From: Aliiroseovarius sp. S1123 | GTDB taxonomy: Bacteria; Pseudomonadota; Alphaproteobacteria; Rhodobacterales; Rhodobacteraceae | Direction: 5' to 3' | Assembly (NCBI RefSeq): GCF_023015885.1 | Contig: NZ_JALKBE010000001.1 | Span: 558,001-622,000 of the forward strand | Length of the DNA: 64,000 bases | Part shown: one piece after another, positions 1 through 64,000 of the stretch | How the letters are laid out: every line of letters starts with the position of its first letter | How positions within the stretch are numbered: the first letter of the stretch is position 1 | Program-made: the position numbers and the translations under genes | Notes under the pieces: generated by a model | Databases searched by the model: none | Seen by the model: the letters and a program-made list of their open reading frames with translations, nothing else | What the model was told of the DNA's origin: nothing

Positions 1-659
1 GCCCCGCGTGCAAGAACCAGGTTATTTTTCGTGGTGAACCGCTTGGCGTCATAGCTCAGGGATTGGGTAAACAGATCCTCTGCGCCCTTATAGTCGGCGC
101 GCGTCAGTTTCGAATATCCCCAGTTGTTCAGAACGGTCGCCGGGTTCGTGGTCAGGCCCACAGCGGTCTCATAGAAGCTGTCTGCCTTCTTCCACTCTTC
201 TTTGCTGTCAGCAATCATTGCCTCTAGCCTGTAACGACGGAAGGTTTCGTGTGTGGGGGGGATCTTGTTTAGTTCCGCCTCGGCCTGTTCCCAGTCGCCC
301 GATCGGATCAGCGCGTCGGCCAGAGAAACACGGTCTTCGTTGGTGGCGCCGGGAAGTGATACAACTTTCTTCCATACTCCGACAGCTTCAGATGGGCGCT
401 TGGCGCGCACAAGAGATTGCCCAAGGCCGCGTTGAAGATCAATGCGATCAGGATTGTTTTTTACAGCACCGCGGAAATAGGCCGCGGCTTCGTCTGCGTC
501 TCCGACCGTCAGCATGATGTCGTTCAGGTTGCTTTCGTCGATGACATTCAAATCTGCCATGGCGCGTTCGACGTCTTCACCCTGGCCTTTGGGGTTTTGA
601 CATGCCGAAAGGGCCAAGGCACTGCTTACGCAAAGCACAAGTAGAGTTGGGTGGCGCAT
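1..659 (-). CDS. TPR-repeat lipoprotein of the tad locus, partial (3' end beyond window)
   Basis: About 219 codons are visible from an ATG at 659; the C-terminus lies beyond position 1. The N-terminus is a lipoprotein signal with a lipobox-like LSAC ending in Cys at about residue 20. The rest is helical with tetratricopeptide-type spacing (AAAYFRGAVKNNPDRIDLQRG, then further units). It follows another TPR lipoprotein gene by about 30 bp on the same strand, so it is the distal gene of the tad operon seen here. TadD-type TPR lipoproteins are thought to help pilus assembly at the outer membrane. The family is clear, the exact role inferred. Confidence 0.75.
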   Translation of the reverse strand, partial: MRHPTLLVLCVSSALALSACQNPKGQGEDVERAMADLNVIDESNLNDIMLTVGDADEAAAYFRGAVKNNPDRIDLQRGLGQSLVRAKRPSEAVGVWKKVVSLPGATNEDRVSLADALIRSGDWEQAEAELNKIPPTHETFRRYRLEAMIADSKEEWKKADSFYETAVGLTTNPATVLNNWGYSKLTRADYKGAEDLFTQSLSYDAKRFTTKNNLVLARG

Positions 660-689
660 GTTCGCGTCCTTTACTGCTCGTCTCTCCGT

Positions 690-1298
690 CTAGATTTCGG
701 ACAGTAGCAGGTAGTCACCCGAGCCTCTCCGAACCAGCGAAAATGTATCATTATTGGCTGGATCATAATCCGGATCGCCTTGATTGGCGAGCGCCAGGCG
801 CAAATTCTCCCGAATTTCGGCAGATTGGCCACGATCCAGACCAAATGCGATCCGGAAGACGTGGGCTGCTTCGCTGACCTGGCCGGTTTCCATCAGCACG
901 ACGCCCAAATTATTCCAAGCCGGTGCAAAGTTCACGTCCACCTGAGTGGCCCTGCGCAGCAATTTCTCGGCTTGTCTTAACCGACCAAGCTGCAGATTTG
1001 CCGACCCTAGGGCAGAAAGAACATCCACTGTGAAACCGTGTTCAATCGCCGCACGCTTATAAGCCTTCAGCGCAAGCTCGTGTTCACCAGCAGCGGTCAA
1101 CCTGTGGCCAACGATCAGCCCGTCGACCGAGTCGTCCAGCGTGCCGTAGGTCCCGGGGGCGTATGGGCTGTCATCTGCGCGTCCAAACCCGGTCGTGTTG
1201 GTCTGGCATCCGGTCAGAAACATCACAGATGCTACCACGGTCAGCATGCTGACGGATCTCAGGCCGGTGTGCTTCGGAAGGGTGGGCCGCTGGATCAC
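690..1298 (-). CDS. tadD: TadD-like TPR lipoprotein
   Basis: A protein of 202 aa with a GTG start, preceded at 7 nt by AAAGGAA. The signal region ends in the lipobox LTGC, predicting an outer-membrane lipoprotein. TPR-like units fill the middle (HELALKAYKRAAIEHGF, RQAEKLLRRATQVDVNFAPA and NNLGVVLMETGQVSEAAHVF). It lies 30 bp downstream of tadC, the usual place of tadD in tad loci. TadD proteins are pilotin-like assembly factors for the Tad secretin or pilus; that role comes from the family. The gene next to it is a second TPR lipoprotein, so the locus has two in tandem. Confidence 0.82.
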   Translation of the reverse strand: MIQRPTLPKHTGLRSVSMLTVVASVMFLTGCQTNTTGFGRADDSPYAPGTYGTLDDSVDGLIVGHRLTAAGEHELALKAYKRAAIEHGFTVDVLSALGSANLQLGRLRQAEKLLRRATQVDVNFAPAWNNLGVVLMETGQVSEAAHVFRIAFGLDRGQSAEIRENLRLALANQGDPDYDPANNDTFSLVRRGSGDYLLLSEI

Positions 1299-1328
1299 GT
1301 GATGTTCCTTTCCATGACGGATGCGCGG

Positions 1329-2303
1329 TCAGAAGCTGACGCTCTTCAGGGTCAGGTAGATCTCGTAAACAGAAGGGCCAATCAGGATGATCAACAACGG
1401 GGGCACCGTCAGCATCATCGTGGCCAGCGTCATCTTGGTCGGAAGCTTGTTGGCTTTCTCCTCGGCGCGCATGACACGTTTGTCCCGCATCTCGCTTGCG
1501 TAGACGCGCAAGGCTTCTGCAATGGATGTACCGAAGGTCGAGGATTGGATCATCACGGTGACAAAGCTGGCCACATCCGGTACGCCCGAGCGTTCGGACA
1601 TGTCGCGCAGAACTTGCACGCGGTCCTTGCCGGCCTTCATCTCGTTCGAGACGATCGAGAACTCGTCAGCCAGCGCGGGGTAGGACGGGCGGATTTCCTT
1701 GGAAACGCGCAAGATCGCCTGATCGAGGGATTGACCGGCCTCGACACAGACCAGCATCATGTCCAGCGCGTCGGGGAAACCGTTGATGATCTCTTCTTTG
1801 CGTTCTTCAACGCGGCGCGTCACCCAATATTTTGGCAACATATATCCGCAGACGCCCGGCAACAGGATCCACAGAATACGAGCCTGCGTAGTCATTTCCT
1901 GCTCATTGGCTGTTTTCAGAATGGTCAGAAATACACCAAACGCCAGCAAGCCTATGCCCAGGGCAAACTGCGCGAAGTGATAGGTCTGAACCGCGTTTTT
2001 GCCCGGATAGCCCGCCTGCAACAGCTTTAGCTGGACAGCCGAATACTCTTCCGCGTCCTGAGGTTCCAGAAACGCCGAGTATTTTTCAAGTTTCGTTGAC
2101 CCTTGAGCCACGCGAAGGTCGGCTTTCTGGGTGCCTCGTGCGGTGCCTTCACGCTGTTTCTTCAGCTTGTCCAGCGGATCCACCTGCTTGCGCAGCGCGA
2201 AAGGCAACGTGACGACGACCAGAAGGATGCCGACGCCTCCAAGCGCAAGAATTGGCCCCGCGGGTCCAAGCTGTTCAGTCAGAAAGTCGATGATGGATTG
2301 CAT
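1329..2303 (-). CDS. tadC: TadC, Tad pilus inner-membrane platform protein
   Basis: A protein of 324 aa of the type II secretion F (GspF) family. It has N-terminal membrane segments (PILALGGVGILLVVVTLPFA; then FALGIGLLAFGVFLTILK), a cytoplasmic helical domain with the conserved GFPDALDMMLVCVEAGQSLD stretch, and a C-terminal hydrophobic pair. TadB and TadC form the inner-membrane base on which the CpaF ATPase works to polymerise Flp pilin. The gene is 12 bp downstream of tadB and 30 bp upstream of tadD on the same strand. Length and order match canonical tad loci. Confidence 0.92.
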   Translation of the reverse strand: MQSIIDFLTEQLGPAGPILALGGVGILLVVVTLPFALRKQVDPLDKLKKQREGTARGTQKADLRVAQGSTKLEKYSAFLEPQDAEEYSAVQLKLLQAGYPGKNAVQTYHFAQFALGIGLLAFGVFLTILKTANEQEMTTQARILWILLPGVCGYMLPKYWVTRRVEERKEEIINGFPDALDMMLVCVEAGQSLDQAILRVSKEIRPSYPALADEFSIVSNEMKAGKDRVQVLRDMSERSGVPDVASFVTVMIQSSTFGTSIAEALRVYASEMRDKRVMRAEEKANKLPTKMTLATMMLTVPPLLIILIGPSVYEIYLTLKSVSF

Positions 2304-2315
2304 GGTTTTGCCAGC

Positions 2316-3284
2316 CTAGACTTTGATGTTCACAAGCATACGCATCACGAAGATGTTGGCGATCAGAAAGCCACCCACGACCAGACATGCTGGAATGAAA
2401 TAGGCGGTTTCGCGTACGTCGTCGTAATAGTTTGGTTGGATCAGGTTGATCATGACCAGCGCAAGTAGTGGGAAACCGGACAGGAAGTTTCCTGACCATT
2501 TGGCTTCGGATGTAATGGCGCGGACCCGGCGAAACAGGCGAAAGCGCGAGCGGATCACTTTGGCCAAACCATCAAGAATCTCGGCGAGGTTACCCCCCGA
2601 GGTTTGCTGGATTGTCACCGCAACCGCCAGAAAGCGCATGTCTTGGTTGTCCATGCGCTCGGCCATGTTGGACAGCGCTTCTCCGACGTCACGCCCATAG
2701 GCGCTTTCGTCAGCGATGAGGCCCATCTCTGTTCCCAGCGGATCCGGGACCTCTTTGGCCACGATTTGTACGGCCGACGAGAACGGGTGTCCGACGCGCA
2801 GCGAACGCACCATCAACTCCACTGCGTCCGGCAGCTGTTCTTCGATCATCGACATTCGCTTCTTGGCTTTGTTGCTAACCCAGAAGAACACACCGCCGAC
2901 GCCCATGACGATGGATACACCGACACGTACCGGCAGGCTGGCTGCTGTTGCGACGCTGAGGCCGAAATATGCAAAAACCGTGAGGGCAGCCATGATGACG
3001 ATCAACTGTGTTGGCGTGAACGCCAAGGCCGCCTTTTGCGCCTTGGTGGCCAGAAGGGAATAGAACGGTATGCCCTGCGCCTTAACGTGCTGGCTCATTT
3101 CTTTGCGCAGCTTTTCCAACACCTCTTCGCGGGCGGCACCCTTTTCCAGCATGTCGAGGCGCCGGTTGACGCGACTGTTCAGGCTAATGGATTTTCCGAA
3201 GATTGTCAGATAGATACCTTCGACCAGCAGCAAGACTGCCAGGAAGATCAAACCATAGATAATCGGTTCAGCAGAGATCGTCAT
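2316..3284 (-). CDS. tadB: TadB, Tad pilus inner-membrane platform protein
   Basis: A protein of 322 aa of the GspF/TadB family. I chose the ATG at 3284 (MTISAEP) rather than the upstream in-frame start at 3299, because the cpaF stop is at 3287-3289 and 2 bp then separate the genes. A membrane segment lies near the N-terminus (IYGLIFLAVLLLVEGIYLTI), two more follow around residues 110-150, then the conserved LPDAVELMVRSLRVGHPF region, and a C-terminal hydrophobic pair. It partners TadC in the inner-membrane assembly platform. Confidence 0.92.
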   Translation of the reverse strand: MTISAEPIIYGLIFLAVLLLVEGIYLTIFGKSISLNSRVNRRLDMLEKGAAREEVLEKLRKEMSQHVKAQGIPFYSLLATKAQKAALAFTPTQLIVIMAALTVFAYFGLSVATAASLPVRVGVSIVMGVGGVFFWVSNKAKKRMSMIEEQLPDAVELMVRSLRVGHPFSSAVQIVAKEVPDPLGTEMGLIADESAYGRDVGEALSNMAERMDNQDMRFLAVAVTIQQTSGGNLAEILDGLAKVIRSRFRLFRRVRAITSEAKWSGNFLSGFPLLALVMINLIQPNYYDDVRETAYFIPACLVVGGFLIANIFVMRMLVNIKV

Positions 3285-3286
3285 GA

Positions 3287-4756
<1,470 letters not shown>

Positions 4757-4771
4757 GGTGCCTCCGGAGAA

Positions 4772-6019
4772 TTACTGGGCCGCGATGTCAGCCTGGTTCA
4801 GATCATGTACGGATTTTGCAAGCTTCTGCAGTTCCTTACGCAAAACGTTCTTCGGAGCCGAATTCGCCAGAGGCGCACCGTGATCTCCTGATTCTGGAAC
4901 TTGCTTGCCGCCATCGGGCAGCATCAGTTCGATCGAGATGTCGAGGCTCTCGGCCAACCGTTTTACGCGCGACTTGCCCGAAAGATCCGTGAATTTCGGT
5001 GACCGGTTCAGAACATAGCGCAGTTTTTCGACCGGCAGCTCTTCCGCTTTCAGCGCCTTGATCATCCGTAATGTGTTCTGGGCCGAGCGCAGGTCAAGTT
5101 CCAGCGTCACGAAATAAACATGCGCCGCTTGCAGCACCGTTTCGGTCCATTGGACCAACGTGTTGGGCATATCGATGATCACATAGTCGAAATTGGTCCG
5201 CGCCATTTCGACGATCCGCCCAACGTCCTCGACGGTGATCATGTCCAAGGGAAGAATATCGGGCGGAGCGGTCAGGACGTGCAGGCGGTCTTCGTAGGTC
5301 AGAAGGGCCTGCATGAAGATTTCCTGATCCATCATTTCCGTGTCGGACAGCAGCTCATAGACGACGTCACGGCGCGGCAGATCAAGATAGGTGGCTGTCG
5401 ATCCGAACTGAAGGCCGAAATCCAGCAGACACACACGCGGTGGTGCCGTTTTTTCCACTTGGGTCAGTTCCCAGGCCAAGTTGACCGCGAATGTGGTCGC
5501 GCCGGTGCCGCCTGCCATGGGTTGAACGGCCAGAATGACGGCCTCGCGATTTCCCGTCGATTTTCGGGGCGCGTGTTCCTGGGGCGCGGCATGGGCGACG
5601 GGCGCTACCTCTTTTTCACGCATACGCTTGATCGCGTCATGAAGCGCGCCATCTGGAAGCGGGTAGGGGACGAATTCCTCGGCTCCCAGTTTAAGCAGTT
5701 GGTGCAGCGCAATCGGGCTGACTTCTTCGGCGATAACGATGATTTTGATGTTTCGCTGGACAGCGGCCTTGATGACCGCGGCCACGGTGCTGAGGTCCGC
5801 CTCGTCCTGATCGTCAAGCGCCATGGCGATGAACTCGAGGTCCTTGGCATCTGGCTGTTCAAAGAACGCGACAGCGTCGTCAAGCGGAAGATCGCCCCAG
5901 GCTTCGCCCAGTTCGGCCTCCATATCTTCGATCAAAAGGTCGAAATTCTGCACATCTCTCGAGACTGTGCAGGCGGTGATCGGTTCGGGATCAGATTGTA
6001 GCTCGGCGCTGCCACTCAT
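4772..6019 (-). CDS. cpaE: CpaE/TadZ, MinD-like pilus localisation ATPase
   Basis: A protein of 415 aa taking the ATG at 6019 (MSGSAELQ), which has AAGGAA just upstream; an in-frame upstream ATG at 6112 has no such support. The N-terminal third resembles a response-regulator-like receiver (IKIIVIAEEVSPIALHQLLK). The C-terminal part is a MinD/ParA ATPase with a degenerate Walker A (QPMAGGTGATTFAVNLA, where the usual GKT lysine is absent) and a VCLLDFGLQFGS stretch. TadZ proteins place the Tad machine at the cell pole. It heads the cpaE-cpaF-tadBCD group, with a promoter candidate about 260 bp upstream. Confidence 0.9.
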   Translation of the reverse strand: MSGSAELQSDPEPITACTVSRDVQNFDLLIEDMEAELGEAWGDLPLDDAVAFFEQPDAKDLEFIAMALDDQDEADLSTVAAVIKAAVQRNIKIIVIAEEVSPIALHQLLKLGAEEFVPYPLPDGALHDAIKRMREKEVAPVAHAAPQEHAPRKSTGNREAVILAVQPMAGGTGATTFAVNLAWELTQVEKTAPPRVCLLDFGLQFGSTATYLDLPRRDVVYELLSDTEMMDQEIFMQALLTYEDRLHVLTAPPDILPLDMITVEDVGRIVEMARTNFDYVIIDMPNTLVQWTETVLQAAHVYFVTLELDLRSAQNTLRMIKALKAEELPVEKLRYVLNRSPKFTDLSGKSRVKRLAESLDISIELMLPDGGKQVPESGDHGAPLANSAPKNVLRKELQKLAKSVHDLNQADIAAQ

Positions 6020-6380
6020 TTCCTTGTTCCTTTCATATCCGGCATTGCGGCCCTTTCGGATCTGACGACCGGGTTCTCTCGTTAATTGCGAATCGCACAC
6101 ACACATACACATAGCGCCCTGGCGGAATGAACCGTTGCAGGGAATCTGGGCAAGAATGCGGCTCTAAGCCTTTATTATCTGAATTTTATGGACAGTGTGC
6201 CCAATAGGAAAGGATCTGTTTCGCACTTGCGAACGAATTTGCTGTCTTTTCCAGAGTCGTTCTTGCCTCAATCATTTCTACTATAGCATTGATAACGAAA
6301 GAAATAAACTAAATGCTCGACTGAGCGTTGCAGAGTAACCTGCTTTTGAAAAGGTAAGCTGAAGCCCCTTCGCAAAGGAA
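6020..6380. other. Intergenic region between the OmpA-type lipoprotein gene and cpaE
   Basis: This 361-bp gap is AT-richer than its surroundings. It holds the promoter candidate noted at 6280-6308 and a short CA-rich stretch near 6096-6112, just upstream of cpaE. I see no ORF with a supported start, no tRNA and no strong hairpin other than the terminator that bounds it at 6381. Confidence 0.5.
6280..6308 (-). promoter_or_regulatory. Candidate promoter of the cpaE-cpaF-tadBCD operon
   Basis: Read on the minus strand: TTTATT, a 17-nt spacer, then TATAGT, which matches TATAAT at five of six positions. It lies in the roughly 360-bp gap between cpaE and the terminator behind the OmpA-type gene, where a separate transcript must begin. 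The -35 is weak, so the call is tentative. Confidence 0.35.
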
Positions 6381-6412
6381 AAGGGACGCAATCTTTCGTG
6401 CGTCCCTTTTTG
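6381..6412 (-). terminator. Intrinsic terminator behind the OmpA-type lipoprotein gene
   Basis: A perfect 10-bp stem AAGGGACGCA/TGCGTCCCTT with an 8-nt loop, flanked by T-rich sequence on both strands. It lies 19 bp past the stop of the 6431-7093 gene and splits the tad locus into two transcription units. It can work in both directions. Confidence 0.8.
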
Positions 6413-6430
6413 TCATATTCTGATGCGTGG

Positions 6431-7093
6431 TTACTGGACTGTACTCGTACCACCCTGCGCAATTTGGGGGGGCGGCACCGCGCTTGCAATATACTGACGG
6501 TTGATAATTTCAGCATACTTACCGTCAAGCAAAGTTGCTTTGCGGTTGTTGGCAAAGCCACTGACCTCGGTCACGGTGCGGCGGTTGCGTAGCTCGCGCT
6601 GATCGGTTTGGATCAACGGCCGGGTTTCACCATAGCTGACCACGGCCTCGAGGCGCGAACGGCTGATGCCGCGCGATACCAGATAGTTCACGACCGCGCG
6701 CGCACGGCGCATACCGAGGCGGTTGTTATATGCGGTCGAGCCGACAAGGTCGGTATGGCCATAGACGCGGAAACGCATTTCCGGGAACTGCTGGATCCAA
6801 GACGCCTGCGTGTCCAGAACGCGACGGGCCTCGGGTGTTAGATTGGCCTTGTTGAACTCGAAGTTCACTGTGTCGCCAACTTCGCGGCTGAAGCGTTCTG
6901 CCAGTGCCTGCACGACGTTGATCTCGCCGGTTTGGACGCCGATGTTGTGGGCGGTCGGTGCGCCGAAGCCACCCTCATCAAGGCTGCCGCCTGCTTCATT
7001 CAGCCAGAAATGCATTGCCTGAGGGTTGTCAGCGCATCCCGAGAGAACTGCGACGACCGACGTGGCGGCGAGAATGGGTTTGATCCGTTTCAT
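6431..7093 (-). CDS. OmpA-family peptidoglycan-binding lipoprotein of the tad locus
   Basis: A protein of 220 aa. The lipoprotein signal ends in LSGC (Cys about residue 20). Residues about 75-180 form an OmpA C-terminal domain: VNFEFNKANLTPEARRVLD, then FRVYGHTDLVGSTAYNNRLG, RARAVVNYLVSRGI and ELRNRRTV, with the diaminopimelate-contacting Asp and Arg positions kept. It should anchor the outer membrane to peptidoglycan. It sits 10 bp downstream of the cpaC secretin, where other tad loci carry cpaD/rcpB, so it probably stabilises the secretin. Family confident; function inferred from position. Confidence 0.82.
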   Translation of the reverse strand: MKRIKPILAATSVVAVLSGCADNPQAMHFWLNEAGGSLDEGGFGAPTAHNIGVQTGEINVVQALAERFSREVGDTVNFEFNKANLTPEARRVLDTQASWIQQFPEMRFRVYGHTDLVGSTAYNNRLGMRRARAVVNYLVSRGISRSRLEAVVSYGETRPLIQTDQRELRNRRTVTEVSGFANNRKATLLDGKYAEIINRQYIASAVPPPQIAQGGTSTVQ

Positions 7094-7103
7094 GTCGCTA
7101 TCC

Positions 7104-8519
7104 TTATTCCATCACGTAGCCGTAAGACCCCGAGAAGTCTTGCTTGGCGATTTCGGCCGCAACACCGGTCGTCGGAGCCGAGGATTTGGCGGTTTTCCCA
7201 AACAGGAACAGGTCTTTTTCGGACGGCGGGCGAATGCGGTCCGTCGGGACTGCCAGGAACTCGCCGCGTGTGGGCGTAACCAGATGGGCCGAGACAATGA
7301 TGACAAGTTCGGACTGGCGACGCTCATATTCCGTCGAGCGGAAGAGGGCACCCAGAACCGGCAGATCACCAAGCCACGGAACTGATCCGATTGCATCCTG
7401 GAAATCATCTTCGATCAGGCCCGCGATGGCGAAGCTTTCACCGTCACGCAGCTCGACCGTTGTCGACGTTTCGCGGCGGCGGAACGAGTTCAAGATCAAA
7501 CCGCCATTCTGATAACTGACCGAGCTGTCCAATCCGGACACGGCAGCCTTGAGCTGAAGGTTGATCACGTCATCCGTCAGCACGGTCGGCGTGAAGTTCA
7601 GTTCAACACCAAAGGGCTTGTAGTCGACGGCGATGGCGCCGTCTTCCTGCGCAACCGGGATCGGGAATTCACCACCTGCCAGGAACGATGCTTCCTGTCC
7701 CGACAGGGCCGTCAGGTTCGGTTCCGCCAAAGTGCGAATTACACCTTTAGATTCAAGGGCTTCTAGAAGAATTCCAACTTGGAAGCTGCCAGCGTTGAAG
7801 CCGAGGGTCGTAACCCCCTCCTGGTCGCCACTAACAATAATGTCCGTTGCGCCCGACAGGGCGTTTCCGTTTTGCAGCCAGGTACCTGTGGTGCCACCAA
7901 TGGCGAGGCCGCCAGCGGAACCGCCCAATTGCACCGAACTCGAAAGCGCTTTGCGGACCGAGCGGGCCATTTCGGCAAAGCGTACTTTCAGCATCACCTG
8001 TTGGGTGCCGCCGACGCTCATCATGTTCGACACGCGCTCTGGCGCGTAGCGGTTCGCAAGGTCAAGAGCCAGCATCATTTGTTGCGGAGAACTGACCACG
8101 CCAGACAGCACAATGCCGTCATTGGCGGTGCGCACTTCAATTCCTTCACCGGGAAGGATCTGACGCAGACGCTCTTTGAATTCGCTAATGTCGGGCGTGA
8201 CATGCACTTCGACGTTGCTCAGAAGCTTACCATCTGGCCCCAGAAGGGTCAGTGTGGTGCGTCCGGGTGTCTTGCCCAGCACATAGATGGTGCGGTCAGA
8301 CAGGGTCGAAATGTCTGCGATACCTGGGTTTGCGATGGAAAGTTCCGCAAACGGATTGTCGCTTTCAACGACTACGGCGCGGTTCATCGGAACCTTCAAT
8401 GCGCGCGATGGGCCGGTGTCGGTAACACGAAGAGTTTCCGCGAGACCTGCTACAGGTGCGGTTCCAACTCCTAACGACAGACCCAATAGGGCCGCCTTGA
8501 TAAAACGATCGATCTTCAT
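7104..8519 (-). CDS. cpaC: CpaC/RcpA, outer-membrane secretin of the Tad pilus
   Basis: A protein of 471 aa with a signal peptide cut near residue 28. An N-terminal pilus/secretin domain (VVVESDNPFAELSIANPGIA, residues about 50-120) and a BON-like stretch are followed by the secretin core with FLAGGEFPIPV, VELNFTPTVL, LRDGESFAIAGL and VPWLGDLPVLGALFRS. These are the conserved bacterial type II/III secretin signatures. It forms the outer-membrane channel for the Flp pilus. AGGCAGGA precedes the ATG. Gene order cpaB-cpaC agrees with other tad loci. Confidence 0.94.
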   Translation of the reverse strand: MKIDRFIKAALLGLSLGVGTAPVAGLAETLRVTDTGPSRALKVPMNRAVVVESDNPFAELSIANPGIADISTLSDRTIYVLGKTPGRTTLTLLGPDGKLLSNVEVHVTPDISEFKERLRQILPGEGIEVRTANDGIVLSGVVSSPQQMMLALDLANRYAPERVSNMMSVGGTQQVMLKVRFAEMARSVRKALSSSVQLGGSAGGLAIGGTTGTWLQNGNALSGATDIIVSGDQEGVTTLGFNAGSFQVGILLEALESKGVIRTLAEPNLTALSGQEASFLAGGEFPIPVAQEDGAIAVDYKPFGVELNFTPTVLTDDVINLQLKAAVSGLDSSVSYQNGGLILNSFRRRETSTTVELRDGESFAIAGLIEDDFQDAIGSVPWLGDLPVLGALFRSTEYERRQSELVIIVSAHLVTPTRGEFLAVPTDRIRPPSEKDLFLFGKTAKSSAPTTGVAAEIAKQDFSGSYGYVME

Positions 8520-8753
8520 GTGATCCTGCCTCTCTGATCACCTATATGTTTGGGGTATCCGCTTAAGGCGCGATTTCCCCTTTGCTCGTTGACAATGTAG
8601 CCCTCTTGTTGGGGCAATCACCGCTTATTAGTCGCAACACTGCGACGGATTGACTGAAAAATCAACAATCAATGACGTTAAGACCGGGGCTTATGTGTGC
8701 CTAACGCAACACTTATTCCGACTGCGCCCCGGTTGGGTCTTCTCGCGCTTGCC

Positions 8754-9590
8754 TTAGTTGGGGCAAGGGATGGTAGTTTCGATGATCTCGGCGCCGCGAC
8801 GTGTGCGGATCGTACAGCTTTGTGCCTTCGGTGTGTTGATCTCGCCGATAATCTCGCCCTGACCAACTTCAACAGCAGTTGAGGCCGTTTCGTCTTGAGC
8901 ACCAACCAGTGCAAGCGATAGGCGTCCGCTGGCTTGAGCCTGTGCCAATGCTGCAACTTGTCGGGGTGTAACCTCAACGGTGACCGTTCGTGCGATGGTA
9001 GGGGCGGCGCGATCGCTATCAGCGATCTGGTCGACGGCGATCAGATCAACATTGGCCAAAATCAGTTTGGTAATAGCCTCGGATACCCCGGCTTCGTTCA
9101 CGCCAGAGCCGGACCAGTACACATCAACCCGATCACCCGGGCGCAGAAATCCTGACACGCCTGAACTGACGTCCACACGAATGGCGAATGCGCGCATACC
9201 TTGGGTCAGGCGTGATGAAACCCCGGCATCGGCACCCGGCCTTGATACCTTGACGGCCATCAGGGCTTCGTCCTTCTCCATGGCGCGGATCACGGTACGG
9301 AAATTACGTTCGCCTTCGGGGAAGATTTCTTCCATGGTTTTGAACGTTCCTTCCGGGATTGCGTTTTCGGGCCATCTTACGGCACGAATGTCCTCGGCCG
9401 TGATCTGCTGGCCGTAACGCAGAGTGCGGTTGACGACAAAGACATCAACTGTCGGAACGATTGCGCTACGCGCCGCGCGCTCGGCATCCAGCTGTGCTTG
9501 ATATCCCCCAATGAAATCGCGCGCCATATATACGGCGAAGCCAGCCAGGCCGACACCGACCACCAAGACCAGTCCGAAAATCAAGCGCAT
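8754..9590 (-). CDS. cpaB: CpaB/RcpC, Tad pilus assembly protein
   Basis: A protein of 278 aa from the ATG at 9590 (MRLIFGLV), which has AGGAATTCGG before it; the longer in-frame reading to 9674 has no membrane start. One N-terminal membrane segment anchors a periplasmic protein with an SAF-like domain (VFVVNRTLRYGQQITAEDIR, residues about 45-110) and the RcpC domain (GVSGFLRPGDRVDVYWSG). CpaB/RcpC is found in almost all Flp pilus loci and is thought to interact with the secretin. A 234-bp gap without a visible terminator separates it from cpaC. Confidence 0.9.
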   Translation of the reverse strand: MRLIFGLVLVVGVGLAGFAVYMARDFIGGYQAQLDAERAARSAIVPTVDVFVVNRTLRYGQQITAEDIRAVRWPENAIPEGTFKTMEEIFPEGERNFRTVIRAMEKDEALMAVKVSRPGADAGVSSRLTQGMRAFAIRVDVSSGVSGFLRPGDRVDVYWSGSGVNEAGVSEAITKLILANVDLIAVDQIADSDRAAPTIARTVTVEVTPRQVAALAQAQASGRLSLALVGAQDETASTAVEVGQGEIIGEINTPKAQSCTIRTRRGAEIIETTIPCPN

Positions 9591-9743
9591 CCGAATTCCT
9601 TTCGTGCATATCAAACTACCGTCTGCGTGCCTGAACCTGATTGTGTCCGAAGACTTTGTCCAAATCAGAGACAATACGCAGAGTCAGGGCGAAAATCACA
9701 GGAAACGGCAATAATTTCCAGCCCATAACGCATGAACGACTGA

Positions 9744-9773
9744 ATTAATGAGAAAATGTGATCAGAGTGTCAA
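9744..9773 (-). promoter_or_regulatory. Candidate sigma-70 promoter of cpaB-cpaC-ompA
   Basis: On the minus strand a perfect TTGACA -35 is followed after 18 nt by ATTAAT as -10. The start would fall near 9737, leaving a 5' leader of about 147 nt before cpaB. It sits just downstream of the pilin terminator, where a new transcript is expected. Confidence 0.5.
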
Positions 9774-9840
9774 CTCTGCACTTATAGGTTGGAGGGAGTT
9801 GTCGATGCCAGTCGTCGGCCGCGGCGCCCCCGTAAAAAAC

Positions 9841-9870
9841 AAAAGCCCCACCTGAAGGTGCGGCTTTCAT
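9841..9870 (-). terminator. Intrinsic terminator behind the Flp pilin pair
   Basis: On the minus strand AAAGCCGCACCT, a short TC loop and AGGTGGGGCTTT form a stem with one mismatch, followed by TGTTTTTT. It lies 19 bp past the second pilin stop and separates the abundant pilin mRNA from cpaB. Confidence 0.8.
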
Positions 9871-9888
9871 ATTCTTTTATCAGCAACG

Positions 9889-10080
9889 TTAGTGCGACAT
9901 TACACTCATTGCCGATAGGCTTGACGAAATTTTGTCAGCTAGTGACGTCGTTCCGCCTGAAACCGAGGTCAACACTGCCATACCGAGACCTACAACAGCT
10001 GCCGTCAGGACAACCCAGTCTACAGTTACAGCGCCGTCTTCGTCGGCCTTAAAGGTTTCGATCATCTTAAATAGTTTCAG
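9889..10080 (-). CDS. flp2: Flp-type pilin, second copy, with apparent CTG start codon
   Basis: Reading from 10080, 63 codons in frame match the neighbouring pilin at 55 of 63 positions and end at the same place (SAMSVMSH, stop). Where the other copy has ATG, this one has CTG; AAAGGAT lies 6 nt upstream, as expected for initiation there. The only in-frame ATG (10065) would drop five residues and has no good ribosome binding site. The mature part begins after Gly16 (DEDG, then AVTVDW), with one hydrophobic helix. It is 42 bp downstream of flp1. It could be a minor pilin made at low level, or a copy crippled by a start mutation. Confidence 0.78.
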   Translation of the reverse strand: MKLFKMIETFKADEDGAVTVDWVVLTAAVVGLGMAVLTSVSGGTTSLADKISSSLSAMSVMSH

Positions 10081-10122
10081 AACACTATCCTTTACTAGTT
10101 AGATTACGCCAAGCCGAAAATC

Positions 10123-10314
10123 TTAGTGGGACATAACGCTCATTGCGTTCAGTTCCGACGAGATCTTGTCGGCCAGCGAGGTGGTACCGCCGGACACGGA
10201 GGTCAGAACGGCAATGCCAAGGCCAACGATGGCTGCGGTCAGTACAACCCAGTCTACAGTTACAGCACCGTCTTCGTCAACTTTGAAGGTCTTGATCATC
10301 TCGAACAGTTTCAT
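10123..10314 (-). CDS. flp1: Flp-type major pilin
   Basis: A protein of 63 aa: a short positively charged leader (MKLFEMIKTFKVDEDG), predicted cleavage after Gly16, and a mature pilin with one hydrophobic helix (VVLTAAIVGLGIAVLTSV). The position +5/+6 pair is Asp-Trp where classical Flp pilins have Glu-Tyr. GAGGAAG is 4 nt before the ATG. It heads the tad locus, as flp usually does. No prepilin peptidase gene is present in the window, so processing must rely on one encoded elsewhere. Confidence 0.9.
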   Translation of the reverse strand: MKLFEMIKTFKVDEDGAVTVDWVVLTAAIVGLGIAVLTSVSGGTTSLADKISSELNAMSVMSH

Positions 10315-10642
10315 GGTATCTTCCTCAGGTTGGGCGTTCAGGATTTGTAAACGTTATGCGGGAGAACTCCTGCATTCGGTTCAACATGGCAACAATAAGC
10401 CTTTGGAATAAGGCAAGAATTGGGCAGGTTTCGTACGTTTTCTTGCTTTGAATGTATTTTTTTTCCCGCATTCCGTAATGCATTGTTAATACTTGTTAAA
10501 TTAGAAAGTTCCTTAAGGGGAACTGCCAATGATTTTAACAGCATACTGTGCTGAACCAGTTGGACTCTAGGAAAAACTAGCGCTTCTTCCCTCAATCTGC
10601 GAGAAGTGAATCAGTCAATGAGATAGAGCAGAGAACCGCAAA
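10315..10642. promoter_or_regulatory. Divergent intergenic region, flp1 and lytic transglycosylase gene
   Basis: This 328-bp AT-rich stretch must carry the pilin promoter leftward and the transglycosylase promoter rightward. It contains a direct repeat GTTAA-N5-GTTAA at 10485-10499. That resembles CtrA sites (TTAA-N7-TTAA), but the spacing is one base short, so it is only suggestive. No ORF with support lies here. Confidence 0.35.
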
Positions 10643-11482
10643 ATGCGGCGAGTAATGTATATCGGCACGGTCTGGGTGCTTGGCTTGGCAGGGGTTGCTT
10701 TTGGGCAAGATACCCCGCCGCCATATCCTGACTTCACATTCAAACGCGTCACTGTCCCGCAGGCTGGCGCCGGGAAACGTTTGACAGTTCAGATCGATCC
10801 CGAAGAACAGGCCGCGGCACTTACAGTGCCAGAGAAGGCCAGCGCTGAACCGGCAGCGCAAACCGAGTTTTCTTTGCCCGCTCCAACCGAATGGGATTGG
10901 TTCTGGCAGGATGTATCTCCAAAGCTTTCAGACATCGGTCCTATGAACATTCGCAAGGCCATCACCGCGATTGCCGAACGCGACGGGATCAACCAGCCCA
11001 GGTTGCAGCATCTTCAAGAGATTGCACGTGCCCACGGAGCAGAGATCCTGCGCGTGACCGTTGGTACACAGGTGTCTCCGGCGCTTGTGCTGGCTCTGAT
11101 CTCGGTCGAAAGTTCGGGGCGCGAAGGCGCGGTGAGCGGAGCGGGGGCAGAGGGTCTGATGCAGTTGATCCCGGCCACGGCCGAGCGGTTCGGCGTAACC
11201 GACAGCGCTGACCCTGCGCAGAACATCAAAGGGGGCGTGGCCTATTTGGAATGGCTGATCACGCATTTCCAAGGCGATCCGATCTTTGCGTTGGCCGGGT
11301 ATAACGCGGGCGAAAACGCGGTGGCCGAGCATGGTGGGGTCCCGCCCTATCCTGAAACACGTGCCTATGTGCCCAAAGTATTGGCTGCGTGGCAAGTCGC
11401 GCGCGGATTATGCATTACACCGCCCGAGCTTTTGACAGATGGTTGTGTGTTTACGGTGATGGGAGCCCCCTCGAATGGGTGA
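10643..11482 (+). CDS. Secreted lytic murein transglycosylase (SLT family)
   Basis: A protein of 279 aa with a signal peptide (cleavage after about residue 20, VAFGQ). A proline-rich stretch is followed by a goose-type/SLT domain from about residue 135: catalytic Glu156 in ISVESSGREG, then GLMQLIPATAERFGV, FALAGYNAGENAV and the closing ETRAYVPKVLAAW. It should cleave the MurNAc-GlcNAc bond of peptidoglycan with 1,6-anhydro product in the periplasm. Placed next to the tad locus, it may open the wall for the pilus, but the 8-bp overlap with the next gene ties it at least as well to the UbiA gene. Confidence 0.88.
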   Translation: MRRVMYIGTVWVLGLAGVAFGQDTPPPYPDFTFKRVTVPQAGAGKRLTVQIDPEEQAAALTVPEKASAEPAAQTEFSLPAPTEWDWFWQDVSPKLSDIGPMNIRKAITAIAERDGINQPRLQHLQEIARAHGAEILRVTVGTQVSPALVLALISVESSGREGAVSGAGAEGLMQLIPATAERFGVTDSADPAQNIKGGVAYLEWLITHFQGDPIFALAGYNAGENAVAEHGGVPPYPETRAYVPKVLAAWQVARGLCITPPELLTDGCVFTVMGAPSNG

Positions 11483-12923
11483 CGACGTACAAATGAAACC
11501 CTTGGTTCTGGACATTGATGGGACCTTCCTGCGCACAGATATCCTCTTCGAAAGTTTTTGGTCGGCCTTGGGCAAGGATCCCATTCGCGCGCTCAAGGTG
11601 AGCTTTCTGACTCTAAAACAGCCCGCGCGCTTGAAAGCTGAGCTTGCCGAGATCGCAGATCTGCGAACCGATCTTCTTCCCGTCGAGCCTGAGGTCGTCG
11701 AGCTGGCAGATCAGGCCAAATCCAAAGGGCGCGAAGTCATTTTGGCCTCGGCCTCGCACAAGCCCTTGGTTGAACAGTTGGCGCGTGACCACGATCTGTC
11801 GCCGCGTGTGTTTGCCTCGCACGGACAGACCAACTTGAAAGGTGACCGCAAAGCCGCCGCGTTGGTCGAGGCCTTCGGCGCACAAGGGTTTGATTATGCC
11901 GGAAACGCGCCCGTCGATCGGGCGATCTGGTCCAAGTCGGATCACGCCATCGTCGTCGGGGATGCCGCATCCGCGCGCCAGATCGAGGCGCGGGGCCAGT
12001 CCGTCACGCGGATCAAAGGCGGCTGGCGGCTGGCCGATGTGCTGCGGAGCTTCCGTCCGCATCAATGGGTTAAGAACGTCCTGCTGCTGCTGCCAATGAT
12101 CGCGGGCCATGCGTTTGACATGCCGACATTGATCGCCGCGTTCCTTGGGATTGTTTCCTTCTCGGCCGCGGCTTCGTCCATCTATCTGGTGAATGACCTG
12201 CTGGATCTGGAAGCAGATCGTCTGCATGTCAAAAAGAAGAACCGGCCCTTTGCGTCGGGTGCGGTGCCGATCCAGATTGGCATGCTCTGCTTCATGCTAT
12301 TGTCCGCCATCGCTTTGGGCGTGGCTGCCGCGCTGTCTTGGACATTCCTTGGGGTGGTCGCGTTCTATATGGCGATGTCGCTGGCCTATTCGCTCAAACT
12401 TAAACGGATGCGGTGGATCGACATCGCGGTTTTGGCCTCGCTCTACACGCTGCGTGTCGTCGCAGGTGCGGCCGCGACCGGGATCTATATCTCGGGCTAT
12501 CTGCTGGTCTTCATCTTCCCGGTTTTCCTTGCACTTGGCTGCGTGAAACGCCTGACCGAGCTGACCTTGGCAACGTCGGATGAACGCCTTCCGGGGCGCG
12601 GATATGGCCGCCCAGATCGCCCCGACCTTCTGAACGTCGCAGCCCTTGGTGTGGTCGCCGCGCTGGTGGCCTTTTTCCTCTATTCTTTCACCCAGCAAGC
12701 CATTGGATTGTACAAAACCCGCTGGCTGATTTGGGTGGCCGAAATCCCCTTGGCGTGGTGGCTCATTCGCATGGTGTCTCTGGGCTGGCATGGCAAGCAG
12801 GATTACGACCCGATCGTCTTTGCCATGAAGGACAAACGCGGGATCGGATTGATCCTGATGACTCTGGCCATCATGTTCTACGCGGCCGGTCTTTGGCAGC
12901 AGTGGTTCGGGGTCGGGGGCTGA
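11475..12923 (+). CDS. HAD phosphatase-UbiA prenyltransferase fusion, DPPR synthase-like
   Basis: A protein of 482 aa in two parts. Residues about 8-190 are a HAD hydrolase with the nucleophile motif LDIDGT (Asp13, Asp15) and a late VVGDAAS motif. Residues about 195-482 are a UbiA-family membrane prenyltransferase opening with RPHQWVKNVLLLLP and holding the polyprenyl/Mg site VNDLLDLEADRLHVKKKNRP. Those signatures resemble mycobacterial Rv3806c, which joins PRPP to decaprenyl phosphate; the HAD part could remove the 5-phosphate. GGGAG is 9 nt before the start. It overlaps the transglycosylase gene by 8 bp. Family certain, substrate inferred from neighbours. Confidence 0.85.
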   Translation: MGDDVQMKPLVLDIDGTFLRTDILFESFWSALGKDPIRALKVSFLTLKQPARLKAELAEIADLRTDLLPVEPEVVELADQAKSKGREVILASASHKPLVEQLARDHDLSPRVFASHGQTNLKGDRKAAALVEAFGAQGFDYAGNAPVDRAIWSKSDHAIVVGDAASARQIEARGQSVTRIKGGWRLADVLRSFRPHQWVKNVLLLLPMIAGHAFDMPTLIAAFLGIVSFSAAASSIYLVNDLLDLEADRLHVKKKNRPFASGAVPIQIGMLCFMLLSAIALGVAAALSWTFLGVVAFYMAMSLAYSLKLKRMRWIDIAVLASLYTLRVVAGAAATGIYISGYLLVFIFPVFLALGCVKRLTELTLATSDERLPGRGYGRPDRPDLLNVAALGVVAALVAFFLYSFTQQAIGLYKTRWLIWVAEIPLAWWLIRMVSLGWHGKQDYDPIVFAMKDKRGIGLILMTLAIMFYAAGLWQQWFGVGG

Positions 12924-12958
12924 CGGCCCCAGTCAAAATGGTGCAGTCAAAGCAAGTT

Positions 12959-12988
12959 GGGGTCCCTATGGGACCCCGTTTGTTTTTT
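12959..12988 (+). terminator. Intrinsic terminator behind the HAD-UbiA gene
   Basis: Perfect 8-bp stem GGGGTCCC/GGGACCCC with a TAT loop, followed by a T-rich run. It ends the slt-ubiA transcript 36 bp after the stop. Confidence 0.85.
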
Positions 12989-13045
12989 GATCCAACGGGA
13001 TCTTGGGCCCGTAATCCAGATACCAACAGAAACTGGAGTGAACCC

Positions 13046-13315
13046 ATGAAAAACCTGACGATTTACGTATCGACCCTGCTGTTGCTGGCAGCCTCGCCCG
13101 CACTTGCTGGAAAGAACAATCCCGAAGAAGCCAAGGCCATGGCATCGGCTTTGAAGGGCGGAGGAGGCGGCAACAACTCGCCCCTGAAAGACGCCCTTGG
13201 CCTAGAAGGCAATGGCGGCGTGGCCAAGTTCGTGTCCGGCGGCGGCAATGGCGGCTGGGGCAATGTCGGCTCGACGCTGACCGGAGCCCCGGGCGTGTCC
13301 GTATCGGGCCGCTAA
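13046..13315 (+). CDS. Small secreted glycine-rich protein, unknown function
   Basis: An 89-aa protein with GGAG 7 nt before the ATG. A clear signal peptide (hydrophobic core STLLLLAASPALA, cut after ALA at about residue 21) leaves a mature chain of about 68 residues rich in Gly, Asn and Ser (KGGGGGNNS, SGGGNGGWGNVGS). No domain is recognised. It is its own transcription unit between two strong terminators and codon use matches its neighbours. It is probably periplasmic or exported; a role linked to the neighbouring envelope genes is only a guess. Confidence 0.7.
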   Translation: MKNLTIYVSTLLLLAASPALAGKNNPEEAKAMASALKGGGGGNNSPLKDALGLEGNGGVAKFVSGGGNGGWGNVGSTLTGAPGVSVSGR

Positions 13316-13326
13316 TCCCAAGAAAC

Positions 13327-13357
13327 AAAGCCCCCACGTTACGGTGGGGGCTTTGTG
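13327..13357. terminator. Bidirectional terminator between convergent genes
   Basis: Stem AAAGCCCCCAC/GTGGGGGCTTT, written on the plus strand, with loop GTTACG. It serves the small glycine-rich gene from the left and the SDR gene (stop at 13359) from the right. Confidence 0.85.
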
Positions 13358-13358
13358 G

Positions 13359-14096
13359 TCAGATCGACATTTTCTTGAAGATAAACTCGGGGATGTGCCG
13401 GATAATCAGCATGATGTAGCGCCAGAAAAACGGCGTATAGATCACGTTCTTCTGCTTCTCGACCGCTTTCAGAATGTCCTTGGCCACAGCCTCGGGTGCT
13501 GCGACAAGAAACATTCCCTCGACAGTCCACGTCATGGCAGTATCCACGAAGCCCGGCTTTACCGTCACCACATGCCCGCCTGAACGGGTCAGGCGATTGC
13601 GCAGGCCGGACAGATAGGTTGCAAAGCCCGCCTTGGCCGAGCCGTAGACATAGTTCCCGATCCGCCCACGATCCCCCGCGACCGAGCCCACGCCGACCAC
13701 AGTGCCGGCGCCGCGCGATTCAATAATGGGGGCCAACTGGGTCAGGAAGGTCGCAGGGCCGGTGTGGCTGTCTTTGATCACCCCGTCGATCAGGCGGGGA
13801 TCGGCGTCGATCGCCTCTTGCGGTGGCATCGACCCCACGAAGACAGCAGCGTTGATCACGCCCTCCATCTGTTCGGCGCGCGCGATGATCGGGCCGAAAG
13901 TGGCGCTGTCACGGGCATCGAATTTCATCGCAACCGCCTCGACCCCGCGCACGGACAGGTCCGTGGCCGAGCGATTCAGGTCTTCCATATCGCGCCCCGC
14001 CAAAATGACGCTTGCGCCTTGATCCGCCACCGCATTGGCGAAGGCGCGCGCCATCGAGGACGTCGCCCCCAGAATGATCCAGCAATTCTGTGTCAT
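13359..14096 (-). CDS. DprE2-like short-chain dehydrogenase/reductase
   Basis: A protein of 245 aa, SDR fold. The nucleotide motif LGATSSMARAFA departs from the usual TGxxxGxG but resembles the GGTSEI type of mycobacterial DprE2. Catalytic Tyr151 and Lys155 (NYVYGSAKAGF) and Ser138 are present. DprE2 reduces the keto intermediate made by DprE1, giving decaprenyl-phospho-arabinose. The start overlaps the stop of the DprE1-like gene by 4 bp, so the two are translationally coupled, as expected for partners. A general SDR role is certain; the substrate follows from the neighbour. Confidence 0.82.
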   Translation of the reverse strand: MTQNCWIILGATSSMARAFANAVADQGASVILAGRDMEDLNRSATDLSVRGVEAVAMKFDARDSATFGPIIARAEQMEGVINAAVFVGSMPPQEAIDADPRLIDGVIKDSHTGPATFLTQLAPIIESRGAGTVVGVGSVAGDRGRIGNYVYGSAKAGFATYLSGLRNRLTRSGGHVVTVKPGFVDTAMTWTVEGMFLVAAPEAVAKDILKAVEKQKNVIYTPFFWRYIMLIIRHIPEFIFKKMSI

Positions 14097-15415
14097 GACG
14101 CACCTCCTGCCGTGCGCAGATCAAGCCGCCGCACCATGTCGGTTTCAAAGGCATGGTCGGGGTCGGCCTTGTTTACCGCCTTCACCCAATCGCCATGCTC
14201 CGGATACATCGCCTTGATCGCGGGGCCGGTGGCCAGCGCATCCTTGGCCAGATAAAGCCGCCCGCCCGCATCCACGGTCATGTCTTCCAGCATCCCGATC
14301 AGCTCGGGTGCGGCATCGCGCGCCGGGAAATCCACGGCCAGCGTATAGCCTTCCATCGGGAAGCTCATATGCCCCGCGCGCCCCGGTCCCATGCGTTTGA
14401 GGACGGCAAGGGGCGAGGCAAGGCCAGCCCCGGCAATCTCGGACAGCATCTTTTTCAGCGCGTCCGCCTGATCCAGCGGGACGACGTTTTGGAACTGATA
14501 GAACCCGCGTTTGCCATAAAGGCGATTCCAGTCGTGGATCTTGTCCAGTGGGAAGAAGAACTCGTCGATCCGCTTGACCGACGACCGGCCCGAGGTCGGC
14601 ACGCGTTTGTAATACGCGTTGTTAAACGTGCGCACGATGGGACCAGACAAGGCAAAACCCGGAGCGTCCATAGGCACTTTCTTCGACGGTTTTGCCTTGG
14701 GCAGCAGACCGGCGGCCAGTTCGGCCTCTTCGACGATGCCGCGTCCAAGGTTTGCGCCCGTCGCGGTGGCGTCGATCCAGCCCACGCAATAGCAGGCTTG
14801 GCTCGCGTCCAGCAGGGCCAGGTGCGCGTCCCAGTTTTCGGCCCGTTGCTCGGTCACCATCATCACGTCGCCGGGGCAGGGTTTCAGCTGCAGCTTCGCC
14901 TCGGAAATCACGCCGGTCTGCCCGATCCCGCCCATCGTGGCGCGGAACAGGCCTGCGTTTCGGTCGGGTGTCGCGACCGTGCGTTTTTCGCCGTTCAACA
15001 GAGTAACCGACAGCACATGCTGGCCAAAGCTGCCTTCCTTGTGGTGGTTTTTGCCATGTACGTCCTGCGCGATGCAGCCGCCCACGGTGGCAAAGCCTGT
15101 GCCGGGCATGACCGCGGGCAACCAGCCTTGCGGAGCGAAGACCTTGGCCAGCGTGGTGATGGTCACGCCCGCCTCGACCGTCACGACACCAGTCTCGGCG
15201 TCGAAATCCAGAATGCGGTTCATGCGCGTCATGTCGATGGCGCGGCCCCCATCATTCAGGGGCGCGTCGCCATAAGAGCGGCAATTGCCAATCGCAGGGC
15301 AGGCAGTGTCCGCCAAGGTGCTTTTCAGCGTGCTGGCGCGTTCAGGTCGCGCCAGTTCTGCCGTGGCTGTGCGCACGCGGCCCCAGCCCGAATACTCAGT
15401 TGTTTTCCAAACCAT
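14093..15415 (-). CDS. DprE1-like FAD-linked polyprenyl-phosphoribose oxidase
   Basis: A protein of 440 aa of the vanillyl-alcohol-oxidase FAD family. From memory of mycobacterial DprE1, the matching stretches are CRSYGDAPLNDGG, HGKNHHKEGSFGQHV (FAD region), GGRLYLAKDALATG and the C-terminal FETDMVRRLDL. The residue equivalent to the drug-targeted Cys387 (ICVDFP) appears to be Ala here (YTLAVDFPA). DprE1 oxidises the 2'-OH of decaprenyl-phospho-ribose, and DprE2 then reduces it to the arabinose form. It follows the UPF0104 gene with a 20-bp overlap. Resemblance to DprE1 is strong; the lipid carrier here is unknown. Confidence 0.87.
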   Translation of the reverse strand: MVWKTTEYSGWGRVRTATAELARPERASTLKSTLADTACPAIGNCRSYGDAPLNDGGRAIDMTRMNRILDFDAETGVVTVEAGVTITTLAKVFAPQGWLPAVMPGTGFATVGGCIAQDVHGKNHHKEGSFGQHVLSVTLLNGEKRTVATPDRNAGLFRATMGGIGQTGVISEAKLQLKPCPGDVMMVTEQRAENWDAHLALLDASQACYCVGWIDATATGANLGRGIVEEAELAAGLLPKAKPSKKVPMDAPGFALSGPIVRTFNNAYYKRVPTSGRSSVKRIDEFFFPLDKIHDWNRLYGKRGFYQFQNVVPLDQADALKKMLSEIAGAGLASPLAVLKRMGPGRAGHMSFPMEGYTLAVDFPARDAAPELIGMLEDMTVDAGGRLYLAKDALATGPAIKAMYPEHGDWVKAVNKADPDHAFETDMVRRLDLRTAGGAS

Positions 15416-16427
15416 GATGATGTCTCAGTGAAATTCTCTCGGCGAGGGGGAAGACCAAAAGGCCGATCCCGATCGCGAACCAAAGGGTTGTGACGCGGAT
15501 GATGGCGGTGGCGGGCAGGCTGGTTTCAAGCGGCACGCCCTCAAGTGCTAGAAGGGCAATCATAGCGGCTTCGGCCCCACCGACACCGCCGGGGGCACCG
15601 GTCAGGCCGCCTGCCAAAGTCGAAAAGACGAAGATGGCGACCGCCTTCGCAAAGCCAATGTCAGCCCCCATCCACATCAGAAGTAGGTGGAAGGCATAGC
15701 CCTCGGCAATCCAGCCGATGACGCCGATCAGCGAGGCGATGGCGATCAGAGTGGGCGAGGTGAAGGCCGTAAGCGATTGGGCGGCACGGCGCAGTTTGGC
15801 CCAAAGGCGCGGAAGACGGCCCGTCAGGCGGTGGCCCAGCGTGGCGAAGCCCGCCAGAAGGCGGGGGCGGGTGGCAGCGAAGGCGGCAATCAGGGCCAGT
15901 ATCGTTACAGGCAGGCCGCCCGCAATGCCGGTGGTCGAAAAGGCCAGTGCCAAACCGAGGATCAGCGCCATCGCGGTCAAATCCGACGCCCGGTCGATCA
16001 GCATCAAAGGGGCAGTGCGCTCAAAGCTCCAGCCGGTTTCGCGTCGCAGCCAGCGCATCCGCACCAGCTCGCCCACGCGGCCCGGGGTGACGGACATGGC
16101 AAAGCCGCCAAGGAAATGGCGCATGTCCTGAACCAGCCCCGTGGGCAGGCCCAGTTTGCGGGCGAAAACGTGCCAGCGGAGGCCTCGAAACAGGTAGTTT
16201 ACAAGGCTCAGCGCCAGAAGAATGGCGAACTGCCCCCAAGACAGTTTCATCAGCTGCGCGCGGGTTTCTTCCCAGCCAGTCGCCGCTGCCAAGCCTATCA
16301 GTCCCGCCAGCACCAGCCCAAATAGCCCCAGCAAAACAAGCGTATCCCGCAACCGTTTGTTCGCGGCCGGGCGGGTTGATTGTTTCCCTGTGGTGGACGA
16401 TGCCATGTTTGCGCTGCTCATTGTCAT
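15396..16427 (-). CDS. UPF0104/lysylphosphatidylglycerol synthase-type membrane protein
   Basis: A protein of 343 aa with about eight hydrophobic segments after a 25-residue polar start. It shows the family's FRGLRWHVFARKLG and SVTPGRVGELVRMRWL stretches and the GGVGGAEAAMIALLALEGV loop. The family covers the membrane half of MprF and many flippase-like proteins of unknown substrate. It is the first gene of the group with DprE1-like and DprE2-like enzymes, overlapping the former by 20 bp. A role moving or using the polyprenyl-phospho-sugar is attractive but not shown. Two close ATGs at the start leave it uncertain by two residues. Confidence 0.78.
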   Translation of the reverse strand: MTMSSANMASSTTGKQSTRPAANKRLRDTLVLLGLFGLVLAGLIGLAAATGWEETRAQLMKLSWGQFAILLALSLVNYLFRGLRWHVFARKLGLPTGLVQDMRHFLGGFAMSVTPGRVGELVRMRWLRRETGWSFERTAPLMLIDRASDLTAMALILGLALAFSTTGIAGGLPVTILALIAAFAATRPRLLAGFATLGHRLTGRLPRLWAKLRRAAQSLTAFTSPTLIAIASLIGVIGWIAEGYAFHLLLMWMGADIGFAKAVAIFVFSTLAGGLTGAPGGVGGAEAAMIALLALEGVPLETSLPATAIIRVTTLWFAIGIGLLVFPLAERISLRHHHGLENN

Positions 16428-16517
16428 TGCCCGACTTATCGCCGGGGATTGAGGCGAGATTATGAAAGCTGACCAGCAATTACGAGGGGAAAAGTTGGGT
16501 TATTTCCGCATGCGGGC

Positions 16518-17654
16518 CTAGTTCGGGGTCAGACGCAGCAGACGCCCGCGGCGTCCGTCCTCAAGCACCCACAAAGCGCCGTCCGGCCCCTGTTCGACCT
16601 CGCGCACCCGTTCGCCCCAGCTGTAGCGCTCCAGCTCTTGCGCGCCTTTCCTGTTCAAACTCACGCGGATCAGGGCGCGGCTGACCAAGCCCCCGATCAG
16701 CGCCTGCCCCTGCCAATCAGGGAATAGTCCGTCAGACCAGATCACCAGCCCCGAGGGCGCGATGCTGGGCACCCATGCGGCTTTGGGCGCGATCATGTCC
16801 GGGCGCGTGTCGTGGTTGGGGATTTTAACCCCGCTATAGTGGTTACCCTCGGACACCACAGGCCAACCATAGTTGCGGCCGGGTTCAATCAGGTTCAGCT
16901 CATCGCCATGGCGCGGTCCCATCTCATGCGCCCAGAGCTGCCCGTTGGTGTCAAAGGCGATACCAAGCGAATTGCGGTGTCCCAGCGTCCAGAAGGTCTT
17001 GGCCAAGTCGCCGTGGTTGTGAAACGGGTTGTCCGTCGGGACCGATCCATCGTCGTTCAGTCGAATGAGCTTGCCCAACGCCTGCGTCATATCCTGTGCC
17101 GGCTCCATTTCCTGCCGGTCGCCCGAGGTGATGAACAGCTTACCCTCATGCGGGCCGCCCGCTGGTCCAAACGCCAATCGGTGCGAGAAATGCCCGCGCC
17201 CGGAATATGCGGGAAACTGGCGCCAGATCTCTTCATAGTCGGTTAGTTTGGGCTCTGCGGACAGATCCAAACGCGCGCGGATCACCACGGCTTGACGTGT
17301 GCCGAATTGGTCTCCTTTGTCGACGAAAGACAGGTAGATCAAGTCGTTATCCGCGAAATCAGGATGTGGTACGACGTCCCCCAATCCACCTTGCCCCCCA
17401 TCCAGAACGCGCGGTACACCAGCGACCTGAAAGCGCGCCCCATCTTGACCGACCAGCCATAACCGGCCCGGCTTGGTGGTCACCAAAAGCCGTCCGTCGG
17501 ACAGGAACGTCATGGCCCACGGGTGGTTGAACTGGGTGATGCTGCGGGCTTGCAAACGTCCGCCCTGATCGCCATCGATCTGAAATGCAGTCGCGGTGAG
17601 GGGCAGCAGAAAGAGGCCTAGACAAGAGGCGCAAAGGGCAAGAAGACGTTTCAT
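16518..17654 (-). CDS. PQQ-dependent sugar dehydrogenase-like (glucose/sorbosone dehydrogenase family)
   Basis: A protein of 378 aa starting at [10 protein letters not shown], which gives a signal peptide (cut after TATA at about residue 21); the longer frame to 17753 adds sequence without signal. It is a six-bladed propeller with family marks: [70 protein letters not shown] and [12 protein letters not shown]. It belongs to the soluble aldose sugar dehydrogenases, oxidising sugars in the periplasm with PQQ. No PQQ synthesis genes are in the window. It stands alone, after an 863-bp-distant terminator cluster, so its substrate is open. Confidence 0.88.
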
Positions 17655-17740
17655 ATCACACCAAGGGTTCGCGAAAACTGATGGGTGAATGATGACCCCT
17701 GATGTGCTGTGCGCCCAAGTCAAAAAGACGCGAGCGCACA

Positions 17741-17767
17741 AAAAAGCCCCCATGGAGGGGGCTTTTT
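17741..17767 (-). terminator. Intrinsic terminator behind scoB
   Basis: Stem GCCCCC/GGGGGC with loop ATGGA, flanked by six A on the left and five T on the right, hence active in both directions. It is 17 bp past the scoB stop. Confidence 0.85.
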
Positions 17768-17783
17768 AAAGCTTCGTATGCGC

Positions 17784-18413
17784 TTAGTTGACGATGGTCG
17801 CCTCGGTCGCGGCGCGCAGTTCGTCTTCGGTCACACCCTCGGCGGTTTCAACGATCTTCAAGCCACCTTCGACCACATCCAGCACACCCAGGTTGGTGAT
17901 GATGCGGTCCACGACCGACTTGCCGGTCAGCGGCAGGGTGCACTCTTTCAGCACTTTGGAATCACCATGCTTGTTGGTGTGATCCATCACGACCACCACG
18001 CGGCCAACACCGGCCACAAGGTCCATCGCGCCGCCCATACCTTTAACCAGCTTGCCGGGGATCATCCAGTTGGCGAGGTCGCCATTTTCAGCCACTTCCA
18101 TCGCGCCCAGGATCGCCATGGCGATCTTGCCGCCACGGATCATGCCGAAGCTCATCGAGCTGTCGAAATAAGCGGTCTGAGGCAGTTCGGTGATGGTCTG
18201 CTTGCCTGCGTTGATCAGGTCGGCGTCAATCTCATCCTCGGTCGGGAACGGACCCATGCCCAGCATGCCGTTTTCCGACTGCAGCGTCACGGTGACGCCC
18301 TCGGGGATGTAGTTGGACACCAGCGTCGGGATACCGATGCCGAGGTTCACATACCAACCGTCTTGCAGTTCCTGTGCCGCGCGGGCGGCCATTTGATTGC
18401 GGTCCCAAGCCAT
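17784..18413 (-). CDS. scoB: 3-oxoacid CoA-transferase subunit B
   Basis: A protein of 209 aa. The CoA-transferase class I beta signature is present, with catalytic Glu47 in [11 protein letters not shown], plus [11 protein letters not shown] near the start and [20 protein letters not shown]. With subunit A it moves CoA from succinyl-CoA to acetoacetate (ketone body use), or a close analogue. It lies 3 bp after scoA. It could use acetoacetate formed by the HMG-CoA lyase encoded at the right end of the window. Confidence 0.92.
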
Positions 18414-18416
18414 GTC

Positions 18417-19112
18417 TTAAGCCTCCCGGATGGTGCGTTGTTCGATGCGCTTCTCGTGCTCGCCTTGGATGATGCGATGCACGTAGATGCCCGGCAGATG
18501 GATCGAGTCAGGATCCAGCGAGCCGGTCGGCACGATTTCTTCCACCTCGACCACACAGGTCTTGCCACACATGGCGGCAGGCGGGTTGAAGTTGCGGGCA
18601 GTCTTGCGGAAGACCAGGTTGCCGGTTTCGTCGGCTTTCCAGGCTTTCACGATGGACAGATCGGCAAAGATGCCTTCTTCAAGGATGTAGTCTTCGCCGT
18701 TGAAGGTTTTCACTTCTTTGCCCTCGGCAATCACAGTGCCCACGCCAGTCTTTGTGTAAAAACCGGGAATGCCGTGACCCGCCGCGCGCATGCGTTCGGC
18801 CAAGGTGCCTTGTGGGTTGAACTCGAGCTCCAGCTCGCCCGAGAGGTACTGGCGCATGAACTCGGCGTTCTCGCCAACATAGGACGACATCATCTTTTTG
18901 ATCTGCTTTGTGTCCAGCAATTTGCCAAGCCCGAAGCCATCAACGCCGCAGTTGTTTGAGGCGATGGTGATATCCTTAACACCGCTCTCGACCAGCGCGT
19001 CGATCAGCAGTTCCGGAATGCCGCACAGGCCAAAGCCGCCTGCGGCAATCAGCATGCCGTCAGTCAAAAGCCCGTCCAGAGCTTCGGCTGCGCTGCCATA
19101 TACCTTGTTCAT
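18417..19112 (-). CDS. scoA: 3-oxoacid CoA-transferase subunit A
   Basis: A protein of 231 aa from the ATG at 19112 ([12 protein letters not shown]), preceded by GAGAGGGAA; the in-frame start at 19157 lacks support. It has the subunit A signatures [16 protein letters not shown], then [13 protein letters not shown] and [20 protein letters not shown]. It forms the A2B2-type enzyme with ScoB. A 184-bp gap with no hairpin separates it from the divergent SLC13 permease gene. Confidence 0.92.
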
Positions 19113-19296
19113 GAAAGTTCCCTCTCGTCTATTTCGCTGCTTTTCTGGCGTTCGCACGGCGCAGAGTCAACGAAACAGGGGGGGAATAGACGGTTTCGAG
19201 TATTTCTACCAAGTCGCTACTGCGACCCTCTGCGTAATTTTATTGCGTCATGCCGTATTCTGCTCACAATAAGATAACACGGGTAACGGAGAGGAA

Positions 19297-21180
19297 ATGG
19301 GACAGCTGGTTTTTACATTCGAGATGGGTGTGGTCTGCGCCATGTTGGGCTTCACAGTATTCCTTTTTGTCTCTGAGGTCGTGCGAATAGACTTGGCGGC
19401 CATCCTTGTTCTGGTGATCTTGGGCATCCTCAGCTATCACCCCACGCTCACCAATCTTGCCGATGTCAATCAGCTGTTTAACGGGTTTGCGTCAAACGCG
19501 GTGATTTCAATCATTGCCGTGATGATCGTAGGGGCCGGGCTGGATAAGACCGGGATCATGAACAAGGTGGCGGCGACGATCATGCAGCGTGGTGGCGCAT
19601 CGGAAAAGCGGATCCAGCCTATTGTCGCGGCCACTGTTGGGGTGATCTCAAGCTTCATGCAGAACGTGGGCGCGGCAGCTTTGTTTCTACCGGTGATCAG
19701 CCGGATCTCTACGCGGTCGGGCATTCCTATCAATCGTCTGGCGATGCCGATGGGATTTTGCGCGATCCTTGGCGGCACGATGACCATGGTGGGGTCGTCG
19801 CCACTTATTCTGCTAAATGACCTGCTGCAAACCGCCAATGACAGCCTGCCTGACGGGCAGAAGATGGAGCTTTTTAGTCTGTTCTCTGTGGCTCCGGTTG
19901 GCGTTGTTCTGGTTCTTAGTGGGATCCTCTATTTCTTGCTGCTGGGGCGTTGGGTGCTGCCGGAAAGTGGCTCGGTCAGCGATACGTCGGTGGGGCAGGG
20001 AACGTCGGATTACCTTAAGCGTGTCTATGGTCTGACCGCCTCGGTCTATGAGGTTGAAGTGCCCGCGGAAAGTCCACTGGTCGGGCAGATTTTGGCGGAT
20101 GTGAATCTGGAAAACCACCTCTACATCATTTCAACCTTCTATCGTGGCAAGACCTCGATGGTGCAGGTGCTGACTGCTGAAATTGCGGCGCCTTGCCGTT
20201 TGGCGATCATCGGCAAGAAGGACGAGGTAGACAGATTTGCCAAGAAATACGGACTGATCGTGCGCCCGCAACTGGATGTGTTTACGGAAGAATTTGCCGC
20301 CACAAATGCAGGTATTGCTGAACTTGTAATCCCGCCGGAAAGCGACCTTATTGGCAAATCCCCGCGTGAGCTGCTGCTGCGTAAGACCTATGGCCTGTCT
20401 CTTTTAGCGATCCACCGCCGTGAAGAAACGCTAAGCCATGTGGAAACCGATGATCACGAACCCACTGCGATTGGTGTTGAGAAGTTCGAGCTGGGCGACA
20501 TGCTGGTTGCACATACCCGCTGGGACAACCTGACCCGCCTTCAGGGCAATCAGAATTTCGTCATCATGACCTCGGATTTCCCGCAAGAGGAACTTCGCCC
20601 GCACAAGGTGGGCTGGGCCATGCTGTTTTTTGCGGTCTCGCTATCCCTTATCCTGTTCACCGATGTGCGCCTGTCGCTGTGCCTGCTGACAGGGGCTGTC
20701 GGGATGCTTTTGTCGCGAGTGCTATCGATTGACGAGGCCTATAACGCAGTGGGATGGAACACGGTGTTCCTGCTGGCCTGCCTGATCCCATTGGGGCAGG
20801 CGGTGCAGAACACGGGAACGGCCGAATGGATTGCGCAGCAGATTCTGACGGCGCTGGATGGTTGGCCAATCTGGTCGCTTCAAGCCGGGATTGCAGTGCT
20901 GGCCACTGGTTTTTCGTTGGTGATGTCCAATGTTGGCGCCACAGTTTTGCTGGTGCCCTTGGCGGTGTCCATCGCAGTGGCAGCAGGGGCCAGTCCCGCG
21001 CTATTTGCCCTGACCGTGGCAATTTCGACGTCGAACTCTTTCATCATCCCAACCCATCAGGTGAACGCGCTGATCATGGGGCCTGCTGGGTACAAGGTAA
21101 AAGATTTCGTCAAGGCGGGGGGGATAATGACAATCCTGTTCCTGGTGATTTCGCTGATCATGCTGAACCTCGTGTTCTGA
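19297..21180 (+). CDS. SLC13-family permease with two central RCK_C domains
   Basis: A protein of 627 aa. About five to six membrane helices come first, with the family's SNAVISIIAVMIVGAGLD and MQNVGAAALFLPV stretches. Then a cytoplasmic insert holds two RCK_C (TrkA-C) units (YEVEVPAESPLVGQILADVN, and IAELVIPPESDLIGKSPREL). A second set of helices has SNVGATVLLVPLAVSIA and STSNSFIIPTHQVNAL. Such proteins are sodium- or proton-coupled anion carriers (sulfate, tellurite or dicarboxylates); the RCK_C pair suggests ligand control. GGAGAGGAA precedes the ATG. The substrate cannot be told from sequence. Confidence 0.85.
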   Translation: MGQLVFTFEMGVVCAMLGFTVFLFVSEVVRIDLAAILVLVILGILSYHPTLTNLADVNQLFNGFASNAVISIIAVMIVGAGLDKTGIMNKVAATIMQRGGASEKRIQPIVAATVGVISSFMQNVGAAALFLPVISRISTRSGIPINRLAMPMGFCAILGGTMTMVGSSPLILLNDLLQTANDSLPDGQKMELFSLFSVAPVGVVLVLSGILYFLLLGRWVLPESGSVSDTSVGQGTSDYLKRVYGLTASVYEVEVPAESPLVGQILADVNLENHLYIISTFYRGKTSMVQVLTAEIAAPCRLAIIGKKDEVDRFAKKYGLIVRPQLDVFTEEFAATNAGIAELVIPPESDLIGKSPRELLLRKTYGLSLLAIHRREETLSHVETDDHEPTAIGVEKFELGDMLVAHTRWDNLTRLQGNQNFVIMTSDFPQEELRPHKVGWAMLFFAVSLSLILFTDVRLSLCLLTGAVGMLLSRVLSIDEAYNAVGWNTVFLLACLIPLGQAVQNTGTAEWIAQQILTALDGWPIWSLQAGIAVLATGFSLVMSNVGATVLLVPLAVSIAVAAGASPALFALTVAISTSNSFIIPTHQVNALIMGPAGYKVKDFVKAGGIMTILFLVISLIMLNLVF

Positions 21181-21263
21181 CCATAGGATGGAGGGTCAAC
21201 GGAACAGGCCGCTATTGCCGGGGCGAGGGCAATTCACCCCGCCAGACTAGGTAGCGCGAATTG

Positions 21264-21725
21264 TTAGCTGGCAAGTGCTATGGCAAGCGCGTGCACGGCC
21301 ATGTAGATCACGATCAGCGACCCGATGGTATAGAACGTCGCCCGGACCTCGTGTGTTTGCTTGGTGGCATAGGCGACGAAATGGGCCAGGCGCGCCGCAA
21401 CAAAGCCATACATCAGCAGTTGCGCCAACAGCAGGCTGGGATCGGTCACCACGAACAGAAGGCCCGCGATCAGGAATGCGGGAATGTTCTCAAGATCATT
21501 ACGGTGCATGCGGCGCGAGCGGTCGACATAGTCGTTCACGTCCAGCTGTTCCGGGTGCGGGTCTGTGTTCAGGATGCCTTGTTGCACGTCCTCCGGACTG
21601 GCAAGACCGCTGTTGCTTTTCATCATCCGATAGACCGTCATCCAGCCCTGTCCCATGATCTTGAGCACCATGAGCGCGGCGGCGATTACGTAGGTCTCAA
21701 AAACGGGGTTCGTCAAATCCAGCAT
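21264..21725 (-). CDS. MAPEG-family membrane protein
   Basis: A protein of 153 aa from the ATG at 21725 (MLDLTNPVFE); a start at 21764 is possible. It has four hydrophobic helices. The conserved family loop is RSRRMHRNDLENIPAF between helices 1 and 2, matching the Arg/Asn/Glu glutathione-binding residues of microsomal glutathione transferases. This suggests glutathione-linked detoxification at the inner membrane. It converges with the SLC13 gene and is not in an operon. Confidence 0.8.
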   Translation of the reverse strand: MLDLTNPVFETYVIAAALMVLKIMGQGWMTVYRMMKSNSGLASPEDVQQGILNTDPHPEQLDVNDYVDRSRRMHRNDLENIPAFLIAGLLFVVTDPSLLLAQLLMYGFVAARLAHFVAYATKQTHEVRATFYTIGSLIVIYMAVHALAIALAS

Positions 21726-21824
21726 GTCCAATCTATCCCTGAAATACGGCGTTGCACGGCGCAATTTCCAAGCGCTGGATCAACGATAGGGACAAATACT
21801 AAGTGAGGCAAATTGTGGTACGCG

Positions 21825-21847
21825 GAGCCGGGTTGGCAGCCCGGCTC
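21825..21847 (-). terminator. Hairpin behind topA, possible terminator
   Basis: Perfect 8-bp stem GAGCCGGG/CCCGGCTC with a 7-nt loop, 8 bp past the topA stop. No T run follows on the minus strand, so it may be a weak or Rho-aided terminator. Confidence 0.4.
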
Positions 21848-21854
21848 TCGCTGG

Positions 21855-24416
21855 TTAGCTTGCCTTTTTCTTCGCAGCGGCCTTCTTCTTCGGCGCGGCT
21901 TTCTTGCGGGCGGGCTTTTTCTTCGCAGCCTTTTCCGCGATCCAGCCTACGGCCATTTCCATGGTGACGTCGGCGGGTTCGACCTCTTTCGGGATGGTGG
22001 CGTTTACCTTGCCCCATTTCACGTAAGGTCCATAGCGCCCTTCCAGCACGTTCACCGGTCCGCCCTCTTCCGGGTGTTCGCCCAGTTCTTTCAAAGGCTT
22101 GGCGGCAGCAGCGCCGCGGCGTCCCGGATTGGCGCGTTTGTCGGCCAGCATTTCGACCGCGTGGTTCATGCCCACATCGAACATCTCGGTCCATTGCTTG
22201 AGGCTGACATAAACCGGTTTTTCGTCATCCGGAAACTTGTGCATCAGATAGGGACCAAACCGGCCAAGGTTCGCGGTGATCCGCCCGCCTTCCGGGTGGT
22301 CACCCACGTGGCGCGGCAGCGACAGAAGTTGCAGCGCGCGTTCCAGATCGGTTTCTTCCTTCGGCCAGCCGCCATTGCGGGCCTGCGGCAGCGAGGTGCG
22401 CTTGGGGCGCTTGTTTTCCGGCGTGGCTTCTCCGCGCTGCACATAGGGGCCATAGCGGCCATCCTTCAGCCAGATCTCGTCATCGCCATCGGTGCCCAGA
22501 AGCTTCTCTTCGCCTTCAGCGCCTTCACCCGCGATCGGGCGGGTGTAGTTGCATTCCGGATAGTTGCCACAGCCGACGAACCCGCCAGTACGCGAAGTTT
22601 TCAGGTGCAATTGTCCGGTACCGCATTTCGGGCAGATGCGCGGATCTGTGCCGTCTTCGCGCGGCGGATAGAGTTGGGGCGCCAGCGCCGCGTCCAGCTT
22701 ATCCAAAACCTCGGAAATCCGCAGCTCGGACGTTTCGGCAATCGCGGCCGAGAAATCCCGCCAGAAGCGTGCCAGCACTTCCTTGTAGTCCATGTCACCC
22801 GCCGAAATCTCGTCGAGTTCCTCTTCAAGGTTCGCGGTGAACTCATAGCCCACATACTGGCGGAAGAAATTCATCAGGAAGATGGTGACGATCCGGCCTT
22901 TGTCCTCGGGGAACAGGCGGTTCTTGTCCTTGCGAACGTACTCGCGGTCTTGGATCGTGGTGATTACCGACGCATAGGTCGAGGGGCGACCAATGCCCAG
23001 CTCTTCCATGCGTTTAACCAGCGTCGCCTCGGTGTAGCGGGGCGGGGGCTGGGTGAAGTGCTGTTCGGGCGAGATAGTCTTTTTCTCGGCCTTTTCGCCT
23101 TCCATGATCTGGGGCAGGCGCTTGTCGTCGTCATCCGTCACCTGATCGTCGCGGCCTTCTTCATAGACCTTCAGGAAGCCTTCGAACACAACCACTTGCC
23201 CCGTGGCGCGCAGCACCACTTGCCCGTCATTCGAACCAACATCCACGCTGGTTCGCTCGAACCGGGCGCTTTCCATTTGGCTGGCGAGGGTCCGCTTCCA
23301 AATCAGGTCATAAAGCTTGCGCTGATCGGGTTCCAGCTTGGCCAGTTGGCCTGCATCCACGGTCATATCCGTCGGGCGGATACATTCGTGCGCTTCCTGT
23401 GCGTTCTTGGCTTTGTTTTTGTAAATCCGCGGGCTGGCTGGGATAAATTCCTTGCCGTAACGGTCAGAAATGGCGTCACGCGCTGCGGCTACGGCCTCGG
23501 GCGCCATATCGATGCCGTCGGTCCGCATATAGGTGATATACCCCGCCTCATATAGGCGCTGGGCGGTCGACATGGTCTGACGTGCGCCAAAGCCGAACTT
23601 GCGGCTGGCTTCCTGCTGCAGGGTCGACGTCATGAAGGGCGGCGAGGGGTTGCGGGTCGCTGGCTTCGCTTCCACCGACTGCACCGACAAATCGCGCGAG
23701 GTGATGGCCTGCACGGCCAGCTCGGCTGCGGTTTCGTTTTCAAGGTCGTAACGGTCGAGCTTGTGGCCCCCCAACACCGTCAGGCGCGCCTCGAACTCCT
23801 GCCCGCGCGGCGTCTGCAGAAGCGCCTTTACCGACCAGTATTCACGGGCGTTGAACGCCTCGATTTCTTCCTCACGCTCAACGATCAGGCGCAGGCACAC
23901 CGACTGCACACGGCCTGCAGACCGCGCACCGGGCAGTTTGCGCCACAGAACGGGCGACAGGTTGAACCCCACCAAATAGTCCAGCGCACGGCGGGCCAGA
24001 TAGGCTTCGACCAGATCGCTGTCCACGTCGCGCGGGTTCTGCATCGCTTCGGTTACGGCGGATTTGGTGATCGCGTTGAAAACCACGCGGCTGACGGGCG
24101 TGTCTTTCTTGACCGCACGGCGCTTGCGCAGCGCTTCTTCCAAGTGCCACGAAATCGCTTCTCCTTCGCGATCAGGGTCGGTGGCGAGGATCAGGTTGTT
24201 GTCGTCTTTCAGGGCGTCGGCAATGGCGCGCACATGCTTGGCGCTGTCACGGCCGATCTCCCACGTCATGGCAAAATCGTTGTCCGTATCGACCGACCCA
24301 TCTTTGGGCGGCAGGTCGCGGACGTGACCGTAGGACGCCAGCACCGTATAGTCCGAGCCAAGATATTTGTTGATGGTCTTGGCTTTGGCCGGGCTTTCAA
24401 CGACGACTACGGGCAT
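21855..24416 (-). CDS. topA: DNA topoisomerase I
   Basis: A protein of 853 aa, type IA topoisomerase, which relaxes negative supercoils. The Toprim domain is at the start (VVVESPAKAKTINKYLG; the acidic ATDPDREGEAISWHLEE near residue 80). The active-site Tyr is in YITYMRTDG, where E. coli has Ser for the final Gly. A zinc-finger module (CPKCGTGQL, GCGNYPECNYTRP) is followed by three ribbon-like repeats (RYGPYVQRG, RFGPYLMHKF, RYGPYVKWG) and a Lys/Ala-rich tail typical of alphaproteobacteria. It is divergent from the helicase gene, 225 bp away. Confidence 0.97.
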   Translation of the reverse strand: MPVVVVESPAKAKTINKYLGSDYTVLASYGHVRDLPPKDGSVDTDNDFAMTWEIGRDSAKHVRAIADALKDDNNLILATDPDREGEAISWHLEEALRKRRAVKKDTPVSRVVFNAITKSAVTEAMQNPRDVDSDLVEAYLARRALDYLVGFNLSPVLWRKLPGARSAGRVQSVCLRLIVEREEEIEAFNAREYWSVKALLQTPRGQEFEARLTVLGGHKLDRYDLENETAAELAVQAITSRDLSVQSVEAKPATRNPSPPFMTSTLQQEASRKFGFGARQTMSTAQRLYEAGYITYMRTDGIDMAPEAVAAARDAISDRYGKEFIPASPRIYKNKAKNAQEAHECIRPTDMTVDAGQLAKLEPDQRKLYDLIWKRTLASQMESARFERTSVDVGSNDGQVVLRATGQVVVFEGFLKVYEEGRDDQVTDDDDKRLPQIMEGEKAEKKTISPEQHFTQPPPRYTEATLVKRMEELGIGRPSTYASVITTIQDREYVRKDKNRLFPEDKGRIVTIFLMNFFRQYVGYEFTANLEEELDEISAGDMDYKEVLARFWRDFSAAIAETSELRISEVLDKLDAALAPQLYPPREDGTDPRICPKCGTGQLHLKTSRTGGFVGCGNYPECNYTRPIAGEGAEGEEKLLGTDGDDEIWLKDGRYGPYVQRGEATPENKRPKRTSLPQARNGGWPKEETDLERALQLLSLPRHVGDHPEGGRITANLGRFGPYLMHKFPDDEKPVYVSLKQWTEMFDVGMNHAVEMLADKRANPGRRGAAAAKPLKELGEHPEEGGPVNVLEGRYGPYVKWGKVNATIPKEVEPADVTMEMAVGWIAEKAAKKKPARKKAAPKKKAAAKKKAS

Positions 24417-24641
24417 GAACTTCCTCTCGACTCATTCAGGCTGCGCAATACCAGCCCTGCTCTTGAGGGCGTTAGATGGGTTGGGAAAGGGCGGCTTGTC
24501 AATGGGCACTCTTCTTATATAGGGGCACATTTCGCCGCGCCCCCGTAGGGGGCGGAAAGTTACGGGCGTTTTTAGGGGGCGGTTGGAACAGATGTGGAAC
24601 ATGCTCTTCCCCTGTGGCGATGGCGTTGCTAAGAAGAGCCT

Positions 24642-27125
24642 ATGAGCAGCATTGATAATGACGATCTGATTGATGATTCCGATGATGGGGTAGGCGCACC
24701 GAAAGTGCCGCTGTCGCAGCGCGCGATGGGGGCAGCTTTGGGGGCACGTTCCGCGCCCTATATGGATGGTTTGAACCCTGCCCAACGTGAAGCGGTCGAG
24801 ACGCTAAACGGCCCCGTCCTGATGCTGGCGGGCGCGGGCACGGGCAAGACCAAAGCCTTGACCACACGGATCGCACATCTGCTGACTACCGGCTCTGCGC
24901 GAACCAACGAAATTCTTGCCGTGACCTTTACCAACAAGGCTGCGCGCGAAATGAAGGAGCGTGTCGCGGGGCTGTTGGGCCAGACGGTTGAAGGGATGCC
25001 ATGGATGGGCACCTTCCACTCGATCTGCGTGAAGCTTTTGCGTCGTCACGCCGAGCTTGTGGGGCTGAAAACCAACTTCACCATTCTGGACACGGACGAC
25101 CAGATCAGGCTGCTGAAACAGCTGATTGTTGCCAATAATATCGACGAAAAACGCTGGCCGGCACGGCTGTTGTCGGGCGTGATTGACAACTGGAAAAACC
25201 GCGCGTGGACACCGGAAACGCTACCGTCTTCCGAGGCGCAGGCCTTCAATGGCCGCGGGCCGGAGCTTTATGCCCAATATCAGGAGCGGCTTAAGACCCT
25301 GAACGCGTGCGATTTCGGTGACTTGCTTCTTCACATGGTCACGATTTTCCAGCAGCACGACGACATTCTGACCAAGTATCAAAGCTGGTTTCGCTATATC
25401 CTCGTGGACGAATATCAGGATACGAACGTCGCCCAATATCTCTGGCTGCGCTTGCTCGCTGCGGGGCACAAGAACATCTGCTGCGTGGGCGATGATGATC
25501 AGTCCATCTATGGATGGCGCGGGGCCGAGGTTGGCAATATCCTACGGTTTGAAAAGGATTTTCCCGGCGCGAAGGTGGTCCGGCTAGAGCAGAACTATCG
25601 CTCGACCGCACACATTCTGGCGGCCGCGTCTGGCGTGATCGCAGGGAACGAAGGGCGTCTGGGCAAAGAACTGTGGACCGAGGCCGAGGGCGGCGAAAAG
25701 GTGCGCCTGATCGGCCATTGGGACGGCGACGAGGAAGCCCGTTGGGTCGGGGAAGAGATTGAGGCGATGCAGTCCGGTACGCGGGGCATGGCGCCGAAAT
25801 CGCTGGATGATATGGCCATCCTCGTGCGCGCGTCCCACCAGATGCGCGCGTTTGAAGACCGCTTCCTGACCATCGGCTTGCCGTATCGCGTCATCGGTGG
25901 CCCGCGTTTCTATGAGCGCTTGGAAATCCGCGACGCCATGGCCTATTTCCGGCTGGCCGTGTCGCAGGACGATGATCTGGCGTTTGAGCGCATCGTCAAC
26001 ACGCCCCGTCGCGGACTGGGCGACAAAGCGGTGCAGACGATCCAGATGCTCGCCCGCACCAATGGCGTCTCGCTGGTCGAAGGGGCCCGGATCGCTGTGG
26101 ACAGCGGTGCGATCAAGGGCAAGGGCGGCAAGGGGTTGGACGAGCTTGTCGGTAACTTGGACCGTTGGGCTAAACTGATGCTCGGGCCAGTTCTAGGCCA
26201 CTTCGATGAAGGCGAAATTGTTACTGAAGAAGGCGATATTGGCCGGGAATTCCGGACCGAATATGGCGAGCCTGAACACACTCACATCGAACTGGCCGAG
26301 ATGATCCTTGAGGAATCTCGTTACACCGAGATGTGGTTGAACGATAAGAACCCAGATTCTCCGGGGCGGCTTGAGAACCTCAAGGAACTGGTGAAGGCGC
26401 TGGAAAGCTTTGAAAACCTTCAGGGTTTTCTGGAGCATGTCAGCCTGATCATGGACAATGACACCGACGACGCGGAAGAAAAAGTCACGATCATGACCCT
26501 GCACGGCGCCAAAGGGTTGGAGTTTCCCGCCGTGTTCCTACCGGGCTGGGAAGATGGGCTGTTCCCGTCTCAGCGCTCGATGGATGAAAGCGGGTTGAAG
26601 GGCTTGGAAGAAGAACGTCGGCTGGCCTATGTGGGCATCACGCGGGCGGAAGAGGTCTGCACGATCTCTTTCGCTGCCAATCGCCGTGTTTATGGCCAAT
26701 GGCAGTCGCAGTTGCCCTCGCGTTTCGTCGATGAGCTGCCCGAGGACCACGTTGAAGTGCTGACCGCGCCCGGGCTTTATGGCGGTGGCTATGGCGGCAT
26801 GTCGGGCGACTACGGTGGCTCGCGTCTGGAAGAGAAAGCCAGCCGTGCGGATGCATATAATTCGCCGGGTTGGAAGCGGATGCAAGCGCAGGGCAATCTG
26901 CGCGCGAAACCCGCCCCGAACGAGGCAAAAGGCCTAGTGATCGACGCCACCGCTGTGTCGTCCTTTACACAAGGCGACCGCGTGTTCCACACCAAGTTTG
27001 GCTATGGCACCGTGATGGGCATCGAAGGCGACAAGCTGGATATCGAGTTCGACAAGGCAGGTGCCAAGAAAGTCGTCTCGAAGTTCATTGTGCCAGCCGC
27101 ACAAGCGGGCGACGTTCCCTTCTAA
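24642..27125 (+). CDS. uvrD: UvrD/PcrA-type DNA helicase
   Basis: A protein of 827 aa, superfamily 1A 3'-5' helicase. A Q motif (LNPAQREAV), Walker A AGAGTGKT at residues 63-70, VTFTNKAAREMKERV, DEYQDTN near residue 255, GDDDQSIYGWRGA, LEQNYRST, TLHGAKGLEFPAVF and YVGITRAEE are all present. The C-terminus ends in the Tudor-like RNA-polymerase-binding unit (GDRVFHTKFGYGTVMGIEGD), as in PcrA/UvrD. It acts in mismatch and nucleotide excision repair. It converges with the CcsR-like RNA array on the other strand, 26 bp beyond its stop. Confidence 0.95.
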   Translation: MSSIDNDDLIDDSDDGVGAPKVPLSQRAMGAALGARSAPYMDGLNPAQREAVETLNGPVLMLAGAGTGKTKALTTRIAHLLTTGSARTNEILAVTFTNKAAREMKERVAGLLGQTVEGMPWMGTFHSICVKLLRRHAELVGLKTNFTILDTDDQIRLLKQLIVANNIDEKRWPARLLSGVIDNWKNRAWTPETLPSSEAQAFNGRGPELYAQYQERLKTLNACDFGDLLLHMVTIFQQHDDILTKYQSWFRYILVDEYQDTNVAQYLWLRLLAAGHKNICCVGDDDQSIYGWRGAEVGNILRFEKDFPGAKVVRLEQNYRSTAHILAAASGVIAGNEGRLGKELWTEAEGGEKVRLIGHWDGDEEARWVGEEIEAMQSGTRGMAPKSLDDMAILVRASHQMRAFEDRFLTIGLPYRVIGGPRFYERLEIRDAMAYFRLAVSQDDDLAFERIVNTPRRGLGDKAVQTIQMLARTNGVSLVEGARIAVDSGAIKGKGGKGLDELVGNLDRWAKLMLGPVLGHFDEGEIVTEEGDIGREFRTEYGEPEHTHIELAEMILEESRYTEMWLNDKNPDSPGRLENLKELVKALESFENLQGFLEHVSLIMDNDTDDAEEKVTIMTLHGAKGLEFPAVFLPGWEDGLFPSQRSMDESGLKGLEEERRLAYVGITRAEEVCTISFAANRRVYGQWQSQLPSRFVDELPEDHVEVLTAPGLYGGGYGGMSGDYGGSRLEEKASRADAYNSPGWKRMQAQGNLRAKPAPNEAKGLVIDATAVSSFTQGDRVFHTKFGYGTVMGIEGDKLDIEFDKAGAKKVVSKFIVPAAQAGDVPF

Positions 27126-27150
27126 CCGCTGACTTCAGACCAACCGGAAT

Positions 27151-27192
27151 AAAAAAAACGGCGCCGCTCGGGAGGAGGAGAGCGACGCCGTT
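27151..27192 (-). ncRNA. CcsR-like hairpin 8, also the array terminator
   Basis: Stem AACGGCG (27157-27163) with CGCCGTT (27186-27192), with an inner GCT/AGC pairing; motif at 27170-27178. On the minus strand the stem runs into eight T (27151-27158), so this copy doubles as an intrinsic terminator for the DUF1127-CcsR transcript. Confidence 0.85.
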
Positions 27193-27204
27193 TCCTATTT
27201 GGTC

Positions 27205-27230
27205 GGACCTCTGGGAGGAGGAGTGAGGCC
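27205..27230 (-). ncRNA. CcsR-like hairpin 7
   Basis: The weakest stem: GG-A-CCTC (27205-27211, bulged A) with GAGGCC (27225-27230). Motif at 27213-27221 in the loop. Confidence 0.68.
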
Positions 27231-27240
27231 CGGCGCTGTG

Positions 27241-27268
27241 ACCCGGGTCGGGAGGAGGTGACCCGCGT
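27241..27268 (-). ncRNA. CcsR-like hairpin 6
   Basis: Stem ACCCGGGTC (27241-27249) with GACCCGCGT (27260-27268), one mismatch; the 10-nt loop is the motif plus one base (27250-27258). Confidence 0.8.
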
Positions 27269-27278
27269 CAGATCGGTT

Positions 27279-27302
27279 CGTTCCTGGGAGGAGGGTGGAA
27301 CG
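27279..27302 (-). ncRNA. CcsR-like hairpin 5
   Basis: Perfect 6-bp stem CGTTCC (27279-27284) with GGAACG (27297-27302); motif at 27286-27294. A short CCCC/GGGG hairpin (27303-27317) lies between this copy and hairpin 4. Confidence 0.78.
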
Positions 27303-27319
27303 CCCCGAAATTTGGGGGT

Positions 27320-27353
27320 GCGGTGATGTCAGGGAGGAGGAAGACATCACCGC
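27320..27353 (-). ncRNA. CcsR-like hairpin 4
   Basis: Perfect 11-bp stem GCGGTGATGTC (27320-27330) with GACATCACCGC (27343-27353). The 12-nt loop holds the motif at 27332-27340. This is the most regular member. Confidence 0.85.
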
Positions 27354-27360
27354 GACCCGA

Positions 27361-27387
27361 GGACCGTCAGGGAGGAGGAGACAGTCC
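27361..27387 (-). ncRNA. CcsR-like hairpin 3
   Basis: Stem 27361-27367 with 27381-27387 (GGACCGT/ACAGTCC, one mismatch). Motif at 27370-27378 in the loop. Confidence 0.78.
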
Positions 27388-27397
27388 GAAGATTTTG

Positions 27398-27433
27398 GGC
27401 AGCGAGACCCGGGAGGAGGAGGACCTCGCCGCC
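27398..27433 (-). ncRNA. CcsR-like hairpin 2
   Basis: Stem core GCGAG 27402-27406 with CTCGC 27425-27429, extended outward by GGC/GCC past one mismatch. Motif at 27411-27419 in the loop. Confidence 0.78.
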
Positions 27434-27439
27434 ATTCAT

Positions 27440-27470
27440 GTTCACCGCCGGGAGGAGGAGAGCGGGGAAC
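27440..27470 (-). ncRNA. CcsR-like hairpin 1
   Basis: Stem 27440-27448 with 27462-27470 (plus strand GTTCACCGC/GCGGGGAAC, one mismatch); the motif at 27450-27458 is in the 13-nt loop. It starts 7 bp after the DUF1127 stop, so processing of the shared transcript is needed to free it. Confidence 0.8.
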
Positions 27471-27476
27471 AGAAAC

Positions 27477-27692
27477 TCAGTTGCCGTAAACGGCCATGCG
27501 GGCGATCAGGCGGATCGAACCGCGACCGATACCCAGATCGTTCAGCTCACGATCGCTCAGGTTGCTCAGTTCCTTGACGGTCTGGCGATATGCCTGGCGC
27601 GTGGCGAAGTTGTCTTTCCAACCAGCAATCAGGGAGACGAACCGGTCAGCCAGGCTTGCGTGGGCCAGAATGATTTCAGATGCGTGTGCCAT
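27477..27692 (-). CDS. DUF1127 small protein, CcaF1-like
   Basis: A 71-aa protein ending in the DUF1127 motif LSDRELNDLGIGRGSI, preceded by a helix rich in polar residues. In Rhodobacter sphaeroides the DUF1127 protein CcaF1, encoded just upstream of CcsR RNAs, binds RNA and affects processing of its own transcript. The same order is seen here: eight CCTCCTCCC hairpins begin 7 bp after the stop. The leader sequence upstream may carry a heat-shock-type promoter. Family confident; RNA binding inferred from the relative. Confidence 0.9.
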   Translation of the reverse strand: MAHASEIILAHASLADRFVSLIAGWKDNFATRQAYRQTVKELSNLSDRELNDLGIGRGSIRLIARMAVYGN

Positions 27693-28142
27693 TGCACTTA
27701 CTCACTTTCGAATGCAGATATCTGCCGGATGGGTGCCCGAAACTCTGGGCAAAACTCTTCTTGTTAGCGACAACGTTATCGCTGTGAGACAAACATGGGG
27801 GTTATGCTGCGAATGCACAATACCCCGCAAAAACAAACCCGACATGCGTCTGGCGCATAGGTAAAATAGCCATAATAATAGGCGTTTAGGAGCGATCTGG
27901 CTGCGCATTGCCTTCAAATGCTGCAGAGCAGAAAGAATGGCCTTCTGCGTGCCGTAGGGTAAGTTTTCGTCTTAAAGTTCCTGCCTTAAAACTGGGCACT
28001 ACTTAATGTGGGGTGTGATGGGATGACTGGGCCTTCAAAAGGGGATGAGTGATTCCCTTTGCTGAGATTTGACTGATTGATTAGCCCCTTGCGCGTCCGT
28101 AGAAAGTCGCCAAGTAAAGAGGTCAGGATCAAGGAGACTTCA
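27693..28142. other. Intergenic region between DUF1127 gene and mrp
   Basis: A 450-bp divergent gap. Besides the heat-shock promoter candidate I see no gene, no tRNA and no strong hairpin. The right part must carry the mrp promoter, which I could not place with confidence. Confidence 0.5.
27793..27820 (-). promoter_or_regulatory. Candidate heat-shock-type (RpoH) promoter of DUF1127-CcsR unit
   Basis: On the minus strand TTGTGC, 14 nt, then CCCCATGT. The -10 matches the sigma-32 consensus CCCCATNT fully; the -35 keeps only TTG of CTTGAAA. The R. sphaeroides counterpart is known to depend on RpoHI/RpoHII. The start would be near 27785, about 95 nt ahead of the ATG. Confidence 0.35.
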
Positions 28143-29216
28143 ATGGCGGATGTAAAAGACGGGATAATGGGCGCGCTGTCGGCAGTGGCGTTGCCGGATG
28201 GTGGCGATCTTGTGTCGCGCGACATGGTGCGTGCGCTGACGGTCGACGGGGCTGCGGTGCGTTTCGTGATCGAGGCGCAATCGCCCGAGCAGGCCGCGGG
28301 GTTGGAACCACAGCGCCGTGCGGCCGAAGCCGCCGTCGCCGATTTGCCGGGGATTGAAACCGTATCTGTCATTCTGACTGCGCATGGTGCCGCGCCTGCA
28401 AAGCCTGCGCCTAACCTTAAGATCGGCGGGCACCCCAAGCCGCAAGCTGGCCCGATGCCGGTCCCGGGTGTGAAGTCGATTGTTGCGATTGCCTCGGGCA
28501 AAGGGGGCGTTGGGAAATCCACGCTCAGTTCAAACCTTGCCGTGGCGCTGGCAAAGCAGGGGCGGAAAGTCGGGCTTTTGGATGCGGATATTCTCGGGCC
28601 CTCTCAGCCGCGCATGATGGGGACCAATGAGCGCCCCGGTTCCCCTGATGGTGACATGCTGACCCCGGTCATGGCGCATGGGGTCAAGATGATGTCCATC
28701 GGCTTGATGTTGAAATCGGATCGCGAGGCCGTGGTCTGGCGCGGGCCGATGCTGATGGGAGCGTTGCAGCAGATGCTGTTTCAAGTCTCGTGGGGGCCGC
28801 TTGATGTGCTGCTGATCGACCTGCCGCCTGGAACCGGCGATGTGCAGCTGACCTTGGCGCAGAAATCGCAGATCACCGGGGCGGTCGTGGTTTCGACCCC
28901 GCAAGACGTTGCGCTTTTGGATGCCCGCAAGGCGATCGACATGTTTGAGAAGGTGAAAGTGCCGATCTTGGGGCTTGTCGAGAACATGTCCGCCTATGTC
29001 TGTCCGAATTGCGGTCACGAGGCGCATCTGTTCGGGCATGGCGGGGTGAAGGACGAAGCAGTGGCTATCGGTGCGCCCTTCCTTGGGGAAATCCCGCTGT
29101 CTCTGGATGTGCGGCTTGCAGGCGACGGTGGAACGCCCATCGCGGCGGGTGAAGGGCCGGTGGCTGATGCCTATGCCAAGCTAGCGCAAGATATGGTGGC
29201 ACGCGGGATCGCCTGA
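28143..29216 (+). CDS. mrp: Mrp/ApbC-type iron-sulfur cluster carrier ATPase
   Basis: A protein of 357 aa from the ATG at 28143 ([10 protein letters not shown]), with AAGGAG before it; the longer frame from 28077 is not supported. Residues about 1-85 form an MIP18/FeS-assembly domain. The deviant Walker [11 protein letters not shown] begins near residue 118, followed by [16 protein letters not shown] and [15 protein letters not shown]. The CPNCG pair that holds a bridging cluster is near residue 284. It carries Fe-S clusters to apoproteins in the cytoplasm. A strong terminator follows. Confidence 0.93.
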
Positions 29217-29240
29217 CATCACGTTCAAAGGTTCACCGGG

Positions 29241-29275
29241 ACGCCCGGCGCAGTGATTGCGCTGGGCGTTTTGTT
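29241..29275 (+). terminator. Intrinsic terminator behind mrp
   Basis: A 12-bp stem ACGCCCGGCGCA/TGCGCTGGGCGT with one G-T pair and loop GTGAT, followed by TTTGTTT. Confidence 0.88.
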
Positions 29276-29582
29276 TGGGGTAGGACGCCCTTTGGGAAAT
29301 CATGGGCGAACCGGTGGGATTTGGTGAGTTTCGCGCTGGGTGTCTCTGGGGTTGCGTGTAAAACACGGCCTGAATTGCGCAATCAGCGCATTACCCCGTC
29401 GCAAGAGTGAAAAAAATTGGAATTTATGGGAAAGTTTTATGCTGCGCTAGCAGCACTATATCTTGTGGATTGGTAATTTGCTTAGCCTACATTGCGTGAA
29501 AAATTCCTGTTGATTCTGCATTTGCACTTGAATCCACTCGATTTTCCCTGCGCCGCATTGTCTACAGTCCCGCAAAAAACTA
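29276..29582. other. Intergenic region upstream of the mraZ leader
   Basis: About 300 bp between the mrp terminator and the mraZ promoter. It turns AT-rich from about 29400. No ORF with a usable ribosome binding site, no repeat and no RNA gene were recognised. Confidence 0.45.
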
Positions 29583-29611
29583 TTGCTTCCCATGAATTCC
29601 CAAGTTATCCA
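29583..29611 (+). promoter_or_regulatory. Candidate promoter of the UpsM-mraZ transcript with MraZ-type boxes
   Basis: TTGCTT, 17 nt, TATCCA, giving a start near 29618. Within the spacer two TGGGA boxes on the minus strand (29588-29592 and 29598-29602) are spaced by 5 nt, the arrangement MraZ binds in E. coli (TGGGN-N5-TGGGN). That would allow MraZ to control its own operon. Confidence 0.45.
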
Positions 29612-29617
29612 TGTATT

Positions 29618-29820
29618 CAAGATGAGGACGGGACATAAAGAGGCGTAAGACCTCATGACACTCCCAAGTCAGGTTTCATACAGGCACCCGCTTCATCCAT
29701 CGAAAGAGATCCGGCGCGTACGCGAGCAGACATCCCCCCAGGTGGCGCGCGCAGCTGGGCACCCCGGAAACGGGACAGGCGGCGGATTGGTCAGTGGCAG
29801 CAGATCAATTCGCCGTTTTT
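29618..29820 (+). ncRNA. upsM: UpsM-like sRNA in the extended mraZ leader
   Basis: From the predicted start near 29618 to the terminator T run at 29820 is about 203 nt. In R. sphaeroides the dcw cluster is preceded by a long leader carrying the abundant sRNA UpsM, of about 206 nt, ending at a partial terminator ahead of mraZ. Position, length and terminator agree. I identified it by layout, not by sequence alignment, so it should be confirmed against UpsM sequences. A 66-codon ORF (29655-29855) in this stretch looks random. Confidence 0.62.
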
Positions 29821-29823
29821 ATT
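29781..29823 (+). terminator. Intrinsic terminator in the mraZ leader (3' end of UpsM-like RNA)
   Basis: A 12-bp stem GGCGGATTGGTC/GATCAATTCGCC with two G-T pairs, loop AGTGGCAGCA, then GTTTTTATT. It ends 51 bp before the mraZ GTG, so the division genes can only be expressed by read-through. Confidence 0.88.
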
Positions 29824-29873
29824 CCAGCCCCATTCAGGGTTGGTGGGACAGTTGATTAAAGGGGGCCGCGCAA

Positions 29874-30377
29874 GTGGCACGCAGGTTCAGAGGTGAAAGC
29901 CACCATAAGGTGGACACGAAGGGCAGGGTCTCGATCCCGGCCCTGTTTCGCCGCGTGCTGGAAGCGGGCGACCCCGATTGGACCGATGGTCTGAACCCCA
30001 ATCTTGTCATTGTATATGGCGACCACCGCCGCAACTATCTGGAAGCCTACACGATCGAGGCCATCGATGAAGTGGACGACCAGATCGCGCAGATGCCGCG
30101 CGGCTCGATGGAGCGCCGCATGCTGGAGCGTCTGTTCAACGGGCAATCCTTCCCCACGACCGTGGACGAAACTGGCCGTTTGGTGCTGCCCGCCAAGCTG
30201 CGCCAGAAGATCGGGCTGGACAAAGAAGCGTTCTTTATCGCCACCGGTGACACGTTCCAAATCTGGAAGCCCGAGACCTATGAAGAGGTCGAGGTCGCAA
30301 AGACTGAAGAATGGCTGGACGAACAGCCGGATGATTTCGATGTGCTGTCCCTGTTGGGCGGGCAGGGGGATGGCTAA
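29874..30377 (+). CDS. mraZ: MraZ transcriptional regulator
   Basis: A protein of 167 aa with a GTG start and GGGGG about 7 nt upstream. The AbrB/MraZ double fold is recognisable: [24 protein letters not shown] in the first half and [19 protein letters not shown] in the second, each with the DxxGR motif. It is the conserved first gene of the division and cell wall cluster and a DNA-binding repressor in E. coli. The rsmH gene follows directly. Confidence 0.95.
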
Positions 30378-30378
30378 G

Positions 30379-31389
30379 ATGTCTGACCCGGCTGCTCCTG
30401 ACAACACACCAAGCAAACGACCGCATATCCCTGTCTTGCTACGGCCGCTTCTGGAAGCGGTCGCGCCTGTTTCTGGTGATTGGGCGGACGGGACGTTCGG
30501 CGCGGGCGGCTACACGCGTGGATTACTGGACGCTGGGGCCGATTGGGTCTGCGGGATCGACCGCGATCCGATGGTGTTTGACATGGCCGCAGGCTGGGCA
30601 AGCGACTATGGCGACCGACTGGCGCTGCGCGAAGGCACGTTTTCCGAGATGGATACGCTTGCGGGCAAGCCCCTGGACGGGGTTGTGCTGGATCTGGGTG
30701 TCAGCTCGATGCAGTTGGACCTTGCCGAACGTGGCTTTTCCTTCATGAAAGACGGTCCGCTAGACATGCGGATGAGTCAGTCCGGCCCCTCGGCCGCTGA
30801 TCTGGTGAATGAAGCAGATGCTGATACGCTGGCGGACATTTTGTATCACTACGGCGAAGAACGGGCCTCGCGCCGGATTGCGCGCGCGATTGTGAAAGCA
30901 CGCGCCGAGGCACCGTTCGAGACCACGTTGCAATTGGCCGACGTAATCGAAAAGAACCTGCCGCGCTCTAAACCCGGGCAAAGCCACCCCGCGACGCGTA
31001 GCTTTCAGGCGATCCGCATCGCGGTGAATGACGAATTTGGTCAATTGATTGAAGGGCTTGAGGCCGCAGAACGCGCGTTGAAACCCGGCGGAAAACTGGC
31101 CGTGGTGACCTTCCATTCCATGGAAGACCGCGTGGTGAAACGCTTTTTGCAGGCGCGTGCGTCCTCGGGCGGGGGCGGGTCGCGCTATGCGCCGGAAGCC
31201 GCAGAAGAAACCCCGCGCTTCAAACTGACTCCGCGCAAGGCCATCGGCCCGGACAAGGAAGAATTGCAAGAAAACCCGCGTGCCCGGTCGGCCCGTTTGC
31301 GCGTGGCCACCCGCACAGATGCCCCCGCTGGCCCGTCGGATCGCAAGAAGCTTGGTTTGCCGCCCTTGGTGTTTAAGGACAGAACGTAA
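30379..31389 (+). CDS. rsmH: 16S rRNA (cytosine1402-N4)-methyltransferase RsmH
   Basis: A protein of 336 aa. I take the ATG at 30379 (MSDPAAPD), 9 nt after GGGGG; an ATG at 30370 would abut that site. Marks: [15 protein letters not shown], the SAM site [45 protein letters not shown], and [13 protein letters not shown]. It methylates C1402 of 16S rRNA. Its last base A is shared with the ftsL start. Confidence 0.95.
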
Positions 31390-31730
31390 TGCGTAGTTTG
31401 CTGTATATCCTATCCGCGCTTTCTGTGATGGGGCTGGCCTATTGGGCATACTCGGAAAACTACAAAACACAGGCTTCTCTGGATAATGCGCATGAGCTGC
31501 AAAGCGAGATTGGGCGCATGCAGGAAGAACTGGCCGTTCTGCGTGCGGAATGGGCCTATCTGAACCGCCCGGATCGTCTGCGTGATTTGGCGCAGCTAAA
31601 CTATGACAAGCTGGAACTGAACGTGCTGGAGCCGGGCCAATTCGGCCGCGTCGATCAGATCGCCTTCGCGGAAGACGGCCTGCCCGAATTCACAGGCGCC
31701 GTCGAGGTTATGGGAGAGTTCGAGCAATGA
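31389..31730 (+). CDS. ftsL: FtsL-like cell division protein
   Basis: A protein of 113 aa: one N-terminal membrane helix (LYILSALSVMGLAYWAYS), then a coiled-coil region (ELQSEIGRMQEELAVLRAEW) and the alphaproteobacterial tail LNRPDRLRDLAQLN. Sequence conservation in FtsL is low, but size, topology and place between rsmH and ftsI are decisive. It works with FtsB/FtsQ in the divisome to activate FtsWI. Overlaps rsmH by 1 bp and ftsI by 4 bp. Confidence 0.88.
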   Translation: MRSLLYILSALSVMGLAYWAYSENYKTQASLDNAHELQSEIGRMQEELAVLRAEWAYLNRPDRLRDLAQLNYDKLELNVLEPGQFGRVDQIAFAEDGLPEFTGAVEVMGEFEQ

Positions 31731-33532
31731 CCCGCGTCCCCCTCCGCCCGCTTGCCCGTATTCTTGAAGCCCGCGCCAAGGGTGAAAATCCCGACGCGAT
31801 CGAGCGTGAAAATCTGCGTCAGCGGCATGACCAAATTCGGAATGAATCGCGCCTGCGCTCGGAAGGGCGTCTGTTGGTGCTGGCAGGCTTTTTCCTGTGT
31901 GCCTTTTTGACCGTTGGTGTGCGTATGGCGACCCTATCGGCGTCAGAGGCACAAGAACCCCGCGCACAGGCGTCCGGCGCGTCTATCGTGACGGCGCGTG
32001 CCGACATTCTGGACCGTCAGGGCCGTATTCTGGCGACCAATCTTGTGACCCACGCGCTGTATGCGCAACCGCATCAGATGGTGGACCCGAAACGCGCTGC
32101 GGATGAACTCGTGCGCATCTTCCCGGATCTGGATCACGAGCGTCTGGTCAAGGATTTCACCGGGTCGCGTAAGTTCCTATGGATCAAGAAGAAAATTAGC
32201 CCCGAGCAGAAACAGGCCGTGTTTGATATTGGCGAGCCAGGCCTGCTGTTTGGCCCGCGCGAGATGCGGCTGTATCCGAACGGTAAGCTGGCAGCCCACG
32301 TGCTGGGCGGGGCAAGTTTTGGCCGCGAAGGCGTGTCGGCGGCCGAGGTGATCGGCGTTGCCGGTGTTGAAAAGCAATTCGACGACTTCCTGCGCGATCC
32401 TGCCAATGGCGGTGCGCCGTTGGAGCTGTCCATCGACCTGACCATTCAGGATGCGGTCGAACGTGTTCTCTATGGCGGCATGAAGATGATGAATGCCAAG
32501 GGCGCTGCGGCGATCCTGATGGATGTGCACACGGGCGAGGTGATTTCGGTCGCGTCTTTGCCGGATTTCGATCCGAACAACCGCCCGCGTCCTCTGACCG
32601 TGGCGGATAAGGGGATGGACCAATCCGACAGCCCGCTCTTTAACCGTGCAGTGCAGGGCGTGTACGAGCTCGGCTCGACCTTCAAGATTTTCACCGCCAT
32701 TCAGGCAATGGATCTGGGTTTGGTGAACCCGAACACCGTGATCGACACCGGGCAGCCCATGAAAATCTCGGGCTTCAGCATTGGCGAATTTCGCAACAAG
32801 AACTATGGCGAGCTGTCGGTCTCGGACATCATTGTGAAAAGCTCGAACCGCGGCACGGGCCGTATGGCGCTGCAGATCGGCCCCGAACGTCAGCAGGAGT
32901 TCCTGAAGACACTTGGCTTGCTGGATCGGACCCCTTTCGAGATCGTCGAGGCCTCTGGCTCGACCCCGCTTTTGCCGCCGAAATGGGGCAAGCTTAGCGC
33001 GGTTACGATTTCCTATGGGCACGGCATTTCGAACACGCCGATGCATTTGGCGGCGTCCTATGCAGCGATCGCCAATGGCGGCTATGCAGTGACGCCGACC
33101 GTGTTAAAGCAACAACATGTAGAGCGTGGTCCCCGTGTGATGAGCGCCGAGTCGGCTGCGGCAGCGCGCGAAATGCTGCGCAAGGTGGTCACCGAAGGCA
33201 CGGCCAGCTTTGGCGAGGTCGAGGGCTATCTGGTTGGTGGCAAGACCGGTACGGCCGACAAACCCAAGCCGCGTGGCGGCTACTATGATGACAAGGTGAT
33301 CAACACCTTCGCCAGCATGTTCCCGACCGACAACCCCAAATACGTGCTAATCGTCACGCTGGATGAACCGGTCGAGACCTCGGGCACCAAACCGCGCCGC
33401 ACCGCCGGCTGGACGGCCGTTCCAGTCGCCGCCACGATCATCGAGCGCGTGGCGCCCCTTTTGGGCATGAAACCGCGCGAAACCCACGTTGAACCTTTGG
33501 ATGCATCTGGGGTAACACTCACGTCGAACTAA
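31727..33532 (+). CDS. ftsI: FtsI, penicillin-binding protein 3
   Basis: A protein of 601 aa with one membrane helix near residues 45-65. The PBP dimerisation domain (ADILDRQGRILATNL) is followed by the transpeptidase domain with catalytic Ser317 (GSTFK), the SSN motif (KSSNRGTG) and KTG (VGGKTGTAD). It crosslinks septal peptidoglycan in the periplasm. It starts 4 bp inside ftsL, so the two are translationally coupled. Confidence 0.95.
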   Translation: MTRVPLRPLARILEARAKGENPDAIERENLRQRHDQIRNESRLRSEGRLLVLAGFFLCAFLTVGVRMATLSASEAQEPRAQASGASIVTARADILDRQGRILATNLVTHALYAQPHQMVDPKRAADELVRIFPDLDHERLVKDFTGSRKFLWIKKKISPEQKQAVFDIGEPGLLFGPREMRLYPNGKLAAHVLGGASFGREGVSAAEVIGVAGVEKQFDDFLRDPANGGAPLELSIDLTIQDAVERVLYGGMKMMNAKGAAAILMDVHTGEVISVASLPDFDPNNRPRPLTVADKGMDQSDSPLFNRAVQGVYELGSTFKIFTAIQAMDLGLVNPNTVIDTGQPMKISGFSIGEFRNKNYGELSVSDIIVKSSNRGTGRMALQIGPERQQEFLKTLGLLDRTPFEIVEASGSTPLLPPKWGKLSAVTISYGHGISNTPMHLAASYAAIANGGYAVTPTVLKQQHVERGPRVMSAESAAAAREMLRKVVTEGTASFGEVEGYLVGGKTGTADKPKPRGGYYDDKVINTFASMFPTDNPKYVLIVTLDEPVETSGTKPRRTAGWTAVPVAATIIERVAPLLGMKPRETHVEPLDASGVTLTSN

Positions 33533-33548
33533 AGCGGATGGCAAACAG

Positions 33549-35039
33549 ATGGGTGCTGAGATGGTAACGAAATCCCTGGGTGAACTGGGGCTCAGCGCCC
33601 GGGCAGGGCGTGATGCGCAGGTGACGGGGCTTTCGGTGGACAGCCGTCTGGTCAAACCGGACCATTTGTTTGCAGCCCTTCCGGGGGCCAAGATGCACGG
33701 TGGCGAGTTCATCCAATACGCATTGCGCATGGGCGCAGCCGCCATCCTGACCGACCCCGAAGGTGCAAAGATTGCCGAGGCAGAACTGGCCGCGTCCGAC
33801 GCCGCCCTTGTCGTCACAGAAGACCCTCGTATGGCGTTGGCCTATGCCGCCGCGCTGTGGTTTGGCACGCAGCCCGAATTTATGGTTGCGGCGACCGGTA
33901 CCAACGGAAAGACCTCGGTCGCCAGTTTTACCCGTCAGATATGGACTCTTCTGGGGATCAAGGCCGCCAATCTGGGAACGACGGGTGTGGAAGGCGCCTA
34001 CTCTGCGCCCCTGTCGCACACGACGCCAGAGCCGATCACTTTGCACAAAACACTGGCCGACATGGCAGGTGCAGGCGTGACCCATGCCGCGATGGAGGCG
34101 TCCAGCCACGGGCTTGCACAACGCCGCTTGGATGGTGTGCGCTTGTCTGCTGCCGCGTTCACCAACTTCACGCAAGACCATCTGGATTATCACGAGACGT
34201 TCGAGGAATACTTCGCCGCCAAGGCTGGACTCTTCGCGCGTGTGCTGCCCGAAGACGGGACAGCCGTGATCAATATGGACGACCCGAAGGGCACCGAGAT
34301 GGCCACCATCGCCGAGGCGCGCGGTCAGAAGCTGATCCGCGTCGGGCAGGATGAGGGCTGCGAGCTGCAACTCAAGGCCCGCCGCTATGACGCGACAGGT
34401 CAAGAGCTGATGTTCACGTGGTTGGGAAAGGCTTTCACCGCGCGTCTAAACCTGATCGGCGGCTTCCAGGCGGAAAACGTCTTGGCCGCGGCTGGGCTGG
34501 CGATTGGCTGCGGAGCCGAGCCGGAGCATGTCTTCGAGACCTTCAAAGATCTGGAAACTGTGCGCGGTCGGATGCAACATGCCGCGACCCGCGACAACGG
34601 GGCGGCAGTGTTTGTGGACTATGCCCACACGCCTGATGCGCTGAAAACCGCGCTGCGCGCCATGCGGCCGCATGTGCTTGGCCGCCTAGTGGTGGTGTTC
34701 GGCGCAGGCGGTGACCGCGATACCTCGAAACGTATTTTGATGGGGCAGGCGGCCGCTGAAAATGCGGATGTAGTTTTTGTCACCGACGACAACCCACGGA
34801 CAGAAGACCCCGCACTGATCCGCGCCATGGTGATGGAGGGCTGCCCGGAAGCTGCGAATATCGGCGACCGGGCCGAAGCCATCCTGCGCGGCGTAGATGC
34901 GTTGGGACCGGGCGACACGTTGTTGATCGCCGGCAAGGGGCACGAGACTGGTCAGACCGTCGGCAATGACGTGCTGCCCTTTGATGATGTGGAGCAAGCC
35001 TCGGTCGCGGTGGCAGCTTTGGAAGGACGGTTGGCATGA
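33549..35039 (+). CDS. murE: UDP-MurNAc-L-Ala-D-Glu:meso-diaminopimelate ligase
   Basis: A protein of 496 aa of the Mur ligase family. ATP site ATGTNGKTS near residues 117-124, the Lys-carbamate region and VFVDYAHTPDALKTAL in the C-terminal part. The DNPR motif (TDDNPRTEDP) marks enzymes that add meso-diaminopimelate instead of lysine. A second in-frame ATG at 33561 may be the real start. MurF overlaps its stop by 4 bp. Confidence 0.95.
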   Translation: MGAEMVTKSLGELGLSARAGRDAQVTGLSVDSRLVKPDHLFAALPGAKMHGGEFIQYALRMGAAAILTDPEGAKIAEAELAASDAALVVTEDPRMALAYAAALWFGTQPEFMVAATGTNGKTSVASFTRQIWTLLGIKAANLGTTGVEGAYSAPLSHTTPEPITLHKTLADMAGAGVTHAAMEASSHGLAQRRLDGVRLSAAAFTNFTQDHLDYHETFEEYFAAKAGLFARVLPEDGTAVINMDDPKGTEMATIAEARGQKLIRVGQDEGCELQLKARRYDATGQELMFTWLGKAFTARLNLIGGFQAENVLAAAGLAIGCGAEPEHVFETFKDLETVRGRMQHAATRDNGAAVFVDYAHTPDALKTALRAMRPHVLGRLVVVFGAGGDRDTSKRILMGQAAAENADVVFVTDDNPRTEDPALIRAMVMEGCPEAANIGDRAEAILRGVDALGPGDTLLIAGKGHETGQTVGNDVLPFDDVEQASVAVAALEGRLA

Positions 35040-36451
35040 GCCTTTGGACAGCGAAAGAGGCCGCCGAGGCCACAGGCGGAGAGGCATGTGGCGAGTGGGC
35101 AGTGACGGGCGTGTCCATCGATACCCGGACAATCGAAGCGGGCGACCTGTTCGTGGCGCTGAAAGCCGCCCGCGACGGGCATGACTTCGTGGCGCAGGCG
35201 CTGGAACAGGGCGCGGGTGCTGCCTTGGTCAGCCATATTCCGGACGGCGTGGCCGAGGACGCGCCGCTTTTGATCGTCGAAGACGTTCTCTCTGCGCTGG
35301 AAGATCTGGGCCGCGCCGCCCGCGCCCGGACTAAGGCACGTGTTGTGGCGGTGACCGGATCGGTCGGCAAGACCTCGACCAAGGAAATGCTGCGCACTGT
35401 CTTGCAGCGGCAAGGCAAGACCCATGCGGCCGAGGCGAGCTATAACAACCATTGGGGTGTTCCCTTGACCTTGGCGCGGATGCCTGCAGATACCGAATTT
35501 GCCGTGATCGAGATCGGCATGAGCAACCCCGGCGAGATCGAACCCCTGGCCCGGATGGCTCGCCCGCATGTGGCATTGGTCACCACCGTGGCACCTGCGC
35601 ATCTGGAAGCCTTCGACAACCTGAACGGTATTGCGCGTGAAAAAGGGGCGATCTTCAAGGGATTGGAGCCCGGCGGAGTTGCCATCGTCAACGCCGATCT
35701 GGACAATACTCAGATCCTGCGTGACGCGGCCAAAGGGTTCGAAACACAAAGCTTCAGCGCCAAGCCCAGCGACGATCACCATCTGGTGCATGTCGTTCTC
35801 AGCCCCGATGCCACGATCTGCAAAGCTAACGTGGCTGGGCAGGAGCAGTTGTTGAAAATTGCAAGCGTTGGGCGGCATTTTGCAATGAATGCGCTGGCGG
35901 TGCTGGTCGCCACCCGCGCTTTGGGCGGGGACGAAACCTTAGCGGCTCGCGACATCAGCCATTGGCTGCCCCCGTCCGGCCGCGGCACCCATGAAGACAT
36001 CCTGCTGGATGCGCCCGAGGGGTTGACCCTGACGCTGATTGATGACGCGTTCAACGCCAACCCGACCTCGATGGCCGCGTCGCTTGAGGTTCTTGCAGCG
36101 GCCCAACCCGTTGACGGCGTGGGCACGATCCACAAGGGACGCCGGATGGCCATTCTTGGCGATATGCTTGAGCTGGGTCCGGACGAGGCCGCACTGCACG
36201 CCCAAATTGCCGATCTGCCGTTCGTAGCGAAGGTCGACATTATCCATTGCTCTGGCCCACTAATGAAATCCCTGTGGGAGCGTCTGCCGGGCGACAAGCA
36301 GGGGATCTACACCGAAACCGCCGATCAGATGGCCGCGCAGATCCATAACCTGATCGACGCCGGCGATGTCGTGCTGGTCAAAGGATCGAAAGGGTCGCTC
36401 GTCTCCAAAGCTGTTGACGCGATCCGCAAAATGAGCCAATCGCAAGGCTAA
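35036..36451 (+). CDS. murF: UDP-MurNAc-tripeptide:D-alanyl-D-alanine ligase
   Basis: A protein of 471 aa. Mur ligase with ATP site [14 protein letters not shown] near residue 103-116, [29 protein letters not shown], and [19 protein letters not shown]. It adds D-Ala-D-Ala, finishing the UDP-MurNAc-pentapeptide in the cytoplasm. Confidence 0.95.
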
Positions 36452-36471
36452 CAAGCAAAAGGGCCCACAAT

Positions 36472-37554
36472 ATGCTTTATTGGTTGACCGAGTTTTCGGA
36501 TGGTGGCGATGTCTTCAACCTGTTTCGCTACATCACTTTCCGCTCGGGTGGGGCGTTCTTTACCGCGCTGATTTTCGGCTTCATGTTCGGCAAGCCCCTG
36601 ATCAATATCCTGCGCCGCAAGCAGGGTAAGGGTCAGCCAATCCGCGAAGACGGCCCGGAAAGCCACAAGGAAAAGCAGGGGACGCCGACCATGGGTGGGC
36701 TGTTGATCCTGTCGGCCTTGCTGGTGGCCACGCTGATGTGGGCGCGGCTTGATAATCCCTATGTCTGGATCACACTGTTCGTGACCTATGGCTTTGGTTT
36801 GATTGGCTTTGCCGATGACTATGCCAAGGTTTCAAAGAACAACACCGCCGGGGTGTCGGGTAAGGTAAGGCTGGCGATTGGGTTGGCCATTGCAGGGATT
36901 GCCGGGGTCTGGGCGTCGAGTGTGCATCCGGAGGGACTTCAGTATCAACTGGCGTTCCCGGTGTTCAAAGACACGCTATTGAACATGAGTTATCTGTTCA
37001 TTCCATTCGTGATGATCGTAATTGTCGGATCAGCCAATGCGGTGAACCTGACAGACGGTCTGGACGGGCTGGCCATCATGCCGGTGATGATCGCCGCCGG
37101 GTCGCTGGGCGTGATTGCCTATGCGGTGGGCCGCGTCGACTTTACCGAATATCTGGACGTGCATTATGTGCCGGGCACAGGCGAGCTGTTCGTCTTCACT
37201 TCGGCCTTGATCGGCGGCGGTTTGGGCTTTTTGTGGTACAACGCGCCGCCTGCCGCCGTGTTCATGGGAGATACCGGGTCACTGGCGCTTGGCGGGGCCT
37301 TGGGCGCCATCGCTGTCGCCACCAAGCACGAGATTGTGCTGGCCATCGTGGGCGGGCTGTTCGTGGTCGAAGCGCTCTCGGTCATTATCCAAGTGCTGTA
37401 CTATAAGAAGACCGGAAAGCGTGTCTTCCTGATGGCCCCGATCCATCACCACTTTGAACACAAAGGCTGGCAAGAGCCTCAGATCGTCATCCGCTTCTGG
37501 ATCATCTCGCTGATCCTTGCGCTGATTGGTCTGGCCACGCTGAAGGTACGCTAA
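36472..37554 (+). CDS. mraY: Phospho-MurNAc-pentapeptide transferase MraY
   Basis: A protein of 360 aa with ten membrane helices. Conserved stretches: [13 protein letters not shown], the acidic [21 protein letters not shown], and the His-rich [13 protein letters not shown] near the C-terminus. It makes lipid I from UDP-MurNAc-pentapeptide and undecaprenyl phosphate in the inner membrane. A terminator follows, so it ends the first dcw transcript. Confidence 0.96.
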
Positions 37555-37577
37555 GCGTCACCAAAGGTTTTTCAGAC

Positions 37578-37609
37578 GCCCCGCCCATTCGGCGGGGCTT
37601 TTGTTTTTT
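37578..37609 (+). terminator. Intrinsic terminator between mraY and murD
   Basis: Perfect 8-bp stem GCCCCGCC/GGCGGGGC with loop CATTC, followed by TTTTGTTTTTT. It divides the dcw cluster into two transcripts. Confidence 0.9.
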
Positions 37610-37654
37610 CGTCAAACCCTTTAGCGATAAAACGGACGAATGCAGGAGGCACGC

Positions 37655-39061
37655 ATGATCCCGGTGAAAGGTTACGAAGGGCGCAAGGTTGCGGTTCTGG
37701 GGCTTGGGCGCTCGGGCCTTGCGACGGCTCATGCGCTGGAAGCTGGCGGAGCCGAGGCGCTGTGCTGGGATGACGGGCAGGAGGCCCGCGAGCGTGCGGA
37801 AGGGCAGGGCCTGATCCTGCATGACCTGAACAAGGGCAACGCGTGGGAGGACGTCGCGGCGCTGATCGTCAGCCCGGGCATTCCGCATCTTTATCCCGAG
37901 CCCAACAAGCTGATCGCCCGCGCGATGGAGGCAGGTGTGCCGGTGGACAACGATATTGGCCTCTTTTTCCGCAGCTTTGCCGATCAGGAATGGGACAATT
38001 TCGACACTCTACCGCGCATCGTAGCGGTGACGGGATCAAACGGAAAGTCGACCACCTCGGCGCTGATCCACCACGTGCTGGAACATGCGGGCAAGCCGAC
38101 ACAGTTGGCGGGCAATATCGGGCGTGGCGTGTTGGACATCGACCCCGCTCATGATGGCGAGGTCGTGGTGCTGGAGCTGTCGAGCTATCAGACAGATCTG
38201 GCGCGTTCCCTGACGCCGGACATTGCCGTATTCACCAACCTGTCGCCTGATCATCTGGATCGTCACGGCGGCATGGGCGGCTATTTCGCGGCCAAGCGTC
38301 GTTTGTTCGCCGAAGGTGGCCCAGACCGCGCTGTGATCGGCGTGGATGAGGCCGAGGGCATCTATCTGGCGGGCCAATTGTCCGAGGGCGCTGCGGATGA
38401 CCGCGTGATCCGGATCTCGGTCGATCGTAAACTGACCGGGCCGGGCTGGCAGGTCTTCGCCCGCAAGGGGTACCTGTCTGAGTATCGTAAGGGGCGTCAG
38501 ATCGCCTCGGTCGATTTACGGTCCGTGAAGGGGTTGCCCGGCAGTCACAATCACCAGAACGCCTGTGCCGCCTATGCGGTGTGCCGATCCATCGGGTTGG
38601 CTCCAAAGGTGATCGAAGCCGCGTTTCATGCCTTCAAGGGCCTCCCCCATCGCTCGCAGCTGGTCGGCGAGAAGGACGGTGTGGCTTTTGTCAATGACAG
38701 CAAAGCCACCAACGTGGACAGCGCCCGCGCCGCACTGGGAGCATTCGATAACATCCGCTGGATCGCGGGGGGGCTGGGCAAGGATGGTGGGATCGAAAGC
38801 CTGTCAGATGCGCTTGGACACGTGACCAAAGCCTATCTGATCGGCCATTCGGCGCGCGACTTTGCGCTACAGCTGGGCGACGTCCCCTATGAGATCTGCG
38901 AAACGATGGAAAACGCCGTCGCAGCCGCCGCCGAAGACGCCCGTTCCGGAGACACGGTGCTGCTGGCCCCTGCCGCGGCCAGCTTTGATCAGTACCCCGA
39001 TTTCGAAAAGCGGGGCGAGGATTTCACCCGTCTGGTTCAGGACCGTCTTCAGGATATGTGA
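37655..39061 (+). CDS. murD: UDP-MurNAc-L-alanine:D-glutamate ligase
   Basis: A protein of 468 aa from the ATG at 37655, which has a perfect AGGAGG 6 nt upstream; the in-frame ATG at 37640 lies before that site. N-terminal Rossmann-like [21 protein letters not shown] site [14 protein letters not shown] near residue 128, [19 protein letters not shown] and [17 protein letters not shown]. It adds D-Glu to UDP-MurNAc-L-Ala. In many alphaproteobacteria ftsW, murG and murC follow; here they do not. Confidence 0.95.
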
Positions 39062-39099
39062 GCGGTACCGGTATTCCGCGGTATGCGAAAACTCTCAAA

Positions 39100-39121
39100 A
39101 ACCCCTTGTTTTTAAGGGGTT
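39100..39121. terminator. Hairpin behind murD, possible terminator
   Basis: Perfect 8-bp stem AACCCCTT/AAGGGGTT with loop GTTTTT. A five-T run follows the stem only on the minus strand, so it should act best on leftward transcripts, for example read-through antisense to the DUF3422 gene. On the plus strand it would be weak. Confidence 0.5.
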
Positions 39122-39169
39122 GCAATGTGTCACGTCTCTGTTACGACTTTACGCCAAGGAGACACGCGC

Positions 39170-40456
39170 ATGATGAATTTGACCGACCATCCGGGCCGCT
39201 ATGACCTTGCGAACGAGCTGCACGCCCGCCCGTCCCCCGCACTTTGCGTGCCGGGGACAGCGGTCTATCTGGCCATCAAACGACCAGAGAATGCAGCCAG
39301 TCGGGATCGCGAAGCGGATCGCCAGCATCTGATCGCGCTGCTGGATCGATTTGGCGCGCCGCACCCCAGCCCCGGATCGAACCACTATTTCGGCGAAATC
39401 GGTCGCCACCATCTGAAATGGGAGCAGCATAACGAATTCGTCAGCTACACGGTGTTCTCTGACGGAATTTCGTCGCGTCCATTTGATCCGGCGGCCTTTG
39501 ATGTCTTCCCAGATGACTGGCTGGCCGATGCTCCGGGCGCCCGTATCACCTCGGCCCATATCCGGGTCCAGCAGATGCCTGAAACGGAAACCGAGATGGA
39601 CGAGCTGGTGCGCGAATGGTTCGTGTCGGAAAGCATTGCTTCGACCTGGGTGCTGGATCGTGCCGCGATGATCGCGGGGGATTTTCGTATTGATCCTGCG
39701 GGCCATATGCGCTTCGTGGCCTTTATCGCCGAAGGCACAGGCAAGCGGCGCATCGGGCGGATCGTCCAGCGCCTGTGCGAGATTGAGACCTATAAATCCA
39801 TGTCCATGCTGGGTTTCCCGGTGGCGCGTGACATCCATCGTCAGCTGCGCAATGTGGACGGAGAGTTGACTCATCTTGTCGGCACGATGAAGCGCGGGGA
39901 CGAGCCCGCCGAGGCCACGTTAAGCGAGCTTTTGTCCATCTCGGCCGAGCTGGAAGAGCTGATGGCATCGACGTCGTTCCGAATGGGGGCAACGCGCGCT
40001 TATGAAGCCATTTTGAACCAGCGCATCGGTGCGCTACGGGAAGAACGTTTTCGCGGTCGTCAGACGCTGAGCGAGTTCATGATGCGCCGCTATGATCCCG
40101 CGATGCGCACCACGAAAAGTGCAGCGACGCAGCTTGATACCATGGCGGCCCGCGCTGCCCGCGCGGGCGAGCTATTGCGCACGCGCGTAGATGTGGAACG
40201 TGCCGAGCAGAATCAGGCGCTGCTGGAAAGCATGGATGCCCGCGCCAAGATGCAGCTACGTCTGCAGGAAACGGTTGAAGGCCTGTCCGTCGTAGCGATC
40301 AGCTATTACGCCGTATCTCTGGCGGGTTACCTGTTTTATCCGTTGGCGGGCGCGCTGAATATGTCCAAGGGTATGCTGACGGCGCTGCTTACGCTGCCTG
40401 TGGTGCTTCTGGTGTGGCTGTCTGTACGTCGAATTCGGAAGTCGCTCGGCCATTGA
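39170..40456 (+). CDS. DUF3422 family membrane-anchored protein
   Basis: A protein of 428 aa from the ATG at 39170, 9 nt after AAGGAG. The family hallmark NELHARPSPAL lies near residue 17-27. The middle is a soluble mixed fold, followed by long helices (residues about 310-390, coiled-coil-like with ARAGELLRTRVDVERAEQNQ). The C-terminus has two hydrophobic segments (VVAISYYAVSLAGYLFYP; MLTALLTLPVVLLVWLSV). The function of DUF3422 is unknown. Its last 68 bp overlap the convergent YeeE-type gene. Confidence 0.82.
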   Translation: MMNLTDHPGRYDLANELHARPSPALCVPGTAVYLAIKRPENAASRDREADRQHLIALLDRFGAPHPSPGSNHYFGEIGRHHLKWEQHNEFVSYTVFSDGISSRPFDPAAFDVFPDDWLADAPGARITSAHIRVQQMPETETEMDELVREWFVSESIASTWVLDRAAMIAGDFRIDPAGHMRFVAFIAEGTGKRRIGRIVQRLCEIETYKSMSMLGFPVARDIHRQLRNVDGELTHLVGTMKRGDEPAEATLSELLSISAELEELMASTSFRMGATRAYEAILNQRIGALREERFRGRQTLSEFMMRRYDPAMRTTKSAATQLDTMAARAARAGELLRTRVDVERAEQNQALLESMDARAKMQLRLQETVEGLSVVAISYYAVSLAGYLFYPLAGALNMSKGMLTALLTLPVVLLVWLSVRRIRKSLGH

Positions 40457-41453
40457 TGCGCGCGTCTACGCGGGCAGCCAACCAAGCGCCCGCGATGATG
40501 GCCAGCAGGGCAATCACAGCTGACGTCGACAGCGTTGCGACGCCCGACAGGCCCGCACCCACGGTGCAGCCGCCAGCCAGCACACCGCCCATGCCCATCA
40601 ATACACCGCCGGATAGATAGCGGCCCATCTGGCCTGCGCCGTCAAAGCCCTGCCATGCGAAGCGCCCGGCGATCAGGGCGGACAGGGTAGCGCCTGCAAT
40701 GACGCCTCCGATCAGGCCGGTGCCGAAATTTCCGCCAACCGCGCTGGCTGCCGCGGTCCAAAAGAGCGTGTCGGCCAGAGGTGCGGTGAAAGACAGGCTT
40801 TCCACCGCGATGGGGTCGAACTCATCCATCAGGATCAATCCGGTTCCCAGCCAGCCCAGAGGCACCAATGCCCCCAGCAAAGCCGCTGGTACCAGAACGC
40901 GCAGCTTGGGACGAGCCTGTGCGACAAAGACAGCGGCCAGAGCGAGGGGCAGTAAGGCGCCCAGGGCTGGCAGGGAAGGGGCGGCGATTTCAACCGCCGC
41001 CAGGGAGTTTCGAAGCGGGGTGAAGACGCCTTTCATGGTGGCAAGGGCTGCCAGCGCGGCCACGCCAAGCACGACGATAGCGCGCAGGTTACCCGAGGAA
41101 CCCAAAACGACCAGTCGCGACAGGCAGCCGCGGGTCAGCACCATGCCGGCACCGAACATCAGGCCTCCAACGACAAGCGAGAGGATCGGTAGTGTCGGCG
41201 CGTGAAAACGGTGATCTGCGAAGCTAATCCAGCCCGCCCAGACCGCACCTTGCGTGCCGATCACAGCGACAGCCAAGGCGGTCAGCCAGACGGCTAGGGC
41301 CTGACGCCCTTCGATGCCTGCTCCAATCACGCCGCGACGCAGACAGAAGCGCGTGACCTCGGCCAGAATGCCGAAAGCCGCGCCAAGGCCCAGCCCGAAC
41401 AGGATCGAGGCTGTGCGTGGTGTCAGGGTCTCAAAGCCGAAGGTCTCAAACAT
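40389..41453 (-). CDS. YeeE/YedE (TsuA-type) sulfur compound transporter
   Basis: A protein of 354 aa from the ATG at 41453 (MFETFGFETL) with GGAGA upstream. About nine to ten membrane helices. The three conserved Cys sites of the thiosulfate transporter TsuA are visible: EVTRFCLRRG near residue 30, LTRGCLSRLVV and LAGGCTVGAGLSG. In TsuA these Cys carry thiosulfate across the membrane by transient contacts. The C-terminal 22 codons overlap the DUF3422 gene on the other strand. Confidence 0.86.
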   Translation of the reverse strand: MFETFGFETLTPRTASILFGLGLGAAFGILAEVTRFCLRRGVIGAGIEGRQALAVWLTALAVAVIGTQGAVWAGWISFADHRFHAPTLPILSLVVGGLMFGAGMVLTRGCLSRLVVLGSSGNLRAIVVLGVAALAALATMKGVFTPLRNSLAAVEIAAPSLPALGALLPLALAAVFVAQARPKLRVLVPAALLGALVPLGWLGTGLILMDEFDPIAVESLSFTAPLADTLFWTAAASAVGGNFGTGLIGGVIAGATLSALIAGRFAWQGFDGAGQMGRYLSGGVLMGMGGVLAGGCTVGAGLSGVATLSTSAVIALLAIIAGAWLAARVDARINGRATSEFDVQTATPEAPQAA

Positions 41454-41648
41454 CTTCACGTCTCCGCATTTGGGAATATGTTCCATCTGGCGCGGGAGAT
41501 TGCTTTGTGCAAGCGTTGTAATGGCCTGGTATTGGCGCAGTGGTGGAATGATTTTCTGGTTCAGGGGTGTCAGTGGGATGATAGACTTGTCGTGAGGTGT
41601 TCGACGGTAAGACGGACCAACAATGAAGTGCGGTTTCCAGATCTGTCC

Positions 41649-42548
41649 TTATTTGCGCCCGTTGAAGCTGCGCGGGTCCAACGCATCGCGCAGCCCGTCT
41701 CCAAGGTAATTGGCGCACAGAACGGTCAGCGTGATCATCAACCCCGGCCAAATCGCGCGGGCCGGTGTCAGCGTCAGATATTCCGTCCCATCAAACAGCA
41801 GCCGGCCCCATGTGGGGTGGTCCGGCGGGAAGCCCAGCCCCAGAAAGCTGAGCGCGCTTTCGGTGATGATGGCATTGGCCAAGCCAAGCGTGGCCGAGAC
41901 GATGATCACCCCCATCACATTAGGCAGGATGTGTCGCCGGATCAGGCCCCATGGGCGCAGTCCAAGGGCGGTCGCGGCTATGACGAACTCGCGTTTCTTC
42001 AGTGCCAGAACTTCGGCGCGGAGAATGCGGGCTGTTTGCATCCAACTGGTCAGGCCAATCATCGCAACGATCAGCAGGAAGATCCCGGCCTCGGCCCCAA
42101 AGAGCGCGCGGAGGCTATCGCGCCACAGCATGATCGTTACCAGAAGCAGGGGTAAAACGGGCAGGGCCAGAAACAGGTCGGTTAGGCGCATCAGGGGGGC
42201 ATCTAGCCAACGGACCATTCCTGCAAGAATGCCAACCGCTGCCCCGATCAGGACCGACAGGGCCATTGCCACCACGCCTACCAGAAGCGTCACACGCCCG
42301 CCTTGCAGGATGGCGGCGAACAGATCGCGGCCAAGGTGGTCGGTGCCAATTGGGTGCGACAGGCTGGGTCCAAGGTTGCGGGCCGTGAGGTTGATCTGAC
42401 CCGCTGCATGCGGCCATAGAAACGGGCCGATCAGGACAGCAAGCAGGACCAGCACCAGCAGACTGCCCCCGATCACGGCGCCTTTGTGCCGCTGAAATCG
42501 CCGCCAGAAGCCGGAGGACGGGGCGCTGAGGAAAGTCAGATCAGTCAT
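41649..42548 (-). CDS. dppC: Peptide/oligopeptide ABC transporter permease, DppC type
   Basis: A protein of 299 aa from the ATG at 42548 (MTDLTFLSAP), overlapping the dppB stop by 8 bp. N-terminal OppC helix (GAVIGGSLLVLVLLAVLIG), then the binding-protein-dependent permease domain with HPIGTDHLGRDLFAAILQGG and the EAA loop (EFVIAATALGLRPWGLIRRHILPN). It forms the inner-membrane channel with DppB. No ATP-binding subunit genes are found beside it. Confidence 0.92.
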   Translation of the reverse strand: MTDLTFLSAPSSGFWRRFQRHKGAVIGGSLLVLVLLAVLIGPFLWPHAAGQINLTARNLGPSLSHPIGTDHLGRDLFAAILQGGRVTLLVGVVAMALSVLIGAAVGILAGMVRWLDAPLMRLTDLFLALPVLPLLLVTIMLWRDSLRALFGAEAGIFLLIVAMIGLTSWMQTARILRAEVLALKKREFVIAATALGLRPWGLIRRHILPNVMGVIIVSATLGLANAIITESALSFLGLGFPPDHPTWGRLLFDGTEYLTLTPARAIWPGLMITLTVLCANYLGDGLRDALDPRSFNGRK

Positions 42549-43551
42549 AGCTGATCCTCGGGTCAAGCAGGCCATAGGCGACATCTGCCAGAAGGTTGAA
42601 CAGCACGATCAGCACGGCGAACAGGAAGGTCAGCGTCTGCACCACGGGCAAATCGCCGCTTTGGATCGACGAGATCAGAAGCTCTCCGATCCCGTTGATC
42701 TTGAAAATCTGCTCGGTGATGATTGCGCCTGCCAGCACTTGCGGGATGCCCAAGGCGATCACCGTTACAACCGGCAAAAGCGAATTGCGCGCCACATGGG
42801 TCATAACCACACGGGGTTCGGACGCGCCTTTCGCGCGGGCAGTGCGGACATAGTCATGGTGCAAATTTTCCAGCATCGACGCGCGCATGTAGCGGCTGAT
42901 TTGGGCCGCGTTGTACAGTGCTAGGATCGTGACAGGCATCACCATTTGGCGCAGTTGGGCAACAAAGCTCTCCCACCCGGTGACGGTCAGCGTCGTGTCA
43001 TAAATCGATGGGAACCAGTTCAGTTTCACCGCGAAAATCACGATCATCACGACGCCCAGAAAGAAGGACGGCACCGAATAGCCGATCATCGAGATGAAGC
43101 TGCCAAGATGGTCGAACCAGCCGTGCTGACGATAGGCAGAGTAAATGCCTACGGGCAGGGCGATGGCGATGCCCAGAATATAGGACAGTCCCACGATCCA
43201 AAGCGTCTGGGGCAGGCGGTCCGCGATCAGCTCGACCACTGGTGCGCGCGAGGCCCAGCTTAAGACGCGCAACCGGTCGGGGTCTCCGAAGCTTAGGCCC
43301 GTGAGGTCCGTTAGCCAGTTCAGCGGTTCATGGACGAAAAACTGTTTGCACCACAGAAGATAGCGGGTCAGCAGCGGGTCCCCGATCCCCAATGCCTCGC
43401 GCAGTTGGGCGCGGGTTTCGGCGGGGATCGACATGGGCAGATTGGCGGTGGGGTCATTCGGGGCCATATCCATCAAAAGGAAGATGGCGAAGCTGATGAA
43501 AATCAGCACCGGAACCGAGAAAGCAAGCCTGCGCAAACAATAGGTTAACAT
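42541..43551 (-). CDS. dppB: Peptide/oligopeptide ABC transporter permease, DppB type
   Basis: A protein of 336 aa with six membrane helices. It has the DppB N-terminus (CLRRLAFSVPVLIFISFAIF) and the EAA loop (YVRTARAKGASEPRVVMTHV, then ARNSLLPVVTVIALGI). It pairs with DppC. It lies 67 bp downstream of the solute-binding protein gene on the same strand. Confidence 0.93.
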   Translation of the reverse strand: MLTYCLRRLAFSVPVLIFISFAIFLLMDMAPNDPTANLPMSIPAETRAQLREALGIGDPLLTRYLLWCKQFFVHEPLNWLTDLTGLSFGDPDRLRVLSWASRAPVVELIADRLPQTLWIVGLSYILGIAIALPVGIYSAYRQHGWFDHLGSFISMIGYSVPSFFLGVVMIVIFAVKLNWFPSIYDTTLTVTGWESFVAQLRQMVMPVTILALYNAAQISRYMRASMLENLHHDYVRTARAKGASEPRVVMTHVARNSLLPVVTVIALGIPQVLAGAIITEQIFKINGIGELLISSIQSGDLPVVQTLTFLFAVLIVLFNLLADVAYGLLDPRISYD

Positions 43552-43618
43552 GGGCGGTAGACGGCCTTTTGGTTCCGTGACGCGGCCTGAAACCAGCCGC
43601 GCCCCCAGTCTAGCGGTC

Positions 43619-45328
43619 TTACTTGGCGCGGGTCCAGTCCGCGATGTTCCAAAGTTCGCTGTCCCAGACGTTCATGCGCACGCCCTCAAGCGAATTGGCA
43701 TGGGCCGAGACCTCGCCGCGGTGCACCAGCGGGATCAACGCTCCGGCCTGCATCAGCATGTCATTGAGCTGTTTCGAGATCGCGATCCGTTCGTCGATCT
43801 CTACCGTGTTGCCCAACTTGGCCAGCAGCGCGTCATAATCCGGATCGCAATAGCGCGGCACGTTCATGCCGGACCAGCCGTTTTCGGGCGTTGGGATCGC
43901 CGCGCAGGCCCAGTTGTTCAGATAAGGTTCGGGGTCGTTTCCGGGGAAGAAATTGGTGAACATTTCCAGATCGGCATAGAACTTTTGGTAGGTGTCCGGG
44001 CTGGATTGGTCGCCACCGAAAAAGACCGAAGGTGCGATGGCGCGCAGCTCGGTCGCGACACCGATCTCGGCCCACCAGGCTTTCAGCAGATCCTGTGTGG
44101 TCTGGCGTACCGGATTGACCGAGGTCTGGTAGAGCAGCGTCATCGACACGCCATCTTTATCGCGGATGCCGTTGCCATCGCTGTCGGTCCAACCGGCCTC
44201 GTCCAGCAGGGCGCGGGCGGCGTCCAGATCTTGTGTCAGGCAGGCGTCATTCGCGCCCGAGGCATAGATGGCTGGCGCGGCGAGCACGTCGCAGGTGGGG
44301 TGCCCGGCGTCTCCGTATGCGATGTCGATCAAGGTGCTGCGGTCGATCGCCAAGGATAGGGCCTCGGTGACGCGCGGATCGGCGAGGAAGGGGTGCGCAC
44401 CGCCGTCACGGGTCGAGCGTGCATCGCCAAGGTCAGCGGCTGAATTGGTCAAGTTGACCTGCAGGCGTTCCACAGCGGTCCCGAACGAGGACACGACCTG
44501 ACCTTTGCCTGCCGATTTCATCTGGGCCAGTACTTGCGGGTCCAGTTGCAGGTTCCACGCATAGTCAAATTCGCCGGTTTCCAACACAGCGCGCGCCGCG
44601 CCTGAGGCGTCTCCGCCGCCTTTCACTGTCACCTTAGCAAAGCCGGGCTTATCCGCGTCGCGGTAAAAGGGGTTGATGTCATAGGTGACCACATCGCCCG
44701 GCTTGAAATCCGTGATCTGATAGGGGCCAGTGCCAATCGGGGCAAGGTTCTGGGCCGAGCAGTTCAGCGCGTTCGCCCCCATGCAATCTGCGAACTGCGC
44801 GGCTTGCAGGACAGGGACCTCCAGCCCAACGAAGGGCGCATAGGGATAGGGTTTGGGCTTCGAGAAGCTGATTTTCACCGTCTGGGCGTCCAGTGCCACG
44901 ACCTGTTCTACATCGGTGAACTTGGCGGTCATCTGGCAGCCACTGTCGGCGTCCATGCAATAATTTGCCGTAAAGACCACGTCATTTGCGGTGAAGTCAG
45001 TGCCATCAGACCATTTGATCCCCGACTTTAGGGTCCAAGTAATCGACTGCAAATCCGGGGAAATGCCGCCATTATCCAAGGTTGGAATCGCCTGCGCCAA
45101 CCACGGAACCATCTTGCCTGTCTCGTCGTGGCGCGCCAAAGGCTCCAACACCAGAGAGGCAGGTTCGGAATCCTTTGGGCCAGAGGCGAGGTAGGGGTTC
45201 AGAAGTGTCGGGGCCTGCCAATAAAACAGATTCAGATCCCCCTGCGACCCACGCTCGGCATGGGCGGCGGTCGCAAGGGCGACAAAGCTAAGAGTAGTCA
45301 GGTTTATGTGTTTGAAAACAGAAGGCAT
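43619..45328 (-). CDS. dppA: Periplasmic peptide-binding protein of ABC transporter (family 5)
   Basis: A protein of 569 aa with a signal peptide (cut after AHA near residue 24). SBP family 5 features: WTLKSGIKWSDGTDFTANDV, GTGPYQITDFKPGDVVTYDI, DPRVTEALSLAIDRSTLIDI, and the C-terminal ALIPLVHRGEVSAHA. It binds an oligopeptide or similar ligand in the periplasm for DppBC. The M20 amidohydrolase gene diverging 375 bp away could process the imported substrate. Confidence 0.9.
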   Translation of the reverse strand: MPSVFKHINLTTLSFVALATAAHAERGSQGDLNLFYWQAPTLLNPYLASGPKDSEPASLVLEPLARHDETGKMVPWLAQAIPTLDNGGISPDLQSITWTLKSGIKWSDGTDFTANDVVFTANYCMDADSGCQMTAKFTDVEQVVALDAQTVKISFSKPKPYPYAPFVGLEVPVLQAAQFADCMGANALNCSAQNLAPIGTGPYQITDFKPGDVVTYDINPFYRDADKPGFAKVTVKGGGDASGAARAVLETGEFDYAWNLQLDPQVLAQMKSAGKGQVVSSFGTAVERLQVNLTNSAADLGDARSTRDGGAHPFLADPRVTEALSLAIDRSTLIDIAYGDAGHPTCDVLAAPAIYASGANDACLTQDLDAARALLDEAGWTDSDGNGIRDKDGVSMTLLYQTSVNPVRQTTQDLLKAWWAEIGVATELRAIAPSVFFGGDQSSPDTYQKFYADLEMFTNFFPGNDPEPYLNNWACAAIPTPENGWSGMNVPRYCDPDYDALLAKLGNTVEIDERIAISKQLNDMLMQAGALIPLVHRGEVSAHANSLEGVRMNVWDSELWNIADWTRAK

Positions 45329-45703
45329 TTCTCGGCCGCTTCCCTAGATAGATCCGCAAGCCACCCTTGCCGAAAACAGAGGGATGGCAGTGCAAGTTCG
45401 ATTGTTTGTGGCAGAAAACAAACTCAAACACCCGTGTCGCGCGCTGCCAAACTTATGGGGGATATGACACTGTATTACCGGACTGTTGCAAGGGGCTGCT
45501 GGCGGGACCGGTTGAATTCCCCATGTTGTTGCATTTCTAATTTTGGCAGAATTCAAAGGTGTGCAGGGCGATGTTCATGCCAGTCTCACGATGTCAATGG
45601 CGTGACATATCGCCGGTGGTGACTTGAGCCGCCGGGGCTTTCTGGGCATTGTCGACCCAAAGGCCAGCGTGCCGTGATACCCCACACAGAAAAGGATGAT
45701 CCC
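45329..45703. other. Divergent intergenic region, peptide transporter and amidohydrolase
   Basis: About 375 bp with promoters expected in both directions. I could not place them with confidence. There is no terminator, repeat or supported ORF; several short reading frames here lack ribosome binding sites. Confidence 0.45.
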
Positions 45704-46867
45704 TTGCCGATCCGAAACCGTTTTTCCGAGCTTCACAAGGACATCACTGCGTGGCGTCAGGATTTCCACGAACATCCAGAGCTTCTGTTCGATACCCACC
45801 GCACGTCAGGCATCGTGGCCGAGAAGCTGCGGGAATTTGGCTGCGACGAGGTGGTTGAAGGCATCGGGCGCACGGGCGTGGTTGGTGTGATCCGCGGGCG
45901 CAAGACGGAATCTGGCAAGGTGGTTGGGTTGCGCGCAGATATGGACGCGCTGCCGATCCATGAAGAAACCGGGTTGGACTATGCGTCCAAAACGCCCGGC
46001 AAAATGCATGCCTGTGGCCATGATGGACACACCGCGATGCTGTTGGGGGCCGCGCAGTATCTGGCTGAGACCCGGAATTTCGATGGCACCTGTGTCGTGA
46101 TCTTCCAGCCCGCCGAGGAAGGCGGGGGCGGGGGCCGCGTTATGTGCGAAGACGGTTTGATGGATCGTTTCGGCGTGCAAGAGGTCTATGGTATGCACAA
46201 CTGGCCCGGCCAGCCGCTTGGCGCGTTTGCTATCCGGCCCGGTCCTTTCTTTGCCGCTGCCGACCTTCTGGATATTCAGTTCATCGGGCGTGGCGGGCAT
46301 GCGGCGAAACCCCATGATACAATCGACCCCGTTGTGATGGCCGCGCAGGCCGTGACCGCGCTTCAGACCATTGCGTCGCGCAATGCAGATCCAACGCTAC
46401 AGGTGGTTGTCTCGATCACCTCGGTCGAGACGTCGTCGACCACGTTCAACGTGATCCCGCAATCGGTGCAGTTGAAGGGCACAGTGCGGACCCTGTCGCC
46501 CGAGATCCGCGATCTGGCCGAGACGCGCATTTCCGAGATCTGCAACGGGGTTGCGGCGACGTTTGGTGGCGAAGCAAAGGTCCGCTATGAGCGGAATTAT
46601 CCGGTCATGGTGAACCATGACGCTGAAACAGATTTCGCTGCCGAAGCCGCCCGTAATGTGTCAGGCGATTGCTCTGAGGCCCCGTTTGTCATGGGCGGCG
46701 AGGATTTCGCCTTCATGCTGGAAGAGCGTCCCGGTGCCTATATCCTTATGGGAAATGGGGACACTGCGATGGTTCACCACCCGGAATACAACTTCAATGA
46801 CGAAGCGATCCCTCAGGGTTGTTCGTGGTGGGCAGAGATGGCGGAAAGCAGGATGCCAATCGGGTGA
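45704..46867 (+). CDS. M20 family amidohydrolase (hippurate hydrolase-like)
   Basis: A protein of 387 aa if it starts at the TTG at 45704, which has AAAGGA 8 nt upstream; a GTG at 45674 would add ten residues but has a poor ribosome site. Metal ligands: HACGHDGHTAMLLGAAQYL, the catalytic EE pair in FQPAEEGGGGG, and MHNWPGQPLGAFAI. The dimerisation domain has GRGGHAAKPHDTIDPV. It belongs to the hippurate/N-acyl-amino acid hydrolases, which split an amide from an acyl or aromatic group. Substrate unknown. Confidence 0.9.
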   Translation: MPIRNRFSELHKDITAWRQDFHEHPELLFDTHRTSGIVAEKLREFGCDEVVEGIGRTGVVGVIRGRKTESGKVVGLRADMDALPIHEETGLDYASKTPGKMHACGHDGHTAMLLGAAQYLAETRNFDGTCVVIFQPAEEGGGGGRVMCEDGLMDRFGVQEVYGMHNWPGQPLGAFAIRPGPFFAAADLLDIQFIGRGGHAAKPHDTIDPVVMAAQAVTALQTIASRNADPTLQVVVSITSVETSSTTFNVIPQSVQLKGTVRTLSPEIRDLAETRISEICNGVAATFGGEAKVRYERNYPVMVNHDAETDFAAEAARNVSGDCSEAPFVMGGEDFAFMLEERPGAYILMGNGDTAMVHHPEYNFNDEAIPQGCSWWAEMAESRMPIG

Positions 46868-46874
46868 GGTAAGA

Positions 46875-46943
46875 CTGGGAGAGGGGCTTTGCCCCTCGGC
46901 CCTATTGGGCCTCACCCCAGGATATTTAAGGCAAGAAAAAGAG
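46875..46943. repeat. Rhodobacterales-type intergenic hairpin element, also convergent terminator
   Basis: Two adjacent stems, GAGGGGC-TTT-GCCCCTC (46881-46897) and GGCCC-TATT-GGGCC (46898-46911), followed by TCACCCCAGGATATTTAAGGC and AGAAAAAGAG. From memory, intergenic elements of this pattern (GC hairpin, then CACCCC-AGGATATTT and an A-rich tail) are very common in Roseobacter-group genomes. It separates the convergent amidohydrolase and moaA genes. Confidence 0.5.
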
Positions 46944-46947
46944 GGTA

Positions 46948-47955
46948 TTACCCGCCCGTGTGGTTCATGTGCCGGATCGTCTGGCCGCGGATTTCTTGAC
47001 GGCTATAGTCGAAATCATGCCCTTTGGGTTTGCGACCGATGGCGGCGTGGATGGCGTCGATCAGCACCGTGTCGCTTTCCGACGCGCGCAGAGGTGCGCG
47101 CAGATCTGACATGCCGTCATGTCCAAGGCAGGTATAAAGTTGGCCGGTGCAGCTCATCCGCACGCGGTTGCAGCTTTCGCAGAAGTTATGGGTCATCGGC
47201 GTGATGAACCCAATTTTCTGGCCCGTTTCTTCAACGCGCACATAGCGGGCTGGTCCACCAGAATTGTCGTCCAGATCGGTCAGGGTCAGTTGGCTTTCAA
47301 GGTGCTGGCGCAGCTCGGTCAGGGGCCAGTATTGGTCCAGCCGGTTTTCCTCTCCCATATCGCCCATCGGCATGACTTCGATAAAGGTCAGGTCCATGTC
47401 TTTCTGAGCGCACCAGTCGGCAAGCGCGAAGACCTCGTCGTCATTGAAACCTTTCAGCGCGACGGCATTGATCTTGACGCGCAGCCCAGCGTTCTGAGCA
47501 GCTTCGATCCCGCGCAAAACCTGCGGCAGACGACCCCAACGGGTGATTTCAGCGAACTTGTGGTCGTTAAGCGTATCGAGCGAGATGTTCACCCGGCGCA
47601 CGCCCGCCTTGTACAGATCATCGGCGAAGCGATGAAGCTGTGACCCATTGGTGGTCAAGGTCAATTCGTCCAGCGCGCCGCTGTCCAGATGGCGCCCCAT
47701 CGCGTCGAAAAAGCCCATGATGCCTTTACGGACCAGAGGCTCGCCGCCGGTGATGCGCAGCTTGCGCACGCCCAGTCCGATGAAGGCCGAACACAGGCGG
47801 TCCAGTTCCTCGAGCGTCAACAGATCTTTCTTGGGAAGAAAGGTCATGTTTTCGGACATGCAATAGGTGCAACGGAAATCGCACCGGTCTGTGACAGACA
47901 GGCGCAGATAGGTCACCGGGCGGTGAAATGGGTCAACAAGTTTGGGCGTTTCCAT
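46948..47955 (-). CDS. moaA: GTP 3',8-cyclase MoaA
   Basis: A protein of 335 aa, radical SAM enzyme of molybdenum cofactor synthesis. The first cluster motif is C25-x3-C29-x2-C32 ([10 protein letters not shown]), then [12 protein letters not shown] for SAM binding. The second cluster uses [11 protein letters not shown]. The C-terminal Gly-Gly needed for activity is present (HMNHTGG). It turns GTP into 3',8-cyclo-7,8-dihydro-GTP. It stands alone; no moaC, moaD or moaE is in the window. Confidence 0.96.
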
Positions 47956-48049
47956 GGGACGAACCTAATCGTGGGCGAAGGTGTGCGCAAGTCACGGCCG
48001 CGTCATTTCAACCGTTGAATGCCTGCGCGAATTGCGCCACTTTGCCTGT

Positions 48050-48514
48050 ATGAAACAGGTTCTTCTTATCTCTGCCGCCTGTCTGGCCGTCACGGGTTGT
48101 GCCGGTGTGGACGTGAACACTCTTTGGCCGACGCCGCCACATCTGCGTCCGGCTGCGGCTGGGCCGGTCGTGAATCCGGACGCGCCGCCGGCGGATGCGA
48201 CCACGGCGGATGAATTCGACACCGCCAGCGAGGGCGACAAGATGGCAGCCTTGTCATCAACCCCGACGCCCGCAGGTGCATTGGGGACGACGGTTGCCAA
48301 TCTGGGCGATCCGACTGTTCCTGGCTTCTGGCTCGAAACCCCGCTTGTTACCACCGAGACCGAAGGCCGCGTACAGTCCAAAGCGACCGGGCGCACGGTA
48401 AAAGTGACGCTGAAGCCGACTTCGACCGGAGGCAGCCGAATTTCGATCTCGGCCCTGCAACTTCTGGATCTGGACCTGTCCGGCCTGCATGAACTGGTGG
48501 TCTTCGGGTCGTGA
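48050..48514 (+). CDS. Conserved lipoprotein of unknown function
   Basis: A protein of 154 aa starting at MKQVLLISAACLAVTGC; the longer frame from 47981 has no signal. The lipobox VTGC predicts a lipid-anchored protein. The mature part has a Pro/Ala/Thr-rich linker, then a C-terminal half with PGFWLETPLVTTE and regularly placed beta-type segments. I do not recognise a domain. It overlaps the GTG of the acyl-CoA synthetase gene by 4 bp, suggesting coupling. Confidence 0.72.
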   Translation: MKQVLLISAACLAVTGCAGVDVNTLWPTPPHLRPAAAGPVVNPDAPPADATTADEFDTASEGDKMAALSSTPTPAGALGTTVANLGDPTVPGFWLETPLVTTETEGRVQSKATGRTVKVTLKPTSTGGSRISISALQLLDLDLSGLHELVVFGS

Positions 48515-50172
48515 CGTCTGTGACAGACGCGGCGTGGCTGGCCCATGGCCGCGCCCGCAAGCTTGTTTCGCCCTGGGGACCATGGCGGGACATGCAGGAC
48601 GGGTTTTCATGGGAGATCCCCGCGCAATTCAACATCGGTGAGCGCTGCTGTGACAGCTGGGCCGCGCTGGATCCCGACCGGATCGCGCTGACCCATGTCC
48701 GACAGGATGGTACCTTTGAAGACTGGAGCTTTGGTCGCCTGAAAGAGGCCTCGGACCGGTTTGCGTCGGTGTTGCGCGATGCGGGTCTTGAGAAAGGCGA
48801 CCGGATTGCTGTGCTGCTTGGGCAGGGCCCCGAGGTGCTGATCACTCATTTTGCTGCCTACAAGCTGGGCGCGGTTGTGTTGCCGCTGTTCACGCTGTTT
48901 GGTGCGGATGCTTTGGCGTATCGTCTGTCAGATAGCGGTGCCAAGCTGGTGGTCACGGACCCCGACAACTTGTCGAAGCTTTCCGAGATACGCGCCGAAC
49001 TGCCCACGCTTCAGGCGGTGTTCACCGTGAAGCCCAGTGAGGGGGCAGAGGACATGTGGCGGGCGCTGGAGAATGCGGATCCGCTGGCCGACCCAGTCGA
49101 CACGCTGGCCGAGGATCCGGCGGTGATGATCTATACCTCGGGCACTACGGGGCCGCCCAAAGGGGTGCTGCATGCCCATCGCTTCCTGTTGGGCCATTTG
49201 CCCTGCGTTGAAACCTTTAACGAGGACTTTCCGCAGGCAGGTGACAAGGGTTGGACCCCAGCCGACTGGGCGTGGATTGGTGGATTGATGGATTTGGCGC
49301 TGCCATTCCTTTATTTCGGCGTGCCAATCGTCAGCCATCGTATGCGCAAATTTGATGCCGAGGTCGCCTATCGCCTGATGGCCGACCACAAGCTGCGCAA
49401 CCTGTTCATGCCACCGACCGCGCTGAAGCTGCTCCGGCAATCGGATGCAACACCTGACGGGGTGCATATCCGTTCCATCGGGTCGGGTGGGGAAAGCCTT
49501 GGGGCAGGGCTGCTCGACTGGGCGGGTCAAGCTCTGGGTGTGAAGATCAACGAGTTTTACGGCCAGACCGAATGCAATCTTGTCCTGTCCTCGGTCGCTG
49601 GTGCGATGGAGGTGAAGCCGGGCAGTATGGGGCAGGCCATTCCGGGCCATGAGGTAACACTGCTGTCGGACGATGGTTCACCCGTTGCCAACGGCGAGAT
49701 GGGCGAGATCTGCGTGAAAGCGCCCGATCCGGTGATGTTCCTGCGCTATTGGAACCTGCCCGAGAAGACACGCGACAAGTTCCACGACGTGGACGGGGTC
49801 AAATGGCTGCGCACCGGGGATCTGGCGACCCGCGACGCGGCAGGCTATTTCACCTTTGCCAGCCGGGATGACGACGTGATCACCTCGGCCGGGTATCGCA
49901 TTGGTCCGACCGAGATCGAGAACTGTTTGATGACCCATCCCGACGTCACAATGGCGGCGGTGATTGGGGTGCCGGACCCGCTTCGGACCGAAGCCGTCAA
50001 GGCGGTGGTGGTTCTAAAGGACGGGTGCGCGCATGAGGGGATGGAAAAGGCGCTGATCCAACTGGTCCGCGACCGGATCAGCCCTCATGTGGCACCTCGG
50101 TCTGTCGACTTTGTGGATCAGCTGCCCATGACAGCTACTGGCAAGATTATGCGGCGTGAGCTCAGGGGGTAG
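48511..50172 (+). CDS. AMP-binding acyl-CoA synthetase
   Basis: A protein of 553 aa with a GTG start. ANL superfamily motifs: the phosphate loop MIYTSGTTGPPKGVLHAH near residue 210, NEFYGQTECNLV, the KWLRTGDLATRD hinge region, ITSAGYRIGPTEIE and the catalytic Lys in TATGKIMRREL at the C-terminus. It resembles acetyl/medium-chain acyl-CoA synthetases (ACSM-like). It activates a carboxylic acid to its CoA thioester with ATP; the chain length cannot be told. Confidence 0.9.
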   Translation: MTSVTDAAWLAHGRARKLVSPWGPWRDMQDGFSWEIPAQFNIGERCCDSWAALDPDRIALTHVRQDGTFEDWSFGRLKEASDRFASVLRDAGLEKGDRIAVLLGQGPEVLITHFAAYKLGAVVLPLFTLFGADALAYRLSDSGAKLVVTDPDNLSKLSEIRAELPTLQAVFTVKPSEGAEDMWRALENADPLADPVDTLAEDPAVMIYTSGTTGPPKGVLHAHRFLLGHLPCVETFNEDFPQAGDKGWTPADWAWIGGLMDLALPFLYFGVPIVSHRMRKFDAEVAYRLMADHKLRNLFMPPTALKLLRQSDATPDGVHIRSIGSGGESLGAGLLDWAGQALGVKINEFYGQTECNLVLSSVAGAMEVKPGSMGQAIPGHEVTLLSDDGSPVANGEMGEICVKAPDPVMFLRYWNLPEKTRDKFHDVDGVKWLRTGDLATRDAAGYFTFASRDDDVITSAGYRIGPTEIENCLMTHPDVTMAAVIGVPDPLRTEAVKAVVVLKDGCAHEGMEKALIQLVRDRISPHVAPRSVDFVDQLPMTATGKIMRRELRG

Positions 50173-50174
50173 AA

Positions 50175-50189
50175 GGGGGCACTGCCCCC
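50175..50189. terminator. GC hairpin after the acyl-CoA synthetase gene
   Basis: GGGGGC-ACT-GCCCCC, 3 bp past the stop. No T run follows, so it is a weak terminator candidate between convergent genes. Confidence 0.4.
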
Positions 50190-50268
50190 GTCTGGCCTGC
50201 GGGTGAAACGGCTTTACACTGTCGGGATTTCTAAGGTCTGAAAAAGCTGGGACACAAGCTGTGCCGGG

Positions 50269-51057
50269 TCAGCTGTCGTCGTTGGTGGTGTCCTGACGCC
50301 TGCGGCCCCAGCTCTCTTCGCGCAATTTCCGCTTTTCTGCCCGCCACTTGTCCTTGGCTTCCTTTTGAAGCTGGGCAGGGGGCGGAAGATGCTTGCGCGC
50401 TTCTTTCAGGGCGAAAGGCTGCAGGGTTTTGGCATGCGGTTTCAGGAAGGCGCGGGCGCGATCCGGATCGTGTTTGGATAGATCGCGTACCCACCAGGCC
50501 ACGGCCTTCTGGATGAACCATTCCGGGTCACTGACATAGCCATCGGCCCAGCCCAAGATGCGATCCCGAATGGCGATATCTTCGGGTTTCGGATTGTTTT
50601 GCTTGGTCCAAGGCAGGGTGATCACAAGGGCGGCGCGACGGGTCCACATGTGATCCGACGTGGTCCACATTTCTACGGCGTCAATCCGGGACGGATCGGC
50701 CACCAGACGTTTTTGCCCCGCCATGCAGACGTGATCGGCAATCGCCCAGCTGTCGAAATCCGGCACCCAGCTTTGGATCAGATCCCACACAGCATCGTCG
50801 GGTCGGATACGGGCCTGAGTCAGCAGCTTTGCAGCCGCAATCCGCGCCTCAAACACATCGGTTTTCCAAAGCTGATCGGCCAGCGCAACGCGTTCGTCTA
50901 CGGACAGCGACTGACGCCAATCCTTGGTCAGGTCGTTCAGCGCCGGGTTCGGGATGCCCCACACCTCGCGCGTTTGCTTGTGATAGGCCTTCTGCCCTTC
51001 GGCGCGGCCCGGTTCGATCTGGGCCTTCAGCGCGGCCAGCGCGTCGTCAAGTGTCAT
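50269..51057 (-). CDS. AlkD-like DNA alkylation repair protein
   Basis: A protein of 262 aa from the ATG at 51057 (MTLDDALAAL), whose ATGA overlaps the glmS stop. Helical HEAT-like repeats (VAL-ADQLWKTDVFEARIAA, AKLLTQARI) and conserved PDFDSWAIADHVC, MWTRRAALVITLP, and WFIQKAVAWWVRDLSKHDP match the AlkD family, which removes alkylated bases such as 3-methyladenine without base flipping. The C-terminus is Lys/Arg-rich. It is the last gene of a glmU-glmS-alkD unit. Confidence 0.87.
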   Translation of the reverse strand: MTLDDALAALKAQIEPGRAEGQKAYHKQTREVWGIPNPALNDLTKDWRQSLSVDERVALADQLWKTDVFEARIAAAKLLTQARIRPDDAVWDLIQSWVPDFDSWAIADHVCMAGQKRLVADPSRIDAVEMWTTSDHMWTRRAALVITLPWTKQNNPKPEDIAIRDRILGWADGYVSDPEWFIQKAVAWWVRDLSKHDPDRARAFLKPHAKTLQPFALKEARKHLPPPAQLQKEAKDKWRAEKRKLREESWGRRRQDTTNDDS

Positions 51058-52874
51058 TCTACGGTCACCGATTTGGCAAGATTGCGGGGTTGGTCCACAT
51101 CTGTACCCTTTGCGATGGCGGTATGATAGGCCAAAAGCTGCGCAGGAATTGCGTAGAGGATCGGTTGGATCATTTCGGGGGCTTCGGGCAGGGCGAGTGT
51201 CTGCCACACGCCGTCACCGGCTTCCTTGGCCGCGCGGGCATCAGACACCAGAACCACGCGGCCACCACGGGCCATGACCTCTTGCATGTTCGAGACGGTC
51301 TTGTCGAACAGCGCATCGTGAGGCGCCATGACGACAGTCGGTGTGGCCTTGTCGACCAGCGCAATGGGGCCATGTTTCAGCTCGCCCGAGGCATAGCCTT
51401 CTGCGTGGATATAGCTGATTTCCTTCAATTTCAGCGCGCCTTCCAAGGCCAGGGGGAACATCTGTCCGCGTCCAAGGAACAGCACGTCGCGTGCCTCGGC
51501 CAGTTTGCTGGCGATCTTTTTGGTGGCTGCGTCGATTGTCAGCGCATGGCTCATCAGCCCCGGCAATTGGCGCAGCTCGGACAGACGATGGGCCAGTTCC
51601 GCGTCATCCAGCTGCCCGCGGTCATGGGCGGCTTTCAGTGCCATGATGGCAAAGCTGGTCAGCTGGCAGGTGAAAGCTTTGGTCGAGGCGACCGAGACTT
51701 CGATGCCGGCTTGGATTTCCACCGCCACATCGCTTTCGCGTGCGATCGAGCTTTCCGGCACGTTGATCAGCGACACGATCTTGTCGACCTTGCCTGTCGA
51801 ATAGCGCAGCGCAGCCAGCGTATCGGCGGTTTCACCCGACTGGCTGACAAAAAGGCCGATGGTCTTGGGCGAGAACGGCGCCTCGCGATACCGGAACTCG
51901 GACGCGACGTCGATGTCGACGGGCAGGCGGGCATAGTGTTCGAACCAATACTTGGCGACGAGCCCGGCGTAATAGGCCGTGCCACAGGCCACGATGGACA
52001 GGCGATCCACGTCGGCGAAGTTGATTCCGCCAAGGTCCATAGTGATCTTGTCGCCCGAGGCATAAGCCTTCAGCACATTGCCGACCACAGTCGGCTGTTC
52101 GGCGATTTCTTTTGCCATGTAATGCTTATAGCCGCCTTTTTCGATCCGGGCGGCGTCCAGCTTGACCTGTTTCACGGGACGGTTGGCGCGGCGGCCTTCG
52201 GCGTCATAGATCTCGGCCCCGTCGCGGGTGATGACGGCCCAGTCGCCTTCCTCCAGATAGGTGATCTTGTCGGTCATCGGCGCCAGTGCGATGGCGTCCG
52301 AGCCGACGAACATCTCGCCGTCTCCGTGGCCAATGGCCAAGGGGCTGCCTTTTCGGGCGGCAATCATCAGATCGTGTTCGCCGTCAAACAGGAAACACAG
52401 CGCAAACGCGCCGTCCAGCTGTGCCAGCGTGGCCTCGACTGCCTCTTTCGGGGTCTTTCCCTGCGCGACAAAGCTTTGTGCCAGAAGGGCGACGGTTTCG
52501 GTGTCCGTCTCGGTCGAGAACTCCAGCCCTTCGGCGGCAAGTTGTTCACGAAGCTCGCGGAAGTTCTCGATAATGCCGTTATGCACCACGGCAACGTTGC
52601 CTGCGCGGTGCGGGTGGGCGTTATCGGTGGTTGGCGCACCGTGGGTGGCCCAGCGGGTGTGACCAATGCCGGATTTGCCCGACAGCGGATTGTGCACCAG
52701 TGTGTCCGATAGGTTCACCAGTTTGCCGACAGCCCGGCGGCGACCCAGCTTGCCGCTTGCATCGATGGTCGCAATGCCCGCGCTGTCATAGCCGCGATAT
52801 TCCAGCCGCTTCAACGCTTCGACAAGGATTGGTGCTGCTTCGTGATCGCCCAGAACCCCTACAATACCACACAT
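51054..52874 (-). CDS. glmS: Glutamine:fructose-6-phosphate aminotransferase (isomerising)
   Basis: A protein of 606 aa starting at MCGIVGVLGD, with the nucleophile Cys2. The longer frame to 53063 runs through glmU and is not real. Glutaminase domain with RWATHGAPTTDNAHPH; two SIS isomerase domains follow (ACGTAYYAGLVAKYW, FVSQSGETADTLAAL; then FLGRGQMFPLALEGALKLKE), and the closing AKSVTVE. It makes glucosamine-6-phosphate for the cell wall and lipopolysaccharide. It starts 2 bp after the glmU stop. Confidence 0.96.
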   Translation of the reverse strand: MCGIVGVLGDHEAAPILVEALKRLEYRGYDSAGIATIDASGKLGRRRAVGKLVNLSDTLVHNPLSGKSGIGHTRWATHGAPTTDNAHPHRAGNVAVVHNGIIENFRELREQLAAEGLEFSTETDTETVALLAQSFVAQGKTPKEAVEATLAQLDGAFALCFLFDGEHDLMIAARKGSPLAIGHGDGEMFVGSDAIALAPMTDKITYLEEGDWAVITRDGAEIYDAEGRRANRPVKQVKLDAARIEKGGYKHYMAKEIAEQPTVVGNVLKAYASGDKITMDLGGINFADVDRLSIVACGTAYYAGLVAKYWFEHYARLPVDIDVASEFRYREAPFSPKTIGLFVSQSGETADTLAALRYSTGKVDKIVSLINVPESSIARESDVAVEIQAGIEVSVASTKAFTCQLTSFAIMALKAAHDRGQLDDAELAHRLSELRQLPGLMSHALTIDAATKKIASKLAEARDVLFLGRGQMFPLALEGALKLKEISYIHAEGYASGELKHGPIALVDKATPTVVMAPHDALFDKTVSNMQEVMARGGRVVLVSDARAAKEAGDGVWQTLALPEAPEMIQPILYAIPAQLLAYHTAIAKGTDVDQPRNLAKSVTVE

Positions 52875-52876
52875 GC

Positions 52877-54232
52877 TCAGGATCCTTTCTGACGGCGGGC
52901 TTTGGCCGCGCGCAGTTTCGTAAACAGTTTCACGGCAAGACCGGGTTTGATTTCCATCTTCGCACGCCCTACTGCCATCGCCCCCGCGGGCACGTTTTTC
53001 GTGACCACGGTGCCGGTGGCGGTCATTGCTTCGTCCCCGACCGAGACCGGAGCCACTAGACATGTATTCGACCCGATGAAAGTCCGTGCGCCGATGTCGG
53101 TATGGTGTTTCGAGACACCGTCATAGTTGCAGGTGATGGTGCCCGCGCCGATATTCGCGCCTTCGCCCACGCGCGCGTCGCCCACGTAAGAAAGGTGGTT
53201 CACCTTCGCGCCTTCTTCGATCTGGGCGTTCTTGATCTCGACAAAGTTGCCGATCTTGGCGTGTTCGGCCAGTTCTGCGCCGGGACGCAGGCGGGCGTAG
53301 GGGCCAACCACCCCACCGCGCGAGACGTGGCAGCCTTCCAGATGCGAGAACGCACGAATGCGGGCGCCACTTTCCACGGTGACGCCGGGGCCGAAGACCA
53401 CATTGGGTTCTACGATCGTGTCGCGGCCAATAACTGTGTCATGCGCGAAATAGACCGTGTCGGCGGCGATCAGCGTGACGCCATTTTCCAGCGCCTCGTC
53501 GCGGGCGCCCGCTTGGAAAATCTCTTCCGCAGCGGCCAGTTCAGCGCGCGAGTTGATGCCGAGCGTTTCGGCCTCGTCACAGGTAACGACGCGGGCGGTC
53601 AGGCCTTTGGCGCGGGCCACTTCCACGATGTCGGTCAGGTAATACTCACCCGAGGCGTTGTCGTTGCCGACCCAGTCAATCAGCTCGAACAGGGTCTGGG
53701 CGTTCGCCGCCACAACGCCGCTGTTGCACAGGGTGACGGCGCGTTCCTCATCCGATGCATCCTTGAATTCAACAATACGCTCCAACGCGCCATCCTTGAC
53801 GATCAAGCGGCCATAGCGACCCGGATCGGCGGCCTCGAACCCCAGAACAACCACATCCGCACCGGCTGCGCGCTCGGCGGCCATGGCTTCCAGCGTTTCG
53901 GAACGAATAAAAGGCGTGTCTCCATACAGAACAATCGCGTCCCCATCGAACCCCACCAGCGCGGGGCGGGCTTGGGCGACGGCGTGACCGGTGCCCAGCT
54001 GTTCTTCCTGTACGGCAATGGTGATGTCAGGATCCAGATCTGCGGCAGCCTTGCCCACCAGCTCGGCCCCGTGGCCGACGACAAGCACGGCGCGTTCGGG
54101 CTCTAGCGCTGCGCCAGAAGCCAGCGCATGCGCAAACAGCGGCGCGCCTGCGACCTCGTGCATCACCTTGGGAAGGTCCGAATTCATCCGTGTTCCCTTG
54201 CCCGCGGCAAGGATAATCAAGGCTGTTGCCAT
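52877..54232 (-). CDS. glmU: Bifunctional GlcN-1-P acetyltransferase / GlcNAc-1-P uridyltransferase
   Basis: A protein of 451 aa from the ATG at 54232 (MATALIILAAG). The N-terminal uridyltransferase has LAAGKGTRMNSDLPKVMHEV and LYGDTPFIR. The C-terminal left-handed beta-helix acetyltransferase shows hexapeptide repeats (ARIRAFSHLEGCHV, GPYARLRPGAEL, GTITCNYDGVSKHHT, FIGSNTCLVAPVSVG). It makes UDP-GlcNAc. Placed before glmS, it gives two successive enzymes of the amino sugar pathway in one transcript. Confidence 0.96.
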   Translation of the reverse strand: MATALIILAAGKGTRMNSDLPKVMHEVAGAPLFAHALASGAALEPERAVLVVGHGAELVGKAAADLDPDITIAVQEEQLGTGHAVAQARPALVGFDGDAIVLYGDTPFIRSETLEAMAAERAAGADVVVLGFEAADPGRYGRLIVKDGALERIVEFKDASDEERAVTLCNSGVVAANAQTLFELIDWVGNDNASGEYYLTDIVEVARAKGLTARVVTCDEAETLGINSRAELAAAEEIFQAGARDEALENGVTLIAADTVYFAHDTVIGRDTIVEPNVVFGPGVTVESGARIRAFSHLEGCHVSRGGVVGPYARLRPGAELAEHAKIGNFVEIKNAQIEEGAKVNHLSYVGDARVGEGANIGAGTITCNYDGVSKHHTDIGARTFIGSNTCLVAPVSVGDEAMTATGTVVTKNVPAGAMAVGRAKMEIKPGLAVKLFTKLRAAKARRQKGS

Positions 54233-54363
54233 GTCGATCTGCTCTTTCAATTCCTTTTGGCCCGTTTTACCCCTTGAGGCGCGGCTCGCAAGGGAAACCG
54301 GTTCAATTAACCTTACGCGAGGTTACAGGGTCGGCGGGGATTTGCCAAAGAAGGATCTAGGGA

Positions 54364-55047
54364 ATGGCGCAAGGCAACGGAAAACGCACGGTGATCTTTG
54401 ATCTGGATGGCACGCTGGCGGACACGTCAGGTGACCTGATCGCTGCGGCAAATGCGTGTTTTGAAGGGCTGGGGCATGGGGCTCTGCTGGACCCAGTAGC
54501 CGATGCGCTGACAGCGTTCCACGGCGGGCGAGCCATGTTGCGCCTTGGGTTCAAAAGGTTGAACGGCACGGCGGACGAGGCTGACGTGGATCGCGAGTTT
54601 CCCAACCTTCTGACCGCGTATGAGGCCGAAATCGACCGGTACACCGTGATTTACCCCGGTACGATGGAGGCGGTCGAGCGGCTGCATGTGGCCGGCTATG
54701 CGGTCGGGATCTGTACCAACAAGCCCGAGGGGTTGGCGCGGCTTTTGCTTACCCGTCTGGGCATTCTGGACCAGTTTACCTCGCTGATCGGGGCAGACAC
54801 GCTACCCACCCGCAAGCCCGATCCGGCGCCCTTTGTGGCGGCGGCACTGCAGGCCGGGGGCGATCCGACCTGTGCGCTTTTGGTAGGCGATACCGTGACC
54901 GACCGCGAAACCGCTCGGGCCGCAAACGCGCCCTGTATCCTTGTGGGCTTCGGGCCCGAGGGGCCGGGCGTTGCGCGGTTGGAACCCGAGGCGATGTTGA
55001 CCCACTATGACGATCTGGACGACACGGTCGCGCGGCTGATTGGCTAA
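54364..55047 (+). CDS. gph: Phosphoglycolate phosphatase-like HAD hydrolase
   Basis: A protein of 227 aa. HAD motif I is VIFDLDGTLADTSGD with nucleophile Asp near residue 13, motif II VGICTNKPEG, motif III/IV with TRKPDPAPF and LLVGDTVTDRETARAAN. Size and motifs fit phosphoglycolate phosphatase, but related sugar phosphatases cannot be ruled out. It is divergent from glmU. Confidence 0.85.
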   Translation: MAQGNGKRTVIFDLDGTLADTSGDLIAAANACFEGLGHGALLDPVADALTAFHGGRAMLRLGFKRLNGTADEADVDREFPNLLTAYEAEIDRYTVIYPGTMEAVERLHVAGYAVGICTNKPEGLARLLLTRLGILDQFTSLIGADTLPTRKPDPAPFVAAALQAGGDPTCALLVGDTVTDRETARAANAPCILVGFGPEGPGVARLEPEAMLTHYDDLDDTVARLIG

Positions 55048-55091
55048 ACGCGTCCATTGACCTTCCCGGCAGGGCTGCGCACTCTGCCGCC

Positions 55092-56294
55092 ATGACTGAA
55101 CGATTCACCGGTAACTTCACCCAGCAAAAACCTATCCCGGACGAGGGGATTGATGCGGCCTTGGAGGTTCTGCGCCATGGACGCCTGCACCGCTACAACG
55201 TGGCAAAGGGCGAGACCGCGCATACGGCTCTGCTGGAGCAGGAATTTGCCGCCCAGATGGGGTCGGAATACGCGCTTGCCGTGTCCTCGGGCGGCTATGC
55301 GATTGCGACGGCCTTGCGCGCGGTTGGGGTTCAGGCCGGGGATCGCGTTCTGACCAATGTCTTCACGCTGGCCCCGGTGCCGGGTGCGATTGCGTCCCTT
55401 GGTGCGAAGCCGGTTTTTGTCGAAGTGACGGAGGCGCTGACCATTGATCTGGACCATCTGGCGCGGCTGGTGGCCGAGAAGGATGCGCCGCGTGTGCTGC
55501 TGCTGTCCCATATGCGCGGACATATCTGTGACATGGACCGTATGATGCAGATCTGCGACGGGGCAGGGGTCACGGTGATCGAGGATTGTGCCCACACGAT
55601 GGGTGCGCGCTGGAATGGCACCTTGTCCGGGCGGCACGGCGCGATGGCGGCCTATTCGACCCAGACCTATAAACACGTGAATTCGGGCGAGGGTGGGCTC
55701 TTGATCTCGGACGATCCCGATCTGATGGCCCGTGCGATCATCCTGTCGGGCAGCTATATGCTGTATGAACGCCACGTGGCCGGACCGCCGCCTGAGGCGT
55801 TCGAGAAGGTGAAGTATATCACGCCCAATATCTCGGGACGGATGGACAATCTGCGCGCAGCGATCTTGCGGCCCCAGTTGGCGAAGCTGGACGCGCAATG
55901 CGCCGCGTGGAATGCGCGCTATCGTGTCGTCGAGGAAGGGCTGCGCAACACGCCCGGCCTGACCGTGATCGAGCGGCCTGCGGCGGAAGAGTACGTCATG
56001 TCCTCGTTCCAGTTCCTGTTGCTGGATTGGTCTGAAGACACCGTGAGACAGGTGGTCAATCAATGCGCTGAGCGCGGTGTCGAGCTGAAATGGTTTGGCG
56101 GCGCAGAGCCTGCAGGCTTTACCAGCCGCTATGACAGCTGGCGTTATGCTGACACGCCCGAACTACCCAAGACCGACCGGATCCTGAAAGGCATTCTGGA
56201 TCTGCGCCTACCGCTGACCTTCTCGCTGGACGATTGCGCCCTGATTGCGCGTATCATCCGCGATGTTGTGGGGCGGGTGCATCAGGCAGGCTGA
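55092..56294 (+). CDS. DegT/DnrJ/EryC1-family PLP aminotransferase
   Basis: A protein of 400 aa. Marks of the sugar aminotransferase family: AVSSGGYAIATALRAVGVQAGD, DCAHTMGARWNG and the PLP lysine K194 in QTYKHVNSGEGG. Many members transfer an amino group to keto sugars, but no sugar nucleotide genes are nearby, so the substrate is open. It follows the gph-like gene by 44 bp on the same strand and may be co-transcribed. Confidence 0.85.
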   Translation: MTERFTGNFTQQKPIPDEGIDAALEVLRHGRLHRYNVAKGETAHTALLEQEFAAQMGSEYALAVSSGGYAIATALRAVGVQAGDRVLTNVFTLAPVPGAIASLGAKPVFVEVTEALTIDLDHLARLVAEKDAPRVLLLSHMRGHICDMDRMMQICDGAGVTVIEDCAHTMGARWNGTLSGRHGAMAAYSTQTYKHVNSGEGGLLISDDPDLMARAIILSGSYMLYERHVAGPPPEAFEKVKYITPNISGRMDNLRAAILRPQLAKLDAQCAAWNARYRVVEEGLRNTPGLTVIERPAAEEYVMSSFQFLLLDWSEDTVRQVVNQCAERGVELKWFGGAEPAGFTSRYDSWRYADTPELPKTDRILKGILDLRLPLTFSLDDCALIARIIRDVVGRVHQAG

Positions 56295-56361
56295 TCCCCC
56301 GAAAATCTGACCGAAATCGAGGCCCGCGCGCATTGTGACGCTGCGTGAATTTGCGCGTGTA

Positions 56362-56406
56362 TTGACGCGAATCGTGCTTTCGGCGCATTAACTGAACAAG
56401 CGTTCA
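56362..56406 (+). promoter_or_regulatory. Promoter and palindromic operator upstream of ivd
   Basis: TTGACG (56362-56367), then CATTAA after 18 nt as -10, and just beyond it a perfect palindrome TGAAC-AAGC-GTTCA (56393-56406). An inverted repeat covering the start site suggests repression, for example by a TetR-type regulator; no regulator gene is in the window. The leucine degradation operon begins 40 bp further on. Confidence 0.5.
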
Positions 56407-56446
56407 ATAATGCGATCCCGAATATCTGATCCGGAAGGAAGCCGCC

Positions 56447-57607
56447 ATGTTCAACAACTCTATGAATTTCGACCTGGGCGAAGACGTCAACGCCATCCGC
56501 GAGATGGTGCACCGCTTTGCACAAGATCGCATCAAGCCCATCGCAGCTGAGGTGGATCAGAAGAACGCGTTCCCGAATGAACTGTGGAAAGAGTTCGGCG
56601 ATCTTGGCCTTCTGGGTGTGACCACGCCCGAGGAATACGGCGGGTCGGACATGTCTTATCTGGCGCATGTTGTCGCGGTGGAAGAGATCGCCCGTGCCTC
56701 GGCCTCGGTCTCGCTATCTTATGGCGCACACTCGAACCTCTGCGTGAACCAGATCCGTCGCAACGCCACGGACGAGCAGAAAGCGAAATACCTGCCGAAG
56801 CTGTGCTCGGGCGAGCATATCGGCGCTCTGGCCATGTCGGAAGCGGGCGCTGGTTCGGATGTTGTGGGCATGAAGCTGCGTGCCGAGAAGCGCAACGGAT
56901 ATTACGTTCTGAACGGCACCAAGTTCTGGATCACCAACGGCCCGGACGCGGACACGCTTGTCGTCTATGCCAAGACCGATCCGGAAGCTGGCCCCAAAGG
57001 CATCACCACCTTCATCATTGAAAAGGGCATGAAGGGTTTCTCGACCTCGGAACATTTCGACAAGCTGGGCATGCGCGGTTCGAACACCGCCGAGCTGATT
57101 TTTGAAGACGTGGAAGTGCCGTTCGAAAACGTGCTGGGCGAGGAAGGTAAGGGCGTGAAGGTCCTTATGTCGGGTCTGGATTACGAACGTGTGGTTCTGT
57201 CGGGCATCGGCACCGGCATCATGGCCGCCTGTTTGGACGAGATCATGCCCTATATGAAAGAGCGCAAGCAGTTCGGTCGCCCGATTGGGGACTTCCAGCT
57301 GATGCAGGCCAAGATTGCGGACATGTACACCGCGATGAACTCGGCCCGGGCTTATGTTTACGAAGTCGCCAAAGCCTGTGACCGCGGCGAGGTGACCCGT
57401 CAGGACGCCGCCGCCTGTGTGCTCTACGCCTCGGAAGAAGCGATGAAACAAGCCCACCAAGCTGTTCAAGCGATGGGTGGTGCGGGCTTTATGAACGAAA
57501 CCCCGGTCAGCCGCCTGTTCCGTGACGCCAAGCTGATGGAGATCGGTGCGGGCACCTCGGAAATCCGCCGCATGCTGATCGGTCGCGAGCTGATGGGCGC
57601 CCAGTGA
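56447..57607 (+). CDS. ivd: Isovaleryl-CoA dehydrogenase
   Basis: A protein of 386 aa, acyl-CoA dehydrogenase family. FAD region [20 protein letters not shown] and [17 protein letters not shown]; late signature [20 protein letters not shown]. The catalytic base in isovaleryl-CoA dehydrogenases lies in an LxxER-type motif of helix G; Glu247 ([11 protein letters not shown]) takes that place here, which marks the type. It oxidises isovaleryl-CoA to 3-methylcrotonyl-CoA in leucine breakdown and passes electrons to ETF. GGAAGG precedes the ATG. Confidence 0.93.
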
Positions 57608-58143
57608 TGAAGGCTCTGGTTGGCGCAGTGATCCTGTTCGGTGCTGTGGCGCAACCCGCCACGGCGCAGGACATGGTCTATTCCTTTGCGCCGACCACCG
57701 ATTGCCTTGCTGAAAAAGGTCCCGAAGGCGAAGCGCACCAGTGTTTTGGCACCGCTGCCAATGCCTGCATGGAAAACACCCAAGGGGGCTGGAGCACTGT
57801 TGGAATGTCTCGTTGCCTTGGGCTGGAGCTGGAAGACTGGGATCGCCGGCTGAACCGCGCCTACGGCCTTTTGATGACGAAGCTGAAAGCCGAAGATGAA
57901 GAGATGGCGGCGCTGGGTTCCTCTGCGCCAAAGCAAGCCCCTGCGCTGCGCGAGATGCAAAGGGCATGGATCACGTTCCGCGACACCGCTTGCGACTACG
58001 AACGCTCGAAATGGGGTGGGGGCACGGGCGGCGGTCCGGCTGCCACGTCTTGCCACATGTTTATGACTGCCCGCCAAGCCTGGTCACTGGAAGCTGACCT
58101 GAACGGATATGGCGCGCAAATCTGCAACCACGAAGGATGCTGA
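57607..58143 (+). CDS. LprI-like (DUF1311) secreted protein
   Basis: A protein of 178 aa from the ATG at 57607 overlapping the ivd stop by 1 bp. A signal peptide is cut near residue 20 (ATAQ). The DUF1311/LprI core [20 protein letters not shown], then [18 protein letters not shown], is clear. At least eight Cys suggest disulfides in the periplasm. LprI of mycobacteria inhibits lysozyme. It is unexpected inside a catabolic operon; a 1-bp gap joins it to mccB. Confidence 0.82.
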
Positions 58144-58144
58144 G

Positions 58145-59749
58145 ATGAAACTTCAATCCCAAGCCACGCCCGGGTCCGAGGCGTATAAAGCAAACCGCGA
58201 GGGGCACCTTGAAGCCCTGAAAGTGGTGGCAGATGCTGCCGAAGCCGCTGTTGGCGGCGGAGGGCAGAAATCCCGCGATCGTCACCTAAGCCGTGGCAAG
58301 ATGCTACCGCGTGACCGCGTGTCGAACCTGCTCGATCCGGGGTCTCCGTTCCTCGAGGTTGGGGCGACCGCCGCCCATAACATGTATGACAATGCGGCCC
58401 CTGCGGCTGGCGTTGTGGCCGGCATCGGTCAAGTCCACGGTCAGGAATGTATGATCGTTTGTAACGATGCCACAGTGAAGGGCGGCACTTACTATCCGAT
58501 GACCGTGAAGAAGCACCTGCGCGCGCAAGAGATCGCGGAAGAGTGCAATCTGCCCTGCATCTATCTGGTGGACTCGGGTGGTGCGAACCTACCGCAGCAG
58601 GACGAGGTGTTCCCGGATCGCGACCACTTTGGCCGCATCTTCTATAACCAAGCCCGCATGTCCGCGAAGGGTATCCCGCAGATCGCGGTAGTGATGGGGT
58701 CCTGTACCGCAGGTGGCGCATATGTGCCGGCCATGTCGGATGTGACCATCATCGTGAAGGAGCAAGGCACCATCTTCCTTGCCGGTCCGCCCTTGGTGAA
58801 GGCCGCAACCGGCGAGGTTGTGTCCGCCGAAGACCTCGGCGGTGGCGACGTGCACACCCGTCTGTCTGGCGTGGCAGACTATCTGGCCGAAGATGATGCG
58901 CACGCATTGGCGCTGGCCCGTCGCGCAGTCGAAAGCCTGAACCGCACCAAACCCGCCACCGTGAAATGGCAGGAACCGGAAGAGCCCGCTTATGACCCAG
59001 AAGAACTGCTGGGCGTAGTCCCCGCGGATCTGAAGACGCCCTACGATATCCGCGAAGTGATCATGCGCATCGTCGACGGCTCGCGCTTTGACGAATTCAA
59101 GCCGCGCTTTGGCGAAACGCTGGTCACCGGCTTTGCCCACCTGAAAGGCTGCCCCATCGGGATCGTCGCCAACAATGGCGTGATTTTCTCGGAAGCTGCC
59201 CAAAAGGGTGCGCATTTCGTTGAACTGTGCAGCCAGCGGAATATCCCACTGGTCTTCCTGCAGAACATCACCGGCTTCATGGTGGGCCGCAAGTATGAGA
59301 ACGAAGGCATTGCTCGCCACGGCGCTAAGATGGTGACCGCAGTGGCCACCACCAACGTCCCGAAAGTGACGATGGTTGTTGGCGGCTCGTATGGCGCTGG
59401 TAACTACGGCATGGCCGGGCGCGCCTATCAGCCGCGCTTTATGTGGACATGGCCGAACTCGCGGATTTCCGTGATGGGCGGCGAACAGGCGGCGGGCGTG
59501 CTGGCCACCGTGAAACGCGACGCGATTGAACGTCAAGGCGGCGAATGGTCGGCGGATGAAGAAGCCGCCTTCAAGCAGCCCACAATCGACATGTTCGAGG
59601 AGCAAAGCCACCCGCTCTATGCCTCGGCGCGCCTGTGGGATGACGGCATCATCGACCCGCGCAAATCGCGTGAGGTTCTGTACCTGTCGCTTCTGGCCGC
59701 CCTGAACGCTCCGATCGAAGACACCAAGTTCGGCGTCTTCCGGATGTAA
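58145..59749 (+). CDS. mccB: Methylcrotonyl-CoA carboxylase, carboxyltransferase (beta) subunit
   Basis: A protein of 534 aa from the ATG at 58145, with AAGGA upstream. Carboxyltransferase halves: [20 protein letters not shown] and [17 protein letters not shown] in the first; [20 protein letters not shown], and [20 protein letters not shown] in the second. These are typical of MccB rather than propionyl-CoA carboxylase. With the biotin subunit it turns 3-methylcrotonyl-CoA into 3-methylglutaconyl-CoA. Confidence 0.93.
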
Positions 59750-59752
59750 ACT

Positions 59753-60193
59753 ATGGACACCAACCTCGTCATATACTGCGGCGTGACGCTTCTGATCCTC
59801 TACACGCTGGCCGAGCAGATTGCGCCGGGGCCACGTGTCAGCGTGATCGATGGATGTCGTCTGGGCTATGTCTATGATGGGGATACGGTCGAGCTGATGT
59901 GCCCGGACCGCAAGCGAACGGCGCGGTTGGTCGGTTTTGATACACCGGAAACCAAAAATCCCGGCTGCGCCGCTGAAAAGGCGCTGGGCGACCGGGCGAC
60001 GGCGCGCCTGCGTCAGATCGTGGGTGGGGCCAGCATCAGTTTTCAGCATAAAGGTCACGACAAATATGGTCGCGAATTGGTCCGCATGTTCGCCAATGGA
60101 CGCGATGTAGGGCAGGTGCTGATCGGTGAAGGTCTGGCCGTGCGCTATTACGGCGGAAGCCGGATCAATTGGTGCAAGCGTCTGAACAGATAG
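59753..60193 (+). CDS. Thermonuclease-family (SNase-like) protein, membrane-anchored
   Basis: A protein of 146 aa. A hydrophobic N-terminal helix (LVIYCGVTLLILYTLA) should anchor or export it. The SNase fold shows YVYDGDTVELMC, ARLVGFDTPETKNPGC with the Asp and Glu ligands, and KYGRELVRMF with the catalytic Arg. It likely cleaves nucleic acid outside the cytoplasm. It sits 3 bp behind mccB and 70 bp before mccA, so it is transcribed with leucine genes, for no obvious reason. Confidence 0.83.
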   Translation: MDTNLVIYCGVTLLILYTLAEQIAPGPRVSVIDGCRLGYVYDGDTVELMCPDRKRTARLVGFDTPETKNPGCAAEKALGDRATARLRQIVGGASISFQHKGHDKYGRELVRMFANGRDVGQVLIGEGLAVRYYGGSRINWCKRLNR

Positions 60194-60196
60194 AAG

Positions 60197-60250
60197 AATT
60201 TTCGCCCCGTTGCGGGGCGAGCCACATAAGCGGGGCCTTGCCCCACCCGA
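60197..60250 (+). promoter_or_regulatory. Two hairpins in the gap before mccA
   Basis: CGCCCCG-TTG-CGGGGCG (about 60201-60220) and, right before the AAGGAGG site of mccA, GGGGC-CTT-GCCCC (about 60232-60246). Neither has a T run. They could protect or slow the upstream message, or set the level of mccA translation. Confidence 0.35.
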
Positions 60251-60263
60251 AGGAGGAACAGAG

Positions 60264-62204
60264 ATGTTCACAAAGATCCTGATTGCAAACCGCGGCGAGA
60301 TTGCCTGCCGCGTCATCGACACCGCCCGCAAGCTGGGCGTGGCCACTGTGGCTGTGTATTCGGACGCAGACGCGAACGCGCGCCATGTAAGAATGGCCGA
60401 CGAAGCCGTCCACATTGGCCCGCCGCAACCCGCGCAGTCCTACCTGCTGGGTGACCGGATTATTCAGGTGGCGCTGGACACTGGCGCGCAGGGCATTCAC
60501 CCCGGATATGGCTTTCTGTCGGAAAACCCCGACTTCGTGGATGCGGTCGAAAAGGCTGGCCTGACCTTTATCGGTCCGTCGGCGGATGCGATCCGCAAGA
60601 TGGGTCTGAAAGATGCCGCCAAGAAGCTGATGGTGGACGCAGGTGTGCCTGTCGTGCCGGGCTATCACGGCGAAAACCAGGACCCCGATTTCCTTGCCGC
60701 GGAGGCCGAGAAGATGGGCTATCCGGTTCTGATCAAGGCCGTCGCAGGTGGCGGCGGTAAGGGGATGCGTCGCGTGGACAACCCCGCGGATTTCGCCGAC
60801 GCGCTGAAATCTGCGCAGGGTGAAGCCCAGACCGCTTTTGGGAATGCCGATGTACTGGTTGAAAAATACATCCTCTCGCCGCGCCATATCGAGGTGCAGG
60901 TCTTCGGCGACGGCACCCATGCTGTGCATCTGTTCGAACGCGATTGCTCGCTGCAGCGTCGTCACCAGAAGGTGATCGAGGAAGCTCCGGCCCCCGGCAT
61001 GACCGAAGAGGTCCGCGAGGCAATGGGCATGGCCGGCGTCCGCGCCGCCGAGGCAATTGGCTATAAGGGTGCAGGCACGGTTGAATTCATCGTGGATGGC
61101 GCCAATGGGCTGCGCAACGACGGGTTCTGGTTCATGGAAATGAACACCCGCTTGCAGGTGGAGCACCCCGTTACCGAAGCGATCACCGGCGTTGATCTGG
61201 TCGAATGGCAGCTGCGTGTTGCCAGCGGCGAAGGCCTGCCCAAACAGCAGGACGAGCTGACCATCAGCGGCCATTCGTTCGAGGCCCGTCTTTATGCAGA
61301 AGACGTGCCGAAGGGCTTCCTGCCTGCGACCGGCACGCTGTCCCATCTGAAATTCCCCGAAGGTGCGCGTGCTGATACGGGCGTGCGGGCAGGGGACACG
61401 ATCAGCCCCTTCTATGACCCGATGATCGCCAAACTGACCGTGCACGCAGGGTCGCGGGCGGCTGCCCTTCGGATGCTTTCGTCAGCTCTGTCGCATACGG
61501 AAGTGGCTGGATCTGTCACCAACCTGGCTTTCCTTGGCGCCCTGACGCGTCACGAAGGCTTTGCGGCAGGGGACGTGGACACCGGCCTGATCGAACGTGA
61601 CCTTGAGGCGCTGACTGCCGAACCCGGCCCTGGCCTTAGCGACATTGGTGCAGCCGCTCTCTGCGCGCTGGACCTTCTGAAACGCGAGGGCACCGGCTTT
61701 ACCCTGTGGGGTGGTCAGAACCATTTCGTGACCCTGACCCATGCTGAAGAGCAATTCGACGTGGTCGTAACCTCGTACGGCGCTGATCGTCATATGATCA
61801 CCGTGGGTGAAGACCAGATCGAAGCCCTGTGCCTGAACGGCCAGTGGAAAATGGGCGGTGATCGTGGTCCGCGCGTGGCCAAGGCAGGCAACGTGGTAAC
61901 GGTCTTCGCCCAATCGGGTCTGGAATTCCACGTGGCCGATCCCCTGGATCAGATGGCTGACAGCGGTGCGGGTGCGGGCGTGATCGAAGCGCCGATGCCG
62001 GGTCTTGTGAAAGCCGTCTTCGCCAAAGCAGGCCAAGAGGTGAAGGAAGGCGACCGCCTTGCCATCCTTGAAGCTATGAAGATGGAACACTCGCTGGAAG
62101 CCGCGCGCGATGGTGTGGTGGCCGAGGTGCTGTGCGCCGACGGTGATCAGGTGGAAGCCGGTGCGCCGCTGATCCGTCTGGAAGACGAAGAGGAAGAGGC
62201 ATGA
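60264..62204 (+). CDS. mccA: Methylcrotonyl-CoA carboxylase, biotin-carrying (alpha) subunit
   Basis: A protein of 646 aa from the ATG at 60264, 5-6 nt after AAGGAGG. Biotin carboxylase: KILIANRGEIACRVIDTARK, the ATP loop KAVAGGGGKGMRRV, MEMNTRLQVEHPVTE. The biotin carrier domain is at the end, with biotin on Lys606 (EAMKMEHSL). It carboxylates biotin and hands the group to MccB. GST overlaps its stop by 4 bp. Confidence 0.94.
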   Translation: MFTKILIANRGEIACRVIDTARKLGVATVAVYSDADANARHVRMADEAVHIGPPQPAQSYLLGDRIIQVALDTGAQGIHPGYGFLSENPDFVDAVEKAGLTFIGPSADAIRKMGLKDAAKKLMVDAGVPVVPGYHGENQDPDFLAAEAEKMGYPVLIKAVAGGGGKGMRRVDNPADFADALKSAQGEAQTAFGNADVLVEKYILSPRHIEVQVFGDGTHAVHLFERDCSLQRRHQKVIEEAPAPGMTEEVREAMGMAGVRAAEAIGYKGAGTVEFIVDGANGLRNDGFWFMEMNTRLQVEHPVTEAITGVDLVEWQLRVASGEGLPKQQDELTISGHSFEARLYAEDVPKGFLPATGTLSHLKFPEGARADTGVRAGDTISPFYDPMIAKLTVHAGSRAAALRMLSSALSHTEVAGSVTNLAFLGALTRHEGFAAGDVDTGLIERDLEALTAEPGPGLSDIGAAALCALDLLKREGTGFTLWGGQNHFVTLTHAEEQFDVVVTSYGADRHMITVGEDQIEALCLNGQWKMGGDRGPRVAKAGNVVTVFAQSGLEFHVADPLDQMADSGAGAGVIEAPMPGLVKAVFAKAGQEVKEGDRLAILEAMKMEHSLEAARDGVVAEVLCADGDQVEAGAPLIRLEDEEEEA

Positions 62205-62878
62205 GTTTTCGTCTGCACCATGTGCAATACGGGCGCTCGGTCCGTGTGCTGTGGCTGATCGAAGAGATCGGGTTGGAAGACAAGCTGGGCGAGAAGCTCG
62301 AGGTGGTCGAATACAAGATCGGCTCGAAAGAGATGTTCGAAAGCGATCTGCGCAAGGTCTCGCCTGCCACCCGCATTCCGGCGCTCGAAATCGGTGACAT
62401 CACCATGTCGGAAAGCGGTGCCATTGTTGAGTACCTGACCGAGACCTATGCGCCCGAACTGGGCGTCGCACCCGGTCAGCCAGAACGCACGGATTTCCTG
62501 CAGTGGATTCACTACACCGAAACCATGGCTAGCCTGATCGAGCAGCTGAACATGCAGATGGTGTTCCTGCGACCGCCCGCGAAAGCCAGTCCGATTGTTT
62601 TGAAGATCAACGTCGCACGGCTGCGTCACACGCTAGCAGGGCTTGAGAAGCATCTGGAAGGCCGCGACTGGCTGCTGGATCGCGGGTTCTCGGCCGCTGA
62701 CATCATGATGGGGTTCAACATCTTCGCCGCGCCTTACTATGTGAAGTTGGACGAGTTCCCGAATGTCACCGCCTATAAGGCGCGGATCGAGGCCCTGCCG
62801 TCCTATCAACGTGTCGTCGCCCGCGAGGGCGAGCAGAGATTTTACGCGCAGGATTTCTATCCCGTGCCCGAGGAGTAA
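62201..62878 (+). CDS. Glutathione S-transferase
   Basis: A protein of 225 aa. N-terminal thioredoxin-like domain with GRSVRVLWLIEEIGLE, the cis-Pro region SPATRIPALEIGD, and the ESGAIVEYL motif that holds glutathione. The C-terminal helical domain has LLDRGFSAADIMMGFN with the buried Asp. It overlaps mccA by 4 bp. It may detoxify reactive unsaturated acyl-CoA intermediates of the pathway, though this is only inference. Confidence 0.9.
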   Translation: MSFRLHHVQYGRSVRVLWLIEEIGLEDKLGEKLEVVEYKIGSKEMFESDLRKVSPATRIPALEIGDITMSESGAIVEYLTETYAPELGVAPGQPERTDFLQWIHYTETMASLIEQLNMQMVFLRPPAKASPIVLKINVARLRHTLAGLEKHLEGRDWLLDRGFSAADIMMGFNIFAAPYYVKLDEFPNVTAYKARIEALPSYQRVVAREGEQRFYAQDFYPVPEE

Positions 62879-62882
62879 CCCT

Positions 62883-63737
62883 ATGGAATACGTTGAGATT
62901 TTCGAAGTTGGCCCGCGTGATGGGTTGCAAAACGAAAAGCGCCAGATCCCGACCGCAGAGAAAATCGAGCTGGTCGATCTGTTGTCAGGTGCCGGTTTTA
63001 AACGGATTGAAATCGCCAGTTTTGTCAGCCCCAAATGGGTGCCGCAAATGGCCGACAGCGCCGACGTTCTGGCAGGCATAACCCGCGCGCCGGGCGTGTC
63101 CTATGCGGCGCTGACCCCGAACATGCGCGGCTTTGAAGGCGCCTTGGCGGCCAAAGCTGATGAGATCGCGATTTTTGGCTCGGCCTCGGAAGGGTTCTCG
63201 AAGGCTAATATCAACTGCACGATTGCAGAAAGCCTTGAGCGTTTTCAACCCGTGGCCGAGGCTGCCAAGGCAGCGGGTCTTCCAATGCGTGGCTATATCT
63301 CTTGCGTGACGGATTGCCCCTATGACGGGCCGACCGATCCCGCGCAGGTGGCGTGGGTCGCGAAAGAACTTCTGGCGATGGGCTGCTACGAAATCTCGCT
63401 GGGCGACACGATTGGGCAGGCCACGCCTGAGAGCATCTCGGCCATGCTGGACGCCGTGTTGGGCGAAGGCGAGGCGGCGAAATTCGCGGGCCACTATCAC
63501 GACACCAGCGGTCGGGCCTGCGACAATGTCGAGGCCTCGCTGGCCAAGGGCATTCGCGTGTTTGACGCAGCCGTCGGCGGGTTGGGCGGCTGCCCCTATG
63601 CGCCGGGCGCGCAGGGCAATGTGGCGACCGAAGCCGTACATGACCGCGTGACCGCGCTGGGCTACACCACCGGGTTGGACCGGGACATTCTTGAAAAAGC
63701 TGCCCAAATGGCGCGACAGATGCGCGTGGACAGCTGA
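62883..63737 (+). CDS. mvaB: 3-hydroxy-3-methylglutaryl-CoA lyase
   Basis: A protein of 284 aa from the ATG at 62883 with GAGGAG upstream; the longer frame from 62763 runs through the GST gene. HMG-CoA lyase signatures: FEVGPRDGLQNEKRQIP, ASFVSPKWVPQMAD, CVTDCPYDGPTDPAQV, GHYHDTSGRACDNV and the catalytic Cys in GGLGGCPYAPGAQGN. It splits HMG-CoA into acetoacetate and acetyl-CoA, the last step of leucine breakdown. Confidence 0.95.
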   Translation: MEYVEIFEVGPRDGLQNEKRQIPTAEKIELVDLLSGAGFKRIEIASFVSPKWVPQMADSADVLAGITRAPGVSYAALTPNMRGFEGALAAKADEIAIFGSASEGFSKANINCTIAESLERFQPVAEAAKAAGLPMRGYISCVTDCPYDGPTDPAQVAWVAKELLAMGCYEISLGDTIGQATPESISAMLDAVLGEGEAAKFAGHYHDTSGRACDNVEASLAKGIRVFDAAVGGLGGCPYAPGAQGNVATEAVHDRVTALGYTTGLDRDILEKAAQMARQMRVDS

Positions 63738-63783
63738 GCCCACGAATTTTTGCAAAAGATCGGGTCCCCCGAAAGGAAACGCT

Positions 63784-64000
63784 ATGTACGAAACCATTTC
63801 TATTTCCACCGACGAACGCGGTGTGGCCACGCTGCTTCTGGATCGTGCTGACAAGCACAACGCCATGTCGGCCCAGATGATTGAAGAGCTGACAGATGCG
63901 GCCTACAAGTTGGGCGCTGATGACGCGGTGCGCGTTGTGATCCTGACCGGCGACGGCAAAAGCTTCTGCGCGGGCGGTGATCTGCGTTGGATGCAAGACC
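63784..64000 (+). CDS. Enoyl-CoA hydratase family protein, partial (probable methylglutaconyl-CoA hydratase)
   Basis: The first 72 codons are visible; the rest lies beyond the window. AAAGGAAA precedes the ATG. Crotonase marks: GVATLLLDRADKHNAMSAQM, VVILTGDGKSFCAGGDLRWM with the oxyanion-hole Gly-Gly-Asp. In the operon next to ivd, mcc and HMG-CoA lyase the missing step is hydration of 3-methylglutaconyl-CoA, so this is the likely role. Confidence 0.88.
   Translation, partial: MYETISISTDERGVATLLLDRADKHNAMSAQMIEELTDAAYKLGADDAVRVVILTGDGKSFCAGGDLRWMQD

Follow-up and report, generated by a model that had tools for sequence, protein, structure and literature searches.

The window analysed here, a 64-kb stretch of DNA from the marine bacterium Aliiroseovarius sp. 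S1123, contains eight exact copies of CCTCCTCCC on the minus strand between positions 27170 and 27458 (289 bp) and none elsewhere. Shuffled sequence contained 0.66 copies on average and 3 at most, and none of 100 shuffles reached eight; the whole genome has 13 copies, 8 of them inside the array. Directly upstream of the array, on the same strand, lies an open reading frame (ORF) for a CcaF1-like DUF1127 protein, a small member of a family that binds RNA. The ORF ends 18 nt short of the first motif (Table 1) and gave no match to the NCBIfam models. The initial annotation had described eight copies on the minus strand within 290 bp, behind a DUF1127 gene, and number, span and gene order were all confirmed. 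A UvrD-like helicase gene (24642-27125) is convergent with the array, and an ORF for an Mrp-type ATPase (28077-29216) lies in divergent orientation to the locus. The genome has three more DUF1127 matches (G000:C11:529098-529208, minus strand; G000:C14:331244-331342, plus strand; G000:C19:105286-105390, minus strand), and beside these three no RF02344 match above the cut-off was found.

Table 1. Features of the array locus, in the direction of the minus strand (positions are those of the window)
Feature	Position	Strand	Remarks
Promoter block	27790..27821	minus	ATTGTGCA-N3-GCAGCA-N5-CCCATGTTTG; putatively RpoH-like
DUF1127 gene, CcaF1-like, 71 aa	27477..27692	minus	PF06568, 43.7 bits (cut-off, 23.3)
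Hairpin 1	27440..27470	minus	loop motif 27450-27458
Hairpin 2	27398..27433	minus	loop motif 27411-27419
Hairpin 3	27361..27387	minus	loop motif 27370-27378
Hairpin 4	27316..27358	minus	loop motif 27332-27340
Hairpin 5	27274..27307	minus	loop motif 27286-27294
Hairpin 6	27239..27270	minus	loop motif 27250-27258; first hairpin of the RF02344 match
Hairpin 7	27204..27232	minus	loop motif 27213-27221; inside the RF02344 match
Hairpin 8 and T8	27151..27193	minus	hairpin 27193-27156; loop motif 27170-27178; T8 27158-27151

The 342-nt array stretch folded with -155.7 kcal/mol, compared with -113.6 kcal/mol (standard deviation, 5.16) for shuffled sequence (z = -8.16), and none of 100 shuffles was as stable. 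All eight 9-mers were unpaired in the loop of their own hairpin, as had been annotated, with mean unpaired probabilities of 0.98 to 1.00 in the ensemble, compared with an average of 0.26 at the remaining array positions. Indeed, CCUCCUCCC was unpaired in the adjacent loops of all eight hairpins, the arrangement by which cuckoo / alpha-r14 RNAs are recognized, and the stem sequences are unlike from copy to copy, with pairing retained. Hairpin 8 overlaps the T run with no gap between them and is probably a motif hairpin and a terminator in one, in agreement with the initial annotation. It was not among the calls of a simple terminator scan of the window, probably because the scan is limited to loops no longer than 8 nt, and the loop of hairpin 8 has 10 nt. 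The RF02344 model likewise closes with a motif hairpin followed by U.

The Rfam models were run over the region with the Rfam gathering scores of 58.8 for RF02344 (ar14) and 65.3 for RF02791 (CcsR1). The sole match in the window at gathering was RF02344 at 27276-27154, with 75.8 bits, covering hairpins 6 to 8, and no second place in the genome was above this cut-off. With relaxed thresholds, a second RF02344 match was seen near hairpins 1 to 3 (51.2 or 41.8 bits), and RF02791 matched hairpins 1 and 2 (27476-27394) with 32.7 bits and hairpins 7 and 8 (27242-27153) with 33.6 bits, all of these being below gathering. Of the expected fit to the cuckoo-type models, the part concerning ar14 thus held and the part concerning CcsR1 did not, and the array was therefore not filed as CcsR1 itself. 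Among nine related loci, CcsR1 was found at gathering in two from Cereibacter (L055 and L081) and ar14 in three (L029, L064 and L083); L004, L057, L059 and L062 matched neither CcsR1 nor ar14 at gathering, and L062 is itself an Aliiroseovarius array (from genome G164).

Conservation of the structure was analysed in a MAFFT alignment of seven Aliiroseovarius arrays; the eighth, that of G164, was omitted because its stems align poorly. In this alignment, 96.3% of the 588 cells were paired and both sides had changed in 23 of the 84 pairs, in line with the earlier description of stems that differ and still pair. The covariation score was 0.281, versus 0.163 in shuffles, and none of 500 shuffles scored as high; the measure of further pair types was not above the shuffles for the same seven arrays, 399 of 500 being as high. 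When the partner was slid by 1 to 3 columns, pairing was 36 to 46% and only 1 to 5 pairs were two-sided, a comparison in which the tested structure has an advantage, having been derived from one of the aligned sequences. All eight Aliiroseovarius arrays inspected have eight hairpins, and of their 64 loops, 61 contain the exact 9-mer CCTCCTCCC and all 64 contain CTCCTCCC. The three exceptions all belong to G164 and keep only CTCCTCCC; since only the first C is gone, the true core is suggested to be an 8-mer. In an ungapped, loop-anchored comparison, no more than 330 of 448 best matches fell on the hairpin at the same position, partly because of one-base indels in the loops. The position-by-position orthology of the hairpins therefore rests on the MAFFT alignments, in which hairpins 5 and 6 of two genomes (G012 and G051) align poorly.

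The promoter block upstream of the DUF1127 gene is identical at 24 of 24 fixed positions to the blocks of two Cereibacter loci (L055 and L056). A search of the genome contigs with the exact pattern ATTGTGCAN3GCAGCAN5CCCATNTTTG yielded 44 stretches, and all 44, although found by the promoter block alone, had loops within 700 nt downstream. The first loop was 309 to 435 nt from the block in 43 stretches and 110 nt from it in one (L090), and a DUF1127-like ORF lay between block and loops in 43 of the 44 when a loose motif was applied and in 39 when a strict one was used. L090, from Sinirhodobacter populi, has nine loops starting 110 nt past the promoter block with no DUF1127-like ORF between and is possibly an array that lacks the protein gene. 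A conserved box, TTGTGCA-N3-GCAGCA, separates the presumed -35 and -10 elements, and a similar block is present in L055, L056, L070 and others. The box is better conserved than would be expected of an RpoH promoter alone; possibly, another regulator uses it as an operator. In eight genomes, TTGTGCAN3GCAGCA had nine matches, six at arrays and three elsewhere.

The initial annotation held that the array has twice the copies of its counterpart in Rhodobacter (Cereibacter) sphaeroides, a claim contradicted by the counts. The RF02791 model has 83 nt, and its full-length match (106.2 bits) in L055 and L081 takes in the first two loops only. With CcsR1 being a two-hairpin RNA, four CcsRs imply eight loops if CcsR2 to CcsR4 are alike, and this likeness we infer from the four pairs in Cereibacter johrii: strain JA192 has exactly eight loops in four pairs, with spacings of 39, 66, 37, 76, 39, 74 and 39 nt. 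The same eight-loop locus is found on two contigs of this one assembly (L081 and L107), perhaps an assembly duplicate. Genome G094 (L055), which we took to be R. sphaeroides 2.4.1 since its PufL is 100% identical over 281 aa, has 14 loops in seven pairs; the count in C. johrii stands independently of this naming. Five of the seven two-hairpin units in G094 share an identical loop-to-loop string, and the difference between these seven units and the four CcsR RNAs of the literature could be due to strain, assembly or definition.

In the 44 stretches with the promoter block, counts of the core CTCCTCCC gave 3 to 13 loops with a mode of 8 (12 of 44), some of the counts being minimum values from records that end soon after the promoter. 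The 12 stretches with eight loops include four from Aliiroseovarius and two from C. johrii; after removal of the four Aliiroseovarius stretches and of one of the two C. johrii contigs, the mode was still 8 (7 stretches), followed by 9 (5 stretches). Eight loops are the ordinary size for a ccaF1-CcsR locus, and the array is not unusually expanded as had been supposed.

We also surveyed 390 genomes of the order for adjacent pairs of strict motifs 15 to 45 nt apart. At least one such pair was present in 352 of the 390 genomes, with a range of 0 to 19 per genome; the genome of strain S1123 has 7, a number that is reached or surpassed in 60 genomes (its own included) and surpassed in 32. Because strict motifs at this distance are demanded, the survey gives too low a count where gaps are wider or loops are degenerate. 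In ten genomes without a strict pair, TTGTGCAN3GCAGCA had 12 matches, of which 7, in seven genomes, were followed by at least four copies of CTCCTCCC within 900 nt. The reversed pattern, run as a control, was also found in 82 of the 390 genomes; in part, this is because the reversed motif is present within loops such as CCCTCCTCCTCCC. The control was zero in 31 of the 60 genomes with at least 7 pairs. The longest arrays inspected in full have 23 (G152), 20 (G015), 17 (G222) and 16 (G236) loops. The CCTCCTCCC arrays with 23 and 20 loops (L057 and L058) are far above the array lengths given in the literature consulted. In 65 genera with at least two genomes (316 genomes), 85% of the variance in pair number lay between genera, versus an expected 20% and a maximum of 35% in 1000 shuffles; pair number is a trait of the genus.

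The 16S rRNA of strain S1123 ends with GGATCACCTCCTTT (14 bases at the end of the SSU rRNA match), which has CCTCCT in common with the loops, and the resemblance of the loops to the anti-Shine-Dalgarno (anti-SD) end, already pointed out in the annotation, was thus borne out. GGGAGGAG was found 3 to 13 nt before an ATG at 9 sites in this genome (2 for the reversed pattern) and at 48 sites in G094 (6 for the reversed pattern). What the excess of 9 over 2 demonstrates is the use of SD sequences rather than regulation, and the sites of all candidates may simply be strong SD sequences. By Pfam, the nine candidate-target ORFs of strain S1123 encode an AraC-type regulator, an AMP-binding enzyme, a glyoxalase-like protein (spacer of 11, perhaps not the true start), SoxA, a TRAP DctQ subunit, a sulfatase, a YCII protein, a DUF4212 protein and PanB. 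Three of the nine sites recur in G012, namely, those of SoxA, PanB and the glyoxalase-like ORF with its long spacer. Comparison with the 48 sites of G094 gave one cross-match, in which AMP-binding ORFs were weakly similar (25% identity, E = 9e-6); ATGs opening ORFs of fewer than 60 aa had been dropped from the target comparison (9 of 48 in G094, 2 of 8 in G012 and 0 of 9 in strain S1123). These matches point only weakly to targets conserved between genomes. Two nearby sites in G094 precede genes for a PQQ methanol/ethanol dehydrogenase (TIGR03075) and a methanol-metabolism cytochrome (TIGR03874), and if they are targets, they would fit the published role in C1 metabolism.

The best explanation is that the array is the Aliiroseovarius ccaF1-CcsR locus (cuckoo / alpha-r14, "CIN1") and works as outlined below; we give this reading a probability of roughly 0.83. 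As proposed in the annotation, the layout is that of ccaF1-CcsR1-4: the array has an RF02344 match above gathering and shares with Cereibacter the DUF1127 gene, the promoter block and the CCUCCUCCC hairpins in the 3' UTR, and C. johrii has eight loops as well. However, the hairpins of Cereibacter are paired with wide gaps of 65 to 76 nt between units, whereas those of strain S1123 are evenly spaced (36 to 46 nt) and could be processed differently. The terminator hairpin described here keeps the motif, whereas the array of the inferred R. sphaeroides is followed by a similar hairpin whose loop, judged by eye, is degenerate. The alpha-r14 family, to which NfeR1 belongs, likewise has three consecutive CCUCCUCCC hairpins with a terminator-like last one, but NfeR1 is a three-hairpin RNA with a sigma-70 promoter (PMC10746234), and the present array has eight hairpins in the 3' UTR of a DUF1127 gene. 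A conserved loop, variable stems and the association with DUF1127 are also features of the cuckoo family or CIN1 as described in papers that cite Reinkensmeier and Giegerich (2015); cuckoo RNAs are defined by two to four hairpins per RNA (PMC4504443), whereas eight lie here in one stretch of DNA.

In R. sphaeroides, ccaF1 is controlled by RpoHI/RpoHII (PMC10253847) and cotranscribed with CcsR1-4, the transcript is processed by RNase E and CcaF1 (PMC10253847, PMC8625941), and CcsR1-4 are active in stress and C1 metabolism (PMC10253847, PMC8625941, PMC8307010). In Sinorhizobium, the loops of NfeR1 are described as pairing with translation starts (PMC10746234, PMC7143759) and silencing ntrB at its translation start, the three loops being redundant (PMC10746234). 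By analogy with both organisms, for transcription and processing as well as for targets and a role in stress, one stress-type (RpoH-like) promoter would drive the DUF1127 gene together with the eight hairpins in its 3' UTR, the loop number of four two-hairpin CcsR units, with the last hairpin also serving as terminator. The transcript would probably be cut into small RNAs by RNase E with the help of the DUF1127 protein. The unpaired CCUCCUCCC loops, being like the anti-SD end of 16S rRNA, would pair with the SD regions of mRNAs and block their translation. Invariant loops with compensating stems fit pairing of the NfeR1/CcsR type, in which the loop is the working part and the stem only presents it. 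The copies would act as redundant seeds, and how many there are may determine the dose of small RNA that each transcript yields. The near-invariance of the loops fits such dose-setting seeds and not the diversification of targets that had been suggested as one outcome of the repetition. That loop number sets the dose is what we infer; an amplified dose, also suggested, is possible.

CsrB and RsmZ are sponge RNAs with many hairpins and one repeated loop motif, GGA. The array shares this layout, but its motif is anti-SD and not GGA. Near-identical loops, drifting stems and 3 to 23 repeats would be a suitable architecture for a sponge whose identical loops bind the DUF1127 protein, Hfq or another protein instead of or besides mRNA, and CcaF1, encoded on the same transcript, is described as an RNA-binding protein (PMC10253847). 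However, the transcript of R. sphaeroides is cut into separate small RNAs (PMC8625941), and mutation of the three loops of NfeR1 abolishes the silencing of ntrB (PMC10746234); we regard a protein sponge as quite unlikely. Unlikely, too, is that the intact multi-loop transcript is functional, and not only its cleaved units, as a multivalent decoy with loop number as an evolved rheostat; its ligands would be mRNAs with SD sequences, Hfq or the DUF1127 protein encoded on the same transcript, and loop number, a genus-level trait, goes up to 23.

Hairpins that only stabilize the DUF1127 mRNA and terminate its transcription, the loop motif being incidental, would account for the terminator-like last hairpin and the position of the array directly behind the gene. 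Yet the 9-mer is kept in 61 of 64 loops while the stems change with compensation, and since a stabilizer needs no loop sequence, we consider this very improbable. Least credible is that the lineage recently doubled a four-copy CcsR cluster for dose or wider targets: its genome does lie in the upper part of the survey for adjacent strict pairs, but more pairs are found in 32 genomes, CcsR1 already has two hairpins, C. johrii has 8 loops and the inferred R. sphaeroides 14, the mode in the 44 stretches is 8, and all eight Aliiroseovarius arrays inspected have eight hairpins, with loops so nearly invariant that they count against diversification. A recent expansion, or a "double CcsR1-4", was ruled out by the copy counts.

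The locus, the loop motif and the DUF1127 partner of the ccaF1-CcsR system are already published. The span of loop numbers and their stability within genera may be new: in a literature search limited by missing subscription papers, we found no family-wide survey of loop number, although one may exist. As to the count itself, CcsR1 has two seed loops and a cluster of four CcsRs would have about eight, and an eight-loop array is the standard form. Since loop number varies widely between genera and more narrowly within them, these arrays offer a natural series with which to ask whether the number of seeds sets the strength of regulation.
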